This document shows positions 1 through 64,000 of a stretch of 64,000 nt of DNA, in pieces (within the stretch, counting starts at the first letter, position 1; the number at the start of each line of letters is the position of its first letter). The stretch spans positions 11,987-75,986 of the forward strand of contig BDTG01000005.1 of assembly GCA_002897695.1 (NCBI GenBank). The letters run 5' to 3'. The translations under genes were made by a program, and so were the position numbers. A model generated the notes under the pieces. It worked only from the letters and a program-made list of their open reading frames with translations, was not told the DNA's origin and did not search any database. This DNA is from a bacterium BMS3Abin14 (GTDB lineage: Bacteria > BMS3Abin14).

Positions 1-383
1 TCGACGTCAACGGAGTTTTTTCCCGGCTGGGCCAGGGAATTGATGAGATTATCCATGGCGGTAAGAGTTCCCGGGTTTGAGGCAGCCCAAGCTGAAATAG
101 TCTTTCCCCCTAACAGAGCGTCGATGCTGTCCAGTTTGTCCTGGATGTCGATGTGGTCGTCGACACGGACGGTGGCGACCGGAAGCACCAGCTCAAGGCG
201 CTTACCCTTGGCAAGAAGCGCCGGGTTATAGTTCACGGCGGAAACACCCGAACCGCCGGCAACGTAAGCGCCCCCCATTCCCAGAGCACGCACGTCGGTA
301 TAGGGAAAGGGGAAGGCGTGGGCTGCGGATCCGGCACCGAGGACCAGGAGCACTGCCATCAGAAAAATGATATTCCTTTTCAT
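1..383 (-). CDS. Outer-membrane beta-barrel protein, TraF/PorV-like (C-terminus beyond window)
   Basis: The gene runs off the left edge; only about 127 N-terminal residues are visible. The first 23 residues form a signal peptide (MKRN, then a hydrophobic stretch ending in a small-residue AHA cleavage site). It is followed by ALGMGGAYVAGGSG and NYNPALLA, a block typical of the N-terminus of outer-membrane proteins annotated as conjugal transfer TraF-like or FadL/PorV-like barrels. The family assignment is from memory of that block; the function (export, uptake or secretion accessory) cannot be told from this piece. The ATG at 383 has a strong ribosome site (GGAGGA). It is divergent from the CBS-GGDEF gene, with about 245 bp between them. 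Confidence 0.75.
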   Translation of the reverse strand, partial: MKRNIIFLMAVLLVLGAGSAAHAFPFPYTDVRALGMGGAYVAGGSGVSAVNYNPALLAKGKRLELVLPVATVRVDDHIDIQDKLDSIDALLGGKTISAWAASNPGTLTAMDNLINSLAQPGKNSVDV

Positions 384-628
384 CGTGTTTTCCTCCTCCG
401 CAGCTTTCACGGCCGCCAGAATAACAGACCGTCCTGAATCTGTCCTTGACAAACAGAATAATTTCCCACTTTATGGGACCATAATTGTCACAATAACCTC
501 GAAAAAGGTACTTAAATCGGTCAAAACCGTCAACATGGAGACGACACTGCAAATAGCTTGCCTTTTTTTCCTTTCATTCCCAATTCCTTTCTCACACCGC
601 GATCTGTGTGGACCGTTTGGCGAGCGCC

Positions 629-1567
629 ATGCCTGTTAAGGGAGAATACCCGGTCCGGATTCGCAATGTCATGACCTCAAACGTAGCGGAGGTATCGCCG
701 GACACCCCTCTCTTCACCGTGTGCACAATGATGAGAGAAAGGAAAATATCCTGCGTTCTGGTCAGAGACGGCAAGAAGATCCTGGGGATCATCAGTGAAA
801 GGGACCTGGTACGGACCATCGCCATGAAAGGGGGAGACCTGAGGGGAAGCACGGCATCTGACAGCATGTCATCTCCCGTCGAAACGCTGACGACCGAGGT
901 AACTCTGGAGAATGCCGTACGGCTCATGAACGAGAAGGGATATCGACGATTCCCTATCCTGAACATGGACGGTGTCCTGACCGGCATCGTCACCCGGTCC
1001 GATGTGCTCCGGGCTTTCACGAGGGAGTTGGAGGTCGCGCACGAAGAGATGAAGGACCGCGCGATCAGAGATTATCTCACCGGCCTTTACAACAGGCGTT
1101 TTTTCATGGCTGTCATGGAAAAGGAGTTCTATCGATCAAAAAGATATGATGTTCCCCTTTCACTGATCCTTTTGGACATTGACGACTTCAAAAAATTCAA
1201 CGATCTTCATGGACACCAATATGGTGATCAGATTTTAAGGACCCTTTCGGAGATTTTAAAGCGGCTTTCCAGAACGTCGGATATCATCTCCAGGTTCGGC
1301 GGAGAGGAATTTACCATTATCGCTCCCAGTGCGGGATCGAAGCAGGCCGCTTTTTTCGCCGAAAGGCTGAGGGCCGCTCTTCATGAGGCAGGCATCACCG
1401 TTTCTATCGGGGTAATCTCCTTCCCCGAGGTGGATCTCAAATTTCCCGACGACCTGGTCAGAAGAGCGGACGCAGCAATGTACTACGCAAAGGAACACGG
1501 GAAGAACAGGGTCAAGGTCTGGGACTGTGATATGGAAAAAGTGGAAGCCCCCAGTTCAACATCATGA
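629..1567 (+). CDS. CBS-pair diguanylate cyclase (GGDEF)
   Basis: This is a soluble signalling protein with two CBS repeats in about residues 8-130 and a GGDEF domain in about 140-305. The active-site motif GGEEF lies at residues 224-228. The c-di-GMP product-inhibition site RxxD (RTSD, 215-218) sits exactly five residues before it. Both motifs are intact, so it should make c-di-GMP from two GTP and be product-inhibited. The CBS pair probably senses an adenosine ligand (known for CBS domains; inferred here). No membrane segment is present. The ATG at 629 is chosen because the following residues start the CBS fold; a GTG 21 bp upstream (608) is possible, and neither has a clear ribosome site. 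The next gene starts 26 bp after its stop. Confidence 0.9.
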   Translation: MPVKGEYPVRIRNVMTSNVAEVSPDTPLFTVCTMMRERKISCVLVRDGKKILGIISERDLVRTIAMKGGDLRGSTASDSMSSPVETLTTEVTLENAVRLMNEKGYRRFPILNMDGVLTGIVTRSDVLRAFTRELEVAHEEMKDRAIRDYLTGLYNRRFFMAVMEKEFYRSKRYDVPLSLILLDIDDFKKFNDLHGHQYGDQILRTLSEILKRLSRTSDIISRFGGEEFTIIAPSAGSKQAAFFAERLRAALHEAGITVSIGVISFPEVDLKFPDDLVRRADAAMYYAKEHGKNRVKVWDCDMEKVEAPSSTS

Positions 1568-1593
1568 TTACATAAGGAAAAGAGGTAAACGAA

Positions 1594-2376
1594 ATGGCAC
1601 ATGATGACAACGGACACACACTGGCGGTATTTGTCGACTTCGAGAATATAGCGCTCGGTTTCAAGGGAAAGATGAAGGGGAAGAAGTTCGACATCGAAAA
1701 GGTTGTGGAACGCCTGGTGGAGAAGGGAAAGATCGTCGTAAAGAAGGCCTATGCGGATTGGACACGCTATGCGGAGTACAAGCACAGCCTGCACGAGGCC
1801 GGGCTTGAACTCATCGAAATCCCCAAAAGACAGATGGTCGGCAAGAACTCAGCCGACATCCGCCTGGTAGTAGACGCGCTGGACCTGTCCTGGGCGAAGG
1901 AACATATCGACACGTTCGTCATCGTCTCGGGTGATTCCGATTTTTCGCCTCTCGTCTCGAAGCTCAAGGAGAACGGCAAGAGGGTCATAGGTTTGAGCCT
2001 GCAGGACTCCGCGTCCGCCCTTCTCACGGACAACTGCGATGAATTCATCTTTTACGAAGAGCTGGATAACCCCGTGGGAATCCCACCCAAACTTGAGGCG
2101 TCCATCCCCAAGCAGCGCAAGGAGGTCCTGCAGCTTCTGGCTGATTCCATCATCGCGCTGGTGAGGGAAAACAAGGAGATACTCTGGTCCTCAATGGTGA
2201 AGGAGACCATGAAACGGAAGAAGCCGGCTTTTTCCGAGTCCACCTACGGGTACCGGACATTTTCCGAACTGCTTGAGGACGCCGAAAGGCACGGGCTTAT
2301 CAAGCTCAGGACGGACGAGAGGAGCGGGTCTTACATCGTGGTGGGCTTCGGAAAGGAACAGGCCGCGAACCGGTAA
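1594..2376 (+). CDS. NYN-domain (PIN-like) RNase-type protein with C-terminal LOTUS/OST-HTH-like domain
   Basis: The protein has 260 residues. The N-terminal 160 are a NYN/LabA (DUF88) fold: FVDFENIA at residues 12-19, a central DIRLVVDALD and VSGDSDFSPLV give the acidic metal-binding residues expected of a PIN-like nuclease. The C-terminal 90 residues resemble the winged OST-HTH/LOTUS RNA-binding module found in many bacterial NYN proteins. It probably binds or cuts RNA; the substrate is unknown. The spacing of 26 bp to the CBS-GGDEF gene suggests co-transcription. It converges with the aldehyde oxidoreductase gene with a single base between the stop codons, so no terminator separates them. 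Confidence 0.85.
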   Translation: MAHDDNGHTLAVFVDFENIALGFKGKMKGKKFDIEKVVERLVEKGKIVVKKAYADWTRYAEYKHSLHEAGLELIEIPKRQMVGKNSADIRLVVDALDLSWAKEHIDTFVIVSGDSDFSPLVSKLKENGKRVIGLSLQDSASALLTDNCDEFIFYEELDNPVGIPPKLEASIPKQRKEVLQLLADSIIALVRENKEILWSSMVKETMKRKKPAFSESTYGYRTFSELLEDAERHGLIKLRTDERSGSYIVVGFGKEQAANR

Positions 2377-2377
2377 C

Positions 2378-4189
2378 CTACAGGGACAATGGCGGGATTC
2401 CTTCCTCGCTCCATCCCCTCTGCTTATAGTAGAGATCCAGGATCTCCTCGTACTCCTCCCTGGACACTACGCTCCCTTTTCTGGGCCCTGACGGTACAGG
2501 GTCATCAAATGTGCGCCTGGGCGGATAGTCGTCCTTGCGGCCGATCCCCAAGCGGACGTTGATGGCCCGGGTAAGATCGAAGATATGGTTGGAACACCGG
2601 GCCAGTTCCTCCATGGACCTCTCCACCCCGGTGACGGCCTTATAGAACCTCTGATAATACTCCTCGGGAAAACCAAGCTCGATCCATGGAAGACGACAGA
2701 CCCCCAGCATGTCGAAAAGGGGCCGGATTGTCTGATGGTAGATGACGAGATCCGCCTTTTCCGAAAGACTCCAGCCGATGCCGTTCTCAAGTTCGGAGGC
2801 GACCGTCCACGATCTGGTGTGATGCGCGCCTATATCCGAGGTCCCATATCCCAGCGCCATGGAGACGGCCGCCCTGGAATCGTAGGCCGACTGTTCAAGC
2901 CCCTTGACGTGGGACAGGATCCCGTCCAGCCCCGGCCACCTGGCAATAATGGCCTTCGCCCCTCCAGCGAGGGTGTCGCCGACGCCGTCACGACGCGCTA
3001 TTTTTTCAATGAGCTGCAGGATCGTCTCCTCATCGCCCCAGGACAGCAGCATGCCGTCAAGATCTTCCTGCGTAACAACACCCTTTTCCTGGCCCTCGAT
3101 CATGGCGCCTACAATAGACCCCGATGAAATCGTGTCCAGCCCCAGGTCGTCGCAGAGGGAATTTGCCTTCAGAATGCAGGCGAAGTTGGAGACCCCCAGG
3201 TTGCTCCCGAGCATGGCGGCGGACTCATACTCCGGTCCCTCGGTCACCGTGCCCCGGTATTTTCCCTCCTTGACCAGGCAGACATTTCCGCATGACATTG
3301 AGCATCCAAAGCATGCCGTGTCGCCGATCTTGTAGCGGTCCTCCATGACGTAGCCGTTCATCCTGTCGGCACGATCAAAGGAGGTCTCCTGGAAATTCCT
3401 CGTGGGCAGGATTCCCATGGAGTTGGCATAATCGATCACCGACATGAGCCCCTGCTGCTGCCAGAACCGGAAAAGCCCATGGGATTTTAATAGATCGTAG
3501 CCCTCGCGGGACACCTCAACCAGAGCGCCCAGATCATGAACGGGCAGGTCCCTGGAACCGCGGACAGCAATGGCCTTCACGTTTTTCGACCCCATCACCG
3601 CGCCGATGCCTATACGACCGGCATTTCTGCTCCAGTCGGCATTTACGCAGGAGAATACGGCCCTGTTCTCCCCGGCCACGCCTATGGAGGCGATTTTCAT
3701 GTCCTCGTCACCAGTCACCCCGCGGACCAGAGCTTCCGTCTCGATGGTGGTCCTTCCCCTGGCCTCGGGGATGGGGATGATCCTGACACGATCGTCCTCG
3801 ATGGTAAGGGCCGAAAGTTCAGGGGCACGGCCCCGAAGCACTACCGCATCGTAACCCGCCTGGCGCAACTCCACGCCGAAAACGCCTCCCATGCTGCTGT
3901 CGCCATAGATCCCGGTCGCCGGAGAAAGGGTGATAAAGGAGTTCTTTCCCGAGGCGGGCAGATACAGACCTGTGAAGGGACCTGGGGCTATTACAAGGAT
4001 GTTTTCCGGCCCAAGGGGATCAATCCGGTTTCCATGTTTTTTCACGTTGTCGGCAACAAGACGAGCGCCAAATCCGCGGCCGCCGATGTACTGAAGAGCG
4101 AAATCCTCATCGAAGGAACGGACGGACGATTCGCCACGGGAAAGATCAACCTCCAGAATTTTAAAAAAATACCCGCCCTTAAGTTTCAT
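2378..4189 (-). CDS. aor: Tungsten-containing aldehyde:ferredoxin oxidoreductase
   Basis: The 603-residue product matches the AOR family in length and order: N-terminal pterin-binding domain (YIGGRGFGARL near residue 35), the SRNAGR/GSKNVKAI region, and a C-terminal cofactor domain. The [4Fe-4S] cluster ligands are visible as CxxCxxxC (C293, C296, C300), and a later LGVC supplies the usual fourth cysteine. The enzyme oxidises aldehydes to acids and reduces ferredoxin. The start at 4189 overlaps the upstream ferredoxin stop by 11 bp, which implies translational coupling. An ATG 51 bp further upstream would put a non-conserved tail in front and lies inside the ferredoxin gene. Which aldehyde is used cannot be told. 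Confidence 0.95.
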   Translation of the reverse strand: MKLKGGYFFKILEVDLSRGESSVRSFDEDFALQYIGGRGFGARLVADNVKKHGNRIDPLGPENILVIAPGPFTGLYLPASGKNSFITLSPATGIYGDSSMGGVFGVELRQAGYDAVVLRGRAPELSALTIEDDRVRIIPIPEARGRTTIETEALVRGVTGDEDMKIASIGVAGENRAVFSCVNADWSRNAGRIGIGAVMGSKNVKAIAVRGSRDLPVHDLGALVEVSREGYDLLKSHGLFRFWQQQGLMSVIDYANSMGILPTRNFQETSFDRADRMNGYVMEDRYKIGDTACFGCSMSCGNVCLVKEGKYRGTVTEGPEYESAAMLGSNLGVSNFACILKANSLCDDLGLDTISSGSIVGAMIEGQEKGVVTQEDLDGMLLSWGDEETILQLIEKIARRDGVGDTLAGGAKAIIARWPGLDGILSHVKGLEQSAYDSRAAVSMALGYGTSDIGAHHTRSWTVASELENGIGWSLSEKADLVIYHQTIRPLFDMLGVCRLPWIELGFPEEYYQRFYKAVTGVERSMEELARCSNHIFDLTRAINVRLGIGRKDDYPPRRTFDDPVPSGPRKGSVVSREEYEEILDLYYKQRGWSEEGIPPLSL

Positions 4190-4712
4190 CCTTTTTGCCC
4201 TTCTCTTTTGTGTAATGAAGGATCTTCTTCTGACCTCCATCCATATACTCCACCTTGCTCATCCTGGCGTAATGCTTTGCTGTGGAGAGCCTGTGCGCCT
4301 GGCCCATAATATGCCTGGGATGGAACTTCAACGCCTCCTTGGGACAGGCCTCCACACACAACGGCGCACCATCACAGAGGTCGCATTTAAGGGGCCGATC
4401 CAGATCCTCGTGCAGAAACATGGCGCCGAATGGACAGGCAGTAATACACTGATTGCACGAGATGCACCTTTCCTCGTCCAGGCGCACAACACCATCCTCC
4501 CGATAGATGGCGTGGGTCGGGCAGCTCTCGCCGCACTTGGGCACTCCACACTGCCTGCACACAATAGGCATTCGTATAACAGGATGTGGATAGAGGACCA
4601 TGACCCTCATCCTGCTTTTTTTGGGATTATTGACGCCCTCCCGCCCGACGCTGCAAGCGAGTTCACAGACCTTGCATCCCGAACATCTCTCAGGAATAAC
4701 CGTCAACTGCAT
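4179..4712 (-). CDS. Four-cluster ferredoxin-type electron-transfer subunit of the AOR
   Basis: The 177-residue iron-sulfur protein is of the HycB/DmsB type. Four cysteine groups are visible: CSGCKVCELAC near the N-terminus, CRQCGVPKCGESCP, CISCNQCITACP and CDLCDGAPLCVEACP. This is the usual arrangement for four [4Fe-4S] clusters. It is the first gene of a two-gene operon with the aldehyde oxidoreductase, so it most likely accepts electrons from that enzyme. No twin-arginine signal is present, so it should be cytoplasmic. The upstream 300 bp carries a heptamer-periodic repeat tract and no other gene on this strand. Confidence 0.93.
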   Translation of the reverse strand: MQLTVIPERCSGCKVCELACSVGREGVNNPKKSRMRVMVLYPHPVIRMPIVCRQCGVPKCGESCPTHAIYREDGVVRLDEERCISCNQCITACPFGAMFLHEDLDRPLKCDLCDGAPLCVEACPKEALKFHPRHIMGQAHRLSTAKHYARMSKVEYMDGGQKKILHYTKEKGKKDET

Positions 4713-4802
4713 GAAGACCTCCGTTAACTGGGATAGTTTGATGTTGACGGCCTCCTATGTAGCAAAATCATCTCTTTATTGCCAGCGGGAACAGTCAAAG
4801 AA

Positions 4803-4851
4803 AGTTTGGAAGAGAAAGTTTGGGAGTTTGAGGTCTGAGGTTTGAAGTTGA
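4803..4851. repeat. Heptamer-periodic intergenic tract (AGTTTGG-type)
   Basis: Seven consecutive 7-base units such as AGTTTGG, AAGAGAA, AGTTTGG, GAGTTTG, AGGTCTG, AGGTTTG and AAGTTGA lie in the gap between the ferredoxin gene and the selenoprotein gene. Units are degenerate, but the 7-base period holds. Nothing else was recognised in 4713-5000 apart from the ribosome site of the next gene. Confidence 0.6.
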
Positions 4852-5011
4852 AACCCAGGCATAAGGAACCAAATTGATGCCCACTGTTATCTCCGAGGTC
4901 GCTTTACGGAGGAGACAGCTCGCGATGACATCCTTTTGGTTTCAGCGGTTCAAAAAGGACTATTATGAAAATTCCTTTGCTGGTAAGATTTACGAGTAAG
5001 GGGGAAAAATT

Positions 5012-5236
5012 ATGGGCGATAAAATCCTGATCTACGGAAAATCCACGTGACCTTACACTAATGAGGCCCGTGAGGCCTACAGGGCGAAAGGTGTGAAGGT
5101 GGACTACCGTGATGTAAAGTCCAATCCCGTGTTTCTCGATGAGATGCTGGAGATTGGAGACGGGAACAGGAGAGTTCCCGTCATTGTTGACCATGGAAAG
5201 GTTACCGTCGGCTACGGCGGCACCTGAGGGGTCTAG
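5012..5236 (+). CDS. Selenoprotein with two in-frame UGA codons (UXX-star type, glutaredoxin-like)
   Basis: A standard translation misses this gene. Reading from ATG 5012, the frame is open for 74 codons if UGA at 5048-5050 and 5225-5227 are read as selenocysteine; it ends at TAG 5234. The start has a good ribosome site (AGGGGG, 7 bases upstream). The protein begins MGDKILIYGKST-U13-PYT, a thioredoxin/glutaredoxin-like beta strand followed by UPYT in place of CPYC. It continues with a helix, RVPVIV (the cis-Pro region) and GYGGT-U72-GV-stop. A C-terminal Sec followed by two residues and the stop is what gives the UXX-star selenoprotein families their name (from memory). A hairpin follows each UGA at the distance expected for a bacterial SECIS. 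Probable role: thiol/selenol redox chemistry in the cytoplasm; the partner is unknown. SelA, SelB, SelC and SelD must be encoded elsewhere. Confidence 0.85.
5064..5078 (+). promoter_or_regulatory. Candidate bacterial SECIS hairpin for the first UGA
   Basis: AGGCC (5064-5068), loop CGTGA, GGCCT (5074-5078) form a perfect 5-bp stem. The apical loop begins 18 bases after the UGA at 5048-5050 and contains G residues, which fits the spacing and loop rule for SelB-binding elements in bacteria. It lies inside the coding sequence, as expected. Confidence 0.6.
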
Positions 5237-5238
5237 AT

Positions 5239-5256
5239 AACCGGCGGACGCCGGTT
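5239..5256 (+). promoter_or_regulatory. Candidate bacterial SECIS hairpin for the second UGA
   Basis: AACCGGC (5239-5245), loop GGAC, GCCGGTT (5250-5256) is a perfect 7-bp stem. The loop begins 18 bases after the UGA at 5225-5227 and starts with GG. Because the TAG stop is only three codons after that UGA, the hairpin lies in the 3' untranslated region. It could also act as a weak convergent transcription barrier for the minus-strand gene ending at 5260, although no T-run follows it. Confidence 0.6.
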
Positions 5257-5259
5257 CAA

Positions 5260-5871
5260 CTACCGCTCCTGAGCACTGACGGGCGGCGCCAGGAGCGACT
5301 CCACGGGCTCCGATCCCATATTCCGCACCAGCACAAAACTCTTTATCAGGCTTTTGTTCACCGCCAGAAAGGAGTGGATGAGCTTCGCTTGGTCGAACAC
5401 CTCGCTTATGCCCGGGTCGATAAGGGCATCTAGCTTCTCCGTGGTATTCCAATCCGTGAGGACTCCCATGAAATCATGGCGCTGGGCAGGGACCAGCGCT
5501 CTTTCCAGACACATTTCAACGTCCTCGGCGATCTTCTTGACGGCAACAACGCCTGAAATCTTCTCCAGCGTCACCAGTTCCATGGAAACGTAAAGGTTGA
5601 CCTGGCTTCGCCTCTCGTATCTGGCTCTTTCCGACTTGGTACTGCGGGGACACACGTAATCCCTTACTCCTACGATGAAATCCTTGTTCACGTGATGTCC
5701 ATCCACCGTTTTCAGGATTTTGGATGGTCCGTTCAGGATTCTTATCAGTCCCTCTCCCTCGATCTTGGCGTGAAGAACCTTCCGGCGGTATCGTTTGATC
5801 TCCTCGTAGCCGAATACACCCATGGGATATTCGGGGAAGATGGAAATATATTTCGTGGACTCAGTGGGCAT
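5260..5871 (-). CDS. Conserved-looking protein of unknown function
   Basis: The product has 203 residues from an ATG at 5871, which lies 5 bases after the stop of the upstream membrane-protein gene; GGATC of that gene's end can serve as ribosome site. There is no signal peptide or membrane segment. The sequence alternates charged and hydrophobic residues and contains GVRDYVCPRSTKSERARYER followed by a possible coiled region. I do not recognise a family. It is probably co-transcribed with the upstream four-TM protein. A longer frame up to 5961 exists but would overlap that gene by 85 bp. Confidence 0.65.
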   Translation of the reverse strand: MPTESTKYISIFPEYPMGVFGYEEIKRYRRKVLHAKIEGEGLIRILNGPSKILKTVDGHHVNKDFIVGVRDYVCPRSTKSERARYERRSQVNLYVSMELVTLEKISGVVAVKKIAEDVEMCLERALVPAQRHDFMGVLTDWNTTEKLDALIDPGISEVFDQAKLIHSFLAVNKSLIKSFVLVRNMGSEPVESLLAPPVSAQER

Positions 5872-5876
5872 AAAGG

Positions 5877-6248
5877 TCAGATCCAGGCGAAAACCGCCGC
5901 TCCGGTGACTACGAAAATCAGCCCCCACAACCTCAGCCCCATCTCGGAGATACCCAACCATGTGGCGATCAGCGCCCGGACCGTCTGCTCGTTACCCACC
6001 AGGAAGAAGACCCCTTTTCCGACAATCAGGATGCCAATGATAAAAAGAAACCACACCACACCGCTCCAGAACGAGGCGACTGTCAACAAAACGCCGAAAA
6101 GGGCGATGGAACCTCCCCATACCTTCAGGTTGGCCTCAGCGGCAAACCATTGAAGAAAATCCCTTACCTTTTCAGTGTGGAGAACCATGGCACTGCCAAT
6201 GGCAATCCAGAGAACCGATACGATAAAAAGAAACCACACCATTTCCAT
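5877..6248 (-). CDS. Small integral membrane protein, four predicted TM segments
   Basis: The 123-residue protein has hydrophobic stretches at about residues 3-24, 43-62, 64-82 and 101-122, with short polar connections (HTEKVRDFLQWFAAEANLKVWGG; NEQTVRAL). The pattern resembles small DUF2065-like membrane proteins, but the family is not certain. It is first in a probable two-gene unit with the unknown gene ending at 5260. Its 5' flank carries a copy of the TCGTAAAAAGTCC repeat. Confidence 0.7.
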   Translation of the reverse strand: MEMVWFLFIVSVLWIAIGSAMVLHTEKVRDFLQWFAAEANLKVWGGSIALFGVLLTVASFWSGVVWFLFIIGILIVGKGVFFLVGNEQTVRALIATWLGISEMGLRLWGLIFVVTGAAVFAWI

Positions 6249-6296
6249 ACCCCCCTGTTCGCTGACCGCTGTGTGAGGACATCAGTAGCCACAGGC

Positions 6297-6333
6297 CCGT
6301 ACAACGTCCACTCACGGCTTTTTACGAAATCCT
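6297..6333. repeat. Dispersed TCGTAAAAAGTCC palindromic repeat, degenerate copy
   Basis: GTCCACTCACGGCTTTTTACGA gives the right arm and centre of the family, in the spacer between two minus-strand genes. The left arm is decayed. The better copies are at 31698 and 63214. Confidence 0.55.
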
Positions 6334-7385
6334 TATTCTCTGAATTCAAAATCAGTGACGTCAATCCACGGAGCATTTCCCTCGGCACTGAACACCTGCC
6401 CATAAATGGTCAGGATGGCCCCTTTTCTGGCCAGCTGGATTTTTTTGGACAGTTCCGCGTTCTCCCGCGGGGTGAACAACCGCCAGAGGACGTAATCGTT
6501 GGATTCGACCTGAAAATTGACATAGTCTACCGAATTTCTGGGGCTTTCAAAACCCGCCGTTTTCTTTCCGACACTGGTACCCTCCAGGTAGATGGGCAAC
6601 ACGCTGTGCAGATAAGCGTAGAACTTCACTTTCTTCCCTACCAGGTTACGTGCATCAACCGCCAGATGTTCTACCGATACTTCTTCAAACTGGGAAAGCA
6701 GTTCCCGCATCCGCGCCTTCGCATCACTCACATGGAGATTGTCGGGGTACCGACTGATGAACTCGCGATATCCACTCAGCTTGTCCGCGGACTTATAGGT
6801 GATGAAGATAACATAATCCCTTCTTTCAAGAGCTCTCTGGAAATAATAGTTGTCGGGATGCTTTCTCATGAATTCCTCGAAAGCCTCGGCGGTACCTCTC
6901 AGCTTGTAGGGCCTGAAAACAATTCCGTCGGCTATCCGCTCCGCCTCCGGCCGCAGCTCACTTTCGGGGTTATCGGACACAAATTTGCGAAAAGCCTCCT
7001 CCGAACCCGCTAACGTCGCCTTTATCATGGCCCCGTATTCAGGCAGGTTGCTGAATATGAGAATCGCCCCGGTTTCCCTGATCCTGTTCACAACGTCCAT
7101 GGAAAGCGGTTCGCTGTAGATCTGGTCGGAATAAACATTCTTTACCTTGATTCGGACAACCGGGTCGCCCTTCTCACTGAACACGTAAAGTGTTTCGCCC
7201 TCCTCGATATTTTTAAGGGAATTGCTTTCCCTGCTGATCTTGACAACAGGGGACACGGACCCGAGGAGCGCACCACCTCGGACAATCTCCGCACCGGCAT
7301 TAACGCTCCAGGCGAGGCTAAAGACCAGGCTTAGAAGAATGGCTTGGCCTGTGTATTTTCTCATCTGTTTCGTCGCACTATTCAT
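6333..7385 (-). CDS. Exported protein with TPR-like repeats, unknown function
   Basis: The 350-residue protein has a signal peptide in the first 32 residues (KYTGQAILLSLVF core, cleaved near NAGAE). Residues about 40-110 look like a small beta domain (GETLYVFSEKGDPVVRIKV). Residues about 120-240 contain three similar helical units with the pattern F..F....P(D/E)N.....A..R, suggestive of TPR/BamD-like repeats. The C-terminal 110 residues form a second beta-rich domain (GKKVKFYAYLHSVLPIYLEG and AILTIYGQV). I cannot name the family. It is likely periplasmic and stands alone, about 40 bp downstream of the Smr gene. Confidence 0.75.
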   Translation of the reverse strand: MNSATKQMRKYTGQAILLSLVFSLAWSVNAGAEIVRGGALLGSVSPVVKISRESNSLKNIEEGETLYVFSEKGDPVVRIKVKNVYSDQIYSEPLSMDVVNRIRETGAILIFSNLPEYGAMIKATLAGSEEAFRKFVSDNPESELRPEAERIADGIVFRPYKLRGTAEAFEEFMRKHPDNYYFQRALERRDYVIFITYKSADKLSGYREFISRYPDNLHVSDAKARMRELLSQFEEVSVEHLAVDARNLVGKKVKFYAYLHSVLPIYLEGTSVGKKTAGFESPRNSVDYVNFQVESNDYVLWRLFTPRENAELSKKIQLARKGAILTIYGQVFSAEGNAPWIDVTDFEFRE

Positions 7386-7426
7386 TTTTCACCACATGAT
7401 ACCCAAGAACACCGGGTCCAACAAGC

Positions 7427-7735
7427 TCATTTGACCAGATCCACCACAGTTGCGCCCCATCCCCCGCCTGATTCTTCCGAATTCCCGAAACTCTTCACCT
7501 CCGGCATGCCGGCCAGGCGCTTCCGGACGGTATCTCTGAGTACCCCCTGACCCTTACCATGGATGATCCTTATCTCGAATATTCCCTGTTTCCTGCAGGC
7601 ACTGATATATTCCGCAACAATGCTGCTCACATCGCACGGTTTAAATGAATGGAGATCGATGACACCGTCAACCGGAACCCTCGTGACACCGGGAAATTCT
7701 TCCTTTCCGTTGAGTGTTTTAATATCCTCAGGCAA
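7427..7735 (-). CDS. Smr-domain protein
   Basis: The core has the Smr signature: DLHSFKP near the N-terminal side, RIIHGKGQGVLRDTVRKRL in the centre, and a C-terminal GGWGATVVDLV strand. Small Smr proteins are MutS2-related DNA/RNA endonuclease or RNA-binding domains; which activity this one has is unknown. I prefer the TTG at 7735: it overlaps the stop of the PP-loop gene by 8 bp and has GGAGAGG seven bases upstream. An ATG at 7798 would add 21 basic residues lying wholly in the upstream gene. Confidence 0.8.
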   Translation of the reverse strand: MPEDIKTLNGKEEFPGVTRVPVDGVIDLHSFKPCDVSSIVAEYISACRKQGIFEIRIIHGKGQGVLRDTVRKRLAGMPEVKSFGNSEESGGGWGATVVDLVK

Positions 7736-8741
7736 TACGGAACCTCTCCAGGATGTTCCACTCGGCCGCCGACGCATCCAGGATTTTTTCCGTTCCATCC
7801 GGAAACTTGACCCTCACAGGTGCATGGTCCTCCTCAGCTGCCTTGCTGTAGCGCACGATAAATGAGGCCGCAAGGGATACTTCATCGGACAGAGCGGTCC
7901 CCTCCACCAGAGTGGCCGGGCCTGGAATTTCAGCCAACCTCAGGTCATAATCGCCGGGAGAAAAAAGCCCCTCCAGCTCCTCGTTGTCGGCATGGTGCCG
8001 CCCAATGATCACCTTGCTGCCACTGGGCATTCTGAAATGCCTTCCAACTCTCAGCCGTTTGACGTCAAGTGGCGAGGCGTCCGGGTTGTGGTCGAAAAGA
8101 TCCCTGAGCCTGAGGGAAAAGCCGGGATCAGTAAGAAGGCACCCCCCGGCCGGTGTAGGAAATTCTCTGATGTCTAATGCCCCTGCTATCTCCATCTGCC
8201 GTTTCCGGGAACGGCCCTGAATATCAAGAAGCCTGGAACGATCAACAATCCCATCCCTCTCCACCTGCGTCTCGGGAAGGAGCCTGGCGGACATTGGCCT
8301 TAATATGAGTCCTTCATAGCCCGATGCTTTCTCCACAGTGGCGAGCGCACGGGCGTTCTGGGACATGGGTCTTTGGCCAAGCACCTCACCGGAAAACAGA
8401 AAGTTTGCCTCCATCTCCCCAAGGAGATCACCGGCCTTTCTGAACATCATGGCGTGGCAGTCAATGCACGGGTTCATGTTCCTGCCATACCCGTGGGAAG
8501 GATTTTTAACCATATCGAGATGCTCGTCGGTGATATTCAGGATGATATGATGGATTCCCATGGAGTTTGCAGCCCATGCCCCCTTTGCACTGCCGAAAAA
8601 AGGCGTCTCAAATGTAATTCCAATGATATCGACCCCCTGATCCATCAGGATTCTGGCGGAAAGCATGCTGTCCAGCCCCCCCGACAGAAGACCTATGCCC
8701 CGAGCCTTCCCTGTTTGATTTTTTACCATACTTTTCAACAT
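7728..8741 (-). CDS. PP-loop ATPase, tRNA thiolation (ThiI/MnmA-like) family
   Basis: This 337-residue protein carries the PP-loop nucleotide-binding motif LLSGGLDSM at about residues 18-26, used for adenylating a tRNA base. A CIDCH pair lies near residue 95, and a C-terminal region begins with GGCLLTDPGFS. Many deltaproteobacterial genomes hold this protein annotated as a tRNA 4-thiouridine synthase- or thiolase-like enzyme. The THUMP domain of true ThiI is absent, so the exact base modified is not assigned. The ATG at 8741 has a clear ribosome site (GGAGG). The Smr gene overlaps its end. Confidence 0.8.
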   Translation of the reverse strand: MLKSMVKNQTGKARGIGLLSGGLDSMLSARILMDQGVDIIGITFETPFFGSAKGAWAANSMGIHHIILNITDEHLDMVKNPSHGYGRNMNPCIDCHAMMFRKAGDLLGEMEANFLFSGEVLGQRPMSQNARALATVEKASGYEGLILRPMSARLLPETQVERDGIVDRSRLLDIQGRSRKRQMEIAGALDIREFPTPAGGCLLTDPGFSLRLRDLFDHNPDASPLDVKRLRVGRHFRMPSGSKVIIGRHHADNEELEGLFSPGDYDLRLAEIPGPATLVEGTALSDEVSLAASFIVRYSKAAEEDHAPVRVKFPDGTEKILDASAAEWNILERFRIA

Positions 8742-8826
8742 GGTCCTCCTGTCTGAAGCAAATCACACAGCCTCCCTTCTATATAGTCCAACATGTTGCG
8801 CACCTAGTCAAGAGGCCCGTAAGCGT

Positions 8827-8868
8827 AAAAAAGCCCCGTGCCGGGTTGCCGGCACGGGGCTTTTTCCT
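8827..8868 (-). terminator. Rho-independent terminator after citrate synthase
   Basis: AAGCCCCGTGCCGG, loop GTTG, CCGGCACGGGGCTT is a perfect 14-bp hairpin. It is flanked by A-runs and T-runs, so it can stop transcription in both directions. It lies 15 bp beyond the stop of the citrate synthase gene. Confidence 0.92.
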
Positions 8869-8882
8869 AATAATCGACAGTG

Positions 8883-10163
8883 CTACTGCTTGGCTACAAA
8901 GGCCTGGATCCACTTGGTAGAGACTGACTTGGGCCTCTCAATGGGAGCGCCCAGCGCCCTGTTTACGATAAGTTGTGATGTCATTCCCATGGTGCGGGAT
9001 ACGCTGAACAGGACGGTGTAGTAGCTGAACTCCCTGATTCCGAAATGATAGACCAGTGCCCCGGAGCCCGCATCCACATTTGGCCACGGGTTCTTGGCCT
9101 TCCCATGCTCCCTGAGGATATCCGGGACCAGCCTGAAGAGCTTCTCAACCGTCTGGAAGACCGGATCCTCCGGGATATTATCTTTCCCGAACTGCAGCTG
9201 GGCGGTGTATCTGGGATCCGTGACCCTCAGGACGGCATGGCCGTAACCTGGAATCACCTTGCCTGCGTTCAGGTTGTCCCAGCAGTACTCGGTAGCCTGC
9301 TCATCGGTGGGAGTACCGCCGAATTTCTCCATCATCCCGAGAACGAAGTTCAGGCACTCCTGATTGGCCAGGCCGTGGAGGGGACCTGCAAGACCGTTGA
9401 GGCCCGCGGAAACTGCATAGTAGGCGTCAGACAGTGCAGACCCCACCACGTGGCAGACATGAGCGCTGACGTTGCCTCCTTCATGATCACTGTGCAGTGT
9501 CAGGTATAGCCTGAGCAGTTTGGCAAGTTTACCTTCCGGATCGGGCACACCCAGCATCCTGGCGTAGTTTCCGCCCCAGTCAAGATTGGGATCTGGTGCA
9601 ATACGCAGGCCTTTCTTGAACCTCATCCGGTAGATGCCGGCCGCAATTTCGGGAAGCACAGCCAGAAGGTTCAGAGAGTCCTCCATTGTGGACTCCCAAT
9701 ATTCCGTCTTCTTGACTCCCGCGGCATAGGCCTTGGCGAACTGGGACTCCTTTTGCATGGAAATGACTGCGGCGCTGAGCATGGCCATGGGGTGGGAGTC
9801 ATCGGGCATGGCTTCAAGCACATCCCACACGTAGGATGGTGTCTTTGCCCTTGCGGTTAACTCTTTTTTGACATCGGCCAGTTCCTCCTCATTGGGAAGA
9901 TCGCCTGTGACGAGGAGAAAAAAGATCTCCTCGGGGATCTTGGCGGTCAGTTCGCCCAAGGGCCTGCCGCGGATAATGAGCCCCTGGTCCGGCTCAACAA
10001 CAGACGTGTCACAGATCATCCCCTTGATACCCCGCATCCCGCCGTAGGCCATAGCTACAGTGGCCTCCGAGAGGACGACATCCCCGCGGGTTTTAACAAG
10101 GGTTCGGACCTCGTCCCGGAGACCCGGGATCTGGCTTGCGAATTTTTCCTTTAAGCCTGCCAT
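8883..10163 (-). CDS. gltA: Citrate synthase, eukaryotic type
   Basis: The 426-residue enzyme condenses oxaloacetate with acetyl-CoA, the entry step of the TCA cycle. The catalytic residues are in LHSDHEGGNVSAH, the PGYGHAVLRVTDPR block (substrate His and Arg) and NVDAGSGAL (catalytic Asp). The GPLHGLANQE motif is also present. The sequence is closer to the mitochondrial type than to the E. coli hexameric NADH-regulated form, the same unusual type described in Geobacter (from memory). It is monocistronic: a terminator follows it, and about 345 bp of spacer with a palindromic operator candidate precede it. Confidence 0.96.
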   Translation of the reverse strand: MAGLKEKFASQIPGLRDEVRTLVKTRGDVVLSEATVAMAYGGMRGIKGMICDTSVVEPDQGLIIRGRPLGELTAKIPEEIFFLLVTGDLPNEEELADVKKELTARAKTPSYVWDVLEAMPDDSHPMAMLSAAVISMQKESQFAKAYAAGVKKTEYWESTMEDSLNLLAVLPEIAAGIYRMRFKKGLRIAPDPNLDWGGNYARMLGVPDPEGKLAKLLRLYLTLHSDHEGGNVSAHVCHVVGSALSDAYYAVSAGLNGLAGPLHGLANQECLNFVLGMMEKFGGTPTDEQATEYCWDNLNAGKVIPGYGHAVLRVTDPRYTAQLQFGKDNIPEDPVFQTVEKLFRLVPDILREHGKAKNPWPNVDAGSGALVYHFGIREFSYYTVLFSVSRTMGMTSQLIVNRALGAPIERPKSVSTKWIQAFVAKQ

Positions 10164-10335
10164 TTTCGCTCTCCTTTGCCGTAGGTAATTGTTACGGTTT
10201 TTCGAATCCCCCCGGTAGTGCGATACGACTATTGCACTTTAAACCACGGGGCTTTTTCCTCGAAAAATGCAGGATGATAATGACATGCATGGTAACAAAC
10301 AGGTGTTCTCACCCCCCCACCACACCGACCAAAAC

Positions 10336-10358
10336 ATACTGTATACAAAATACAGTAT
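10336..10358. promoter_or_regulatory. Perfect 9-bp inverted repeat, probable operator
   Basis: ATACTGTAT (10336-10344), spacer ACAAA, ATACAGTAT (10350-10358) is a perfect dyad in the divergent spacer between citrate synthase and the hotdog/NhaP unit. The size and TGTATAC content look like a GntR- or similar HTH-dimer operator. The rest of the 345-bp spacer (10164-10509) is AT-rich and holds no gene that I can see. Confidence 0.55.
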
Positions 10359-10509
10359 ATCACAACCTGAGCGCAAGTAATTTTTTAGCTGAGTAGTGAT
10401 TTTTTTTACATGTTTTGGCAAAACCGCATGTTGACTGCCATCGTCACCTGTGCTTACCTGCAGGAAATTGCGTATAATCTTCAACAGATTTCAGGCCAGG
10501 AGGAAACAC

Positions 10510-10779
10510 ATGGGCAGATTGGAACCGGCCATGAGGGAAGGTGAGATATCCGTGGGGACCATGATACTCGTAAGGCATCTCAAGCCTACTCCCCCGGGAT
10601 TAAAAGTGACGGCCGTTGTAAAACTGCGAGAGGTCAGCGGCAGGAAGTATCTTTTCGACGCGCTGGTCTACGACGACATCGAGAAAGTCGGGGAGGGCAG
10701 TATTGAGCGAGCCATTATCGACAAGGACCGGTTTGAACGAACTTTAGCTGAGAAGATGAGTCCGGAGAACCAGGGGTAA
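10510..10779 (+). CDS. Short hotdog protein, C-terminal part of a FlK-like thioesterase
   Basis: The 89-residue protein matches the second half of the fluoroacetyl-CoA thioesterase (FlK)-like hotdog family: SVGTMILVRHLKPTPPGLKV, then a GRKYLFDALVYDD strand and GSIERAIIDKDRF. Family members are about 130 residues. The N-terminal helix with the usual active-site Thr/Glu region is missing. The ATG at 10510 has an excellent ribosome site (CAGGAGG), so it seems to be translated as a short form rather than being a simple pseudogene. Its stop is 3 bases before the NhaP start, so both are one transcript. Confidence 0.75.
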   Translation: MGRLEPAMREGEISVGTMILVRHLKPTPPGLKVTAVVKLREVSGRKYLFDALVYDDIEKVGEGSIERAIIDKDRFERTLAEKMSPENQG

Positions 10780-10782
10780 GGG

Positions 10783-12342
10783 ATGGAACACGCACTCATC
10801 ATACCTGAGATTCAGTTTTTTACCCTGCTTACCATCGCCGCGGGGATCGCTGTGGCGGTGAAGTATGTTCGGCTGCCGTACACCATTGCCCTGGTGATCG
10901 GCGGATTGCTGGTCGGCTTAACCGGCATCGGTCCTTACGTCCTCACCCAGGACCTCATCCTGTTCGTCTTTCTGCCTCCTCTCCTTTTTGAAGGTGCAAT
11001 ACACTTCGAACTTACCGGCCTTAAAAAGAACCTTCGTCCCATCGGCATTCTGGCCCTTCCAGGCCTTCTTATTGCCGCGTTTCTGTCAGGGTTCCTCATC
11101 CAGAAAATAACAGGACTTCCCATGACGGCGGCCCTTCTGGTAGGGGTCATGATCGCCCCGACTGATCCCATTTCGGTCCTGGCCCTCTTCAAACGGCTTG
11201 GCGTCCCTCGAAGGCTTTCCATGATCGTGGAGGGTGAATCGGTGTTCAACGACGGGACCGGCATCGTTCTGTACGGTGTGCTGATCGGTATCGTCACTTC
11301 AGGCACCTTCAATCCGACCGCATCGGTGTTTCTTTTTTTCAAGGTCGTCATGGGCGGACTTGTGGTGGGCCTGATCCTTGGGCAGATAGCGTTCCATATC
11401 CTCAAGCGGCTCGACGATCATGTCCTCGAGGTGCTCATTACCATCATATTGGCGTATATTGCCTTTATCGTCGCGGAACACTCGCTCCACGTATCCGGTG
11501 TCATGGCGGTGGTGGCGTGCGGGGTCGTCGTGGGCAACCAGGGCGTCCGATATGCCATGAGTCCCACAACGCGCATTGCAATCAAGAACTTCTGGGAGAT
11601 CGCCGCATTCATCATCAACTCACTTATTTTCCTCCTCATAGGCACCCGGATCCACCCTATGGAACTCATTGCCATCTTCCCATCCATCCTGGCGGTCTTC
11701 CTCGCGGTGGTCGCTGCCAGAGCCGTGGGTTGTTATCCACTCGTGGGCGGGCTTAACCTCATGGGGGAGAGGGTGCCGAGAAAATGGATTCACGTCATCA
11801 ATTGGGGCGGCATTCACGGATCGATCCCTATTGCCCTCGCCCTCGGCCTTCCGGCCATTGATCAGCGTGATTACATCGTATCCCTGGTATTCGGGGTTGT
11901 ATTCCTGTCTCTCACGGTTCAGGGGCTCACAATGGCGCCTCTGATCCGTATCCTCGGCGTTGCTGCCCGGGACAAGGCAACGGAGGAGTATGAGAGCACG
12001 GTTGCCAGATCTGTCCTTCTCAAGCGTGCCATAGAGGACCTGACCCGGAGGAAAGGCGAGGGCAGGATCTCCGGGGCCATCCACAAACAGCTGTCTGAAG
12101 AATTGCAAGGGGAGCTCCAGAGTATTCAGGTCAGGATGGAGGAGCTTGAGGACGTCCCCGCAGTTCAGTCATCCCTGGAGGAAAAGACCCGGCGGGCCAT
12201 CCTCATGCTCCAGAAAAGCACCCTGCTTGACCTGGAGATGCGAGGAGAGGTGAGCCATGAAAATGCCTCGAAAATCATCACAGACATCGACAAGTCGTTG
12301 GAAAATATAGAGTCGGCGGAAAAATACAACGATGCGGAGTAA
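10783..12342 (+). CDS. nhaP: Na+/H+ antiporter, CPA1/NhaP family
   Basis: The 519-residue protein has about 12 membrane segments in residues 1-400, then a cytoplasmic tail of about 115 residues rich in charged helices. The transport core MIAPTDPISVLALFKRLGVP and VEGESVFNDGTGIVLY carries the paired Asp residues typical of electroneutral CPA1 exchangers. It should extrude Na+ or Li+ in exchange for H+. It is coupled to the short hotdog gene upstream. The TAA stop lies inside an inverted copy of the dispersed TCGTAAAAAGTCC repeat. Confidence 0.93.
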   Translation: MEHALIIPEIQFFTLLTIAAGIAVAVKYVRLPYTIALVIGGLLVGLTGIGPYVLTQDLILFVFLPPLLFEGAIHFELTGLKKNLRPIGILALPGLLIAAFLSGFLIQKITGLPMTAALLVGVMIAPTDPISVLALFKRLGVPRRLSMIVEGESVFNDGTGIVLYGVLIGIVTSGTFNPTASVFLFFKVVMGGLVVGLILGQIAFHILKRLDDHVLEVLITIILAYIAFIVAEHSLHVSGVMAVVACGVVVGNQGVRYAMSPTTRIAIKNFWEIAAFIINSLIFLLIGTRIHPMELIAIFPSILAVFLAVVAARAVGCYPLVGGLNLMGERVPRKWIHVINWGGIHGSIPIALALGLPAIDQRDYIVSLVFGVVFLSLTVQGLTMAPLIRILGVAARDKATEEYESTVARSVLLKRAIEDLTRRKGEGRISGAIHKQLSEELQGELQSIQVRMEELEDVPAVQSSLEEKTRRAILMLQKSTLLDLEMRGEVSHENASKIITDIDKSLENIESAEKYNDAE

Positions 12343-12372
12343 AAAGCTAAAATGGACTTTTTACGACCCTGT
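12337..12372 (-). repeat. Dispersed TCGTAAAAAGTCC palindromic repeat, inverted copy
   Basis: Read on the minus strand it begins CAGGGTCGTAAAAAGTCCAT. The arms GTAAAAAG (12339-12346) and CTTTTTAC (12357-12364) pair. The copy includes the TAA stop codon of the NhaP gene and may act as its terminator. Confidence 0.75.
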
Positions 12373-12391
12373 AAATGGTGTATAAACGGGC

Positions 12392-12718
12392 ATGGACAAT
12401 CTGCCCCACAGAGAGTATTGGAAAATCTTCGGCAACCTGATCGAGTCGGCGGATGCAGGGGCCGTGGCCGGATGCCTTGGCTGGATTTTCTACTGGCTGG
12501 ATCTGGTGCCCGATCCCCTCTTCCGCACCCATGTGCTTTCCGAGGCCACTTTCCTGGTAGCGTTGTTGGCCGGTCTAAGAGGAATGTGGATCATGGTGCG
12601 CACAAAAAACAGTCTCGGAACCAGAAAAGATCGGGCCCTGCACATTGCTGAGATTTCCTATGCGATAATTGCCAGCCTTTCCGGTTTGACGGTGAACCTT
12701 GTCTTGCCCCTCCAGTAA
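12392..12718 (+). CDS. Small membrane protein, unknown function
   Basis: The 108-residue protein has two or three hydrophobic segments: about residues 24-38, 48-66 and 84-104. Polar loops include RTKNSLGTRKDR. No family was recognised. The ribosome site is weak, so the start is uncertain. It follows the NhaP gene by 50 bp and converges with the malic enzyme gene, with a single base between the stop codons. Confidence 0.6.
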   Translation: MDNLPHREYWKIFGNLIESADAGAVAGCLGWIFYWLDLVPDPLFRTHVLSEATFLVALLAGLRGMWIMVRTKNSLGTRKDRALHIAEISYAIIASLSGLTVNLVLPLQ

Positions 12719-12719
12719 T

Positions 12720-14438
12720 TCATACGGGCCCCCTTGTAAGCCTGGCATATTGAGGGATCCACATCCTCGAATCTACCAACTCATCGAGCGCATCAGGGGA
12801 CACATCTTTTCCCGCGACACCCTGTTCAATAGCTTTTTTTGCAACCTCGACAGCTATCCCCCTGCAAAGCGTTCTCAGATCTGAAATGGGCGGATAGACA
12901 CAGTTCGAATCGAACCTGTCCTGTGAGACGAGCCCGGCCAGTTTAACGCCGGCGGCCGTAAACATTTCATCTGTAATAATCTTTGCTCCCACAAGGATTG
13001 CCCCCAATCCGACCCCGGGGAAAACATAAACATTGTTTCCCTGGCCGATAACGAAATTCTTTCCCTTATATTGCACATCCGGAAAAGGGCTTCCCGCTGA
13101 AACGATCGCCTTCCCGTCGGTCCACCTGTAGATGTCCTCCGGGGCTGCTTCCGTTTTGTCGGTGGGGTTGGAAAGGGGAAAGATTACCGGCCGGTCCACT
13201 TTTCCGGCCATGGCTCTGACTATCTCTTCGCTGAAAGAACCCGCAACCCCTGAAAACCCTGCCAGGACACTGATCCCGGCATTTTCAGCAACATCCAGGA
13301 GAGAGACCTTTCCCGGTTTCTCCAGGGACCACTCCCGGGCAAAATCGTCGTGTCTGGAAAATTCCCTCTTGTACTCGTCCACCCTATCTCTTCCATCAAA
13401 AATAACACCCATGCTGTCGAGAACGTAAATCCTTGCTCCCGCCTCGGCCTCTGAAAGTCCCTCTCCTATCAAGGCCGTACGGATCTGTCTGGCCACCCCT
13501 ATCCCCCCGGCGCCGGCCCCGTGTACGGCGAACTGCTGATCGGTGAGTTTCTCCCCCTTGATTTGCAGCGCCCCTATGATCCCGGCAAGGGTCACGGCGC
13601 CGGTTCCCTGGATATCGTCGTTAAAGGACGGGATTTCGCTTCTGTATTTCTGAAGGAGGGTAAAAGCGTTCTGCTTGCTAAAATCCTCCCACTGGAGGAT
13701 AGCGTTGGGAAACTTATCTTTGACCCCTTCCACAAATTTATCCACAAACTCGAAATATTCATCCCCCCTGAGCCTTTCCCTTCTTACCCCGAGATACAGT
13801 GGATCTTTCAGCAGATCCTCATTGTTCGTACCCACATCCAGTGTGACGGGAAGGCAGTTGGCCGGGTGGATCCCCGCCGCTGCTACGTAAAGGGATGATT
13901 TTCCCACAGGGATCCCCATCCCCCCAATCCCCTGATCCCCTATGCCGAGGATTCCCTCCGAGTCGGTCGCCACGATCATTTCGATGTCATGGTTTGGAAA
14001 TGCCTGGAAAATCTCGTCAACCCGGTCAATATTGTCGGGGGACAGGAATATCCCCCTTGTGAACCTGAAAATGTGGCTGAACATCTGGCAGGCGAGACCC
14101 ACGGTAGGGGTGTAGACGATGGGGACCATCTCCTCGAGATGTGTCATGAGAAGGGAATAGAAAAGTGTCTCGTTTCTATCCTGGAGCGCCCGAACGTAGA
14201 TATATTTTTCCAGATCGGAAGTTTTCTCGGTAAAGCCTTCGTATCTTCTGGCCACCTGCATTTCCAGCGTTGATACAGCGGAGGGAAGATACCCGTCGAG
14301 ATTGAAAAGTTTACGCTCTTCCAGGGGAAAAGCTGATCCCTTATTGAGGATGGAGTTATGAAGAATTTCATATCCTTCGGATTCGACATGATAGACCTCA
14401 TCTCCGTTTTCGTCCCTGAATTTATGGTACCGCAACAT
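12720..14438 (-). CDS. maeA: NAD-dependent malic enzyme
   Basis: The 572-residue enzyme is of the large, eukaryote-like malic enzyme group (oxidative decarboxylation of malate to pyruvate with NAD). Visible motifs are IVYTPTVGLACQ, the metal-binding FNDDIQGTGAVTLAG, the dinucleotide site HGAGAGGIGVARQI and the C-terminal FPLSNPTDKTEA. Length fits the family (about 560). It is transcribed alone, away from the ClC gene. With citrate synthase nearby it supplies pyruvate from TCA-cycle malate. Confidence 0.95.
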   Translation of the reverse strand: MLRYHKFRDENGDEVYHVESEGYEILHNSILNKGSAFPLEERKLFNLDGYLPSAVSTLEMQVARRYEGFTEKTSDLEKYIYVRALQDRNETLFYSLLMTHLEEMVPIVYTPTVGLACQMFSHIFRFTRGIFLSPDNIDRVDEIFQAFPNHDIEMIVATDSEGILGIGDQGIGGMGIPVGKSSLYVAAAGIHPANCLPVTLDVGTNNEDLLKDPLYLGVRRERLRGDEYFEFVDKFVEGVKDKFPNAILQWEDFSKQNAFTLLQKYRSEIPSFNDDIQGTGAVTLAGIIGALQIKGEKLTDQQFAVHGAGAGGIGVARQIRTALIGEGLSEAEAGARIYVLDSMGVIFDGRDRVDEYKREFSRHDDFAREWSLEKPGKVSLLDVAENAGISVLAGFSGVAGSFSEEIVRAMAGKVDRPVIFPLSNPTDKTEAAPEDIYRWTDGKAIVSAGSPFPDVQYKGKNFVIGQGNNVYVFPGVGLGAILVGAKIITDEMFTAAGVKLAGLVSQDRFDSNCVYPPISDLRTLCRGIAVEVAKKAIEQGVAGKDVSPDALDELVDSRMWIPQYARLTRGPV

Positions 14439-14460
14439 AGTTTCCCTCCAAGGGTTGATG

Positions 14461-14520
14461 GAATCGCAAAAAGTCCATCTGCCTGTATGCCATGCTACGC
14501 ACAGGCAGATTCGTGATTTT
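14461..14520 (+). repeat. Dispersed TCGTAAAAAGTCC repeat carrying an extra hairpin
   Basis: GAATCGCAAAAAGTCCATC is followed by the stem CTGCCTGT and ACAGGCAG, then a T-rich run. This is the left arm of the repeat family with an unrelated stem in the middle. The remaining spacer to 14736 shows no gene. Confidence 0.55.
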
Positions 14521-14736
14521 TTCTCTATCCTGGATTGCGAAATAATGGTCCGGCTTTCAGTATACCCGGTTTTGCCCCCGGCAACTAGAATTTTTTCACA
14601 AGCAGCGTAAACATGACACTTGCCTTATCCTCGCTATCCCTGTAGAAAGCCTCATCAGGGGGCAAGCTTAATCTTTGTACATCCCATATTACTGTAAATA
14701 TTCGAATCATCATGGGGAAAAAGGATAAGAACAAGA

Positions 14737-16497
14737 ATGGTTAAAAAGGCAGCCCAACGGATTGTACCTTTTCTCAGTAAATGGCATTTACACCAGCGAA
14801 TATATCTCTCACTGGTTGCAATCATAATTGGGCTTCTCTCCGGTTACGGCGCTGTCCTTTGTCGCCTTGCCATCAAGGCATCACAGTTCGCTTTCTATCA
14901 GAACACCAACGGCGTCCTGACATTTTTTCCAAGCATTCCCGTGTATATGAAAATTGGCCTGCCTGTCCTGGGAGGCCTGCTGGTCGGGCCCCTCATCCAC
15001 TTTGGGGCGCGTGAGGCCAAAGGTCATGGCGTTCCAGAGGTCATGGAAGCCGTCGCAATAAAAGGTGGGCGTATTCGCCGGAGGGTAGCGCTGGTCAAGA
15101 TCCTGGCATCAGCCATCACCATCGGTTCCGGCGGGTCTGTGGGGCGGGAAGGCCCAATGGTGCAGATCGGTTCATCCATAGGATCCACCATTGGCCAGAT
15201 GCTCAGGGCTCCTTCTCTACGGCAGAGGACTTTCGTTGGCTGCGGCGCTGCTGCAGGTATTGCGGCCACCTTCAACGCACCGATCGCCGGGGCTCTCTTC
15301 GCCGCTGAGATTATCCTTGGCGATTTCGGAATTTCGACCTTTTCCCCCATTGTGCTCTCGTCCGTTACCGCCACCGTCGTCTCACGCCACTATTTCGGTG
15401 ATTTTCCTGCCTTTATCATTCCTACCTACAAACTGATCTCCCCGTGGGAATACCTCTTCTATCCCATCCTGGGGGTGATCGCCGGGTGCATCGCGGTGTT
15501 GTTCATCGTTGTCCTGTATAAATTCGAGGATAGTTTTGACGCTCTGAAGATACCGGAATATCTCAAGCCCGCACTGGGCGGACTCCTTCTGGGATCCTTG
15601 CTTGTGATCTGGCCCAACGTGTTCGGGGTCGGCTATGAATCCATTAACCTGGCGTTGAAGAATCATCTGCCGGCCATGCTCCTTCTGGGGCTTATCTTCC
15701 TGAAAATTCTCGCTACCTCAATTACCCTCGGCAGCGGTGGCTCGGGAGGGATATTTGCCCCTTCGCTTTTTATCGGCGCCATGACCGGCGGTTTTTTTGG
15801 ATGGGGAGTACATTCGATCTTCCCCGCGATTACTGGTAATTCAGGCGCCTACGCTCTCGTGGCCATGGGGGCGGTGGTTGCCGGGACCACACATGCACCC
15901 ATTACAGCCATTATTATTATCTTCGAATTGACGGCCAGCTACGAGATCATGCTGCCCCTCATGTTCGCTTGTATTATCAGTACGCTGGTTGCTTCTTCCC
16001 TGAAGAGCGGGTCCATCTATACCCTCAAACTTGCCCGTCGTGGTCTGAGGCTTATGCAGGGGTGGGAACAGAGTGTTATGCAGGGCATCAAGGTCAAGGA
16101 CATCATGTCCGACCAGGTGGTGACTATCCCGGAAGACATGCATCTGGAAAAAGTTATCGACTGTCTGAAGACACAGAACGCATCATATCTGCATGTCATG
16201 GACGAGGACGACAACCTGAAGGGTATCATCTCCTTTCGGGATATCCGCACTACCCTGCAGGAGGAAACCCTCAACGATCTGGTCATAGCCAAGGATGTGG
16301 CAACAATCCACATCCTCACCATAAGACCGTCGGACAGCATTCTGCGTGCTTTCCAGGACATGGGAAGCACCGGGATTTCCCAGTTGCCCGTTGTGGCCGA
16401 GAAAGACAGCTCAAAGGTCATCGGTACGGTTTCCCAGAGAGATGTGATGGCTGCCTATGACAAGGCAGTGTTGAACCGCGAAATTGAGGAGTATTGA
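14737..16497 (+). CDS. ClC-family chloride channel/antiporter with CBS pair
   Basis: The 586-residue protein has the ClC core in residues about 20-440. GSGGSVGREGPMVQ carries the gating glutamate (E138), FNAPIAGALFAAE follows, and GSGGSGGIFAPSLFIG forms the third anion-binding loop. A cytoplasmic CBS pair fills residues about 450-580 and begins KVKDIMSDQVVTIPED. The gating glutamate suggests a Cl-/H+ exchanger or a gated channel. CBS domains often bind nucleotides and tune gating (known for the family). It is transcribed alone. Confidence 0.93.
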   Translation: MVKKAAQRIVPFLSKWHLHQRIYLSLVAIIIGLLSGYGAVLCRLAIKASQFAFYQNTNGVLTFFPSIPVYMKIGLPVLGGLLVGPLIHFGAREAKGHGVPEVMEAVAIKGGRIRRRVALVKILASAITIGSGGSVGREGPMVQIGSSIGSTIGQMLRAPSLRQRTFVGCGAAAGIAATFNAPIAGALFAAEIILGDFGISTFSPIVLSSVTATVVSRHYFGDFPAFIIPTYKLISPWEYLFYPILGVIAGCIAVLFIVVLYKFEDSFDALKIPEYLKPALGGLLLGSLLVIWPNVFGVGYESINLALKNHLPAMLLLGLIFLKILATSITLGSGGSGGIFAPSLFIGAMTGGFFGWGVHSIFPAITGNSGAYALVAMGAVVAGTTHAPITAIIIIFELTASYEIMLPLMFACIISTLVASSLKSGSIYTLKLARRGLRLMQGWEQSVMQGIKVKDIMSDQVVTIPEDMHLEKVIDCLKTQNASYLHVMDEDDNLKGIISFRDIRTTLQEETLNDLVIAKDVATIHILTIRPSDSILRAFQDMGSTGISQLPVVAEKDSSKVIGTVSQRDVMAAYDKAVLNREIEEY

Positions 16498-16542
16498 TAA
16501 TCGTTTCATAGGTGGTTATCCCGGAGGCGTAAAACCACAGAT

Positions 16543-17015
16543 ATGCGTTTGCCAGGGACAAAAAATGTCATGTATTTTCACCGATATGTTGCCGCAATTC
16601 TCCTGACCGTTCCTTTACTCATCTCAACCTTTCCCGGACAGTCACACGCAACCCCGGAATTCGCCGAAAAGACGGGACAGCAGTGTGTCGTCTGCCACAT
16701 CTCTTCTTCGGGGGGCGGCAGTTTAACACCATGTGGAGAGTTAAAAACACGCCGGGGCTCTGGTCTTCCATGTTCGGGGAACTGCTTCTCGCAAAGATAG
16801 TGGTATTCTCGTTGATGGTGCTTTCAGCCACATTCGTCACTTTGTTCATCGGGCCGCGCCTGAGGAAACTGGTTCATAACCGGAAAGCAGCCGCGTTAAC
16901 ACCCGGATCGAGGACATTCACGCTGGATAACCTGAAGGCCTTCGACGGCAAGGAGGACGCGGGTTCGATATACTCCTTATCCTGGCCCTGTGGCATTGGT
17001 AGACCGACTGCAAGG
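16543..17015 (+). pseudogene. Decayed cytochrome c / CopD-like / cytochrome b5-like gene
   Basis: Three pieces of one gene are visible in different frames. From ATG 16543 there is a signal peptide, then ATPEFAEKTGQQCVVCH, a c-type heme motif of a known N-terminal domain. In another frame from about 16707, FGGRQFNTMW and a CopD-like membrane segment (GELLLAKIVVFSLMVL) follow. Then TFTLDNLKAFDGKEDAG starts a cytochrome b5-like domain that breaks off. The middle of the expected protein is absent and the frame shifts, so this is a remnant with several deletions. The DNA polymerase IV gene begins right after it. Confidence 0.7.
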
Positions 17016-17023
17016 AACCCGAT

Positions 17024-18214
17024 TTGAATCTGGAACGAATTATTATCCATGTGGACATGGACGCGTTCTACGCCTCGGTGGAGCAGTTGGACCACCCCGA
17101 GTGGGCGGGAAAACCGGTCATAGTGGGCGCCGACCCCAAAGGCGGAAAAGGACGTGGAGTGGTCTGTGCCTGCTCTTACGAAGCCCGTCGTTTCGGTGTC
17201 CACTCGGCCCTCCCCATCTCCCGGGCATGGCGGCTTTGCTCAACAGGGATATTCGTGCGGCCCCGCATGTCCCGCTATCAGGATGTTTCCGATGAGATTT
17301 TCAGGAACTTCAGGGAGTTCACCGATCTGGTGGAACCGCTGAGCATCGATGAGGCATTCCTGGATATCACAGGGTCGATTCGTCTGTTCGGTGGCGGACC
17401 GGCGATTGCCCGTCGAATCAAGGAACGCATAGGAGAAAGAACGGGCCTTGTCGCATCGGTGGGAGTGGCCCAAAATAAATACCTGGCCAAGGTCGCCTCG
17501 GATCTGGAAAAGCCCGACGGCCTGGTGGTTGTGGAACCCGGCAGCGCCTTGTCCTTTCTGGCTCCACTCCCCATCAGACGGTTGTGGGGAGTAGGAGAAA
17601 AAACGGCCGAAAAGCTTACCGGTAAAGGGCTTCGCACCATCGGCGATATCGCCCGACTGAGCGAACAATACCTGTGTTCGCTGCTCGGGGATCACGGAGC
17701 TTCCCTGTACCGCCTCGCCCGCGGCGAGGACGACCGGCCGGTTATTCCGAATTCCCCTCCAAAAAGCATCGGCAACGAGGAGACCTTCTCCGAGGATACA
17801 GATGACCGCGAGTTGATCCATTCAACGCTGCTTTACCTCTGCGACAAGGTGGCCGGCAGGCTAAGGGCTAAAAAGCTCAAGGCTTCCGGTCTGACACTGA
17901 AATTACGGGACGAGTTTTTCTCAACCCTCACCAGGTCCATGCTCCTGGATCAGCCGTCCGACGTGACCCGTGACATTTACGAACACGCCATGGAGCTGCT
18001 GGACAGGACAAGATGGCATGGCGAGCGTAAGGTGCGCCTGGTGGGTATTACCGCCCACCGGCTGTGGGAGGATGAAACGGGTTCAGAACAGCAACTTGGC
18101 CTGTTCCGGGGGGACTTTGACAGTGAGAAGCTTCGCCGGACTGAGACCGCTGTGGACGCCATCAGGGAACGGTTCGGAAGCAGCGCTGTCAGAAGAGGAG
18201 GCGTTGAAAGGTAA
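17024..18214 (+). CDS. dinB: DNA polymerase IV (Y family, translesion)
   Basis: The 396-residue polymerase has HVDMDAFYASVE at the N-terminus and PLSIDEAFLD near residue 107, the two metal-binding catalytic motifs. A helix-hairpin-helix thumb (RLWGVGEKTAEKL) and a little-finger domain follow. The end QLGLFRGD is a degenerate version of the beta-clamp binding tail. The start is TTG at 17024. It copies past damaged bases with low fidelity. No LexA box was recognised in the short upstream spacer, which is filled by the decayed cytochrome gene. Confidence 0.93.
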   Translation: MNLERIIIHVDMDAFYASVEQLDHPEWAGKPVIVGADPKGGKGRGVVCACSYEARRFGVHSALPISRAWRLCSTGIFVRPRMSRYQDVSDEIFRNFREFTDLVEPLSIDEAFLDITGSIRLFGGGPAIARRIKERIGERTGLVASVGVAQNKYLAKVASDLEKPDGLVVVEPGSALSFLAPLPIRRLWGVGEKTAEKLTGKGLRTIGDIARLSEQYLCSLLGDHGASLYRLARGEDDRPVIPNSPPKSIGNEETFSEDTDDRELIHSTLLYLCDKVAGRLRAKKLKASGLTLKLRDEFFSTLTRSMLLDQPSDVTRDIYEHAMELLDRTRWHGERKVRLVGITAHRLWEDETGSEQQLGLFRGDFDSEKLRRTETAVDAIRERFGSSAVRRGGVER

Positions 18215-18292
18215 CAGATGTCTGGGGCCCAAACTCCAAGGTCCAACGTGAAGAGAAGCGCCGAGGTATCAGGGTGGCTTACAACAACCAGG

Positions 18293-18826
18293 CTACGTTT
18301 CCAAGCGGCGTATCTTTTCCCAGTCAAGGTCCTCACGGGGATGGGGCGGCCTGCTTTCCGCCGGATATCCCATCCCGATTATGCACTCCACCATGTAGCG
18401 TCCAGGTATCTCCAGCAAATTCCTGACGAACTCCTCAGCCGACATCTCCGTGTTGTGGGGTCTCATCCTTATCTGACACCAGCAGCTTTTAAGGCCGAGG
18501 GATTCAGATACGTGCTGGAGCGTAATGGCCGCGATGGAGCAGTCCTCGATGCACGCGTCCGACTCGTTCGTATCACCCGTAATAACCACAGCCAAGGGGG
18601 CTCCCGCCAGAAATCCGGAGCCGTGTATTTTTGACCGACCGAGTTTCTGAAGGGTGCCTGCGTCGCTGACGAAGATGAACCTCCATGGGTTTATGCCGCG
18701 GGAAGAAGGACACAGCAGAAGGGCTTCTTCCAGAACCGCGACCTTGTCCTTCTCAATCTCCCGGATCTCAAACTTCCTGATGCTCCGCCTGGCCCTTAAT
18801 GTGCTGATCATCGGTGTATCGGTCAT
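18293..18826 (-). CDS. Nitroreductase-family flavoprotein
   Basis: The 177-residue protein has the FMN-binding start ARRSIRKF, PSSRGINPWRFIFV in the middle and GYPAESRPP near the end, typical of short nitroreductase-fold enzymes. The natural substrate is unknown. Its ATG overlaps the TGA of the tautomerase gene (ATGA at 18823-18826), so the two are translationally coupled. Confidence 0.88.
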   Translation of the reverse strand: MTDTPMISTLRARRSIRKFEIREIEKDKVAVLEEALLLCPSSRGINPWRFIFVSDAGTLQKLGRSKIHGSGFLAGAPLAVVITGDTNESDACIEDCSIAAITLQHVSESLGLKSCWCQIRMRPHNTEMSAEEFVRNLLEIPGRYMVECIIGMGYPAESRPPHPREDLDWEKIRRLET

Positions 18827-19041
18827 GAATCTATCTCCTGCTTTACATCCCGGCGCCTTGCGGTTACCGTCTCACCGGCGATCCCCCAATTATCGGTTTC
18901 AACTTCATCGATGACCACCACCAGAGTAGCCGGGTTTTTCCCAAGAACGTCGACCAGCACATCCGTTACCCCTTTGATAACCCTGGCCTTCTGCTCAACG
19001 GTTGCGCCATCGCGCGTGATCTTGATATTGACGTACGGCAT
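18823..19041 (-). CDS. 4-Oxalocrotonate tautomerase-like protein
   Basis: The 72-residue protein begins MPYVNIKITRDGATVEQK. Proline 2 becomes the catalytic N-terminal proline after removal of Met. The helix KARVIKGVTDVLVDVLGK and strand TLVVVIDEV are typical of the 4-OT family. The substrate is not known. It leads a two-gene operon with the nitroreductase and is divergent from the PAP2 gene. Confidence 0.9.
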   Translation of the reverse strand: MPYVNIKITRDGATVEQKARVIKGVTDVLVDVLGKNPATLVVVIDEVETDNWGIAGETVTARRRDVKQEIDS

Positions 19042-19214
19042 TATGAAACCTCCCTGTGGGATTTGTAGGTTCTGGAATAAACTTCGCTTTTTTAATGATG
19101 TTTTCCGATCGGCCTCCTGTCCAGTACAGGATAAATCTCCAGCTTGGCCGAAGGATTGGATGTCCAGGCGCTTTTAATGTACTTTTTTTGAATCCATCGA
19201 GTACAATCCAATCT

Positions 19215-20054
19215 ATGATAAGACTTTGCCCGGGAAAAATCAGCCTCAAATCCCCAAAACTCGCCGGGTTGTTGCTAATGACAATTATTGTATCCCTTGC
19301 ATACCCCGCGCATGGAAAGGATATTAGTGAACATCATTATGCCTCCGGGAGCAAAATGTGGACAAAGGTCAAACAGGATTACGGGTATTTCTATTCCCCA
19401 GGACGGCTGACCCGACTTGGCATCGCCTTTGGCGTGGGCGGGATTATGGCAAACACCGACCTGGATGAGAATTTTCGGGAACAGTTCCAGAAAAATTTCC
19501 GCAGTTCCGGAACGGATGGAATTTCAGAAAACGCCAAACTGCTCGGTGAAGGTAGTTATCTCGTACCGCTTTCCCTGCTGGCCGCCGGAGTGGGATCGCT
19601 GTATTCTACCAACCCCGAAGCTTCAGTTATCGGCGAATGGGGACGGAGGTCTGCCCGCGCCTATCTGGTCGGAGGTCCTGCCCTTCTTCTTATGCAGGTC
19701 GTAACTGGAGGCTCCCGTCCGGGGGAAAGAGACAACGCCTCCCATTGGGACCCGTTAAACGATTCCAACGGTGTCAGCGGCCATGCTTTTATCGGTGCGA
19801 TACCCTTCCTTTCCGTTGGGCGCATGAGTGAATCCCCGTTTCTGCGTTATTTTTCTTACGTCGCATCAACTGCGGCCGGCTGGTCCAGGATCAACGACGA
19901 CGCTCATTATGCCTCCCAGGTTCTGTTGGGATGGTATATGGCGTGGGAGGCGGTCAGCGCTGTAACCGAAAGCGGGAAAGTCGACCGAAATTTCCAGATC
20001 AGCCCTCTCGTGTCCGATGAATGGTATGGGTTGAAGCTGAGCTGGAGCTGGTAG
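19215..20054 (+). CDS. PAP2-family phosphatase, membrane-associated
   Basis: The protein has 279 residues from ATG 19215, with a signal/anchor (LAGLLLMTIIVSLAYPAHG). PAP2 phosphatase motifs are present in order: a GGSRPGE version of motif 1, SGHAF (motif 2) and SRINDDAHYASQ (motif 3) with the catalytic His. The conserved Asp of motif 3 (SRxxxxxHxxxD) is replaced by Gln or displaced. It probably dephosphorylates a lipid phosphate at the envelope. A frame up to 19056 exists, but the upstream part overlaps the divergent promoter region and is not signal-like. The gene is followed by a terminator shared with the convergent tRNA. Confidence 0.8.
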   Translation: MIRLCPGKISLKSPKLAGLLLMTIIVSLAYPAHGKDISEHHYASGSKMWTKVKQDYGYFYSPGRLTRLGIAFGVGGIMANTDLDENFREQFQKNFRSSGTDGISENAKLLGEGSYLVPLSLLAAGVGSLYSTNPEASVIGEWGRRSARAYLVGGPALLLMQVVTGGSRPGERDNASHWDPLNDSNGVSGHAFIGAIPFLSVGRMSESPFLRYFSYVASTAAGWSRINDDAHYASQVLLGWYMAWEAVSAVTESGKVDRNFQISPLVSDEWYGLKLSWSW

Positions 20055-20095
20055 GAAAATTCCGAATAAGCGGGTGGTGAAATGATTCAGGAACA

Positions 20096-20125
20096 AAGAG
20101 CCCATCCTGTGCAGGGTGGGCTCTT
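20096..20125. terminator. Bidirectional terminator between PAP2 gene and tRNA-Arg
   Basis: AAGAGCCCA and TGGGCTCTT, with an inner CCTG/CAGG extension, form a long stem. It lies 41 bp after the PAP2 stop and just past the 3' end of the convergent tRNA. On the minus strand a TTTGTT run follows. Confidence 0.75.
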
Positions 20126-20133
20126 GATTTTCA

Positions 20134-20210
<77 letters not shown>

Positions 20211-20404
20211 ATTAAGGCTTCAGAGGCATAACACCGCCGGTTTTTTTCGTCAAGGTTGACGACCTTCGCGTAAACACCAATTCATCTCACGCCCGTTCGC
20301 TTTACTCACTCAAGCCGCAAAGCTCGCAAAGTAGGTCACCCCCTCACCCAAGTTGCTTCCAGCCGATTTCAAGGAAATCCCGCTCCTGGCAAGGAGCGGT
20401 TGGA

Positions 20405-20710
20405 TCAGGTGGAGGCGAGCCTGCTGCGGACCGACTCAAGTTTGCCCTCGGCGGTGGAATCCTTGTCTCTGCGGTCGTCGATTGCCACCCGGGTGTAGAC
20501 CCTGACTGCCCCCTGATTAATGGTCACACGGTGGAGCATGCGGACAACATCCAGGATCTCATCCAGACTGCCCTCGATGATGGTGCCCATGGGGGTCAGG
20601 GTGTATGTAACCCCGGAATCCTTCAGTGCCCGAACGCACTCGGCAACGTATCCGCTGAGGCTGGGGCTGCCGGTCCCCAGGGGGACAACGCTTATTTCCG
20701 CAATAGCCAT
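20405..20710 (-). CDS. Thiamine-binding protein, MTH1187/YkoF-like (UPF0045)
   Basis: The 101-residue protein begins MAIAEISVVPLGTGSPSLS and has LTPMGTIIEGSLDEILDVV, the two blocks that define the small MTH1187/YqgV thiamine-binding family. It probably binds thiamine or a related molecule in the cytoplasm. ATG 20710 has GGAGG seven bases upstream. A longer frame would translate the adjacent GTCCAGA repeats into LDSGLWT copies and is rejected. Confidence 0.85.
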   Translation of the reverse strand: MAIAEISVVPLGTGSPSLSGYVAECVRALKDSGVTYTLTPMGTIIEGSLDEILDVVRMLHRVTINQGAVRVYTRVAIDDRRDKDSTAEGKLESVRSRLAST

Positions 20711-20735
20711 GGTGAACCTCCGAAGAGAAAGATCA

Positions 20736-20777
20736 GTCCAGAGTCCAGAGTCCAGAGTCCAGAGTCCAGAGTCCAAG
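20736..20777. repeat. Heptamer tandem repeat, unit GTCCAGA
   Basis: Six head-to-tail 7-base units, five of GTCCAGA and a last GTCCAAG, lie between the thiamine-binding gene and the thioredoxin-fold gene. The unit shares GTCCA with the tract at 27012. Confidence 0.92.
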
Positions 20778-20848
20778 GTTCTTGAAGCAGGGTCTGGTGT
20801 CAAGGGCCTGGAATCTGGACAAGCCTATGCACCCTTACCTCCACACCG

Positions 20849-21844
20849 TCATCGGGGGCGTTGGGGTGCTGCCCCAGATTCGGGGGATTTCACTGAAATG
20901 GACGGCACTACAGATTCCTTCCCGGGGGACACTATGTTTCCGGACGGAACTACCGATTCCTTCGTAGTGAACTCCATGCCCTCGGTTTTGCCCGGTTCCC
21001 CAGGCGGGGACAACCGGTCTTTCAACTCACCAAGCCCCTTGCGTTCGAGAAGGTCCTTAAGCGCAACTTCCGCCTCGGATGTCCTTCCGTCCTTGAAGAA
21101 GTAATTCTCCAGGGCTATCAGCGGATCGGCGTAATCCGGATCACGCTGAAGAGCCAGGATCCACCGGTCCCTGCCTTTCTTTTTCATCCCTCTCTTTTCA
21201 AGCTGGATTCCTAGATTGTAATAGAGGAGGGCATTGTTCTTTGGCTTGTAGACGGCCTCCCGCGCCGCTTTTTCCTTTTTCACCTCCTCCTTCGATTTAC
21301 CGATACCCAGTTCCTGCTCCAGGGCTTCCTTCAGATCAAGGGGAGCGCCGGAGGAAAAGCTGCCTCTCTTGAATACGAGTTTTCCATCGCTGTGAAAAAA
21401 GAGTGTTGTGGGCAGTACGACAACACCGATCTCATTGTAAAGCTCCAGACCCGCATCCACATAAACCGGAAGCCCAACCTTGTGTTCCTCGATATAGCTT
21501 TGCACCAGCTTCAGTTTTGAAGCATCCATCATCTGATGGTCGGCGTTTATCGCGACAACCGTAACAGGCTGATCCCTGTATTCCTCGGCGTACTTTTCCC
21601 ATGTTGCGAGGGCCGGAGCGGACCTCGGGTTCCACGTCGCCCAGTAAACCAGGACAGTGATCCCGTTCTCAGCCGGGATTGTCATCTTCTCTTTGTCCAG
21701 AGTTTCGACGGTTCTGGGTGGTATGCTGTCCCCTACATTGATACCGCGCATGGGTTCGGCCCGGGCCGGGGCGAGAAGAGTGACCGTAATAAAGACCAGG
21801 GCTGAAAGAAAAGCAGTGGGCCATCTGGACGGTTGTTTTATCAT
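20849..21844 (-). CDS. Exported thioredoxin-fold protein lacking the CxxC motif, with TPR-like tail
   Basis: The protein has 331 residues from ATG 21844 (AGGAAAG ribosome site). After a signal peptide (cleaved near residue 30) comes a TlpA/AhpC-TSA domain: VLVYWATWNPRSAPALATWE matches the usual WATWCPPC site, but both cysteines are replaced (N72, S75). The cis-Pro region LPTTLFF is kept. Residues about 200-275 form one or two TPR-like helices (NLGIQLEKRG). The C-terminal 45 residues are low-complexity, with two KESVVPS copies. It cannot be a classical disulfide enzyme and may be a scaffold or a binding protein. It stands alone on the minus strand. Confidence 0.8.
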   Translation of the reverse strand: MIKQPSRWPTAFLSALVFITVTLLAPARAEPMRGINVGDSIPPRTVETLDKEKMTIPAENGITVLVYWATWNPRSAPALATWEKYAEEYRDQPVTVVAINADHQMMDASKLKLVQSYIEEHKVGLPVYVDAGLELYNEIGVVVLPTTLFFHSDGKLVFKRGSFSSGAPLDLKEALEQELGIGKSKEEVKKEKAAREAVYKPKNNALLYYNLGIQLEKRGMKKKGRDRWILALQRDPDYADPLIALENYFFKDGRTSEAEVALKDLLERKGLGELKDRLSPPGEPGKTEGMEFTTKESVVPSGNIVSPGKESVVPSISVKSPESGAAPQRPR

Positions 21845-21876
21845 GCGTGTCAACTTTCCTTGAATACTGTCGGCAA

Positions 21877-21916
21877 GATCGTAAAAAGTCCGATGGTGCC
21901 TTTTCTCGAAGTTTTC
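21877..21916 (+). repeat. Dispersed TCGTAAAAAGTCC repeat
   Basis: GATCGTAAAAAGTCCGATGG is the left arm and centre; the right arm (GCCTTTTCTCGA) is mutated. It lies upstream of the cysteine-less thioredoxin-fold gene. Confidence 0.6.
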
Positions 21917-21995
21917 ATCAGGTGTTGGCCACTATACCAGTATCGTTTTTTTTAGAAAACCTGAAATCCGCGGCCGGATTATTGCCGGATCAGGA

Positions 21996-22032
21996 CAAAA
22001 AAAACTCCGGGGGCTTTACATTTCCCCCGGAG
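21996..22032 (-). terminator. Rho-independent terminator after dnaK
   Basis: On the minus strand, CTCCGGGGG pairs with CCCCCGGAG across a 10-base loop, and a run of eight T follows. It lies 54 bp after the dnaK stop. Confidence 0.9.
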
Positions 22033-22086
22033 CACAACAGTTTCTTTTGAACATGTTACATCGGATCGGCAGTTTCCGTGCGTGAG

Positions 22087-23991
22087 TTACTGATCGGTGT
22101 ATTCGGCATCGACCACATCCTCATCACCGCCCGAATCTCCCGCGCCGGTTTCACCTCCAGCGGGGCCGCCGGCCCCGGGTCCTCCGTCGGTCTGTGTTTC
22201 TTTATACAGGATCTCGGCCAGTTTGTGCGATGCCTGGGTGATCCCCTCGATGGCGCGGTTCATCTCGTCGGTGTCGCTCTCTTTAAGAGCTTCCCTGCCC
22301 GCTGCGAGGGAATCCTCAAGGCTCTTGGCCTCCTCCTCAGGTATCTTGTCCTTGTTCTCCGAAAGGTTCTTGTTGACATCGTAGATCAGGGAATCAAGGC
22401 GGTTTTTAACCTCGACCTGTTCCTTCTTTTTCCGATCGTCTTCGGAGTGTTCTTCGGCATTCTTCACCAGCTTTTCAATTTCTTCCTCAGCGAGTCCGCC
22501 TGTGGCTTCGATCTTGATGGATTGCTCCTTGTTGGTGGCTGTGTCTTTCGCGGAGACGTTGACGATGCCATCGGCATCGATATTGAATGTCACCTCGATT
22601 TTGGGCAGCCCGCGGGGCGCCGGCGTAATCCCCATGAGATGGAATCGCCCGAGTGTCCTGTTATCCACCGCCATCTGCCGTTCGCCCTGAAGAACGTGGA
22701 TCTCAACCTGGTTCTGGTTGTCCTCTGCGGTGGTAAAGGTCTCGGATTTCCTGGTCGGGATGGTGGTGTTCCTCTGGATAAGCGGCGTCATTACTCCACC
22801 GAGGGTCTCGATTCCAAGTGACAGAGGGGTCACATCCAGCAGGAGGACATCCTTAACCTCGCCAGCCAGCACTCCGGCCTGTACAGCGGCGCCCAGCGCC
22901 ACGACCTCATCAGGGTTCACGCCCTTGTGCGGCTCTTTACCGAACAGCTCCTTGACCGACTTCTGAACCAGGGGGATACGGGTCGAACCGCCAACGAGAA
23001 CAACTTCGTCAATCTCGCCTGGTTTAAGGCCAGAATCCTTGAGGGCCTTTTTACATGGCCCGACGGTTTTTTTGACCAGGTCCTCGATCATCTGTTCAAA
23101 CTTCGCACGTGTCAGTTTGATATTAAGATGCTTCGGCCCGCTCTGGTCTGCGGTGATGAACGGAAGATTGACATCGGTCTCCTGGGTGCTGGACAGCTCG
23201 ATCTTCGCCTTCTCGGAAGCTTCCTTGAGGCGCTGCATTGCCATGGGATCGCCGGAAAGATCAATGCCCTGATCCTTCCTGAACTCGTCCACCAGGTAAT
23301 TGATAACCACCTGGTCGATATTGTCACCGCCCAGATGGGTGTCCCCGTTGGTGCTCTTCACCTCGACCACGTTGTCACCCACCTCAAGGATGGATATATC
23401 GAAGGTTCCGCCGCCGAAGTCATATACTGCTATTTTCTCGTCGGCCTTCTTCTCCAGACCGTAGGCAAGCGCAGCCGCGGTGGGCTCATTGACGATGCGA
23501 AGGACCTCAAGGCCGGCAATCTTGCCGGCGTCTTTCGTTGCCTGCCGCTGACTGTCATTAAAATAGGCAGGCACGGTGATAACTGCCTGAGTGACCTTCT
23601 CACCGAGGTAATCCTCAGCCGCTTTCTTGAGCTTCTGAAGGATCATTGCCGAGATCTCCGGCGGGGTGTAGATCTTGTCCTTCAGCTCAACGGAAGCGTT
23701 CCCGGACTTGTCCTTGGTCACCTTGTACGGAACGATACTGATCTCCTCGGGCACCTCATCGTATCGACGTCCCATGAAGCGTTTTATGGAATAAACCGTA
23801 TTCTGGGGGTTGGTAACTGCCTGTCTCTTGGCGACCTGGCCCGCCAGACGTTCATTGTCCTTGGTGATGGCGACTACCGAGGGGGTCGTCCTTCCGCCTT
23901 CCTCGTTGGGAATAATCTTGGGACTTCCGCCCTCCATCACAGCCACCGCCGAGTTGGTGGTGCCGAGGTCGATCCCTATAACCTTTGCCAT
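22087..23991 (-). CDS. dnaK: Hsp70 chaperone DnaK
   Basis: The 634-residue chaperone begins [20 protein letters not shown]. It holds the nucleotide-binding landmarks [23 protein letters not shown] and the linker [19 protein letters not shown], then a substrate domain and a Gly/Ala-rich tail ending in DAEYTDQ. It folds and protects proteins in an ATP-dependent cycle with DnaJ and GrpE, which are not next to it here. The ribosome site AAGGAGGA precedes the ATG. No CIRCE element is visible upstream. A TTGACA box lies about 90 bp upstream. Confidence 0.98.
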
Positions 23992-24052
23992 TTCGCAAAT
24001 CCTCCTTATATAAATTGAGTGAAGCCTTTCCAGTTACAATAGAACGCTCTAA

Positions 24053-24082
24053 AAATAACCACTAACTCAATGCTGTCAATGG
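24053..24082 (-). promoter_or_regulatory. Possible sigma-70 promoter of dnaK
   Basis: On the minus strand TTGACA is followed after 16 bases by TATTTT. This gives a perfect -35 and a weak -10, leaving a leader of about 60 bases before the dnaK ribosome site. No heat-shock CIRCE or sigma-32 box was recognised. Confidence 0.35.
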
Positions 24083-24146
24083 ACCTGAAGCCATGTACCT
24101 GTATTCCCAGGTCCTTGACATCCGGGGGAGGAAAAAATAATAAGGT

Positions 24147-25421
24147 ATGGCAATGTCGAACTTCCGAGGATATCCTGCGCCCGCACTTCGCCCGGTCATA
24201 ATCAGCCGGCCGAACCACAACATCTCCCGAAAGGACATCGACCCCGATGCCCTCAAGGTCCTTTACAGGCTGCACAATCACGGGCACATCGCTTATCTGG
24301 TGGGAGGAGGGGTCAGGGATATTCTCCTGGGCAGAAAGCCCAAGGATTTCGATATCAGCACCTCGGCTCATCCCAACCAGGTCCGAAAGCTTTTTTCCAA
24401 CTGTCGCCTCATCGGCCGCAGGTTTCGCCTTGCCCATATCTATTTCCACGGCGGCAAGATAATCGAGGTGTCGACCTTCAGGACCATATCCGAGTTCAAC
24501 GGTGAAGATGGTCCAATAAAGTCCGACAATACATTTGGTACGCCGATAGAGGACGCTTCACGTAGGGACTTTACCGTTAATGCCCTTTTCTACAACATCG
24601 CCGATTTTTCCATTGTCGACTATCTTGACGGACTGAGTGACCTGAACGCCGGGATCATCCGCTGCATCGGTGACCCTGACGTCCGTTTCCGGGAGGACCC
24701 CATCAGGATGCTCCGCGCGGTGCGTTTTGCCTCTCTTCTGGGTTTCTCGCTGGACACGGCAAGCGCTGCGGCCATTTTTTCCCTGAGGGATGAAATCTGG
24801 GAGGGGGCTCTTCCAAGGATACTGGATGAAATCGTGCGCATGATGGACAGGGGAAACAGCGGAGCGGCGCTCTCCCTTCTGTACCAGGTAGGGCTCCTGG
24901 AATCCATCCTTCCGGAGATCAACCACCACATAGCAAAATCCGGTTTTGACGAATATCTGGACATCCTGTCGCGCCTTGACCACTACAGTCAGAATGGCAA
25001 GGTCCCGCAGCCATGGCTGGCGTTAGCCGTCCTGGTCTATCCCCTCTACCATTCCATAATCAGCGGAGTCCACAAGCCGGACTATCTGAAATTTGCACGG
25101 GAGACTCTTTCTCCCATTGCCGAGCGCATCCAGGTGCCGAGAAAGATTCGGGATACCATACGCCTGTCACTGGCTGCTCAGCATCGTTTCTTCGCACTGC
25201 GCGATCCTCACCTCAGCCGACAGACGATCCTCCGCAAATCGTATTTCAGGGACGCATTGGCACTCTTCGATGTGGTAGCCGGCGGTACTGAGGATGGGAA
25301 AGAGCTTATCGGTTCCTGGAAAGAGATCGGCAAAGGGGTCCCCGACCGGGCTCCGCAGCCGAAAAAAAGGAGAAGGAGAAGGCGTGGACGGCCGCAAAAT
25401 GAGCCTTCAATATCTCGATAG
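24147..25421 (+). CDS. pcnB: Poly(A) polymerase / tRNA nucleotidyltransferase family (PcnB-like)
   Basis: The 424-residue class II nucleotidyltransferase carries YLVGGGVRDILLGRKPKDFDI (GG and the two catalytic Asp), then NCRLIGRRFRLAHI and DASRRDFTVNALFYN. The HGHIAYLVGGG context and the NCRLIGRRF block favour PcnB-type poly(A) polymerase over CCA enzymes. The C-terminus ends in a basic tail with KKRRRRRRGRP, also seen in PcnB and useful for RNA binding. It should add A-tails to RNA. A second ATG at 24153 has the better ribosome spacing. The TrmJ-like gene overlaps its 3' end. Confidence 0.88.
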   Translation: MAMSNFRGYPAPALRPVIISRPNHNISRKDIDPDALKVLYRLHNHGHIAYLVGGGVRDILLGRKPKDFDISTSAHPNQVRKLFSNCRLIGRRFRLAHIYFHGGKIIEVSTFRTISEFNGEDGPIKSDNTFGTPIEDASRRDFTVNALFYNIADFSIVDYLDGLSDLNAGIIRCIGDPDVRFREDPIRMLRAVRFASLLGFSLDTASAAAIFSLRDEIWEGALPRILDEIVRMMDRGNSGAALSLLYQVGLLESILPEINHHIAKSGFDEYLDILSRLDHYSQNGKVPQPWLALAVLVYPLYHSIISGVHKPDYLKFARETLSPIAERIQVPRKIRDTIRLSLAAQHRFFALRDPHLSRQTILRKSYFRDALALFDVVAGGTEDGKELIGSWKEIGKGVPDRAPQPKKRRRRRRGRPQNEPSISR

Positions 25422-26127
25422 GATAACGATTATTCTTCACCGCCCCGCGACCCCCGAAAATATAGGGTCCGTGACGAGGGCCATGGCGAACACCGGCTTT
25501 TCAAGGCTTATTATTTCCTCCCCCGAAACCGAGGACTGGCGTACAGCGGGAAAAGTTGCCGTTTCAGCCGCCGGGATCCTTGAAAATGCCCCAAAATGCG
25601 CCTCCCTGAGCGAGGCCCTTTCCATGGCCGCACCCGGTTTCATCGTGGGAACAACCGGAAGGGACAGGAAGTACTGGGACCCCGTAGAGATTATCGAGGC
25701 TGCCCCTGCAATCCTCTCCCGAGCAGCATTTACCGACATTGCCCTCCTGTTCGGCCCTGAAAACACAGGGCTTTCCAACGGGGAGCTCACATTATGCCAG
25801 ATGGTTGTGACCATCCCTTCAGCAGGCAGCCTTTCAAGCTACAACCTTTCCCACGCCGTCATATTAACCCTTTTTCAGATCATGATGGCCGCTGCCCCTG
25901 ATAAGGAGAATCCACATCAGACACCGGCCTCCTTCAATTCCCTGGAGGGGATGTACACGCATGTCGAGGAGACCCTTACGAAAGCAGATTTTCTGTGGGA
26001 AGACAACCCCGACCACATGATGCATGCGGTGAGGTCCTTTATCAACAGGGCAACCCCCACAGAAGAAGAGGTAAAGATGGTCAGGGGGGTCTGCAGGAAA
26101 TTGCTTTGGCAAATGCGGGACCGCTAA
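25399..26127 (+). CDS. TrmJ-like SPOUT RNA 2'-O-methyltransferase (copy 1)
   Basis: The protein has 242 residues. ILHRPATPENIGSVTRAMANTGF, ALLFGPENTGLSNGEL and SYNLSHAVIL are the three SPOUT motifs that form the knotted SAM site of TrmH/TrmJ enzymes. TrmJ methylates the ribose at position 32 of tRNA; the exact target here is inferred. The C-terminal helices (EGMYTHVEETL) are also TrmJ-like. ATG 25399 overlaps pcnB by 23 bp; a GTG at 25384 is an alternative with a better-placed ribosome site. A second copy lies 3.4 kb away on the other strand. Confidence 0.88.
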   Translation: MSLQYLDRITIILHRPATPENIGSVTRAMANTGFSRLIISSPETEDWRTAGKVAVSAAGILENAPKCASLSEALSMAAPGFIVGTTGRDRKYWDPVEIIEAAPAILSRAAFTDIALLFGPENTGLSNGELTLCQMVVTIPSAGSLSSYNLSHAVILTLFQIMMAAAPDKENPHQTPASFNSLEGMYTHVEETLTKADFLWEDNPDHMMHAVRSFINRATPTEEEVKMVRGVCRKLLWQMRDR

Positions 26128-26201
26128 CGGCAGGCGAGGCATCTCACCCTGGATCCTGCCCCTGGTTTTGGCGGACATCCACTACCCTGTCACATGTTGA
26201 A

Positions 26202-26930
26202 TCACCTATCCGGCTTCCGGCCGCCGAAGACGGCGAAAGGACCCAATTTATAGAAACAGTCCACTTGCTCGAAACCGATTTTCTCTAGAACGTCCATCTG
26301 GGAAAGGAGGGTGTCTGGACGGTTGTCCGGGTTCTCCTTGTACCGCCTGATGATGTCGGAAAAATCCCGGTCTGTTTTCCCCTCGGCCCTTCTCTGATCG
26401 ATCCATTCCTTCCAGAGAGCCATGTACCAGTCCTCCAGGTCGGGGGAAGGCCCGAGAATGGAGTCAAGGTTGATGAAACGCCCTCCCCGGCGCAGCCAGC
26501 CGAAAATGTCGCTAAACAGGTTCCTTTTCTCCGCAAAATCAAGGTGATGAATGGCCAGGGAAGATACCACGAGATCGAAGGGACCCTGCGGAAAGTCTCC
26601 GCCCCCAAGCTCCTGAAAACTTGCCCTTTGAAAGGAGAAACCCTTTCGGCCGGAGAGCCGCTCCGAGGCCAGGTTGAGCATGTCCTGTGATCCGTCGACC
26701 AGGGTGGCCTCCAGATCCTGTATGCCGGTGGAAACGGCCCGGGTGATGATCCCGTCCCCGCAACCCAGGTCGAGGAGCCTGACCTTGCCTGGACCATCAA
26801 CAAAATGTGCGCAGTGGGACCTCACGAGATCGATCATGACCCCCCTGAACGGCACGTAGGCCTCCGCATTGTCCAGGTATTCCCTGGAAAATTCAGAATC
26901 AGCCCAGTTCGAATCGGAAAATTTCGCCAT
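26202..26930 (-). CDS. SAM-dependent methyltransferase (class I)
   Basis: The protein has 242 residues from ATG 26930 (GGAAGG ribosome site). VRLLDLGCGDGIITRAV is the SAM-binding motif I. VDGSQDMLNLA, PFDLVVSSLAIHHL and GGRFINLDSI are motifs II to IV of the Rossmann-fold methyltransferases. The acceptor is unknown. The upstream flank is a heptamer tandem repeat, and any longer start would run into it. Confidence 0.85.
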   Translation of the reverse strand: MAKFSDSNWADSEFSREYLDNAEAYVPFRGVMIDLVRSHCAHFVDGPGKVRLLDLGCGDGIITRAVSTGIQDLEATLVDGSQDMLNLASERLSGRKGFSFQRASFQELGGGDFPQGPFDLVVSSLAIHHLDFAEKRNLFSDIFGWLRRGGRFINLDSILGPSPDLEDWYMALWKEWIDQRRAEGKTDRDFSDIIRRYKENPDNRPDTLLSQMDVLEKIGFEQVDCFYKLGPFAVFGGRKPDR

Positions 26931-27011
26931 GTTCGTTTTCCTTCCACCTTCGCTCTTCGAGCCACGGTCGTTCCAATGCCAGCCACGTCGTAGTCTGCAG
27001 GACGAAGACGG

Positions 27012-27081
27012 GTCCAACGTCCAACGTCCAACGACCAATGTCTAATGTCCAATGTCCAATGTCCAATGTCCAATGTCCAAC
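27012..27081. repeat. Heptamer tandem repeat, unit GTCCAAT/GTCCAAC
   Basis: Ten consecutive 7-base units: three GTCCAAC, then GACCAAT, GTCTAAT, four GTCCAAT and a final GTCCAAC. Translated on the minus strand it gives repeating GHWTLDI, a sign that predicted short proteins here are repeat artefacts. Confidence 0.95.
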
Positions 27082-27226
27082 CACATTATTACAGCTGTGC
27101 ACTGTAACAGCAATCTACTATCAAATAATCATGAAGTCGAAACCGGGAACGTGCTTGACACCCGCGTCAAAAAAATTATATCAGTAAAACCTAATGTAAT
27201 AACTCTAGCAGACAGGAAGTGTACCC

Positions 27227-27379
27227 ATGTCCAGAAATTTCTGCGCTTCGATGTACCAGAACGCCTGTGCGGCAAAAATGCAGCGCGAGGAGTGCGGGAA
27301 AGGGATAGAGGGCGCCGGCCTGCCTGCGATCGGCTCAGGAGGAGGATATGAAGAGTTACCGCAAAGAACTCTGGTTTGA
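27227..27379 (+). CDS. Possible small cysteine-containing protein (about 50 residues)
   Basis: From ATG 27227 (AGGAAG eight bases upstream) a frame of 50 codons reads [19 protein letters not shown] and then a Gly-rich part. Cys residues are at positions 6, 14 and 23. It overlaps the start of the YjbQ gene by 32 bp. It could be a small metal-binding protein coupled to YjbQ, or only a leader. No family was recognised. Confidence 0.3.
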
Positions 27380-27767
27380 CGTCCCCACCCGCAGGGCATT
27401 TATACATATCACACCCCAGGTGGAGGAATGCCTGCGCGAAAGCGGCATTAAAGAGGGCCTAATACTGGTGAACGCCATGCACATCACCGCGTCGGTTTTC
27501 ATTAACGACAACGAATCCGGCCTCCACGAGGACTACGAAAAGTGGCTTGAGGCGCTGGCACCCCATGAACCCATAGGCCGGTACCGGCACAACCGCACCG
27601 GGGAGGACAATGGCGACGCCCACCTGAAGCGCCAGGTCATGGGCCGTGAGGTTGTGGTCGCCGTCACCGGCGGACGGCTGGATTTCGGTCCCTGGGAGAG
27701 TATCTTCTACGGTGAGTTCGATGGACGAAGGAGGAAGCGGGTGCTGGTGAAAATCGTGGGGGAATAA
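27348..27767 (+). CDS. yjbQ: YjbQ family protein (UPF0047), copy 1
   Basis: The 139-residue protein has the family blocks ALRE-like [53 protein letters not shown] and [16 protein letters not shown]. In other bacteria YjbQ has been linked to a secondary thiamine-phosphate synthase activity (from memory); the role is not firm. The conserved His and Asp residues are kept. A different paralogue is at 40389. Confidence 0.92.
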
Positions 27768-27795
27768 GTTTGAGAGTTTGAGGTTTTCAAAATTC

Positions 27796-27829
27796 AGCGG
27801 GAGGGGCCTTTCGGCCTCCCCCGCTTTCG
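27796..27829. terminator. Terminator-like hairpin after yjbQ
   Basis: AGCGGGAGGGGCC, loop TTTC, GGCCTCCCCCGCT has one mismatch or bulge and is followed by TTTCGTT. It lies 29 bp after yjbQ and serves the convergent pair yjbQ and the gene ending at 27851. Confidence 0.75.
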
Positions 27830-27850
27830 TTACTGTTATGGGGCGATGGA

Positions 27851-28327
27851 TTATTCGAAGATGGGGAATATCCTGCCGCTGCTCTTCTCAATCTGGAGCC
27901 TGTTGACAAGATCGCCGCCCTTTTTGGTGACCACCTGAATCTCAAAACCGTCCTCATTGGACACGATCTTCCCGACCTGGATGTAGGGGTTCCGGCTGAC
28001 GCGCAGTTCGATCATGGCCTTGGCCTCATCCTGGGTGATATTGGCATTGCGCTGATCTTTGCGGGCGAATCCATACCAGCGGCGGTCTCCACGTTCATCG
28101 TCGCCATATCCACCCATGTGCCCGCGCATGCCGCCGGAGCCCATCATTCCCTGGCCTGTGCCCATCATGCCCGCACTGTAACCACTGCCGGGGCCTTCGC
28201 ACCCATAACCTGAACCATAACCGCCGTTACCACCTTCGGATCTTCCGGCGTGGGCCTGTACAAAACCGGCGCCTACTGCTACCAGGGACAAACTCAGTAC
28301 CGCTACCATGATCGTTTTCCTGCTCAT
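27851..28327 (-). CDS. Exported Gly/Met-rich protein with PepSY-like C-terminus
   Basis: The protein has 158 residues from ATG 28327 (GGGAGG ribosome site). A signal peptide ends at about residue 27 (VQAHA). Residues 28-85 are very rich in Gly, Ser and Met (GYGSGYGCEGPGSGYSAGMM). The last 60 residues have the PepSY-like order: ITQDEAKAMIE, then GFEIQVVTKKGG and LQIEKSSGRI. Such small exported proteins may bind metals or act as chaperone-like factors; this is inference. Confidence 0.75.
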   Translation of the reverse strand: MSRKTIMVAVLSLSLVAVGAGFVQAHAGRSEGGNGGYGSGYGCEGPGSGYSAGMMGTGQGMMGSGGMRGHMGGYGDDERGDRRWYGFARKDQRNANITQDEAKAMIELRVSRNPYIQVGKIVSNEDGFEIQVVTKKGGDLVNRLQIEKSSGRIFPIFE

Positions 28328-28575
28328 TTTTACCTCCCGTGCTTTTGCCCTTCGGCTTGAATTCTGTTGGGTCTCATTACCCGTTTGCCACTGATAAAGC
28401 ATGGGCTGTGCCAACCCCCCCATAGGCTGAAAAAAAATTTTAACTCGCTGAATTTATTGAGTTTTATTTTTATCCGGTAAGACGTGGCCAGGACGAGGTG
28501 TCACTTTTTTCCACAGCGAAAGGACTGCCAGGTGGGTAATTTGTATACAGGGCTCATTCTGGAAATTTCACGGAA

Positions 28576-28983
28576 TTATTTCGTTGAAAAATAATCCTCG
28601 AGAATTTTCCGGTGATCGAAGGCTATCTCAGCCGGCAGGTCGTTTTCGTTGAACACTGCGGCCTCGGCGGCATCGTCTCCCCCCATCGGGGTTCCAGAGG
28701 CCCTGGCCACGAAAACCGTGGAGATGGTGTGCTGTCTGGAATCCCGGGTCGGGTCGGAATAGACGCCCAGGAGACGTACCAGTTCGACCTCCAGTCCCGT
28801 CTCCTCCTTCGCCTCACGGACAGCAGCATGTTCTACCGTCTCTCCATAATCGACGAACCCTCCGGGCAGAGCCCAGCCCGAGGGGGGATTCTTCCTCTTT
28901 ATGAGGACAACCCCGCCTCCGTCGAGTCGAATGACGGTGTCCACGGTAGGGGAAGGGTTCCTGTGCTTCCTGCCGCAGGTCAA
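28576..28983 (-). CDS. NUDIX hydrolase
   Basis: The protein has 135 residues. The complete Nudix box GX5EX7REUXEEXGU is seen as [20 protein letters not shown] followed by TGL at residues about 42-64. Its surroundings ([16 protein letters not shown]) match the ADP-ribose pyrophosphatase/MutT-like group. The substrate is a nucleoside diphosphate derivative of unknown identity. It is the last gene of an apparent operon with the TlpA-like and TrmJ-like genes, with 12 bp to the upstream gene. Confidence 0.9.
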
Positions 28984-28995
28984 CGGAAAGCCCCC

Positions 28996-29526
28996 CTACC
29001 GTTTTGTCAAACGATTGATGGCATCGGAAATTTGTTTGAGCGGTCCCGGATCGAGGCTTTCGATGGCCATGACTACATTCCCGTCAATATCGATCAGGAC
29101 AGCAAATGGAATGATCTCCACACCGTAACTCTGATAAATTTCGAGGTCCGGATCGAGGATCACCGGATAGTGCATCCTGACAGCGTAGTGACTTACCTTT
29201 TTGAGCATCTTTTCCGTTGGAGGATCACCGGCAATACCCAGAAGTTCAAAATTTCTTGTCTGGAAAAGATCGTGAATCTTGTTTAACGCCTCAATTCTGC
29301 TGAGACAATCCCGGCAGAACACTGACCAGAAGTTCAGGAGAATAACCTTTTTGCCGATATCGTCCTTCAGGTTAAACGTCTTTCCGTCCAGTGTCCTGGT
29401 GGTGAACAGGGGAGCTTTCTCGCCTACCATAATGGTCGCCGCAGTGGCAGGCAAAGCAGACCCCAGAAAAATCACGCCACACAACAACCAAGCGCCCACT
29501 GCGAGAAAACTAACTCTTCTTTTCAT
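28996..29526 (-). CDS. TlpA-like periplasmic thiol-disulfide oxidoreductase
   Basis: The protein has 176 residues from ATG 29526, with a signal peptide (cleaved near ATAATI). The redoxin domain holds NFWSVFCRDCLSRIEAL, an intact CxxC (CRDC), and the cis-Pro region EIIPFAVLID. It is expected to reduce or exchange disulfides in the periplasm, for example during cytochrome maturation. The start overlaps the TrmJ-like gene by 17 bp and has GGGGG as ribosome site. Confidence 0.88.
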   Translation of the reverse strand: MKRRVSFLAVGAWLLCGVIFLGSALPATAATIMVGEKAPLFTTRTLDGKTFNLKDDIGKKVILLNFWSVFCRDCLSRIEALNKIHDLFQTRNFELLGIAGDPPTEKMLKKVSHYAVRMHYPVILDPDLEIYQSYGVEIIPFAVLIDIDGNVVMAIESLDPGPLKQISDAINRLTKR

Positions 29527-30274
29527 GGTCATCCCCCTCTGTCCCCCCGTTTTCAAGAGCCCACGCGATCCGCCTGAATATACCTCTGACTATTCTGGCA
29601 TCCTGCGATGTTTTTACGCCCCCGGCCAGGATCTCCCTCAAATGCACCATGACCTGGGTCACAGGGTTATTGATTGTGAACCCCGTGCTTTCCAGGACGG
29701 ATTCTACCTGCTTCAGCATCGACTGAAACTCGTCAACGGATGGCCCCCCGAACAATCTGACCTTCCGTTCGGATTCCGACAGATTCATTCTCAATTCGTA
29801 GGCCAGCACCATTACCGCCTGAGAGAGGTTCAGAGACGGATAATCGGCGGCGGCCGGGATCGACACGATCCCATGGCACATACCCAACTCCACCGCCGAA
29901 AGGCCGGAATCCTCGGGCCCGAATACGAGGGCGATCTTCCCGTTATCCAACTCACGAATGACAAACCGCGCGGCTTCCCTTGGGTCCATGATCCTGCGGC
30001 GGCTGCTCTTTACCCTGCGGGAAACCCCCAGAACAACAGAATAGGGCAAAACAGCCTCTTCCAGACTATCGCAAACCCTGGCCGACTCGAGAACATCACC
30101 GGCCGATGCCGCCATCATCCGCGCTTCGGACTCCATGTAGTCGTCAGCGCCTGCGATCACCAACCCCCCGAGGCCCATATTCTTGACCGCCCTTGCAACC
30201 GAGCCGATGTTCCCCCCATAGCGAGGACGATTCAAAACAACGTGGATTCTTCCCAGAGGACTATCCGATCCCAT
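29510..30274 (-). CDS. TrmJ-like SPOUT RNA 2'-O-methyltransferase (copy 2)
   Basis: The protein has 254 residues from ATG 30274 (GAGAGG ribosome site). SPOUT motifs: VVLNRPRYGGNIGSVARAVK, ALVFGPEDSGLSAVEL and SLNLSQAVMVLAYEL. The linker and C-terminal helix differ from copy 1 (25399), so this is an old paralogue rather than a recent duplicate. It probably modifies tRNA ribose. It opens a compact operon with TlpA-like and NUDIX genes. Confidence 0.88.
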   Translation of the reverse strand: MGSDSPLGRIHVVLNRPRYGGNIGSVARAVKNMGLGGLVIAGADDYMESEARMMAASAGDVLESARVCDSLEEAVLPYSVVLGVSRRVKSSRRRIMDPREAARFVIRELDNGKIALVFGPEDSGLSAVELGMCHGIVSIPAAADYPSLNLSQAVMVLAYELRMNLSESERKVRLFGGPSVDEFQSMLKQVESVLESTGFTINNPVTQVMVHLREILAGGVKTSQDARIVRGIFRRIAWALENGGTEGDDHEKKS

Positions 30275-30289
30275 AACCTCTCTTTGGTA

Positions 30290-30327
30290 GAGTCGCAAAG
30301 AGTCTATTCGTGGCTTTTTACAGGTCC
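30290..30327 (+). repeat. Dispersed TCGTAAAAAGTCC repeat
   Basis: GAGTCGCAAAGAGTCTATTC followed by GTGGCTTTTTACAGGTCC is a slightly diverged copy, 16 bases upstream of the second TrmJ-like gene. Confidence 0.65.
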
Positions 30328-30426
30328 ATACTCTGACTAAAACGGGTTTTAGCGTATCAAAGTTACAATATCAGAGCAGCGGCGGCAGTATAACAGAGAT
30401 AACGGCAATTTCCAAAGGAAGGGGCA

Positions 30427-30575
30427 GAAAAAAGGCTGCCCTTTATGGAAAACCCAAGGCACAGCAGGTGGCCGCTTGAAAAGGAGGGGAACCGTGCCAA
30501 AAGGCTGGAGAACCGGATTTCGACTCAACGCTCCGCATTACCAGGCGTTTCCGGTTCTCCCGGGCAGCCTTCACT
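30427..30575 (-). ncRNA. Candidate structured RNA with three-way junction and terminator
   Basis: Perfect closing stem: AAGGCTGCCC (30432-30441) pairs with GGGCAGCCTT (30562-30571). Inside it is a second perfect stem GGAGAACCGGA (30507-30517) with TCCGGTTCTCC (30550-30560), extended by AACGC/GCGTT. A third hairpin GGCAC/GTGCC (30458-30462 with 30494-30498) completes it. On the minus strand the closing stem is followed by TTTTTTCTG, so it doubles as a terminator. The third hairpin loop on that strand contains CCCCTCC, complementary to ribosome sites. It matches no RNA family I know (not SRP, 6S or tmRNA by eye). Confidence 0.5.
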
Positions 30576-30626
30576 TTTATTATAGCTCTCCGGTATCCGA
30601 TGGCAAGTTCATACTGCTCCGGGTGT

Positions 30627-31268
30627 TCATGGTGTCCCGGGCCACATCGCACCAAGAAGTTTTTTTATCATGGAGGGCTCCCCGAAAGGGGAAAAACGAA
30701 TGACTAGAGGCCCCGTACGGATTGCACCCTCATGGCGCGGCCCCAACCCCTGAGCTGTCAGGGAAGAATTAATAAACGCCCTGACGTTAAGCATGCCGGT
30801 CAATGGAACCTTACGCAGCTCAGAAGAAAAAACAATGGACTCCAGGCCCGGGCCATCGCTGCGGAAATGTTCAACCTCCTGCCCCATATGCAGACAGGAA
30901 TAGGAAAATTCCCCCATGTCGGGTTCATAACGACAGAAAATTACCTTTTCACGTGGAGTTTGAACTGCCAGGTGTTCCGTCACATATTCCGTGCCGTCCA
31001 CATCCCCAAGGAGCCTGATCCGGGACCACCCATCATGCCAATCGGCAATAGATACTTCGACAGTATTTTTCCTGCCAGGGAGCTTGCCTTCCGGGGCCGG
31101 ATCATAAATATGACAGCCGAGCCGAACTATCCCAGCGGCCAGGGATTCGGCCAGAACGGCCGCATCCTCAAGGACATATATACCAGAGATGTAACTCACG
31201 TGGACCGGACCGGTTACCGCCGATCGGCGGATTACTGAAGGAGACCGAGTCCCACCGGCACGGTCCAT
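30627..31268 (-). CDS. Protein of unknown function
   Basis: A frame of 213 codons overlapping the end of the upstream gene by 37 bp; the start is uncertain and a GTG further in is possible. No signal peptide or membrane segment is visible. Segments such as VRLGCHIYDPAPEG, GWSRIRLLGDVDGTEYV and KVIFCRYEPDMGEF look like an ordinary globular protein. No family was recognised. It is downstream of a small exported protein gene, probably in the same transcript. The structured RNA candidate lies just beyond its stop. Confidence 0.55.
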   Translation of the reverse strand: MDRAGGTRSPSVIRRSAVTGPVHVSYISGIYVLEDAAVLAESLAAGIVRLGCHIYDPAPEGKLPGRKNTVEVSIADWHDGWSRIRLLGDVDGTEYVTEHLAVQTPREKVIFCRYEPDMGEFSYSCLHMGQEVEHFRSDGPGLESIVFSSELRKVPLTGMLNVRAFINSSLTAQGLGPRHEGAIRTGPLVIRFSPFGEPSMIKKLLGAMWPGTP

Positions 31269-31612
31269 TCCGGAACTTTCAGGACCACGGAGTCCATGCC
31301 TTCCATCTCCCCGGGGGGGACTGGGGCATCGAAACGCATGTCACCGTGTGATCCGGCGGGGATCATGCCAACCTTAACGCCGGCCTGATTGTCAAACCCT
31401 TTGGTCACATAAAGCTCCAGAGGCTGATCGTATACGCTCTTTAAGTTCTTCACCTCGATCATGCTTCCGTCAGCCGAAAGGTCGACCTCACCGGTTACGA
31501 AACCTGCTTTTTCGTAGCCCACCAGCCGGGCGGTTTTTCCCTGGGCTCGGGCCACAAGGGGCAGGGCCATGAGCAGGGAAAGGGCGGCCAACAGAAGGAA
31601 AGTTCTTCTCAT
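31232..31612 (-). CDS. Small exported protein, unknown function
   Basis: The 126-residue protein has a clear signal peptide (MRRTFLLLAALSLLMALPLV, cleaved at VARA-QG). The mature part is beta-rich, with DLSADGSMIEVKNLKSVYD and DSVVLKVPEWTVPVGLGLLQ. It is likely periplasmic. No family was recognised. It is followed by the unknown gene ending at 30627. Confidence 0.7.
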   Translation of the reverse strand: MRRTFLLLAALSLLMALPLVARAQGKTARLVGYEKAGFVTGEVDLSADGSMIEVKNLKSVYDQPLELYVTKGFDNQAGVKVGMIPAGSHGDMRFDAPVPPGEMEGMDSVVLKVPEWTVPVGLGLLQ

Positions 31613-31697
31613 GATTTAAATCCCCCTTCTATTTTATACGTGAATCTATACGTGAGGCTTCTCTCCGGATTCTTCGCCCGGATTTTTAACAACGATA

Positions 31698-31738
31698 GGG
31701 TCGTAAAAAGTCCATTGATGGCTTTTTACGAAGTCGTC
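31698..31738 (+). repeat. Dispersed TCGTAAAAAGTCC palindromic repeat, best copy
   Basis: TCGTAAAAAG (31701-31710) and CTTTTTACGA (31722-31731) are perfect 10-bp arms around TCCATTGATGG, preceded by GATAGGG. The transcript would form a stem usable as a terminator in either direction. Confidence 0.88.
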
Positions 31739-31778
31739 AACAATCTATCACAGAAGTGGGGAAGTGGAAAACCCTATC

Positions 31779-32024
31779 TTACCGCGGCTTCGCCACCGGC
31801 TGAAAGATTCCCACAACGGGAAGGTCGAACAGGGGATTGTCATCGTGGGGAGCTTCATCCATTTCCACTGTCAGGTCCACACCAAACGGATGGCCGAAAT
31901 GATCGCCATGATCGGATTCGGTTGTGCCGGTCATATCGTAGACTTTCCCCATGTAGGCCACGTACGCCGGACGGCCGTCCTTTCCGTCAAATTGGGCAAG
32001 ATCTTCTACTGAAAAGGTCTTCAT
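31779..32024 (-). CDS. Cytochrome b5-like heme/steroid-binding domain protein
   Basis: The protein has 81 residues from ATG 32024 (GGGGA ribosome site). It starts MKTFSVEDLAQFDGKDGRPA and continues AYVAYMGKVYDMTGT, the standard start of the cytochrome b5-like family; heme-ligand histidines could be among SDHGDHFGH. It is a compact cytoplasmic domain. The decayed gene at 16543 contains the same domain start, so the genome has or had two versions. Confidence 0.8.
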   Translation of the reverse strand: MKTFSVEDLAQFDGKDGRPAYVAYMGKVYDMTGTTESDHGDHFGHPFGVDLTVEMDEAPHDDNPLFDLPVVGIFQPVAKPR

Positions 32025-32145
32025 CCAACGTCCCCTTGTCTGCGGTAGAGGAGCGTAATCCACCTTGACGTGCAACTATGCAGGATAGTCTCGGGAAAGT
32101 CCATGGGAGGGAAGGCATTGTCAGGGCCGTTGTGCCTCTATGATC

Positions 32146-33078
32146 TCACCCGATCCACCCGTACAAAATGGCGGCCAGCGTGGCCCCTGCAACGATCAGC
32201 CAAAGACAGATCCCCAATGCAAAGGGTTTGGGGCCAACCCGCTTGAGCACGGCCCGGCTGAGGCCGGCGCCGATGAGAAACAGGGTGACCACCAGGCTTT
32301 GCCTGGCAACGGAGAACAGACCTGACCAGATCCTTTCCAACCCTGGGAGGGCAGTTCGCAGACCGGCTGCTGCTACGAAACCAAGGATAAAAAGGGGGAA
32401 CTTGACCTTTCCCTCAGATTTTTTCAGCCATGCCGTCCCCATGGCGAAGGGCATGATCCAGACGGCACGGGTCAGTTTTACGGTGGTGGCGATGGCCAGA
32501 GCCCCGCCCCCGAAGGCGCTGGCGGCCCCAACAACACTGCTGGTATCGTGGATAGCCAGCGCGGCCCAAAGTCCGAAATGCTGTGAATCCATACCCAGGA
32601 GATGCCCAATGGGGGGGAATAGAAGTAATGCGGCCGCATTCAGGGTGAAGACGGTGGCCAGAGCCACAGCCGTTTCTTCGTCCTTTGAACGGATCACAGG
32701 GGCCATGGCGGCAATTGCGCTGCCCCCGCAGATGGCAGTGCCGAAGGCGATAAGCCAGGTAGTGTTCCTTTCAGCACCGAAGAGCCCTCCCAACGCCCTG
32801 CCTAAAAGGAGGGTGAGGGTGATCCCGATGGCAGTGTAGAGTGCGGCATGTCGTCCCGTGACCCAGATTTGCCCAAGGCTCAGTCCAAAACCGAGTCCGA
32901 CCACAGAAAGCTGCAGCAGGGGCTTGGTGTAGTGCACCGTACCGCGAGGCCAGGGGTTAGCGCCAAGGACGCCGATGACAATACCGGCGGCCAGCGCAGC
33001 GGCAGGGGAAACAATCGGCAGGGCGCATGCGGCAAGCAGCAGGACAAAAAGCCCCCTGGCCATAAAGGGTCTTGGCAT
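32146..33078 (-). CDS. YeiH family membrane protein (putative sulfate exporter family)
   Basis: The 310-residue polytopic protein has about ten hydrophobic segments. YeiH-family landmarks are SVVGLGFGLSLGQ, TAICGGSAIAAMAPVI and AIHDTSSVVGAASAFG. Members are named putative sulfate exporters; the substrate is not established for this one. The ATG at 33078 has AGAGGAG upstream. It lies just after the trp operon on the same strand, with 85 bp between, and could receive read-through. Confidence 0.88.
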   Translation of the reverse strand: MPRPFMARGLFVLLLAACALPIVSPAAALAAGIVIGVLGANPWPRGTVHYTKPLLQLSVVGLGFGLSLGQIWVTGRHAALYTAIGITLTLLLGRALGGLFGAERNTTWLIAFGTAICGGSAIAAMAPVIRSKDEETAVALATVFTLNAAALLLFPPIGHLLGMDSQHFGLWAALAIHDTSSVVGAASAFGGGALAIATTVKLTRAVWIMPFAMGTAWLKKSEGKVKFPLFILGFVAAAGLRTALPGLERIWSGLFSVARQSLVVTLFLIGAGLSRAVLKRVGPKPFALGICLWLIVAGATLAAILYGWIG

Positions 33079-33163
33079 TTCAAACTCCTCTGGAAGAAGG
33101 GCCTAGTGTCTGGGGTCTGGAAAGCCTTGATATCTCGACAACTTCTTCTCAGTGAACTGCCCC

Positions 33164-33958
33164 TTAGGTAACGCTATCCAATCCAGCTCTCAGCTCATTT
33201 ACCAGATTAGCGACATTTCTGATAGCGGTTTTTTGGTCCCCGGATTCAAGGATTTTCGCGGTCACCGCGCTGCCCACGATCACGCCGTCAGCAGCTTCAG
33301 CAGCCCTTGCGGCGTCCTGTCCATTCCGGATTCCGAACCCGACGCAGACCGGAAGCCTCCCATCTTTTCTGGCTGTCGATGCCAACTGCCGCCACGGGGC
33401 GTTGGCCTGGAACACGTCTCCCGTCAGGCCGGCCATGGAGACCATGTAAAGGAACCCTGAGCCGGTCCTCAAGATCTCGTTTAGCCTTTCCGCCGGTGTA
33501 TTGGGAGCGGCCATGGGTATGAGGGCCATCTTGCCGGCGGCAAGCTCATTCCTCAGGGGCAGACCTTCCTCCAGTGGAAGATCCGGGATTATAGCCCCGT
33601 CCACCCCCACATCCTTTGCCCGTGCGGCAAACTCCCTGTATCCCATGTGAAATACCGGGTTGGCGTAACCCATGAGGATGATGGGCACCTGGGCATTGTC
33701 CCTTCTAAGACGCCCTGCCAACTCCATGGTCTTTTGCAGTGTCGTTCCGGCGGCCAGGGACATCCCCGACGCCTTTTCGATCAGGGGACCGTCGGCCAAC
33801 GGGTCGGAAAAGGGAAATCCCAGTTCCAGGATATCCGCTCCGGCATCCAGGACCGCGCGGGCAAGTTCCACATCCGGGCCGGGACCGGGAAAACCGGCGG
33901 TAAGGAAGATAACGAGCGCCTTTCGTCCTCTGGAAAAGACATCACCAAGCCGTTTCAC
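33164..33958 (-). CDS. trpA: Tryptophan synthase alpha subunit
   Basis: The 264-residue TIM-barrel enzyme splits indole-3-glycerol phosphate to indole and glyceraldehyde 3-phosphate. ADILELGFPFSDPLADGP carries the catalytic Glu and Asp, and GFLYMVSMAGLTG and VGFGIRN are the phosphate-side loops. It forms the alpha2-beta2 complex with TrpB, whose stop is 3 bp upstream. Last gene of the trp operon. Confidence 0.97.
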   Translation of the reverse strand: MKRLGDVFSRGRKALVIFLTAGFPGPGPDVELARAVLDAGADILELGFPFSDPLADGPLIEKASGMSLAAGTTLQKTMELAGRLRRDNAQVPIILMGYANPVFHMGYREFAARAKDVGVDGAIIPDLPLEEGLPLRNELAAGKMALIPMAAPNTPAERLNEILRTGSGFLYMVSMAGLTGDVFQANAPWRQLASTARKDGRLPVCVGFGIRNGQDAARAAEAADGVIVGSAVTAKILESGDQKTAIRNVANLVNELRAGLDSVT

Positions 33959-33961
33959 CCG

Positions 33962-35146
33962 TTAACTCCTCTCTTCCAGCAGGGCTTCCATGTCCTTGTC
34001 GCCCCTGCCGGAAAGGCAAAGCAGGACTTTTTTTCCGGCGAGGGTTTCACTGTTTTCGGATATCCAGGCCAGGGCATGGGCCGTCTCGAGAGCCGGGAGT
34101 ATGCCCTCATCCCTTGTGAACCTCCGGGCCGCAGCGAGGGCCTTTTCATCACCGACGCTGTGGTATGCAACGCGCCCGTCCTGTTTCCAGCAGCTGTGCT
34201 CAGGCCCTACCCCGGGGTAATCCAGTCCCGCAGACACGGAGTGGGCCGGGATAATCTGACCGTCGTCGTCCTGGAGCACGTAGCTGAGGCTTCCGTGGAA
34301 AATACCCGGGCTCCCCATGCCCAGCGAGGCGCCGTGCTGCCCGGGCGCCATACCCCTGCCACCGGCTTCAACCCCCACCATTAAAACTTCATCATCCTGA
34401 AAAGGGGAAAAAAGCCCCGCCGCGTTGCTCCCGCCTCCCACACAGGCAACCAGCATGTGGGGAAGTTCCCCATACCTTTGCATGAACTGTTCGCGTGCCT
34501 CCACCCCGATGACGGACTGGAAGTAACGGACCATGAGAGGGTACGGGTGGGGGCCAACCGCCGAGCCCAGGACGTAGAATGTGTACCCCACATGTCTTAC
34601 CCAATCCCGCATAGCCTCGTTGACCGCGTCCTTCAAGGTACCCGACCCCTTATCCACTGGCACAACCTCGGAGCCCAGAAGCCGCATCCTTTCCACGTTG
34701 GGGGCCTGCCTGGCAATGTCCTCGACCCCCATGTATACCGAGCATGGCAGGCCGAACAGCGCCGCGGCGGTGGCGGTGGCGACACCGTGCTGACCGGCCC
34801 CGGTCTCCGCGATGATCCGGGTTTTCCCCATCCTTACCGCAAGCATGACCTGCCCCAGAGTATTATTTATCTTGTGTGCGCCGGTGTGGTTCAGGTCCTC
34901 CCGTTTCAGTTCGAGCACAAAGGAATGCCCCGCCCCGGCGAACCTCACCGCGGTGGTCAGGGGGGTCGGACGTCCGGAAAAATCCCGCATGACAGCGGCG
35001 AGCTCCTGCTTGAACGACTCATCATTCCGGGCTTTCTGAAAAGCGGCACTCAATTCATCGACAGCCGGGGCGAGGACCTCTGGAACGAACCGTCCCCCGA
35101 AAGCGCCGAAAAACCCCCTGGCGTCGGGCAAGCTAGCACGCAACAT
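33962..35146 (-). CDS. trpB: Tryptophan synthase beta subunit
   Basis: The 394-residue PLP enzyme joins indole with serine. HTGAHKINNTLGQ contains the PLP-binding lysine, ETGAGQHGVATA is the catalytic Glu loop, and VGGGSNAAG is the phosphate-binding glycine loop. The start at 35146 overlaps trpF by 14 bp, so the two are translationally coupled. It is the standard TrpB1 type. Confidence 0.98.
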   Translation of the reverse strand: MLRASLPDARGFFGAFGGRFVPEVLAPAVDELSAAFQKARNDESFKQELAAVMRDFSGRPTPLTTAVRFAGAGHSFVLELKREDLNHTGAHKINNTLGQVMLAVRMGKTRIIAETGAGQHGVATATAAALFGLPCSVYMGVEDIARQAPNVERMRLLGSEVVPVDKGSGTLKDAVNEAMRDWVRHVGYTFYVLGSAVGPHPYPLMVRYFQSVIGVEAREQFMQRYGELPHMLVACVGGGSNAAGLFSPFQDDEVLMVGVEAGGRGMAPGQHGASLGMGSPGIFHGSLSYVLQDDDGQIIPAHSVSAGLDYPGVGPEHSCWKQDGRVAYHSVGDEKALAAARRFTRDEGILPALETAHALAWISENSETLAGKKVLLCLSGRGDKDMEALLEERS

Positions 35147-35792
35147 TTCGGCAGCCTCCCCCGTTTCCCATGGAAGCGCACCTGGCCTCCCTGACGAATC
35201 TCTCCATAAGCACGCTATCTTTTATCCCCGGTGACGATTCCACCCCGGAGGCGGCGTCGATTCCGTAAGGCGAAAGCTTCCTCACCGCACGGCCCACGTT
35301 GTCGGGTGACAGCCCACCGGCAATGAAAATCCTGTGCTTTCGACACGCGTCCACAGCATGGTCCCAGTTGAAGACGGCCCCGGTTCCTCCCAGTTCTCCA
35401 GCCACCCTGGCATCCAGAAGATATGCGCACGCGCCGAAATCTTCAAGCCCCTCCAGATCGCGAGGTCCTCCCACCCGTACCGCCTTGATAAAAGGCGCCT
35501 TGATTTTCCGACAGTATCCCATGTCCTCATCTCCGTGAAGCTGAAGCGCATCGAGATCAAGGAAGGTAAAAAGGTCATTGACCATGTTTACTTCCTCCCC
35601 GGCAAATATTCCGACCTTGTCGACGAAGGGCGGCAGTTCGTCAAAGATGGCCCTGGCAGTGTAAGGGCTCAGATATCTGCTGCTCCCCGGGACAAAGTTA
35701 AAACCCAACAGATCTACTCCCAGGGCACACGCCTCAAGGGCATCTTCAACCCTTGTAAAACCGCAGATCTTTATCTTCAGTGAGGGTTTCAT
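35133..35792 (-). CDS. trpF: Phosphoribosylanthranilate isomerase
   Basis: The 219-residue TIM barrel begins KIKICGFTRVEDALEA, with the catalytic Cys in KICG, and has LQLHGDED and FIAGGLSPDNV, typical of TrpF. It overlaps trpC upstream by 4 bp (ATGA) and trpB downstream by 14 bp. The C-terminal 15 residues are Cys/Gly-rich and look unconserved. Confidence 0.96.
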   Translation of the reverse strand: MKPSLKIKICGFTRVEDALEACALGVDLLGFNFVPGSSRYLSPYTARAIFDELPPFVDKVGIFAGEEVNMVNDLFTFLDLDALQLHGDEDMGYCRKIKAPFIKAVRVGGPRDLEGLEDFGACAYLLDARVAGELGGTGAVFNWDHAVDACRKHRIFIAGGLSPDNVGRAVRKLSPYGIDAASGVESSPGIKDSVLMERFVREARCASMGNGGGCRNVAC

Positions 35793-36568
35793 CCTCTCCT
35801 CCCGGCGCCGACCATGGCGCCCAGCTTTTTCTCCAATTCGTCGGCCCGGATAAGCGCCTCCCCGACCAGGACCGCCCTGTAGCCAAGATCCCTCATCCTT
35901 CTGATATCCTCAGCCCGGTGAAAGCCGCTCTCGGCAACGCCCTGGACCGGACCGCCGACGAAAGGAGCCAACCTTTCTGAGAGGCCGGTGTCCACCTCCA
36001 GGGTTACCAGATTGCGGTTGTTGACCCCGACGAGGTCAGCGCCCCCGTCAATGGCCGCGGAAAGCTCATCCTCGTCGTGCACCTCAACTAAAGGCCGCAG
36101 GCCCTCACGCCGGCATCCCTCGATCATCCCTGGAAGGGCATCGCCCGGAAGCAGGCCCGCAATGAGGAGAATGCCCGAGGCGCCCAACCGGGCGGCCAAC
36201 CCGATCTGGAAGGGGTCTATTACAAAATCCTTCCACAGGAGGGGCAGCTGTGTTCTGGCGGCCACCTCCCCGAAGAGCTCCGGCGACCCGCCGAAATGAC
36301 GTTCCTCCACGACCACGCTCACCGCCTCTGCGCCCCCCGACTCGTATTTCTCCGGCAGGTCCATAGCCCGGGTCACCTCAATAAGCGCCCCACGGGACGG
36401 GCTTTTCAGCTTTACCTCGGCTATGATGCCGCACCCTTCGCCGTTGCCGGGGAGAAAAGGCGGTCCGGGCCTTCGCTTACAACTTTCCGCCTGGCCGAAG
36501 CGTTCCTTCCATGCCAATGTGTTAACAGCGGCTGCTTTACCGGCCGTTTGGAGAAAACTGTTTTTCAT
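35789..36568 (-). CDS. trpC: Indole-3-glycerol phosphate synthase
   Basis: The 259-residue TIM barrel has IIAEVKLKSPSRG (catalytic Lys and phosphate contact), LWKDFVIDPFQI and VGVNNRNLVTLEVD, and the glycerol-phosphate loop VAESGFH. It closes the pyrrole ring of the pathway. It follows trpD after 41 bp, the largest internal gap of the operon. Confidence 0.97.
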   Translation of the reverse strand: MKNSFLQTAGKAAAVNTLAWKERFGQAESCKRRPGPPFLPGNGEGCGIIAEVKLKSPSRGALIEVTRAMDLPEKYESGGAEAVSVVVEERHFGGSPELFGEVAARTQLPLLWKDFVIDPFQIGLAARLGASGILLIAGLLPGDALPGMIEGCRREGLRPLVEVHDEDELSAAIDGGADLVGVNNRNLVTLEVDTGLSERLAPFVGGPVQGVAESGFHRAEDIRRMRDLGYRAVLVGEALIRADELEKKLGAMVGAGRRG

Positions 36569-36609
36569 CTCTGCTGTACCTGCTCAGGAGCCTGGATCCG
36601 GCACCCGCG

Positions 36610-37653
36610 TTATGTTTTATTGGTCGCGTTGACGGCTTCCTGAGAAGTTATCAACTTCACCTTCTCCAGAACTCCCATGGCCAAACCACGGTCTATGGAA
36701 CGTGTCGCCAGATCAAGGCCTTCGTGCATATCTCCCGCGACGCCGGCCACCTCGAGGGCTGCGGCTGTATTGAGAAGTACCGCGTCCCTCATGGGCCCGT
36801 GGCTTCCCCGAAGTATCTCCAGGGAGATCACGGCATTTTCCTCCGGCGTGCCGCCCCGGAGCGCGCCTTGTTTCGCCCGTTTGATCCCGTAGTCTTCGGG
36901 TTCCAGGGTCCGCATCTGGATCCCTCTCCCTTCCATAACCTCTGCGACGGTTGTGGGGGAACTGACTGAGATCTCGTCCAGGCCGTCCTCCGAAGAAACG
37001 ACCATTGCCCTTTTTGTTCCCAGCCTTAAAAGAACGCCCGCCATCAGCGGGACCAGGTCCTCGCTGAAAACTCCCAGCAACTGCCTGTTGACCCCCGCAG
37101 GATTGCAGAGGGGGCCAACAAGGTTAAACAGTGTTCTGAATCCAAGGTCCTTTCTCACCGGGGCAACAGCCTTCATGGCCGGGTGGTAGATAGGGGCAAA
37201 CAGGAAAGCGAACCGGGCCTCGTCAAGACACCGGGCGGCCACCTGTGGAGAGGTGTCGGTTTTAACCCCGAGCGCTGCCAGCAGATCGGCGCTGCCGCAC
37301 CTGCTGGAAACGGACCGGTTCCCGTGTTTGGCCACCCTGGCACCGGCGCCGGCCGCTGTCAGTGCGGCGAGGGTGGATACGTTGACGGTTCCCGCCCCGT
37401 CCCCGCCGGTCCCGCAGGTATCGAGGGCATCACTCAGATTGCCGCCGGGAAACGCAACAGACCGGCTCCGAAGCGCCATGGCCGCTCCGGCAATCTCCTC
37501 TTCCGTCTCTCCCCGAACCTTCAGAGCCGTCAGGAACGCTCCCATCTGGGTGTGTGAGACCTCTCCGTCCATAATGGTGCTGACCGCGGCCACCATGGAT
37601 CCCGTGTCCAGATTTTCCCCGCTTGTCACACGGGCCAACATTTCACGCATCAT
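36610..37653 (-). CDS. trpD: Anthranilate phosphoribosyltransferase
   Basis: The protein has 347 residues. LDTCGTGGDGAGTVNVST carries the diphosphate-binding glycines, and KHGNRSVSSRCGSADLL the anthranilate/PRPP site. The start overlaps trpG by 8 to 11 bp, depending on which of the two first Met codons is used. It is a stand-alone TrpD, not fused to TrpG. Confidence 0.97.
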   Translation of the reverse strand: MMREMLARVTSGENLDTGSMVAAVSTIMDGEVSHTQMGAFLTALKVRGETEEEIAGAAMALRSRSVAFPGGNLSDALDTCGTGGDGAGTVNVSTLAALTAAGAGARVAKHGNRSVSSRCGSADLLAALGVKTDTSPQVAARCLDEARFAFLFAPIYHPAMKAVAPVRKDLGFRTLFNLVGPLCNPAGVNRQLLGVFSEDLVPLMAGVLLRLGTKRAMVVSSEDGLDEISVSSPTTVAEVMEGRGIQMRTLEPEDYGIKRAKQGALRGGTPEENAVISLEILRGSHGPMRDAVLLNTAAALEVAGVAGDMHEGLDLATRSIDRGLAMGVLEKVKLITSQEAVNATNKT

Positions 37654-38230
37654 GACGTACTCCTCCTTTAAGCTTCAGAAAATTCCTGAAAATCTTTATT
37701 CCTCCCGGGCTGCCGAAGGACTCCGGATGGAATTGGACCCCCTCGACTGTCATCCGGCGATGCCGAACTCCCATTACCTCCCCGTCGTCAGCTGTCGCTG
37801 TGACCTCAAGTGTTTCGGGGATGCTCCTTTGGCTCAAGGCCAGGGAATGATAACGGATCGCCTCGAACGGAACGGGGAGACCTTCGAAAATCCCATCCCC
37901 TCCATGGGTGATAGCTGAAGATTTCCCATGCATAATGCGGGAAGCGCGAACCACCTCACCTCCGAAAACCTCGCCGATGGCCTGGTGCCCGAGACACACC
38001 CCGAGAATCGGGATTTTGCCGGCCATCCGGCGGATGGCCTCCTTGCTCACTCCTGCCCCCTCCGGACGGCCCGGGCCCGGCGACACCACCATGTGGCTCA
38101 ACTGCATCTTCTCCAGTTCATCCGGGGTCAGCCCATCGTTTCTTATGACCACTACCTCCGGATCCAGGGTGCTCACAGCCTGGAAAATATTGTAGGTGAA
38201 TGAATCGTAGTTATCTATGATCAGGATCAT
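37643..38230 (-). CDS. trpG: Anthranilate synthase component II (glutamine amidotransferase)
   Basis: The 195-residue class I amidotransferase has NYDSFTYN at the start, the oxyanion loop SPGPGRPEGAG, the nucleophile GVCLGHQAIGE and the His-Glu pair GVQFHPESFGSPGG. It delivers ammonia to TrpE. Because no pabA is seen here, it may also serve folate synthesis, as in some bacteria (inference). The start overlaps the trpE stop by one base. Confidence 0.97.
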   Translation of the reverse strand: MILIIDNYDSFTYNIFQAVSTLDPEVVVIRNDGLTPDELEKMQLSHMVVSPGPGRPEGAGVSKEAIRRMAGKIPILGVCLGHQAIGEVFGGEVVRASRIMHGKSSAITHGGDGIFEGLPVPFEAIRYHSLALSQRSIPETLEVTATADDGEVMGVRHRRMTVEGVQFHPESFGSPGGIKIFRNFLKLKGGVRHDA

Positions 38231-39666
38231 TAGAGCACCCTCACATTCCCGAAGGCCCGAAACATGGCCTCCGCCTTCGCCTGTATTTCATCGCACTCCT
38301 TCTCCGGCACGGAGTCCGCCACGATCCCCGCTCCCGATTGAATATAGGCGCGTTCCCCGGAGAAGAAGACCGATCGGATCGTGATGCAGAAATCCATGTT
38401 CCCCCTGACATCGAAATACCCCACGCCCCCGGCGTAGGGCCCACGGACCACCGGTTCCATCTCCGATATGAGTTGCATGGCTCTCACCTTGGGCGCCCCG
38501 GAGACGGTACCCGCCGGAAAGGCTGCGCGAAGTGCATCGTAGGAATCTTTGCCTGCGGCGATGTATGAACGGACCTCCGAGACGAGATGCATGACGTGGG
38601 AAAAGGACTCGACCTCCATCCTGCGGGTGACCTCCACAGATCCGGAGGCTGAAACCCGTCCAAGATCATTTCTCCCCAGATCCACCAGCATGATGTGTTC
38701 CGCCCGCTCCTTTGGGTCAGCGAGAAGATCGGCAGCCTGGGCAAGGTCCTCCTCCCTGTTGTTTCCCCTTCTCCTGGTCCCGGCGATGGGCCGTACCGTC
38801 AATGTGTCGTTCTCCCTTCTGACTAAGAGTTCAGGTGACGCGCCCAACAGCACCCCGCCCGGGAATCGGAGATAAAAATGGTATGGCGATGGGTTGAGGT
38901 TCGACAGGGACCGATAGACCTCCTCCGGGGATGGAGAAGGGGATACCTCCCATCGCCGGGAAAGGACCACCTGTATCAGCTCGCCATCGTCGATCAAATC
39001 CCTGGCCCTGGCCACATCCCGAAGAAACAGGTCTTTGGGACAGGAGGATTCAGCCACCCGAGCCAGATCTACGGAGGGATCTTCCAACGGCTCCCCCTGA
39101 TGTTCGTGGAGCAGGGATCCGGCCACCGCGACCAGTTCCTCAGCGCTCTCGTCATCACGGGCCCACGCCACCAACACCAGCCGTCTTTGAACCGCATCCT
39201 TCAGGATGAGGATTGAGGGGATGAAGAAAGCATAGTCGGGCAGGTCGAGATCGTCGTTGGCCGCGCGGGGAATTCCCTCGAAACGTTCAGCCGCTTCGTA
39301 TCCCAGGAAACCGAGCCATCCGCCTACATACCTGAAAGAGGAAAGCCCTGCAGGAATATAGCCGTCAGGCTCCAGGGAACGGAGCAGGGAGAGGGGGTCC
39401 TCCGCAAACCCTTCCGTGACGTTTCCGTCAAAATCCCTGAGGAGGTACCTGTTCTTCGTGCCCTCAAGTGCAAACAGGGGACGGGCCGCGGCGATGCCGT
39501 AACGGGCCCATTTCTCCGTGCCCTCCCGGCTCTCCAGGAACCCTATGGACCCCAGCGGACCCAGCGCCCTGTCCAGTTCGGGCATTTCGCCCATTTCAAA
39601 AGGGAGTTCCCTGTAGGCGCATTTTAAATGCATGTCCCGCGCCCTGTGAGTAGTTGCTGTTTTCAT
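38230..39666 (-). CDS. trpE: Anthranilate synthase component I
   Basis: The 478-residue chorismate-utilising enzyme has the core motifs ASPELLVR, RPIAGTRRRG, HIMLVDLGRNDLGRV and FPAGTVSGAPKVRAM. The N-terminal FLESREG corresponds to the LLES motif of the tryptophan feedback site, so allosteric inhibition is likely. ATG 39666 has GGAGGAG upstream; an ATG at 39696 falls within the second terminator. It is the first structural gene behind the attenuator. Confidence 0.97.
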   Translation of the reverse strand: MKTATTHRARDMHLKCAYRELPFEMGEMPELDRALGPLGSIGFLESREGTEKWARYGIAAARPLFALEGTKNRYLLRDFDGNVTEGFAEDPLSLLRSLEPDGYIPAGLSSFRYVGGWLGFLGYEAAERFEGIPRAANDDLDLPDYAFFIPSILILKDAVQRRLVLVAWARDDESAEELVAVAGSLLHEHQGEPLEDPSVDLARVAESSCPKDLFLRDVARARDLIDDGELIQVVLSRRWEVSPSPSPEEVYRSLSNLNPSPYHFYLRFPGGVLLGASPELLVRRENDTLTVRPIAGTRRRGNNREEDLAQAADLLADPKERAEHIMLVDLGRNDLGRVSASGSVEVTRRMEVESFSHVMHLVSEVRSYIAAGKDSYDALRAAFPAGTVSGAPKVRAMQLISEMEPVVRGPYAGGVGYFDVRGNMDFCITIRSVFFSGERAYIQSGAGIVADSVPEKECDEIQAKAEAMFRAFGNVRVL

Positions 39667-39696
39667 GTTCTCCTCCGTGTTCCTTAAAAGATCCAA

Positions 39697-39728
39697 AAAA
39701 AATGGGGCCGCTTTTCCCGTGGCCCCAT
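39697..39728 (-). terminator. Second terminator hairpin of the trp leader
   Basis: On the minus strand ATGGGGCC pairs with GGCCCCAT, with a further T-run of eight. It lies between the first terminator and the trpE ribosome site. A second strong stop directly after the attenuator is unusual. Confidence 0.8.
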
Positions 39729-39732
39729 AAAA

Positions 39733-39765
39733 AAGGCCGCGGGTTCCAGGAGAACCCGCGGCCTT
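39733..39765 (-). terminator. trp attenuator terminator
   Basis: AAGGCCGCGGGTTC pairs with GAACCCGCGGCCTT around loop TCCTG on the minus strand and is followed by a T-run. Its 3' arm (ACCCGC) can also pair with GCGGGT just after the Trp codons of the leader, which gives a possible competing fold. Confidence 0.88.
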
Positions 39766-39790
39766 GATTTCGGAATATGAATTTACCGGA

Positions 39791-39883
39791 TCAGCGGCGC
39801 AGAGCCCCCCTTGCAGGATCTACCCGCCACCACCAATAACCGGCTGAGACAACATTCTGTGTTTTCGTAAACAAATTACCCAT
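39791..39883 (-). CDS. trpL: trp operon leader peptide
   Basis: The 30-codon reading frame begins at ATG 39883 with ribosome site GGGGAGGG. Codons 17-19 are three consecutive UGG (Trp), within GYWWWRVDP. It ends at TGA 39791-39793, 25 bases before the attenuator stem. Ribosome stalling at these codons when charged tRNA-Trp is scarce should prevent terminator formation (established for trp operons; inferred here). Confidence 0.88.
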   Translation of the reverse strand: MGNLFTKTQNVVSAGYWWWRVDPARGALRR

Positions 39884-39912
39884 AGCCCTCCCCTGCTAAC
39901 AGATAACCATTG

Positions 39913-39930
39913 TCCTGTCAATAATATTTG
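39913..39930 (-). promoter_or_regulatory. Possible trp promoter region
   Basis: On the minus strand ATATTATTGACA contains both a TATTAT -10 candidate and an overlapping TTGACA. Using TATTAT as -10 leaves a 5' leader of about 30 bases before trpL. Using TTGACA as -35 would start transcription too close to the trpL ribosome site. No TrpR-like dyad is evident. Confidence 0.3.
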
Positions 39931-39936
39931 CCGGGG

Positions 39937-40392
39937 TCAGTCCAGGCGGACGACGAAACAGCAGGAGATAACCGCGTCTTCGCTGACCTTTACTCCCCTG
40001 GCCGAAACGATCAGGAGCACTCCGTCCATCTCCTTATCCCAATCACGGATAAAAATCGCAGGATGCCACACACCGTTGCCCAGAATCCGTTTATGGGGCT
40101 GGATAACGAGGACGCAGTCGGGGGGGACCTCCACCTTTTCGTTGAATGTGATCCAATATGCGCCCTGTCCAAGGTCCCACCATCCGATATTCTCACCGGC
40201 TGAACGCCTGGAAGGACGCTTGATGCGCCTGGCCTCCCTGGTGTCGTTCTCGCCCGGCCCGAGTTTCGCCTCTCCCACTATCTGGTGAACACTGCGAAGG
40301 GTCATGGTAAAAAGATCCTCCGAGATCTGGCCGTTCACGGGCGCTGGAAATTCCAGGATCTTCTTGAGCTCTAAGGAATTGAGGAATCTCAT
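39937..40392 (-). CDS. dUTPase/dCTP deaminase-fold protein with altered active site
   Basis: The protein has 151 residues. DLGQGAYWITFNEKVEVPPD, VLVIQPHKRIL and the RDWDKEMDGVLLIV block align in order with archaeal-type dUTPase-like proteins. The RSSLLR phosphate-binding motif is replaced by PHKRIL and the catalytic Asp/Tyr region (WDxGY) by RDWDKEMDG. The fold is plausible, but catalysis on dUTP is doubtful. It overlaps the second YjbQ gene by 4 bp (ATGA) and is coupled to it. Confidence 0.65.
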   Translation of the reverse strand: MRFLNSLELKKILEFPAPVNGQISEDLFTMTLRSVHQIVGEAKLGPGENDTREARRIKRPSRRSAGENIGWWDLGQGAYWITFNEKVEVPPDCVLVIQPHKRILGNGVWHPAIFIRDWDKEMDGVLLIVSARGVKVSEDAVISCCFVVRLD

Positions 40393-40853
40393 GGACCTGG
40401 CGTCTGACCGGGGGCAGTACCGGATACGTGAACATAGACTAGACGGTTCCTTGCCCTGAGGTCCATCTCCACGAGAACAACCTGCTGCCAGGTACCCAGG
40501 ACGACCCCACCATCCCTGATGGGAATCGCGAGAGATGGGCCCAGAAGAGCAGCCCTAATGTGGGACCTTCCGTTCCCGTCCCCCCACCTGGCATCATGCT
40601 CGTACTTCTCCCCATCCGGGGCCAATCTGGAGAGGGCCTTTCTCAGGTCATTAACTGCCCCCGGTTCAAACTCGATTGTGGTGAGTGCGGCTGTGGAGCC
40701 GGCAACAAAAAGTGTGGCGACACCGTCGTGGGCGCCTGAATACACGACCTTCTCCTTCAGACCAGCCGTCAGATCAACCACATCCATTTCTCCTGAGGTG
40801 GCGACCTCAATAAAACCCGGGACACATATGTAACATTGTTCGGTGGCATCCAT
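40389..40853 (-). CDS. YjbQ family protein (UPF0047), copy 2
   Basis: The 154-residue protein has LFVAGSTAALTTIEFEPGAV, HDARWGDGNGRSHIRAALLG and LGTWQQVVLVEMD, the standard YjbQ blocks with the His pair and WGDGNGxSH site. It belongs to a different subfamily from the copy at 27348. It is divergent from radC by 20 bp and leads a coupled pair with the dUTPase-fold gene. Confidence 0.9.
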   Translation of the reverse strand: MDATEQCYICVPGFIEVATSGEMDVVDLTAGLKEKVVYSGAHDGVATLFVAGSTAALTTIEFEPGAVNDLRKALSRLAPDGEKYEHDARWGDGNGRSHIRAALLGPSLAIPIRDGGVVLGTWQQVVLVEMDLRARNRLVYVHVSGTAPGQTPGP

Positions 40854-40873
40854 CTTGAATAGATTTATATACG

Positions 40874-41500
40874 ATGAAGAGAAAAAAAGCCATTCTCATG
40901 TCAAATAACGAAAGACAGCCCGAGATGAGGGAGTTAGGCGTCCTGAGATCCTTTATCGGACATCGGGCCGCCGAAGCGGTATTGACCCGTTATTCCATGG
41001 CAGAGCTTCTGCGAGCCGACCGCAAGAGCTTAATGGAGGTACGATTCATGGGTCCGTCAAAGGCCAATGCCATTCTTGCTCTGCCCAGGCTCCTCGACCT
41101 TGTCAGCGTACCCCGAACCGGGGGCAGGGTCATCAGCTGCAGCCGAGACATCTTCGAGCTCTTCAGATTCTCCGCCGGGATCAGGGAACAGGAGCATTTT
41201 GTCGTTCTGGCGCTCAACAGCCGGAACAGGATCATCTATGAAGAAACAACGGCGGTGGGATCGGTCAACACGGTTCACGTCAGCCCGGCGGACATCCTCA
41301 AACCCGCCATCAGGCATGCAGCTGCAAGCATCATCTGCATGCACAATCACCCCTCCGGCGACCCGGCCCCTTCTGCCGATGACAGGTCGCTTACCGACCG
41401 GATTGCAAGGGCTTCGACCCTCATGGGCATCCGTTTTCTCGACCATCTGGTCATCACGGTGTCCTCTTACTACTCCTTCTCCGACTCCGGAGAGATTTAA
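40874..41500 (+). CDS. radC: RadC/JAB-domain protein
   Basis: The 208-residue protein is named after RadC of E. coli, but a repair role is doubtful. The C-terminal JAB/MPN-like zinc metalloprotease domain keeps the metal site IICMHNHPSGDPAPSADD. An N-terminal helix-hairpin-helix (RFMGPSKANAIL) and the linker before it are typical. The first ATG is used; one at 40898 is possible. Ribosome sites are weak for both. Confidence 0.93.
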   Translation: MKRKKAILMSNNERQPEMRELGVLRSFIGHRAAEAVLTRYSMAELLRADRKSLMEVRFMGPSKANAILALPRLLDLVSVPRTGGRVISCSRDIFELFRFSAGIREQEHFVVLALNSRNRIIYEETTAVGSVNTVHVSPADILKPAIRHAAASIICMHNHPSGDPAPSADDRSLTDRIARASTLMGIRFLDHLVITVSSYYSFSDSGEI

Positions 41501-41684
41501 ATCTCCCCGTCTCCAGGGAGAACCAAAACGTGACAATTCCACGAAAACCAGCACATGGCTTTATTACAACCTTCCCTAAATGTGGAATAATCGCATCTGG
41601 ATATGATAAACTCCACGAGTTAAGGTTCATTTCGATCGGGGGATCATTGTTCGCAAATACGCTTAATTCGGAGGTAAACCTGAC

Positions 41685-44000
41685 GTGTGCCCCACAAGGG
41701 ATCAGATCAGTCTTCTGGAACAGATTAGCAGGTTAATCGGTGAGTCACACGATTTCAGGGGGACTGTCGACAATATCGTCTCCCTGGTCAAGAGGGAGAT
41801 GCACACCGATGTCTGTTCGCTATACCTTTACAATGACGAACGGGACCATCTTGCCCTGGCCGCCACAGAAGGCCTTTCACGCAGCGCCATCGGGAAGGTC
41901 AAGATGAGACCCAGTGAGGGCCTGACCGGGCTGGTCTTTGAGACCAGGACACCGCTCGTGGTGCAAAATGCCGATAAACATCCCCGTTTCAGATACTTTC
42001 CCATAACAAAAGAGGAGCACTATCACACATTTTTGGGAGTTCCCCTCATCAGCCGGCGCAATCCCATAGGGGTCCTCGTGGTTCAGGACAAAGGCGAGCG
42101 GTCCTACACCAAGCAGGAGCTTCAACTGTTCAACACCATTGCGGGGCAGGTGGCCGGTGTTGTCGTCAACGCCCGTCTCTTGAATGGCCTTTCAATGGAC
42201 GCTGCCGCCCCGAAGCCTGTCGCAGAAATTGCTCATCAATCCAGGCTTCTGCACGGCATCCCCGCCGCTCCGGGCATCGCCATGGGAACTGCCATAATCC
42301 TTGAGGGTCCTGATGACTTTCACTACCTCATGGAGAAACACTCCGACGATCCTGAGCAGGAACGAAAATTTCTGGATAATGCCGTAGCAGAAGCCAGAAC
42401 GGAGATCGAAAAGCTCCAGCGTCGTGTTCATGAACAACTCGGGGAGGAAGACGCGGCAATTTTCAATATTCATTTGATGATGATCGAGGATCAGGGATTT
42501 ACACAGAAAGTAGACGACCTTATCTCGTCGGGGTACACAGCGCTTTACTCAGTCAAAACCGTCGTCTCGGATTACCTTAACAGTTTCGACAACATTAACG
42601 ACCCCTATCTCAGGGAAAGGGGCGTTGACATTGAGGATGTAGGGCGGCGGCTTGGCAGGCTATTATCCGGGTCGGGTTCGGAAGACGCCATGTTTATCGA
42701 GAAAGCAGGGATCCTTGTCTCACGCCTGATAACTCCCTCTGATGCCGCCAGTCTTGCAGGCCAGAAGGTAGAGGGTGTCGCCACAGCGGGGGGTGGGCAC
42801 ACATCCCATGCGATCATCCTGTCGAGATCCATGGGTATTCCCTGCGTTGTGGGAATCGACGAGATCCTCGACATAGTACACTCCGGCGACTTCCTGATCG
42901 TCGACGGAAACATGGGAACCGTCTTCGTCAATCCCGATGAAAGTATTGTTCGGGAATACCGACGCCTTACGGAGGATTACAACCGTCACGTTGTGGAGTT
43001 GGTGAGTGAAAGGGATCTTCCGGCTGTAACCCTGGACGGTTACCGGGTCGAGCTCATGGGGAACGTCGGTTTGCTTTCCGATCTCAAGCTTACCTCATTT
43101 TACGGTGCGGAGGGTATTGGACTGTATCGTACAGAGCTTCCTTTTATAGCCAGAAACGTGCTTCCTGGGGAGGATGATCAGTACAGGATCTACCGCCGCA
43201 TGGTTGAAGGATCCATGGGCAAACCGGTGACCATCAGGACCCTGGACGTAGGGGGTGACAAGAACATCCCCTATCTTAAGATGCCCAAGGAGGACAATCC
43301 GTTCCTGGGCTGGCGGTCCATCCGTATGTGTCTGGAGAAGGTGGATATTTTCAAGGTTCAGATCAGGGCCATTTTGAGAGCGGCGATCCATGGCTCGGTG
43401 AACATTATGATACCAATGATCTCTTCCATGGAAGAGATCCGACGGGTTAAAATCCTTATTGAGGAGTCGATACGGGAATTGGAGGTATCACGGGTTCCCC
43501 ACGATCCGGGGGTTCCTGTGGGCATTATGATCGAGATTCCGGCCGCTGTTCACCTTGCGGACAGGTTGGCCAAGGAAGTTGATTTCTTCTCCATAGGCAC
43601 CAACGATCTCACCCAGTATGCCCTTGCCGTGGACAGGAACAATCCTAAAGTGGCCCACCTTTATGATCCCATGAACCCGGCGGTTCTCAGCCTCATTCAG
43701 ATGACCACCAAGGCAGCCAGAGACAACGGCATCCCGGTTGGGGTGTGCGGCGAGATAGCCGCTCTTCCCCTCTGGACCCCCCTCCTCCTCGGACTGGGGG
43801 TTACGGACCTGTCGATGAATGCTGCCGCAATCCCGCTTGTCAAAAGATCTATACGCCTTATAAAGCATCAGGATTGCGTGAGGGCGGCACGCAGGGCCCT
43901 CAAGGTAGGCACGTCCTCCGAAGTCCGCCGGATCCTTTCCCGGTTCGAAACGATGATCAAGACCCAGGTTTACTTTTCACCCAGCGAGGGGAAAAGCTGA
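41685..44000 (+). CDS. ptsP: Nitrogen-PTS enzyme I (GAF domain + PEP phosphotransferase)
   Basis: The 771-residue protein has a GAF domain (about residues 10-165) and the PTS enzyme I fold (about 185-760). The phosphorylated His is H372 in ATAGGGHTSHAI. GAEGIGLYRTELPF, LDVGGDKNIPYL and IGTNDLTQYALAVDR mark the PEP-binding barrel. It passes phosphate from PEP to an NPr-type HPr, and the GAF domain senses the nitrogen state (known for PtsP). The start is GTG 41685 with ribosome site GGAGG. Confidence 0.95.
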   Translation: MCPTRDQISLLEQISRLIGESHDFRGTVDNIVSLVKREMHTDVCSLYLYNDERDHLALAATEGLSRSAIGKVKMRPSEGLTGLVFETRTPLVVQNADKHPRFRYFPITKEEHYHTFLGVPLISRRNPIGVLVVQDKGERSYTKQELQLFNTIAGQVAGVVVNARLLNGLSMDAAAPKPVAEIAHQSRLLHGIPAAPGIAMGTAIILEGPDDFHYLMEKHSDDPEQERKFLDNAVAEARTEIEKLQRRVHEQLGEEDAAIFNIHLMMIEDQGFTQKVDDLISSGYTALYSVKTVVSDYLNSFDNINDPYLRERGVDIEDVGRRLGRLLSGSGSEDAMFIEKAGILVSRLITPSDAASLAGQKVEGVATAGGGHTSHAIILSRSMGIPCVVGIDEILDIVHSGDFLIVDGNMGTVFVNPDESIVREYRRLTEDYNRHVVELVSERDLPAVTLDGYRVELMGNVGLLSDLKLTSFYGAEGIGLYRTELPFIARNVLPGEDDQYRIYRRMVEGSMGKPVTIRTLDVGGDKNIPYLKMPKEDNPFLGWRSIRMCLEKVDIFKVQIRAILRAAIHGSVNIMIPMISSMEEIRRVKILIEESIRELEVSRVPHDPGVPVGIMIEIPAAVHLADRLAKEVDFFSIGTNDLTQYALAVDRNNPKVAHLYDPMNPAVLSLIQMTTKAARDNGIPVGVCGEIAALPLWTPLLLGLGVTDLSMNAAAIPLVKRSIRLIKHQDCVRAARRALKVGTSSEVRRILSRFETMIKTQVYFSPSEGKS

Positions 44001-44026
44001 CGCGGAGAACGCACCTCCAAGTGAGT

Positions 44027-44082
44027 GCGCCCTGCCGGGCGCACCAAAAGAAACCCGGGACAGTCTGAACCGTCCCGGGTCC
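44027..44082. terminator. Two tandem hairpins between ptsP and typA
   Basis: GTGCGCCC/GGGCGCAC (44027-44046) is followed by ACCCGGGAC/GTCCCGGGT (about 44054-44082). On the minus strand the second is followed by TTTCTTTT, so it can end typA. The pair of genes is convergent. No other gene is visible in 44001-44285. Confidence 0.75.
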
Positions 44083-44285
44083 CCCCCGTTGAGAGGCGTG
44101 CAACCTCTACTGTGAAAGTTTACACATGTATCGCAGCGCTGTCAAGAAAAACTCCGGCAGGGGCAACCAGCCGTATTTCAGCGCCCCGTCGTCCGAATCC
44201 TTATGGGGCGTTGCCCCGTTACCCATGCGCCGTTACCCGTTATCATGGACGTTCACTGTCGTTTCTCCTGGATCAGTCAAACCAG

Positions 44286-46136
44286 CTAAGCCGACCGATT
44301 TCCGGCGACAGGTGAGACAGTGAAAGCTCCGGAAGCCTTGGAGTGTTTTTTTCGATCGTTGGCATTCAGGAACTTCTTCCGCAGCCGGATCGATTTAGGA
44401 GTGACCTCAACCAGTTCGTCGTCAGTTATAAATTCCAGGGCCTGCTCTAACGAAAGCTCTCTGGCCGGTGTCAGATGGACCGTATCGTCGCTTCCGGATG
44501 CGCGCATATTGGTAAGTTTTTTTTCCCTGCACGGGTTGATCACGAGGTCATTGTCCTTGCTGTGCCGCCCTATAATCATTCCTTCATACACCTGCAGTCC
44601 GGGACCAACAAAGAAAACCCCACGATCCTGAAGGCCGAAAATCCCGTAGGCGGTCGTTTTCCCATCTTCCAGCGCGATGAGAGACCCGTTTTTACGCCCG
44701 GGAATTTCCCCCCGAAAGGGTGCGTAGCTGTGGAATGTGTGGGTAATGATTCCGGTTCCCTTGGTGTCGGTCAAAAACTCGGTCCTGAATCCGATGAGCC
44801 CCCGGGCAGGCACAATGAACTCCAGCCTGTTGACACTGTCCATGGGTATCATTGAAATCATTTCCGCCCTGCGCAGACCCAGTTTCTCGATGACCGTCCC
44901 CTGATATTTTTCGTCCACATCGACTACGAGGTGTTCCATCGGCTCACACGTACGGCCGTCCACCTCACGGAGGATCACCCTGGGTTTTGAGACAGCCAGA
45001 GCGAATCCCTCACGCCTCATGTTCTCGATAAGGATGGAAAGGTGAAGTTCGCCCCGGCCGGAGACCTTGAAACCGTCGGTGCCTTTCATTTCCTCTACGC
45101 GAAGCGACACATTGGACCGCAATTCTTTTATGAGCCGTTCCCGGAGCTGCCGGGATGTCAGGTATTTGCCTTCACTTCCGGCAAAGGGAGACGTGTTGAC
45201 CATGAAGTTCATGGAGATGGTGGGTTCGTCGATCGCTACGTAGTCTATGGCCACCGGCTCCGCGGGGTCGGCAATGGTTTCTCCGATGCCGATTTCATCG
45301 AATCCCGCAACGGTTACGATATCACCCACGGACGCTTCCGTGATCTCCACCTGCTTTAACCCCTCATAACCTAAAAGCCTTGATATCCGTCCTGTCCGAT
45401 GAGTCCCGTCTCCCGCGATCAGTGTCACGGTCTGACCGCTCCGGACGGTGCCGTTGAATATCTTCCCGGTGGCGACACGGCCGATGTAGTCATCATATGC
45501 GATGTTGGCCACCAGCATCTGAAATGGAGCCCCCGCTTCTCCAGCAGGAGGAGTGACATGGTCCCGGATCATCTCGAAGAGCGGCTTAAGGGTGTCGGAT
45601 TCGTCGTCCGGCTCCAGCCTGGCATAACCCGCTCTGGCGCTGGTGTAGACTACCGGAAAATCCAGCTGCTCGTCGCTGGCTGAAAGATCGCAGAAGAGGT
45701 CAAATATCATGTCCAGGACCTTCTGCGGACGGGCTCCGGGACGGTCGATCTTGTTGATGACCACCACAGGTTTAAGCCCGAGTTCCAGCGATTTCCTCAG
45801 AACGAAACCGGTCTGAGGCATAGGGCCTTCAAAAGCATCCACAAGGAGGAGAACGGAATCAACCATCTTGAGGATTCTCTCCACCTCTCCCCCAAAATCC
45901 GCATGACCGGGGGTATCCACAATGTTTATCTTCAGGTCCCCGAACCGGATGGAAAGGTTCTTCGACAGGATGGTAATTCCCCTCTCCCTCTCCAGGTCGT
46001 GGCTGTCCATAACCCGCTCGGCAATGATCTGGTTATCCCGGAACACCCCGGATTGTCGGAGCATGGCATCCACAAGGGTGGTCTTTCCATGATCCACATG
46101 CGCTATGATCGCGATATTTCTGATATTGGCCTGCAT
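44286..46136 (-). CDS. typA: Ribosome-associated GTPase TypA/BipA
   Basis: The protein has 616 residues. G1 [16 protein letters not shown], switch region GITILSKN, G3 [14 protein letters not shown] and G4 [13 protein letters not shown] are all intact. The C-terminal domains follow ([19 protein letters not shown] and RMISMIPM-like stretches; SNMRASG-type loop as TNMRASG). It helps ribosome assembly and stress growth, bound to 70S ribosomes. It is transcribed alone. Confidence 0.97.
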
Positions 46137-46216
46137 TTTTTCACCTTCCTGATATCATCTATGCCGGCTGTGAGAGCGGGCAGAATTACACGGCATTTCC
46201 GGTAAACGGACGGACG

Positions 46217-47113
46217 CTACAGCAAAGGGAAGTGTAAGTCAAGCAGCTGTTCCGGGTCCACTTTCGCCCCTCTGAGAAAAGCCCCAAAGTGCAGGTGCGG
46301 GCCCGTGGCCCGACCGGTGGCGCCCACCCGCCCCAGGGTATCACCGCGGTCCACCAGTTGATGCTCCCTCACGGAGATGGAATTCATGTGGGCATAAACG
46401 GTCAACAGGCCCCAGCCGTGGTCGACAACCACGGTATTACCTGAAAGCAACAGAGGGGCCGCAAGGACCACCTCTCCCCGATTGGCGGCCGCTATCGGAG
46501 TGCCGACGGGCGCCGCGATATCGATTCCGCTGTGGGGTGAACGAGGCTTTCCGTTGAGGATGCGCCTGACGCCGAAACGTGTGGAAATCCTTCCGTTGGC
46601 CGGCATGACGAACGGTTTTTTCCAGTAGCGTTCCCCTGTGCGCCTCGCCAGGGCAGATCGGAGACGTCCCGAATCTCTCCTGACCCTTTTCAATATGCCG
46701 CCCGTCAGGTCCACCATCCCGGTTGGAAAGGAGAGGGTCTGGCTGTCAAATTCCACGCTCTGAACTTTAAGGTCGCCTTCCATCCGGTACAGTGTCGTCC
46801 GTCCCTTCATATGGAGGGAAAACTCGACCCTGTAGACCGGGTCGTCCATTCCGAGATCGACCCCTACAAGGGCGATGTATTTCCCGGCTGAGGTTCGGAT
46901 CAGGGGAAAACGCTCCCCCGATGCGGCAGCCTCGACCCCGGCAAGGGATACCGGGGATTGTATCATCATTGGAACTATCGCCCCGGGGCGCACGATTGAC
47001 GGATCCCAAGTCAGCCTGAAGGTCAAGGCCCCGGCAGCGGAAGAAGGGAAGGCCAAACCGATCACAGCGGCAAAGAGGGCCGGTGCGAAAACGGAAACTT
47101 TACGGGCAGTCAT
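46217..47113 (-). CDS. Secreted M23-family metallopeptidase (LytM-like)
   Basis: The 298-residue protein has a signal peptide (FAPALFAAVIGLAFPSSAAG). A beta-rich N-terminal half is followed by the M23 domain from about residue 160. The zinc ligands are in SPHSGIDIA (H and D), YAHM and GPHLHFGAFL. It probably cuts or remodels peptidoglycan or regulates amidases. It is 80 bp after typA in the same direction and divergent from the ferritin-like gene. Confidence 0.93.
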   Translation of the reverse strand: MTARKVSVFAPALFAAVIGLAFPSSAAGALTFRLTWDPSIVRPGAIVPMMIQSPVSLAGVEAAASGERFPLIRTSAGKYIALVGVDLGMDDPVYRVEFSLHMKGRTTLYRMEGDLKVQSVEFDSQTLSFPTGMVDLTGGILKRVRRDSGRLRSALARRTGERYWKKPFVMPANGRISTRFGVRRILNGKPRSPHSGIDIAAPVGTPIAAANRGEVVLAAPLLLSGNTVVVDHGWGLLTVYAHMNSISVREHQLVDRGDTLGRVGATGRATGPHLHFGAFLRGAKVDPEQLLDLHFPLL

Positions 47114-47187
47114 GAAGCATGCTAACCTTTCTCGTCTGACCTTTTTGAAAAGAGTATCAAGTTACCACCTTAAACAGGAGGCACATC

Positions 47188-47697
47188 ATGTCCCAACAGA
47201 CCTTCAACCTTAAGGAGATCATCGAAATGGCCATCCAGATCGAAAGATCGGGCGTGGCTTTCTACCGACGTCTTAAGGAACAGTCGGTGGACCGTGAAGC
47301 CAAAGGGCTGTTCCAGACACTGGAGAAGGCCGAGCACCAGCACATCAGGGACTTCGAGAAAGTCCTGAAGTCCGCGCTGAAAAAGCACAGGAACCTGGAG
47401 TACCCGGCATCGAGCCAGGAACTTCTCTACCTGCGGGCGTTTGCCTCCAGAAGGATCTTTCAAAATCCCGATGACGCGGAGGCAAAGGCGGCGGCCACTT
47501 CAACCGCCATTGAGGGGATCGAAATGGCCCTGGACTTCGAGTTCCGGTCAGTGACCTTCTTCCAGGAGATGGCCCGGATCATCGAGGACCCCGATGACCG
47601 GGCATCCGTTGAAGAGCTGGAGCTCCAGGAAAAGGCACACGCGGCGATGCTGTATGAAATGAAGGAAAAACTGCAAAACACAGTTCCTGGTTCCTAG
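47188..47697 (+). CDS. Rubrerythrin-like diiron ferritin-fold protein
   Basis: The 169-residue four-helix protein carries ExxH-type iron ligands: IERSGVAFY, EKAEHQHIRDFE, LDFEFRSVTFF and ELELQEKAH. There is no C-terminal rubredoxin domain. It probably works in iron storage or peroxide defence in the cytoplasm. Its last five codons and stop (47682-47697) lie within a heptamer repeat, so the C-terminus NTVPGS may be repeat-derived. Confidence 0.85.
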   Translation: MSQQTFNLKEIIEMAIQIERSGVAFYRRLKEQSVDREAKGLFQTLEKAEHQHIRDFEKVLKSALKKHRNLEYPASSQELLYLRAFASRRIFQNPDDAEAKAAATSTAIEGIEMALDFEFRSVTFFQEMARIIEDPDDRASVEELELQEKAHAAMLYEMKEKLQNTVPGS

Positions 47698-47765
47698 TTC
47701 CTGGTTCCTGGTTCCTAGGTTTCAAGCACCAGGTTCCAGGCACCAGGCACTAAGCACCAGGCACC
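47682..47765. repeat. Heptamer-periodic tract (AGTTCCT/AGGCACC type)
   Basis: Twelve 7-base units run without a break: AGTTCCT, GGTTCCT, AGTTCCT, GGTTCCT, GGTTCCT, then AGGTTTC, AAGCACC, AGGTTCC and AGGCACC-type units. The tract begins inside the ferritin-like gene and includes its TAG. Confidence 0.88.
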
Positions 47766-47809
47766 ATGGTCTTTTACACCCTTATTTCGATACTCCCTAA
47801 CTTCGATAT

Positions 47810-48040
47810 CTAAGCGACGCCCTCAACAACGATGTTTTCGCTCACATTCTCCCTGAGGGCTCGCTCGATGCCGGCCTTCAGCGTCATCTGGGACATTGGG
47901 CATCCGGCACAATGGCCGAGCAGCCTGAGTTTTACAAGACCCTCATCGGTTATCTCCACCAGTTCGGCATCTCCGCCGTCTGCCTGGAGTGAAACGCGCA
48001 CTTTGTCCAGAACCTCTTTGATCTTTTCCCTGTCAACCAT
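47810..48040 (-). CDS. NifU C-terminal-like (NFU) iron-sulfur scaffold
   Basis: The 76-residue protein has the NFU domain alone: [20 protein letters not shown] and [16 protein letters not shown], with C44 and C47 as the CxxC cluster site. It carries or delivers Fe-S clusters. It stands on the minus strand, 61 bp downstream of the amidotransferase gene. Confidence 0.93.
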
Positions 48041-48101
48041 CTGTTACCTCCCGACATCCCGCCTCAACGGGCATCATACCTCATTTTCGGACCCGAGTTA
48101 T

Positions 48102-48797
48102 TCAGGCCCGCGCCAACATGTCCAGAAACCGTCCCAGGATCAGGGATGCGGTTAAATGGGCATTATCCATGAATTCCCCCGTATCTTTGATAATACCGGC
48201 CGGATCTTCAACCATGGGGCAGCATCCGGCCAGATCCTCCTCGATCCACTCCTTAACCATCTCACCATCAGCCTCAAGGTGAAACTGGAATCCGTAAACG
48301 CTCCCGTGCCAGCGGAAAGCCTGGTTAACGCACGCGTGGGATGATGCCAGGAGGACGGCCCCATGGGGAAGATCAAAGGTCTCCCCATGCCAGTGAAGGA
48401 CCGGGATATTGTCTCCCGCCCCGGAGAAAAGAGGGTCCGTCTTTCCCTCATCGGTCAATGCAACATTCCCCCAACCCACCTCCTTTTCCTGCCCGGGATT
48501 TACTCCGGCCCCCAGGGCGGCAGCCAGAAGCTGCGCACCAAGGCACACACCCAGCACCGGCATACGCCGCGCGGCGGCCTCTGCCAGGAATGCCTTTTCC
48601 TTTGCAAGAAAATCCAGATCGTCATTGGAGGACATGGGTCCACCCATGGAAATAACTCCCGTAAACCCGGCCGGGGACAGGGGTGTCGGATCCCCTTTGT
48701 AGGGCTCCAGGACCATATACGGGATACCTCTACCATCGAGCATCTCCGCAATAAGGCCAGGCCCCTCGAAGGGCACATGTTGAAAGATGACTACCAT
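48102..48797 (-). CDS. Class I glutamine amidotransferase (GMP-synthase-like)
   Basis: The 231-residue protein has GVISMGGPMSSNDDLDF, the nucleophile loop PVLGVCLGAQLLAAALG and YGFQFHLEAD (catalytic His and Glu region). It lacks a fused synthase domain. Free-standing members hydrolyse gamma-glutamyl compounds or supply ammonia to an unknown partner. The reaction is not assigned. Confidence 0.88.
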   Translation of the reverse strand: MVVIFQHVPFEGPGLIAEMLDGRGIPYMVLEPYKGDPTPLSPAGFTGVISMGGPMSSNDDLDFLAKEKAFLAEAAARRMPVLGVCLGAQLLAAALGAGVNPGQEKEVGWGNVALTDEGKTDPLFSGAGDNIPVLHWHGETFDLPHGAVLLASSHACVNQAFRWHGSVYGFQFHLEADGEMVKEWIEEDLAGCCPMVEDPAGIIKDTGEFMDNAHLTASLILGRFLDMLARA

Positions 48798-48861
48798 ATC
48801 AGTCGATTAAACCTTCAAAACATCGCAAAAGGGTTTTTCGCAGCACTTTCCCCTCACCTCA

Positions 48862-48886
48862 TTCCTCTCCCCCGGGGGGAGAGGAA
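48862..48886. repeat. Perfect CT/AG-rich palindrome
   Basis: TTCCTCTCCCCC is followed directly by GGGGGGAGAGGAA. It lies 21 bp after the flavodiiron remnant and can form a long hairpin, possibly a terminator. The sequence type is a common dispersed element in many genomes (from memory). Confidence 0.6.
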
Positions 48887-48906
48887 GAGTAAGGAAATGG
48901 ACCATA

Positions 48907-49308
48907 TTACGCCTCGACGAGCTTCGCCCCCAGTTCCCTGCAGTTTTCAAGGTCGGCCTCCGTGGGGAAAAGCTGGGCTCTGAATCCCTCCGCCGGGATC
49001 TTGATCTTGATCCCTTTGAGCCTCTCCTCCACAAGTTTGACCGCTTCTCCGCTCCAGCCATATGAACCGAACACCACCGCTTTTTTTCCCCTCAGCTTGA
49101 TGGTCGCCAGAGAGGACAGGTTCTCCATGTAGGACTCGGTGAACCCCGCCTTGACGGTTTCGATAAGCGCGCATTCCTTCTTACCCTCGACCAGATAGGA
49201 GTTATAGGTCGTGCCATGGGGCGCATTCATGATCAGATCGAAAGTACGCAGATCGGGGTCCAGAGCCCCCACCCAGTGAAGGCCAGGGGCCATGTTGACG
49301 GTGGACAT
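48907..49308 (-). pseudogene. Flavodiiron protein with large in-frame internal deletion
   Basis: The 133-residue product is the start and end of a roughly 400-residue flavodiiron protein. Residues 1-70 match the N-terminus before the metal site (LHWVGALDPDLRTFD and HGTTYNSYLVEG). From residue about 73, GKKAVVFGSYGWSGEAVKL is the last third of the flavodoxin domain. The HxExD diiron ligands and first half of the flavodoxin are absent, so it cannot reduce O2 or NO. The frame remains open. It begins 1 base after the rubredoxin stop, the normal redox partner of such a protein. Confidence 0.8.
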
Positions 49309-49309
49309 A

Positions 49310-49468
49310 TCAGACCGCCTCGAAGAAGCTCTTGTCCGCTCCGCAATCCGGGCAGACCCAATCCTCGGGCACCTTGTCAAACGGAGTTCCGGCTTCTACG
49401 CCCTCATCAGGATCCCCGGCGACCGGGTCATATACATAACCACACACACTGCAACGATACTTCTTCAT
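49310..49468 (-). CDS. Rubredoxin
   Basis: The 52-residue protein has Cys ligands at 6, 9, 39 and 42 ([12 protein letters not shown] and [11 protein letters not shown]), the complete rubredoxin iron site. It is below the usual length threshold for gene prediction. The ribosome site AGGAGG precedes ATG 49468. It passes electrons to flavodiiron or peroxide-reducing enzymes; the flavodiiron gene directly behind it is truncated. Confidence 0.96.
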
Positions 49469-49627
49469 GTCATACCTCCTTTGAGCTGTCTGGTTTCAGG
49501 CCGAACTTCTCTCCGCAAGAGTTGCACCCCCGCCTCTGCTCCTCCCCCCTTCGGCAGGCTCAGGACAATCAAACTGCCCTCGAGGGGGAGGAAGAATGCG
49601 ACATTTTTCCTGACGCAGGGTTGGCTG

Positions 49628-50572
49628 TCAAGGTGAAATCGTTTCAGAGTTACATTCTCCGGCAATTTTCCTCACCCCGGCCCACCTTTCCGCCAACGGC
49701 ATAACCAGCCGCAGGAAGATGGAACCGAAAACGAGACGGCCCACCACTATCCATAGCAGGTTGGCCCCCACCGCGGCAAAGACCAGTGAGTCCTCGATCA
49801 GGGCGTGGCTGGTACCCAGGAAAACGTTGGTTGCGAGAATCTCCCTGCTGGAGATAGAGCTTTTTTTTGTCTCGTCAATAATAAGCCCCGCACCGTAGGC
49901 AAGTCCGAGGACCAACCCCACAGCAGCCACAAACGCCGTCTTGCGGTGAAGCCCCAGTGTCTTCATGGGCCATTGGAGAACGTTCATAAACCGGTCCATG
50001 AGACCGAATTCCCGGCTTATCTCCACAAGGAGCATAAGGGTAATAACGATAATGGTAATCCGCAGGAGGGACATCACGTTTGACACCAGAACCTGCCCCA
50101 AACCGGAGGCATCTGAAGCCGCCGTGCGGCCCAGGATCACCCCGCCGTCAGGGATGATCCTCGCGAAGATGAACCCGGCGACCAGGGCGGCTGAAATCCT
50201 TACTGTAAGCATCACCGCAGCCGGTGTGCCCGCCCTGCTCTGCACCGCTGTTTCCACGATAAGGTTGTGGGCTATGAGAACCATGATGGCCAGAACGGTC
50301 ATGGATTTTGCCGTCATGGGGATGTTCACCGCAACGGCTATGGCAGCGTAGATGTTGACCACTCCGCCTGTGAGTATGGCAAGGGCTGCCTCCCCTGGAA
50401 GTGCAAAAATCTTCATTACCGGGGAAGCCAGGTGCGCCAGGAATTCCAGGGCCCCGAGGGCCTTGAGTACCTGGACAATGGCCATCGTGGGCACCATGAT
50501 CCTGAGCAGGAGCCAAGCCATGGAAAGCCCCGAACAAATCCCGCGCTTACTGCTGTGAAAAAGCCTGCTCAC
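49628..50572 (-). CDS. Nucleoside-recognition (Gate) domain membrane protein
   Basis: The 314-residue protein has about 8 hydrophobic segments in two halves. The Gate-domain pattern is seen in GGVVNIYAAIAVAVNIPM and AAVGLVLGLAYGAGLIIDE. Related proteins are annotated as spore-maturation or nucleoside-recognition proteins; the substrate is unknown. Start GTG at 50572 with GGAGA upstream. The spacer to the rubredoxin gene (49469-49627) holds no gene that I can see. Confidence 0.8.
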   Translation of the reverse strand: MSRLFHSSKRGICSGLSMAWLLLRIMVPTMAIVQVLKALGALEFLAHLASPVMKIFALPGEAALAILTGGVVNIYAAIAVAVNIPMTAKSMTVLAIMVLIAHNLIVETAVQSRAGTPAAVMLTVRISAALVAGFIFARIIPDGGVILGRTAASDASGLGQVLVSNVMSLLRITIIVITLMLLVEISREFGLMDRFMNVLQWPMKTLGLHRKTAFVAAVGLVLGLAYGAGLIIDETKKSSISSREILATNVFLGTSHALIEDSLVFAAVGANLLWIVVGRLVFGSIFLRLVMPLAERWAGVRKIAGECNSETISP

Positions 50573-50749
50573 AGTTTCTCCGTCTCCATGTCGGGGTGGG
50601 TATCATGCCAGCTCAACATCAAGCCTTTTCAGCATGACCAGGCCGTCCCTGCCTTCCATTGGCTACGACCTATTTAACCATTTTAGCAGACCCTGTCCAT
50701 GGGGCAAACGGCCGGATAGTAAAAGAGTCCCGAATTGGAAGTCTGCTCT

Positions 50750-51007
50750 CTACTTGAGCGGCCGGATACTTCCTCCTGCGAACTGGCCGATCAGGGCGCT
50801 TATGATGAAGAGGGGAACGTAGATGTAGGAAAAACCGCCCGTGATGCGCATGGCGATGATGAAGGGGATGATCAGGTGGATGGCGAGGAACCAGTTCACC
50901 GAAAATTTCCTGCATCTTACGCGCCAGTACCCGAAGGGGAGAGTTGCGACGAAAGTCAGGACAATCAAAGTCAACAGAAGCCCGGTGGAACCGTATGACA
51001 GATCCAT
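50750..51007 (-). CDS. Small membrane protein, three TM segments
   Basis: The 85-residue protein has hydrophobic segments at about residues 8-28, 38-56 and 60-76, with a basic loop YWRVRCRKFS. No family was recognised. It is separated from the Gate-domain gene by about 180 bp. Confidence 0.65.
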   Translation of the reverse strand: MDLSYGSTGLLLTLIVLTFVATLPFGYWRVRCRKFSVNWFLAIHLIIPFIIAMRITGGFSYIYVPLFIISALIGQFAGGSIRPLK

Positions 51008-51165
51008 GACGAATTCTTGTAGCAGACAGGCATTTGGTGGTCAAGGGGAGTACTCGACATTATGACCTCTATCTTCTATGATTTCCTTATTCAGTGACCA
51101 CCGGGCGGGCGAAATTGCCAAGCGCCGGAGGCGGGGTGCCGGCTTCAGAGAGAAGGTTTGTCGCC

Positions 51166-52443
51166 ATGACCGTAACTCGCAGGATAACGGGGAAAATAAG
51201 AGTGCGGCTCGACCGGGCCATTCTGACAGTGGCAGATGGTCCTGACACGGGCCGGGAAGCTAAACTCGAGGAGGGCATTCTGACCATAGGAACCGATCCG
51301 GGTTCCGGGTTCTGCCTTACCGATCCCACTGTATCCCGTCGACATGCCGAGGTTGCACGCACCAGCGATGGTTTTTTGCTGCAGGATGTGGGCAGCACAA
51401 ACGGGACGTTCATTAACGGCGTCAGGGTTGACCGTGCCTACCTGCGCGACGGCACGACAATTACCCTGGGGAAAAGCGAGATCGGCTTCCGGCTCAACGA
51501 GGAAACCTTCGTTCCCGCCGCATCGCATGCCACACGCTTCGGGGAGATGATCGGGCGGGATAAATCCATGCGGGAGATATTTTCTCTCCTGGAGCGGTTG
51601 TCCGGAAGCGACGTGACGGTCCTGCTACAGGGTGAGACGGGAACCGGGAAGGAGCTGGCCGCCAGGGGCCTTCATTCATACGGTCCGAGGTCATCCATGC
51701 CCTTTGTCGTCTTCAACTGTGCGGCGGTGCCCTCAGAACTTATGGAGAGCGAACTGTTCGGATTCGAGAAAGGGGCCTTCACCGGGGCGGATGCCTCCCG
51801 ACAAGGCGCGGTTGAGGAGGCCGAAGGGGGGACCCTGTTTCTCGACGAAATCGGAGAACTGTCCCTTTCACTTCAGCCCAAGCTCCTCCGGCTGCTGGAC
51901 CGAAGGGAGTTCAAGCGTCTGGGAGAGGCCGGTGAGCGGCACTCGAACATCCGTTTCGTGGCGGCCACCAACCGGGATCTCGAGGCTCAGGTCATGGAAG
52001 GAACTTTCCGTCAGGACCTCTTTTTCAGGACCTCGGCCGCCCGGGTAAAACTCCCGCCCCTAAGGGAACGTCCGGATGATGTCCCTGCGCTGCTGAAACA
52101 TTTTCTGGACGAGATCAGCCGACGCACGGGCAAACAGTTCAGGCTTGCCGAACCGGCCCTGAAAATTCTGTGCAATCATGCCTGGCCTGGAAATGCCAGG
52201 GAACTCAAAAATATTCTGGAGACGGCCGGAGCTCTGTGCGGCGGGGAAACAATCGGCCCCGAAGATCTGCCGCCCCTTTCCCGCGTGGTTCCCCGGGACG
52301 GCGCAGGGAGCATGCGCGGCGCCGAGGTCAGGGCGTTAAGGGATGCCATGGAGATGGCCGGCGGCAACAAAAGGAAAGCGGCCCGCCTCCTCGGCATAGC
52401 CCCGTCAACGCTGTATGCGAAGATGAGGAAGTATAAGATTTAG
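51166..52443 (+). CDS. Sigma-54-dependent activator with N-terminal FHA domain
   Basis: The protein has 425 residues from ATG 51166. The FHA domain covers about residues 10-110 ([13 protein letters not shown] and [12 protein letters not shown], the phosphothreonine-binding loops). The AAA+ core covers about 125-360, with Walker A GETGTGKE, the sigma-54 contact loop GAFTGA and Walker [13 protein letters not shown]. The Fis-type HTH ends the protein ([19 protein letters not shown]). It activates sigma-54 promoters in response to a Ser/Thr-kinase signal; targets are unknown. An upstream ATG at 51094 is possible. Confidence 0.92.
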
Positions 52444-52513
52444 GCTGGGGGAGATAATCAACAGTGGCCCCGCTTCTTTCCACGAAGGGTCCCCCCGTGC
52501 TAAAATAGTTGCC

Positions 52514-53125
52514 GTGAGCGTTCTATACTTCCTCGATCTCCTGGGTACAGCCGCCTTTGCCGCATCGGGGGCGCTCGCCGGTGTTCAGCGAAGAATGGAC
52601 CTTCTGGGCGTCGTCGTCCTCGCCTTGGTCACCGCCGTTGGAGGCGGAACGATCCGGGATCTTCTCCTCGGCGCTGTTCCTCCATTTTGCTTCAAGGATG
52701 AAAACTACCTTTACCTCTCCATTGTTGTGGCCCTTCTTATATTCTATTTTCACCACAGCCTCGACTTCGTTCACAGGCCCCTGCTCTATTTTGACGCCCT
52801 CGGCCTGGGAACATTCCTCGTTATCGGCACCGGAAAGGCTCTGAAATACGACGCCGGATTCCTGGTCGCCGTTATGATGGGGGTCATGACCGCAACGGCC
52901 GGCGGAGTTGTCAGGGATGTCCTGTCCGATCAGGTACCGTTTATCCTGCAAAAGGAGATTTACGCTACCGCTTGCGTATTCGGAGGCATTCTTTACTACA
53001 TCCTGTACCGTTTGGGGATGAACGAATCTCTCACCGCAGTGATATCGGCCCTCGTCGTTGTGGTCATCCGCGTAATAGCCATCCACAGGCACTGGTCCCT
53101 GCCGGTGGCAAAGATCGAAAACTAG
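52514..53125 (+). CDS. TRIC-type cation channel (YicG/UPF0126 family)
   Basis: The 203-residue protein has seven hydrophobic segments in two similar halves. Each half holds a Gly-rich motif: TAVGGGTIRDLLLG and TATAGGVVRDVLSD, the family signature. It is expected to form trimeric monovalent-cation pores. The start is GTG 52514. It converges with the TPP-enzyme gene, with 2 bp between the stop codons. Confidence 0.92.
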   Translation: MSVLYFLDLLGTAAFAASGALAGVQRRMDLLGVVVLALVTAVGGGTIRDLLLGAVPPFCFKDENYLYLSIVVALLIFYFHHSLDFVHRPLLYFDALGLGTFLVIGTGKALKYDAGFLVAVMMGVMTATAGGVVRDVLSDQVPFILQKEIYATACVFGGILYYILYRLGMNESLTAVISALVVVVIRVIAIHRHWSLPVAKIEN

Positions 53126-53127
53126 TT

Positions 53128-54768
53128 TCAGGTTATCCGGCTGCTCAGATCCTTGATTTCCCGGGACAGGATCCTCGTATTGCCCGAGTAATCCACCTGA
53201 ACTTCCATGACATGTACGCCGGATTCCGTGATGCACTTTTTCAAGGTGGGCACGAGTTCGCCCGCACTTTTCACCCTGTGACCGTGGGCCCCGTAGCTTT
53301 CAGCGTACTTGACGAAGTCGGGATTCCCGATATCCAGGCCGAAATCCTCAAAACCCATCTGGGCCTGCTTCCACTTTATCATGCCGTAGCCGTTATCCCG
53401 GATGATGAGGACGATCAGGTGAAGGCCCAGGCGTACAGCGGTTTCCATTTCCTGGGAGTTCATCATGAACCCGCCGTCGCCGCAGATGGCCATGACGGGG
53501 CGGTCCGGGTGGACAAGCTTCGCGGCCATGGCAGAGGGAAGGCCGGCGCCCATGGTGGCCAAAGCGTTGTCCAGAAGGACGGTGTTGGTCATGTGCGCCT
53601 TGTAGTTTCGGGCGAACCAGATCTTGTACATGCCGTTGTCCAGGGCGATGATGCCGTTAGACGGCATGACTTTTCGAATGTCCGACACAAGCCGCTGGGG
53701 GAGCATGGGGAAGGAATCGTCATCCACGTTCCGGCCGATGTGTTCCTCGATGGCCTCTTTGATCTCACTGAAGTAATCCAGATTCCAAGAGCAGGTATCG
53801 TCCAGTCCTCTGGTTATCCTTTCAACGCTATCGGCAATATCGCCGATAACCTCCAGCTGCGGGAAGTAGACCGGGTCCACCTGTGCCGAGATGAAGTTCA
53901 CGTGGATAACCATCCTGTCCGGGCTCATGAAGAAGGGGGGTTTTTCCACCACGTCGTGGCCGACGTTGATGATCAGGTCAGCCCGGGCGATGGCCCGGTG
54001 GAGGAAATCGTGATCCGAGAGGGCGGCATTGCCCAGGAAAAGGGGGCTTCTCTCGTCCACCACTCCTTTCCCCATCTGGGTGGTGAAGAAGGGGATGTTG
54101 GTCTTCGCCAGGAAACCCTTGAGTGTACTGGAGGTGATCTTCCGGTTGGCGGCGGCGCCGAGGAGAAGGAGAGGATGCTGCGCCGATTTGATCAGTTCCA
54201 CCGCATCGCGTATGGATCTTCTCTCAGCCACGGGCCTTCGGACCTTGCTTCTGATGACGACAGGTGCGTCTGTTTCCTCCCTGGCCACATCCTCCGGCAA
54301 TTCCAGATGGGCCGCTCCGGGCCGCTCCTCCCTCGCCCGTCTGAAAGCCTCACGGACCAGGGAGGGAATGGAACTGCCACTCTTGATCTGCTTCGTGAAC
54401 TTGGTCAGGGGCCGCATCATGCCAACCACGTCGAGGATCTGGAACTGCCCCTGCTTGCTGGTTTTTATGGGTTTTTGCCCGGTGATCATGAGCATGGGCA
54501 TGGCCCCGAGTTGGGCATAGGCCGCCGCGGTGACCAGGTTGGTCGCCCCCGGACCCAGGGTGGCCATGCAGACGCCCACCTTGCCGGTGAGACGACCGTA
54601 GGTGGCTGCCATGAAACCGGCGGCCTGTTCGTGCCGGGTGACGATGAGTTTTATATCGGAGGTTCCAAGGGAATTAAGGAGGTCAAGGTTTTCCTCGCCC
54701 GGGATGCCGAAAATGTATTCGACACCTTCCGCCTCGAGACATTTAACGAAAAGATCCGATGCTTTCAT
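53128..54768 (-). CDS. TPP-dependent enzyme, acetolactate synthase (AlsS)-like
   Basis: The 546-residue enzyme has the order of the acetohydroxyacid synthase family. VTRHEQAAGFMA carries the catalytic Glu, GPGATNLVTA follows, and GDGGFMMNSQEMETAVRLGL to IIRDNGYGM forms the TPP/Mg site. No ilvN-like small subunit is near. It lies at the end of the beta-oxidation operon, 19 bp after fadJ. This raises the option of another TPP ligase, such as 2-hydroxyacyl-CoA lyase, instead of catabolic acetolactate synthase. Confidence 0.82.
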   Translation of the reverse strand: MKASDLFVKCLEAEGVEYIFGIPGEENLDLLNSLGTSDIKLIVTRHEQAAGFMAATYGRLTGKVGVCMATLGPGATNLVTAAAYAQLGAMPMLMITGQKPIKTSKQGQFQILDVVGMMRPLTKFTKQIKSGSSIPSLVREAFRRAREERPGAAHLELPEDVAREETDAPVVIRSKVRRPVAERRSIRDAVELIKSAQHPLLLLGAAANRKITSSTLKGFLAKTNIPFFTTQMGKGVVDERSPLFLGNAALSDHDFLHRAIARADLIINVGHDVVEKPPFFMSPDRMVIHVNFISAQVDPVYFPQLEVIGDIADSVERITRGLDDTCSWNLDYFSEIKEAIEEHIGRNVDDDSFPMLPQRLVSDIRKVMPSNGIIALDNGMYKIWFARNYKAHMTNTVLLDNALATMGAGLPSAMAAKLVHPDRPVMAICGDGGFMMNSQEMETAVRLGLHLIVLIIRDNGYGMIKWKQAQMGFEDFGLDIGNPDFVKYAESYGAHGHRVKSAGELVPTLKKCITESGVHVMEVQVDYSGNTRILSREIKDLSSRIT

Positions 54769-54787
54769 AGACAGGCCCTTCTGGCTT

Positions 54788-56904
54788 TCATCCGTAAAAG
54801 CTCTTTTTCTCCCTGGCCATCAGCTTCAGGAGGTTCGAGGGAGCAAACCGTTTATCCACCGACTTCGCAAGGGTTTTCAGTGCGGAAACCACGTCCTTGA
54901 TCCCACGGGCGTCGGCGTACCGCAACGGCCCCGCGGTGAACGGTGGAAACCCGGCACCAAAGATCATGGCCGCATCCACCGCCTCGGGGGTATCGACAAC
55001 CCCCTCCTCGAGGCAGCGGCTCGCTTCGTTTATCATGGGGAGGATAAGCCGGTCCACCATTTCCTCATCCGTGAACTTTCCGTTACCACCGTTTCCACTG
55101 ATCAAGGGCTTGAGAACCCCTGCGAGCCCCGGGTCCGGTTTCCGCTCTCCTTTGTTGTCGTAGGAGTAAAAACCCTTTCCGGCCTTCTTTCCGAGCCTTC
55201 CCGCCTCGAGCATGGCAGGGAGGATGGGAGAAAGGCTCATCCGCGACCCGAATGCCGTCTGGAGATTTTCTCCCGCGTGGGCGGCAATATCCAGCCCCAC
55301 CTGATCCAGCAGGATGAAGGCGCCCATGGGCATCCCGAACCCCAGGAGGGCATGGTCCACCGTCTCCACACCGGCGCCCTCCTCCAAAAGCCGGGTTGCC
55401 TCGTTCATGTAGGGCAAAAGCAGCCGGTTGACCAGAAAGCCGGGGGCATCCTTCACCACCACGGCGATCTTTCCCAGCCGGAGGGCGAAAGCCGTCACCT
55501 TCATGATCGTTTCCTCGGACGTATCCTTACCCCTGATTACCTCCACCAGGGGCATGCGTTCAACGGGGTTGAAGAAGTGCAGCCCCGCCACGCGGGATGG
55601 ACCGGACACCGACCCGCCCATCTCGCTGATGGACAGGGATGAGGTGTTAGACAGCATGAGCGCGGTCTCCGGCAGCTGTCCGGCCAGCGAGGAGAATACG
55701 GATTTCTTTACGTCCATGCGCTCCGCAACGGCCTCAATGGCCAGATCGTATCCCCCCAGACCGCGAATCTGCGTATCGGTGAGAAACCTGGCCCTGGTCC
55801 ACTCCGCCTGAACTCCGGTGTACCTCCTTGTACGCCGCCTTTTGTCCACCTCCCTGTTAAACCTCTTGATGGCGGCGCCGAGCGCTGGCCCGGACAGGTC
55901 CATGAGACGGACTTTCATCCCTTTTTCAGCGGCCAGAGCAGCGATGCCGCCCCCCATGGCTCCGGCGCCGATAACCGCCACGTTCCTGATATCCTCGGCG
56001 GGTGAAAGATCACCTCGGCTGAACATCTCCCTGAGGTAGAATACCTTTATCAGGTTCTTCGAGATGCCCGTGACGGCCATCTCGCCGAGGAGGCGGGCCT
56101 CCTTTTCGAGCCCCTTTTTCATCCCGTGGGCGACACCCTCCTCCATGGCCTCGATTGCGGCAGGCTGAGCCGGGTAGTGCCCTCCCGTCCTTTCGATCAC
56201 GCTCTTTCTCGCCCTTTCGAAAATTATCCTTCGAGCAACGGGTGTTCGCTGGAAAAACCTCTTTATCCTGCCCTTCGATTTTTCACGCCGACGCTTGCCG
56301 ACCCTGATCAGGCGACGCGCGGCGTCCATGAGGTGCTCCCTCGGGACCACATCGTCCACCAGACCTATATGCCGGGCTTTCCCCGGGTAGACCCGTGACC
56401 CGGAAAGGATGATCTTCAGGGCCTCCGGCAGGCCCACAAGGCGCGGCAGGCGCTGGGTCCCCCCGAAACCGGGGATGATCCCAAGCTGGGTTTCGGGAAG
56501 CCCCAGGGCTGTTTTCGGGGAATCCGAGGCGACCCTGAACCGGCATGCCAGGGCCAGCTCCAGCCCCCCTCCCAGACAGGCCCCGTCAATGGCTGCCACC
56601 ACAGGAAAGGGCAGCGCCTCGATACGTTCCAGGACTCTCTGCCCCTCGGCGGCAAGCCGGGCGCCCTCAGCGGGGTCGGTGATCTCTTCTATAAGGGAGA
56701 GATCGGCTCCGGCGATGAAGTTTCCCTCCTTGCCTGACCTGATGACCGCGCCTTTTACCTTTTCGGGCCTGTCCTCGATCTTGGCCAGGACCTTTTCAAG
56801 TTCGGCCATGACCTTCGGGCTGAGGATATTAACCTTCTCCTTTGGAAGATTGAAGGTGATCACAGCAATGCCGTCCGTGATTTTCAGCGTGAATGCGGCC
56901 ATTT

Positions 56905-56908
<4 letters not shown>
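54788..56908 (-). CDS. fadJ: Multifunctional fatty acid oxidation protein (enoyl-CoA hydratase / 3-hydroxyacyl-CoA dehydrogenase)
   Basis: The 706-residue fusion has an N-terminal crotonase domain (about 1-185) with IAGADLSLIEE and DGACLGGGLELALACRFRVA. The dehydrogenase Rossmann domain starts near residue 310 (VIGAGAMGGGIAALAAEKG). GLHFFNPVERMPLVEVI contains the catalytic His. It catalyses the two middle steps of beta-oxidation. The start overlaps the thiolase gene by 4 bp. Confidence 0.95.
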
Positions 56909-58184
<1,276 letters not shown>

Positions 58185-58188
<4 letters not shown>

Positions 58189-59930
58189 TCTTTCCCGCCG
58201 TCCTCCGGACTATTATCCGGCTTCTCCGATTTCATGTCCCCAGCCCCAAGCAGATCCGAATAGACATCACGGTGGAGGCGTTCTGACCGCCGTGTAAATA
58301 ACCGCCGGTTAACCTTTCCCGCCTTCATCGCCTCCCCGTTAAAATAGGCTAGCCGGTGAACACTTTCGGTCACATCCCGCCCCTTCTCCTGATCATCCCC
58401 TATGCGTGCGAGCATGGCCAGCAGCCCGTAGCAGTCAAGGCTGAGGTATGTGATTCTCCTTAGAAAGAACTCTTTAGCCGTGATCTTCTTTCCGTAAAAC
58501 AGGAGGCCCAGGTGGGCCATTCGGCGTACCGCCCTGGCGTTTCGACGGGCGGTGTGGGCGGCGCGTCTCATCTCACCGTTTTTGCAGCGCAGCCGCAGGG
58601 ACGGGCATTTGAGCCCTTCCTTGAGAAGGTAGAACGCCTGGCCAACCCGCCCGCGCCCCGATTCTTTCAATCTCTTGCCCAGCGCCCTCATGAGGGATAG
58701 GGCAGGATAGATGGAGTGTATCTCCGTGGTGCCCTCGAAAACGGTGGTGACACGGAAGTCGCGCATCCTTTTCTCGTACGGCTGTACTGCCAGGTACCCC
58801 GCGCCGCCGGCCGTCTGAAGGGCATCGTACAGGGTGTCCCACGCACGGGTGGTGCCGTAAAGCTTCACGTGGGAACTCTCCATGGCCATTCCCCCGACAG
58901 GGTCTTCTTCGAGCAGTCTTGAGGTGGAGGCTGTCATGGACGCCGCTGCAAAGGCGTGGACCCTGGCGCGGACCATCTTCTCCTGGATCAGCTGGAAGTC
59001 CCGGATGGGCACTCCGAACTGTTTCCTTGAGGTCGCCCTCTTCATCATATCTTCCACCGACTGTTCCATGGCTCCCACGGAGGCCGCACCCAGGCCGAGA
59101 CGCCCGTAGTTGAGGATGGTCATGGCGATCTTGAAGCCGTCCCCCGGCTGTCCCAGGAGATTTTTCACCGGGACCCTGACGTCATCGAAGCTTATCGGGG
59201 TCGTGGAGCTTATCTTCAGCCCCATCTTCGGGATCTCCCTGCCCACCTTGACCCCGTCCCACGCCGTCTCCACGATTAACGCGCCCATGAATCCGGGGTG
59301 TTCCGGATCCATCTGGGCGAACACGGTGAGTCCACCCGCGAAACCCCCGTTGGTAATGTATGTCTTCTGTCCGTTCAGGATGTAGTGGGTCCCGTCGCCG
59401 GACAGCTCGGCCGTGGTCTCGATGTGCTGGGCGTCCGATCCGGCCTTCGGCTCAGTGAGGACGTATGCGAAGATCATCTCACCGGACGCCGCAGGGGTGA
59501 GATACTTTTTCTTCTGCTCTTCACTCCCGAAAAGTATGATCCCTTTCAGTCCGATGGAAAGGTGGGCCGTGGGGGTGAGGGCAAGCGCCATGTCGGTGCG
59601 TGCCATGTCCCGCAGGACGCTGAGATAACCGGCCAGGGTCAGGCCGACGCCGCCGTATTCCTCCGGGATGTTCAGGCCGAAAAGGCCGATCTCCTTGAGC
59701 CCGTCCCAGAGCTTGTCGGGTATCTTTCCCTTCTTCTCCAGTGCCGCAGGTGAATGTCCCTTGATGAGTTCCCGGTAGCGGCGGATGATCTCCACGGCCT
59801 TTTGATCCGGTCCGGCGGGGACGAGAGATTTGAAACGCGTCTCGTCGAATCCGTCAAGGTAGAGCCCTTCCAGAAAACCTGTGCGCCTCACTTCATTTTC
59901 GGTTTCCTCGCCGGTCTTTCTATCGGACAA
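58185..59930 (-). CDS. Acyl-CoA dehydrogenase, long form
   Basis: The 581-residue protein has the ACAD core in residues about 50-400: FAYVLTEPKAGSDAQ, QKTYITNGGFAGG and DFRVTTVFEGTTEIHSIY with the catalytic Glu. A C-terminal extension of about 170 residues resembles that of VLCAD/ACAD9-type enzymes. It oxidises acyl-CoA to 2-enoyl-CoA, passing electrons to ETF. It is the first gene of a four-gene operon with thiolase, FadJ and the TPP enzyme. Confidence 0.95.
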
Positions 59931-60035
59931 TTTAGCGCCTCCTCCTGAAAAGGGCCGGCATTCCCAAGGCCCGTCGGGAATTTTCTATATTATTAAACTA
60001 ATTGGGGATTGTAACGGAATTATAACGGTATACCG

Positions 60036-60095
60036 GGGGTCAGGCCGTGCATTGCGCATGCCTGATCACCTTTATTCAATTCACGGCCTGACCCC
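60036..60095. repeat. REP-like long inverted repeat, arm GGGGTCAGGCCGTG
   Basis: GGGGTCAGGCCGTG (60036-60049) and CACGGCCTGACCCC (60082-60095) are perfect 14-bp arms, 32 bases apart. The right arm lies in the last codons of the MFS transporter gene, so its C-terminal residues GVRP are repeat-encoded. GGGGTCAGG palindromes are typical of REP elements linked to REP-associated tyrosine transposases (from memory); no transposase is present here. Confidence 0.8.
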
Positions 60096-61268
60096 AAGAT
60101 GGCGGTCGGCGAGAAACCAGACAAAGGGCACTGCGAGGAAGGAAAGGGAAAACGCAATTCGGAAGGTGTTGTCCAGTCCGAAATGGTCGCCGCCCCAACC
60201 TATGGCGACTGCCGTGAATGCGCTGGAAAGAAAACTCATGGTCATATAGATACTGTTGATAAAGGCCGGTCGGTCCGACCGCACTTCCTGCACCAGAGCC
60301 AGAACCACTGGAGTGCCGGCAAAGAGGGAAAATCCCAGAACCAACAGCACTGCTATGGACACCCATCCATGGGTCAGGAGGAACATCAATCCCAGCACCG
60401 GTGATACCAGGGACACTATCAGAAGAAGCTTCCTCCTGCCCAATCGGTCCGAAAGTCCCCCTCCATAGAAAGTGCCGACAGCGCCGGTCACCTCAAGGAT
60501 GGAAAGCGAAATTCCAGCAAACCACAGATCCTCCCCCCTGCCTGTAAGGTATGTGGGCAGGAAGATCATCAGGGTGAAGCGCATCAGTGATGTGAACAGG
60601 GTGTAGCCCGCCAGGATTCCAAAAAATGGGAGAAATCCCTTCAGAGTGTGACGTATGCCGGACCGCCCGGATCGTGACGGGGCAGGCCTCTGGACAACCA
60701 TCTTCCTGAAACGAAAAAAGAGGATTGCGGACGCTACCAACCCGAATGGGATGAGTTTCCAGGTCCCCTCCAGCCCCCACAGCGACACTGCGCCAAGGAT
60801 AACCAACGGACCGATGCTCCGCGCCGCCTCGCCGCCCAGCATGAAGTAGCCCATTCCCTGACCCACCCGATTTCCTGAAACCGCCTTCATCATCACGGGC
60901 CCGGGCACGTGAAAACACATGGCCCCGATTCCCATGGACAGCAGAAGAACCACCAGAACGGCGTAATTGGGTGCCACACCCAGCAGGGACATGGAAACAG
61001 CGGTGATGGCGGGCGCAAGGATCAAAAAGTAGCGGGTTCGAATCCGGTCGACCAACAAGCCCATCAGCGGATTGAACAGGAACGGCGCGCGCTGCGCGAC
61101 GGTAAGCAGGCCGGCCATAGTGTAGGAAAGCCCGAACTTGGCGATGAGGAGAGGAAGGATGGGCGCGAGGAAGGACGAATAGATATCGTGCACCAGGTGC
61201 GCCGTGGCGATAAGGGCTACATTGTTTAACTGGAAGCCGTTGTCTTCGCTGTTTTCCCTGTCCTTCAT
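60081..61268 (-). CDS. MFS transporter, fosmidomycin-resistance-like
   Basis: The protein has 395 residues from ATG 61268, with ribosome site AGGA. It has 12 hydrophobic segments. AHLVHDIYSSFLAPILPLL and PFLFNPLMGLLVDRI match the Fsr-like MFS branch. The substrate is unknown. The C-terminus is formed by a REP-like repeat arm. It is probably co-transcribed with kup, whose stop is 13 bp upstream. Confidence 0.88.
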   Translation of the reverse strand: MKDRENSEDNGFQLNNVALIATAHLVHDIYSSFLAPILPLLIAKFGLSYTMAGLLTVAQRAPFLFNPLMGLLVDRIRTRYFLILAPAITAVSMSLLGVAPNYAVLVVLLLSMGIGAMCFHVPGPVMMKAVSGNRVGQGMGYFMLGGEAARSIGPLVILGAVSLWGLEGTWKLIPFGLVASAILFFRFRKMVVQRPAPSRSGRSGIRHTLKGFLPFFGILAGYTLFTSLMRFTLMIFLPTYLTGRGEDLWFAGISLSILEVTGAVGTFYGGGLSDRLGRRKLLLIVSLVSPVLGLMFLLTHGWVSIAVLLVLGFSLFAGTPVVLALVQEVRSDRPAFINSIYMTMSFLSSAFTAVAIGWGGDHFGLDNTFRIAFSLSFLAVPFVWFLADRHLGVRP

Positions 61269-61281
61269 TTTTTCCTGCGGA

Positions 61282-63195
61282 TCATAATTCAATCTGCATC
61301 CCCAGTTCGACCACTCTGTTCGGAGGAAGATCGAAATAGCTGGTGGCACTGGGGGCGTTACGTGACATCAGTTTGAAAAGATGCTCCCGCCAGGCAAGCA
61401 TGCCCGGCTTGTCTGAAAGGATGATGGTCTCGCGCCCGAGGAAGAAGGTCGTTTCCATCATCAGGAAAGGTTCATCCCCGACCTCGAGCTCAGTGAGAAC
61501 TCCCGGCAAATTCGGCTCATCCATGAAGCCATAGTGCACCACCAGCAGGTAGAGCCCCTCACCGACATTTTCCGTCTCGCAGCGTTGCGCCTTCGCTACA
61601 TGGGGTACATCCTCTGTGACGACAGACAGGATGATTATGCGGCGATGCAGCACCTGGTTGTGCTTAAGGTTGTGCAGTAAGGCCGGGGGAGCAATGTGCA
61701 GGTTGCCGGTCATGAACACGGCAGTTCCGCTAACCCTTTGACATGAAGAGGACTGGATCTCGGACAGGAAACTGTCGACCGGCCTCGCCTCTTCCCGCAG
61801 CCGTTTGGCAAGGATACTCCGTCCGGTTTTCCATGTTGACATCAAGGTGAAAACCACAATCGCTACCAGCAAGGGGAACCATCCGCCATGAAGGATCTTG
61901 GCGAAGTTGGCCCCAAAAAATGCGATATCAAATACCAGGAATCCGCCGCAGAGCAATAATGCCCTCTTGATCGACCAATGAAAATGTTCCCGGACCACAA
62001 AGAAAAACAGCAGCGTGGTGATCACCATGTCGGTTGATACTGAAAAACCATAGGCGGCAGCCAGGTTGCTTGCAGAGCCGAAACCGATGACCAATCCGAT
62101 ACAGCTGAACATCAATATCCAGTTGATTGCCGGCACATAGATCTGGCCTGATTCCTTGGCCGAGGTGTGAGACACCGTCAACCTCGGGCTGAAGCCGAGC
62201 TGTACCGCTTGCGATGTAATTGAAAAAGCGCCGGAAATGACGGCTTGGGAAGCAATGATCGTGGCGAACGTGGCAAGCACTACCAGCGGAATCAGGGCCC
62301 AATCCGGGGCGAGGTGATAGAAGGGGTTTTCCAGGGCCTCGGGCCTCGCCAACAGCAGAGCTCCCTGGCCGAAATAGTTGATAACCAGTGAAGGCAGGAC
62401 CAGCGTGAACCAGACCAGGCGGATCGGTCTCACACCGAAATGGCCTATGTCAGCATATAGGGCTTCACCACCTGTGACCACAAGAAAAACTGCGCTTAGA
62501 ACCAAAAATGCCGGCCAGCCATTATGCACCATAAAACGAAAAGCGTAATGTGGGCTTACAGCGGTCAGAATGGTCGGATATCTGATGATCTGTTGAATAC
62601 CGAGAACAGCCAGGACCAGAAACCAGATCAGGGTCACCGGTCCGAAGATCGCTCCGACCTTTCCCGTACCACGATGCTGAAATAAAAACAGGATGACAAG
62701 AACTATTACCGTCAGTGGGATGATAAAGGGAGAAACTGCCGGGGTCGCGATTTTCAGGCCTTCAATTGCCGATAGGACTGAAATTGCCGGGGTGATCATG
62801 CCGTCACCGTAAAGCAGCGCTGCGCCAAATAATCCAAGAATGATCAGGTACTTGCGGTTCCCCTCGTTCGGTGTTTTTTTATGCAGAAGCAAGGCCGTCA
62901 GCGCCATGATACCGCCCTCTCCCTGGTTGTCGGCATTCAGGACGAAGCTGAGATATTTGATTGAGATGACTAGGATGAGCGCCCAGAAAATCAGAGAGAG
63001 GATGCCCAGGATATTATCCTGAGTCGGCAGGAGACCGTGGGTAACGTGAAAGCACTCTTTCAGGGCGTAAAGCGGACTGGTCCCGATATCGCCGAAAACC
63101 ACGCCAAGGGCTGTCAAGGAGAGGGCCGCGAGGGAGCTGTTCTCGTTTTGGGGAGCATGGCCTTGATCGGAAATCAGATTTTCCACCTGTTCCAT
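61282..63195 (-). CDS. kup: Potassium uptake protein Kup
   Basis: The 637-residue protein has about 12 membrane segments, then a C-terminal cytoplasmic domain of about 170 residues. Kup landmarks are VVFGDIGTSPLYALKECF, LNADNQGEGGIMAL, LYGDGMITPAISVLSA and TGGEALYADIGHFG. It carries K+ with H+ into the cell. The upstream spacer holds a copy of the dispersed repeat. Confidence 0.96.
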   Translation of the reverse strand: MEQVENLISDQGHAPQNENSSLAALSLTALGVVFGDIGTSPLYALKECFHVTHGLLPTQDNILGILSLIFWALILVISIKYLSFVLNADNQGEGGIMALTALLLHKKTPNEGNRKYLIILGLFGAALLYGDGMITPAISVLSAIEGLKIATPAVSPFIIPLTVIVLVILFLFQHRGTGKVGAIFGPVTLIWFLVLAVLGIQQIIRYPTILTAVSPHYAFRFMVHNGWPAFLVLSAVFLVVTGGEALYADIGHFGVRPIRLVWFTLVLPSLVINYFGQGALLLARPEALENPFYHLAPDWALIPLVVLATFATIIASQAVISGAFSITSQAVQLGFSPRLTVSHTSAKESGQIYVPAINWILMFSCIGLVIGFGSASNLAAAYGFSVSTDMVITTLLFFFVVREHFHWSIKRALLLCGGFLVFDIAFFGANFAKILHGGWFPLLVAIVVFTLMSTWKTGRSILAKRLREEARPVDSFLSEIQSSSCQRVSGTAVFMTGNLHIAPPALLHNLKHNQVLHRRIIILSVVTEDVPHVAKAQRCETENVGEGLYLLVVHYGFMDEPNLPGVLTELEVGDEPFLMMETTFFLGRETIILSDKPGMLAWREHLFKLMSRNAPSATSYFDLPPNRVVELGMQIEL

Positions 63196-63213
63196 ATCGG
63201 ATTATCCTTGATA

Positions 63214-63251
63214 GGGTCGCAAAAAGTCCATTCGTGGCTTTTTGCAAGTCC
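63214..63251 (+). repeat. Dispersed TCGTAAAAAGTCC palindromic repeat
   Basis: GGGTCGCAAAAAGTCCATTC is followed by GTGGCTTTTTGCAAGTCC. GCAAAAAG (63219-63226) pairs with CTTTTTGC (63238-63245). It lies 18 bp upstream of kup. Confidence 0.88.
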
Positions 63252-63594
63252 ATCACCCTTGTCGTTGTTACTAAGCCCCATGTCATTACTATGCGCCGGC
63301 AAGGCAGGTCAATAAATAACACGGACTAACATTGACAGGCTCTGATCATATCATGAAACCGTTTCACTCCCCGACCCTTTATGCGGTGTTCCCGTTTCAT
63401 CGCCGCATTGCGGGTGGAGTGTTCTTCGCTTCATACCAGCAGCCATGGGCCGGTGAAACGCCTGGTTGTGGCATTGGCCCGGCATGTGGGATCGTTGTGT
63501 TGATGAGGCCGCTGTTCCGGGTTTTTGGTCTGGCCGCAATAGTAACGGTCTGATGATTGGCTTTGGAGTATGTAAACATAGTAGGTCATAATTA
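63252..63594. other. Intergenic stretch without recognised gene
   Basis: No coding frame here shows a known family, a signal peptide and a ribosome site together. A TTGGAG / CATAAT pair with 18 bp spacing (about 63562-63591, plus) could be a promoter for the tRNA-like remnant that follows. Confidence 0.4.
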
Positions 63595-63595
63595 G

Positions 63596-63662
63596 TCCCC
63601 CGGTAGCTCAGTCGGTGATCAAAGATAGGAACCACTTTTCCGTTGGTTCCGGTGCCCGGGGA
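63596..63662 (+). pseudogene. tRNA-like remnant
   Basis: TCCCCCGGTAGCTCAGTCGG is the 5' half of a tRNA (acceptor strand plus D arm), and CCCGGGGAT at the other end is close to the matching acceptor strand. The D-stem partner and a normal anticodon arm are missing. In their place is the perfect stem GGAACCA/TGGTTCC. It cannot work as a tRNA. Confidence 0.45.
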
Positions 63663-63673
63663 TACGCAAAAAG

Positions 63674-63710
63674 AAAGCCCAATAACGCTAAAAGCGAGGC
63701 TGGGCTTTTG
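63674..63710 (+). terminator. Rho-independent terminator after tRNA-like remnant
   Basis: AAAGCCCA and TGGGCTTTT pair across an inner hairpin (CGCT/AGCG). It lies 12 bp after the tRNA-like sequence. Confidence 0.75.
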
Positions 63711-63873
63711 TAAATGGCTTCCGCCGTCGCTGAAGCTATGGCGGGACAAGCCCCGGGTCGGACTTCCCCCTTCGCGGAAAGCTACGGGGGACAGGCTCAC
63801 AGGTGACCTGCGGTCATGTTCTCGTCCGGCGGTCCAGGTCCACATCTCGCCCTCCGGGCGGTGGACATTGGAC

Positions 63874-64000
63874 ATCGAGTAGGAGGGGGAGTCACCTCCC
63901 CCGTCCTCTCACACCACCGGGCATACGGTTCCGTACCACGGCGGTTCATGCAGCGCATTGAAGCTTTCGCAGCTGATTTTGCAGCGACATGAGACCAAGA
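63874..64000 (-). mobile_element. 3' end of a group II intron (domains V and VI), truncated by the window edge
   Basis: On the minus strand, GAACCGCCGTGGTACGGAAC and then CGTATGCCCGGTGGT (63913-63947) form a 34-nt domain V-like hairpin, with a CGC-type triad, a GAAC loop and a two-base GC bulge. It is followed by a domain VI-like stem, GAGGACGGGGGAGG pairing with CTCCCCCTCCTACTC, with a bulged A, and the intron end CGAT (63874). The reverse transcriptase gene should lie beyond 64000. Confidence 0.7.

Follow-up and report, generated by a model that had tools for sequence, protein, structure and literature searches.

A short gene with two in-frame UGA codons in a BMS3Abin14 bacterium probably encodes a double selenoprotein of UXX-star family 1

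A 74-codon reading frame that is interrupted twice by UGA raises two questions: whether both codons are read as selenocysteine (Sec), and what a protein with two such residues would do. The frame lies in a 64,000-nucleotide stretch of DNA from a BMS3Abin14 bacterium (hereafter, the window), where it occupies positions 5012 to 5236 of the forward strand, with 74 codons followed by a UAG stop (5234 to 5236). Translation of the window with TGA read as Sec gave the product MGDKILIYGKSTUPYTNEAREAYRAKGVKVDYRDVKSNPVFLDEMLEIGDGNRRVPVIVDHGKVTVGYGGTUGV-stop. The ATG at 5012 is preceded by a purine-rich ribosome-binding site, AAGGGGGAAAAATTATG; the ribosome-binding region ahead of the ATG is GGGGAAAAATT (5001 to 5011, forward strand), and a similar purine-rich site is present in most homologues. 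The first UGA is codon 13 (5048 to 5050), which places Sec at the glutaredoxin nucleophile position (KST-U-PYT). The second is codon 72 (5225 to 5227), and the C-terminal end reads GGT-UGA-GV-UAG (5225 to 5236), so that the Sec-X-X-stop terminus is present (GGT-U-GV). The product contains no Cys, as is the case for 15 of the 17 other homologues with Sec at both positions. The frame, its ribosome site, and the positions of both UGA codons, all named in the original prediction, were borne out by the window sequence. Three weak candidates for further genes interrupted by UGA came out of a crude scan of the window.

We searched the product against protein family models, among them those of the UXX-star families, to which the original prediction had pointed. 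The NCBIfam model for UXX-star selenoprotein family 1, NF041114, was matched at 113.9 bits against a curated equivalog cut-off of 72 bits, with residues 5 to 74 aligned to positions 1 to 70 of the 70-position model, and it was matched by all 22 aligned homologues. The product also scored above the cut-off of a broader NCBIfam model, NF041212, and matched the Pfam glutaredoxin family PF00462 at 46 bits (cut-off, 22.9). A 2026 review lists NF041114 as "Distant Grx-like protein 1 (UXX-star selenoprotein family 1)," with a UxxT motif and two Sec residues (PMC13188914), and the product has both features (UPYT at residues 13 to 16 and U72). In the same review, the 2008 GOS survey is given as the source of UXX-star family 1, and Haft and Tolstoy 2025 as that of both family 2 and the fusion form (PMC13188914). 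The claim that two Sec residues are rare in so small a protein needs correction; with NF041114 listed as having two Sec residues, the double-Sec architecture is already catalogued and is not unusual in the family (PMC13188914).

Compared with UXX-star family 1, the product shares the full-length match, the glutaredoxin-like character, the UxxT motif, the C-terminal U-X-X-stop, and the two Sec residues, and it differs in nothing essential; the 74-residue product itself is a new sequence. Families 2 (NF041211) and 3 (NF047338) are likewise glutaredoxin-like and end in Sec-X-X-stop, but the product scored 49.5 and 52.1 bits, below their respective cut-offs of 100 and 97. Similarly, the C-terminal 72 positions of the HUGP/GUXX-star fusion selenoprotein (NF045501) match the product, but the fusion is 236 residues long and the score was 52 bits against a cut-off of 325. 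Bacterial glutaredoxin 3, YruB, and NrdH share its fold and nucleophile position, whereas their classical members carry CxxC and a third helix where the product has UxxT and a Sec tail, and the scores fell below cut-off. The gene is clearly a well-supported addition to a known, computationally defined selenoprotein family and not a new kind, and we hold with high confidence that it is a real double selenoprotein belonging to UXX-star family 1.

Conservation at residues 13 and 72 bears directly on whether the two UGA codons are read. Of 193 genomes surveyed, 23 contained an above-cut-off match, in most cases with two in-frame TGA codons. A single-sequence scan of a contig collection gave no loci, and an alignment-based scan gave 36. 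Among the translated loci, 18 proteins, including the window product, have Sec13 and Sec72, 37 have Cys13 and Sec72, two (L073 and L082) have Cys at both positions, and one (L072) has Cys13 and Ser72; the Cys13 count is inflated and the Sec-to-Cys proportions are biased, because the scan pattern was written with Cys and all 36 of its loci are consequently Cys13. Position 13 in the UXX-tail homologues is thus Sec in 18 and Cys in the rest, with no exception, while position 72 holds Sec in 55 homologues, Cys in two, and Ser in one, so that Cys homologues are known for each Sec. The original prediction had staked its case on Sec or Cys, rather than random residues, at both positions, and apart from the single Ser this is the pattern that we found. 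When U is equated with C, alignment columns 13, 56 (Pro), and 72 are invariant. Two further matches, L044 and L045, have Cys13 and lack a C-terminal Sec. The final residue is Val or Ile in nearly all homologues, and the U-X-X-stop pattern is conserved over several phyla; L055 and L076 end in Sec-X-X-X-stop rather than Sec-X-X-stop. Between the window gene and its nearest relative there are 15 synonymous and 9 non-synonymous codon differences, and both UGA codons are retained.

The source genome (2.28 Mb, with a listed completeness of 100) encodes the full Sec machinery. We detected selA (575 bits; cut-off, 268), selB (361 bits; cut-off, 242), selD (355 bits; cut-off, 125), and the tRNA-Sec gene selC (72.7 bits; gathering threshold, 47), with selA adjoining selB on contig C29. 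The prediction of a selenoprotein had been made to depend on these four genes, and all are present. In the selD gene (L011), the usual active-site position is occupied by an in-frame UGA (KAAGUAAKLG), which makes selD a second gene whose UGA must be read as Sec and SelD itself a predicted selenoprotein. Over the whole window, Rfam at gathering threshold reported one tRNA and nothing else.

As the original prediction had stated, each UGA is followed by a hairpin whose loop begins 18 nt downstream. SECIS 1, AGGCC[CGUGA]GGCCU (5064 to 5078, forward strand), lies inside the coding frame after UGA 13, and SECIS 2, AACCGGC[GGAC]GCCGGUU (5239 to 5256, forward strand), lies entirely 3′ of the stop codon after UGA 72. 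The published criteria for bacterial SECIS elements (bSECIS) specify a loop of 3 to 9 nt, an upper stem of 4 to 16 bp, a G at loop position 1 or 2, and a loop 16 to 37 nt from the UGA; both hairpins conform, the first with a CGUGA loop on a 5-bp stem and the second with a GGAC loop on a 7-bp stem. The Ala-Arg-Glu codons under SECIS 1 are GCC-CGT-GAG in 14 of 18 Sec13 genes, and CGT encodes the Arg in 16 of the 17 Sec13 genes with Arg versus 10 of 32 Cys13 genes (Fisher P = 2e-5, uncorrected for relatedness). Judged from this codon usage, synonymous sites beneath SECIS 1 are constrained in Sec13 genes but free in Cys13 genes, a pattern that links the constraint to the Sec codon. Among Sec13 homologues from beyond the taxonomic family of the bacterium, some have a weak SECIS 1. 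We predict Sec insertion at both UGA codons of the window gene; SelB and Sec-tRNA(Sec) would read each as Sec, directed in each case by the codon's own hairpin.

An AlphaFold2 model of the product, made from 22 sequences with Cys substituted for Sec, had a pLDDT of 89.2 and a pTM of 0.74 and followed the glutaredoxin order of strands and helices through strand 63-66. In Foldseek and VIA-align comparisons with the PDB, glutaredoxin-type proteins ranked first (best VIA Z, 10.2, with an rmsd of 1.7 over 66 residues); the sequence and fold search matches included no solved UXX-star structure. The VIA ranges all stop at residue 70, indicating that the third glutaredoxin helix is absent and that the Sec72 tail takes its place. 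DSSP assigned short bridges in the model at residues 72-73 and at residues 54-55, the latter just before cis-Pro56. By elimination, these bridges would pair with each other, which would set the tail beside the segment that precedes cis-Pro56. In glutaredoxin-glutathione complexes, the segment before the cis-Pro holds glutathione.

The product would most likely act as a thiol/selenol oxidoreductase. Sec13, at the first Cys position of CxxC, would attack the substrate. Sec72, carried on the short tail that replaces helix 3 and probably situated by the cis-Pro56 loop, would lie near Sec13 and act as the resolving residue, an internal stand-in either for glutathione or for the second Cys, in whose place the product has Thr16. 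We give an oxidoreductase mechanism with a Sec13-Sec72 partnership roughly an even chance. With no Cys in the chain, an internal bond could form only between the two Sec residues, and we tentatively suggest, at somewhat less than even, a cysteine-free glutaredoxin in which the Sec tail replaces both helix 3 and glutathione and catalysis proceeds via a Sec13-Sec72 diselenide.

Diselenides have a very low redox potential, and reducing a Sec-Sec pair might therefore be difficult; this would favor metal binding, the main rival to the redox pair. Under this explanation, the product would still be a genuine double selenoprotein, with its two Sec residues forming a predicted site for a metal or metalloid (Hg, Cu, As, or similar), and it would be a chaperone or scavenger, not a disulfide reductase. 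The absence of Cys, the predicted closeness of the two Sec residues, and the missing second cysteine of CxxC are in keeping with such a site, and the 2026 review allows that the Sec of UXX-star proteins may be a metal-binding ligand (PMC13188914). However, the glutaredoxin nucleophile position, the cis-Pro, and the Gly-Gly region are all retained, and no metal-resistance gene was recognized among the recurring neighbors examined. We regard a metal or metalloid site as a serious possibility, short of probable.

The original prediction had drawn attention to a tungsten aldehyde ferredoxin oxidoreductase (AOR), and an AOR gene is indeed present on the reverse strand at 2378 to 4240 (PF01314, 388 bits; PF02730, 217 bits), adjoined by a gene for a 4Fe-4S ferredoxin-like protein (4179 to 4712, reverse strand; Fer4 families); the listing of the AOR gene here does not imply membership in a common system. 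The product could serve this enzyme, for example as a redox repair partner, and the divergent AOR gene does lie ∼1.7 to 2.0 kb away (between midpoints) in each of the 10 taxonomic-family genomes that carry the selenoprotein gene. However, AOR is encoded on the opposite strand, so the two genes do not form one operon, and it stands among other syntenic genes, with further neighbors also syntenic inside the taxonomic family. AOR was found in 0 of 47 other loci within the stretch examined (several contigs are short), and the flanking genes at deltaproteobacterial loci have housekeeping roles (ndk, rlmN, and an endonuclease III-like gene, for example). Outside the taxonomic family, a search for a common operon or a functional partner nearby gave nothing beyond housekeeping synteny. 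Because the AOR neighbor is conserved only in the taxonomic family of the bacterium, it is weak evidence for function. We give little weight to a link to tungsten enzymes and consider a role in the service of AOR improbable. Two other conserved neighbors on the reverse strand, at 5260 to 5961 and 6333 to 7385, have no Pfam match and are common to several genomes of the taxonomic family.

A rival explanation for the end of the gene is that a single UGA is recoded, with the protein ending at codon 71, UGA 72 acting as a normal stop codon, and the hairpin after it being a terminator or a product of chance. Just two residues lie past UGA 72, and a terminator stem could resemble a post-stop hairpin. 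The comparative data on SECIS 2 argue against this explanation. In shuffle tests that repeated the hairpin choice in every shuffle, SECIS 2 gave P = 0.008 for the window sequence alone, and P was ≤0.02 in 18 of the 22 Sec72 genes tested. In these 22 genes, the loop starts 16 to 24 nt past the UGA, and it opens with G in 18. The inner pairs occur as C-G, G-C, and A-T in different sequences, which are compensating changes. Counted with a loop-anchored script (a MAFFT alignment of the post-stop regions mixed loop lengths), 109 of 110 inner-pair cells pair, versus 67 on average and at most 82 with the 3′ arms permuted among sequences, the value of 109 being inflated by the picking of hairpins for maximal pairing. 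A similar hairpin is present in 31 of 33 further Sec72 loci, a count made without shuffle statistics, and a post-stop hairpin is thus present in 53 of 55 Sec72 homologues overall; in L055 and L076, the homologues with UXXX-stop ends, no good hairpin was found in the tested distance range. As controls, we examined homologues in which residue 72 is not Sec. The Cys72 homologue L073 has no hairpin (P = 0.37), and the Ser72 homologue L072 has a weak one (P = 0.08). The other Cys72 homologue, L082, has kept a hairpin with a GGUCA loop at SECIS distance (P = 0.04), perhaps as a remnant of a recent Sec-to-Cys change. Together with the steady hairpin distance, the covariation, and the conserved U-X-X-stop terminus, the absence of a T-tract 3′ of SECIS 2 in the window and the presence of Cys in place of UGA in L073 and L082 make a single recoded UGA very improbable.

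Of the 53 U-X-X-stop homologues, 24 also terminate with UGA, nine bases past the Sec UGA, so that one codon would be read in two ways within that distance. Since UAA or UAG occupies this site in relatives, the second UGA is most simply a stop. Such UGA-N6-UGA ends were observed in L029, L030, L031, L032, L036, L037, L039, L041, L058, L061, and others.

Finally, a decaying glutaredoxin with two accidental stops could present as a short frame with two in-frame UGA codons, but both codons are conserved in 18 genomes, some of them far outside the taxonomic family, both hairpins are conserved too, and the Sec machinery is complete, so we dismiss this explanation as exceedingly improbable.

These findings confirm a prediction made from raw sequence alone. 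UXX-star family 1 has so far been computationally defined, and comparative evidence is now added to that definition, including a second SECIS that covaries while lying wholly after the stop codon. The UGA-N6-UGA ends of nearly half of the relatives could serve to test, in natural sequences, the SECIS distance rule and the way in which SelB distinguishes Sec UGA codons from stops. With its two Sec residues and no Cys, the very small product makes a Sec-Sec pair directly testable.
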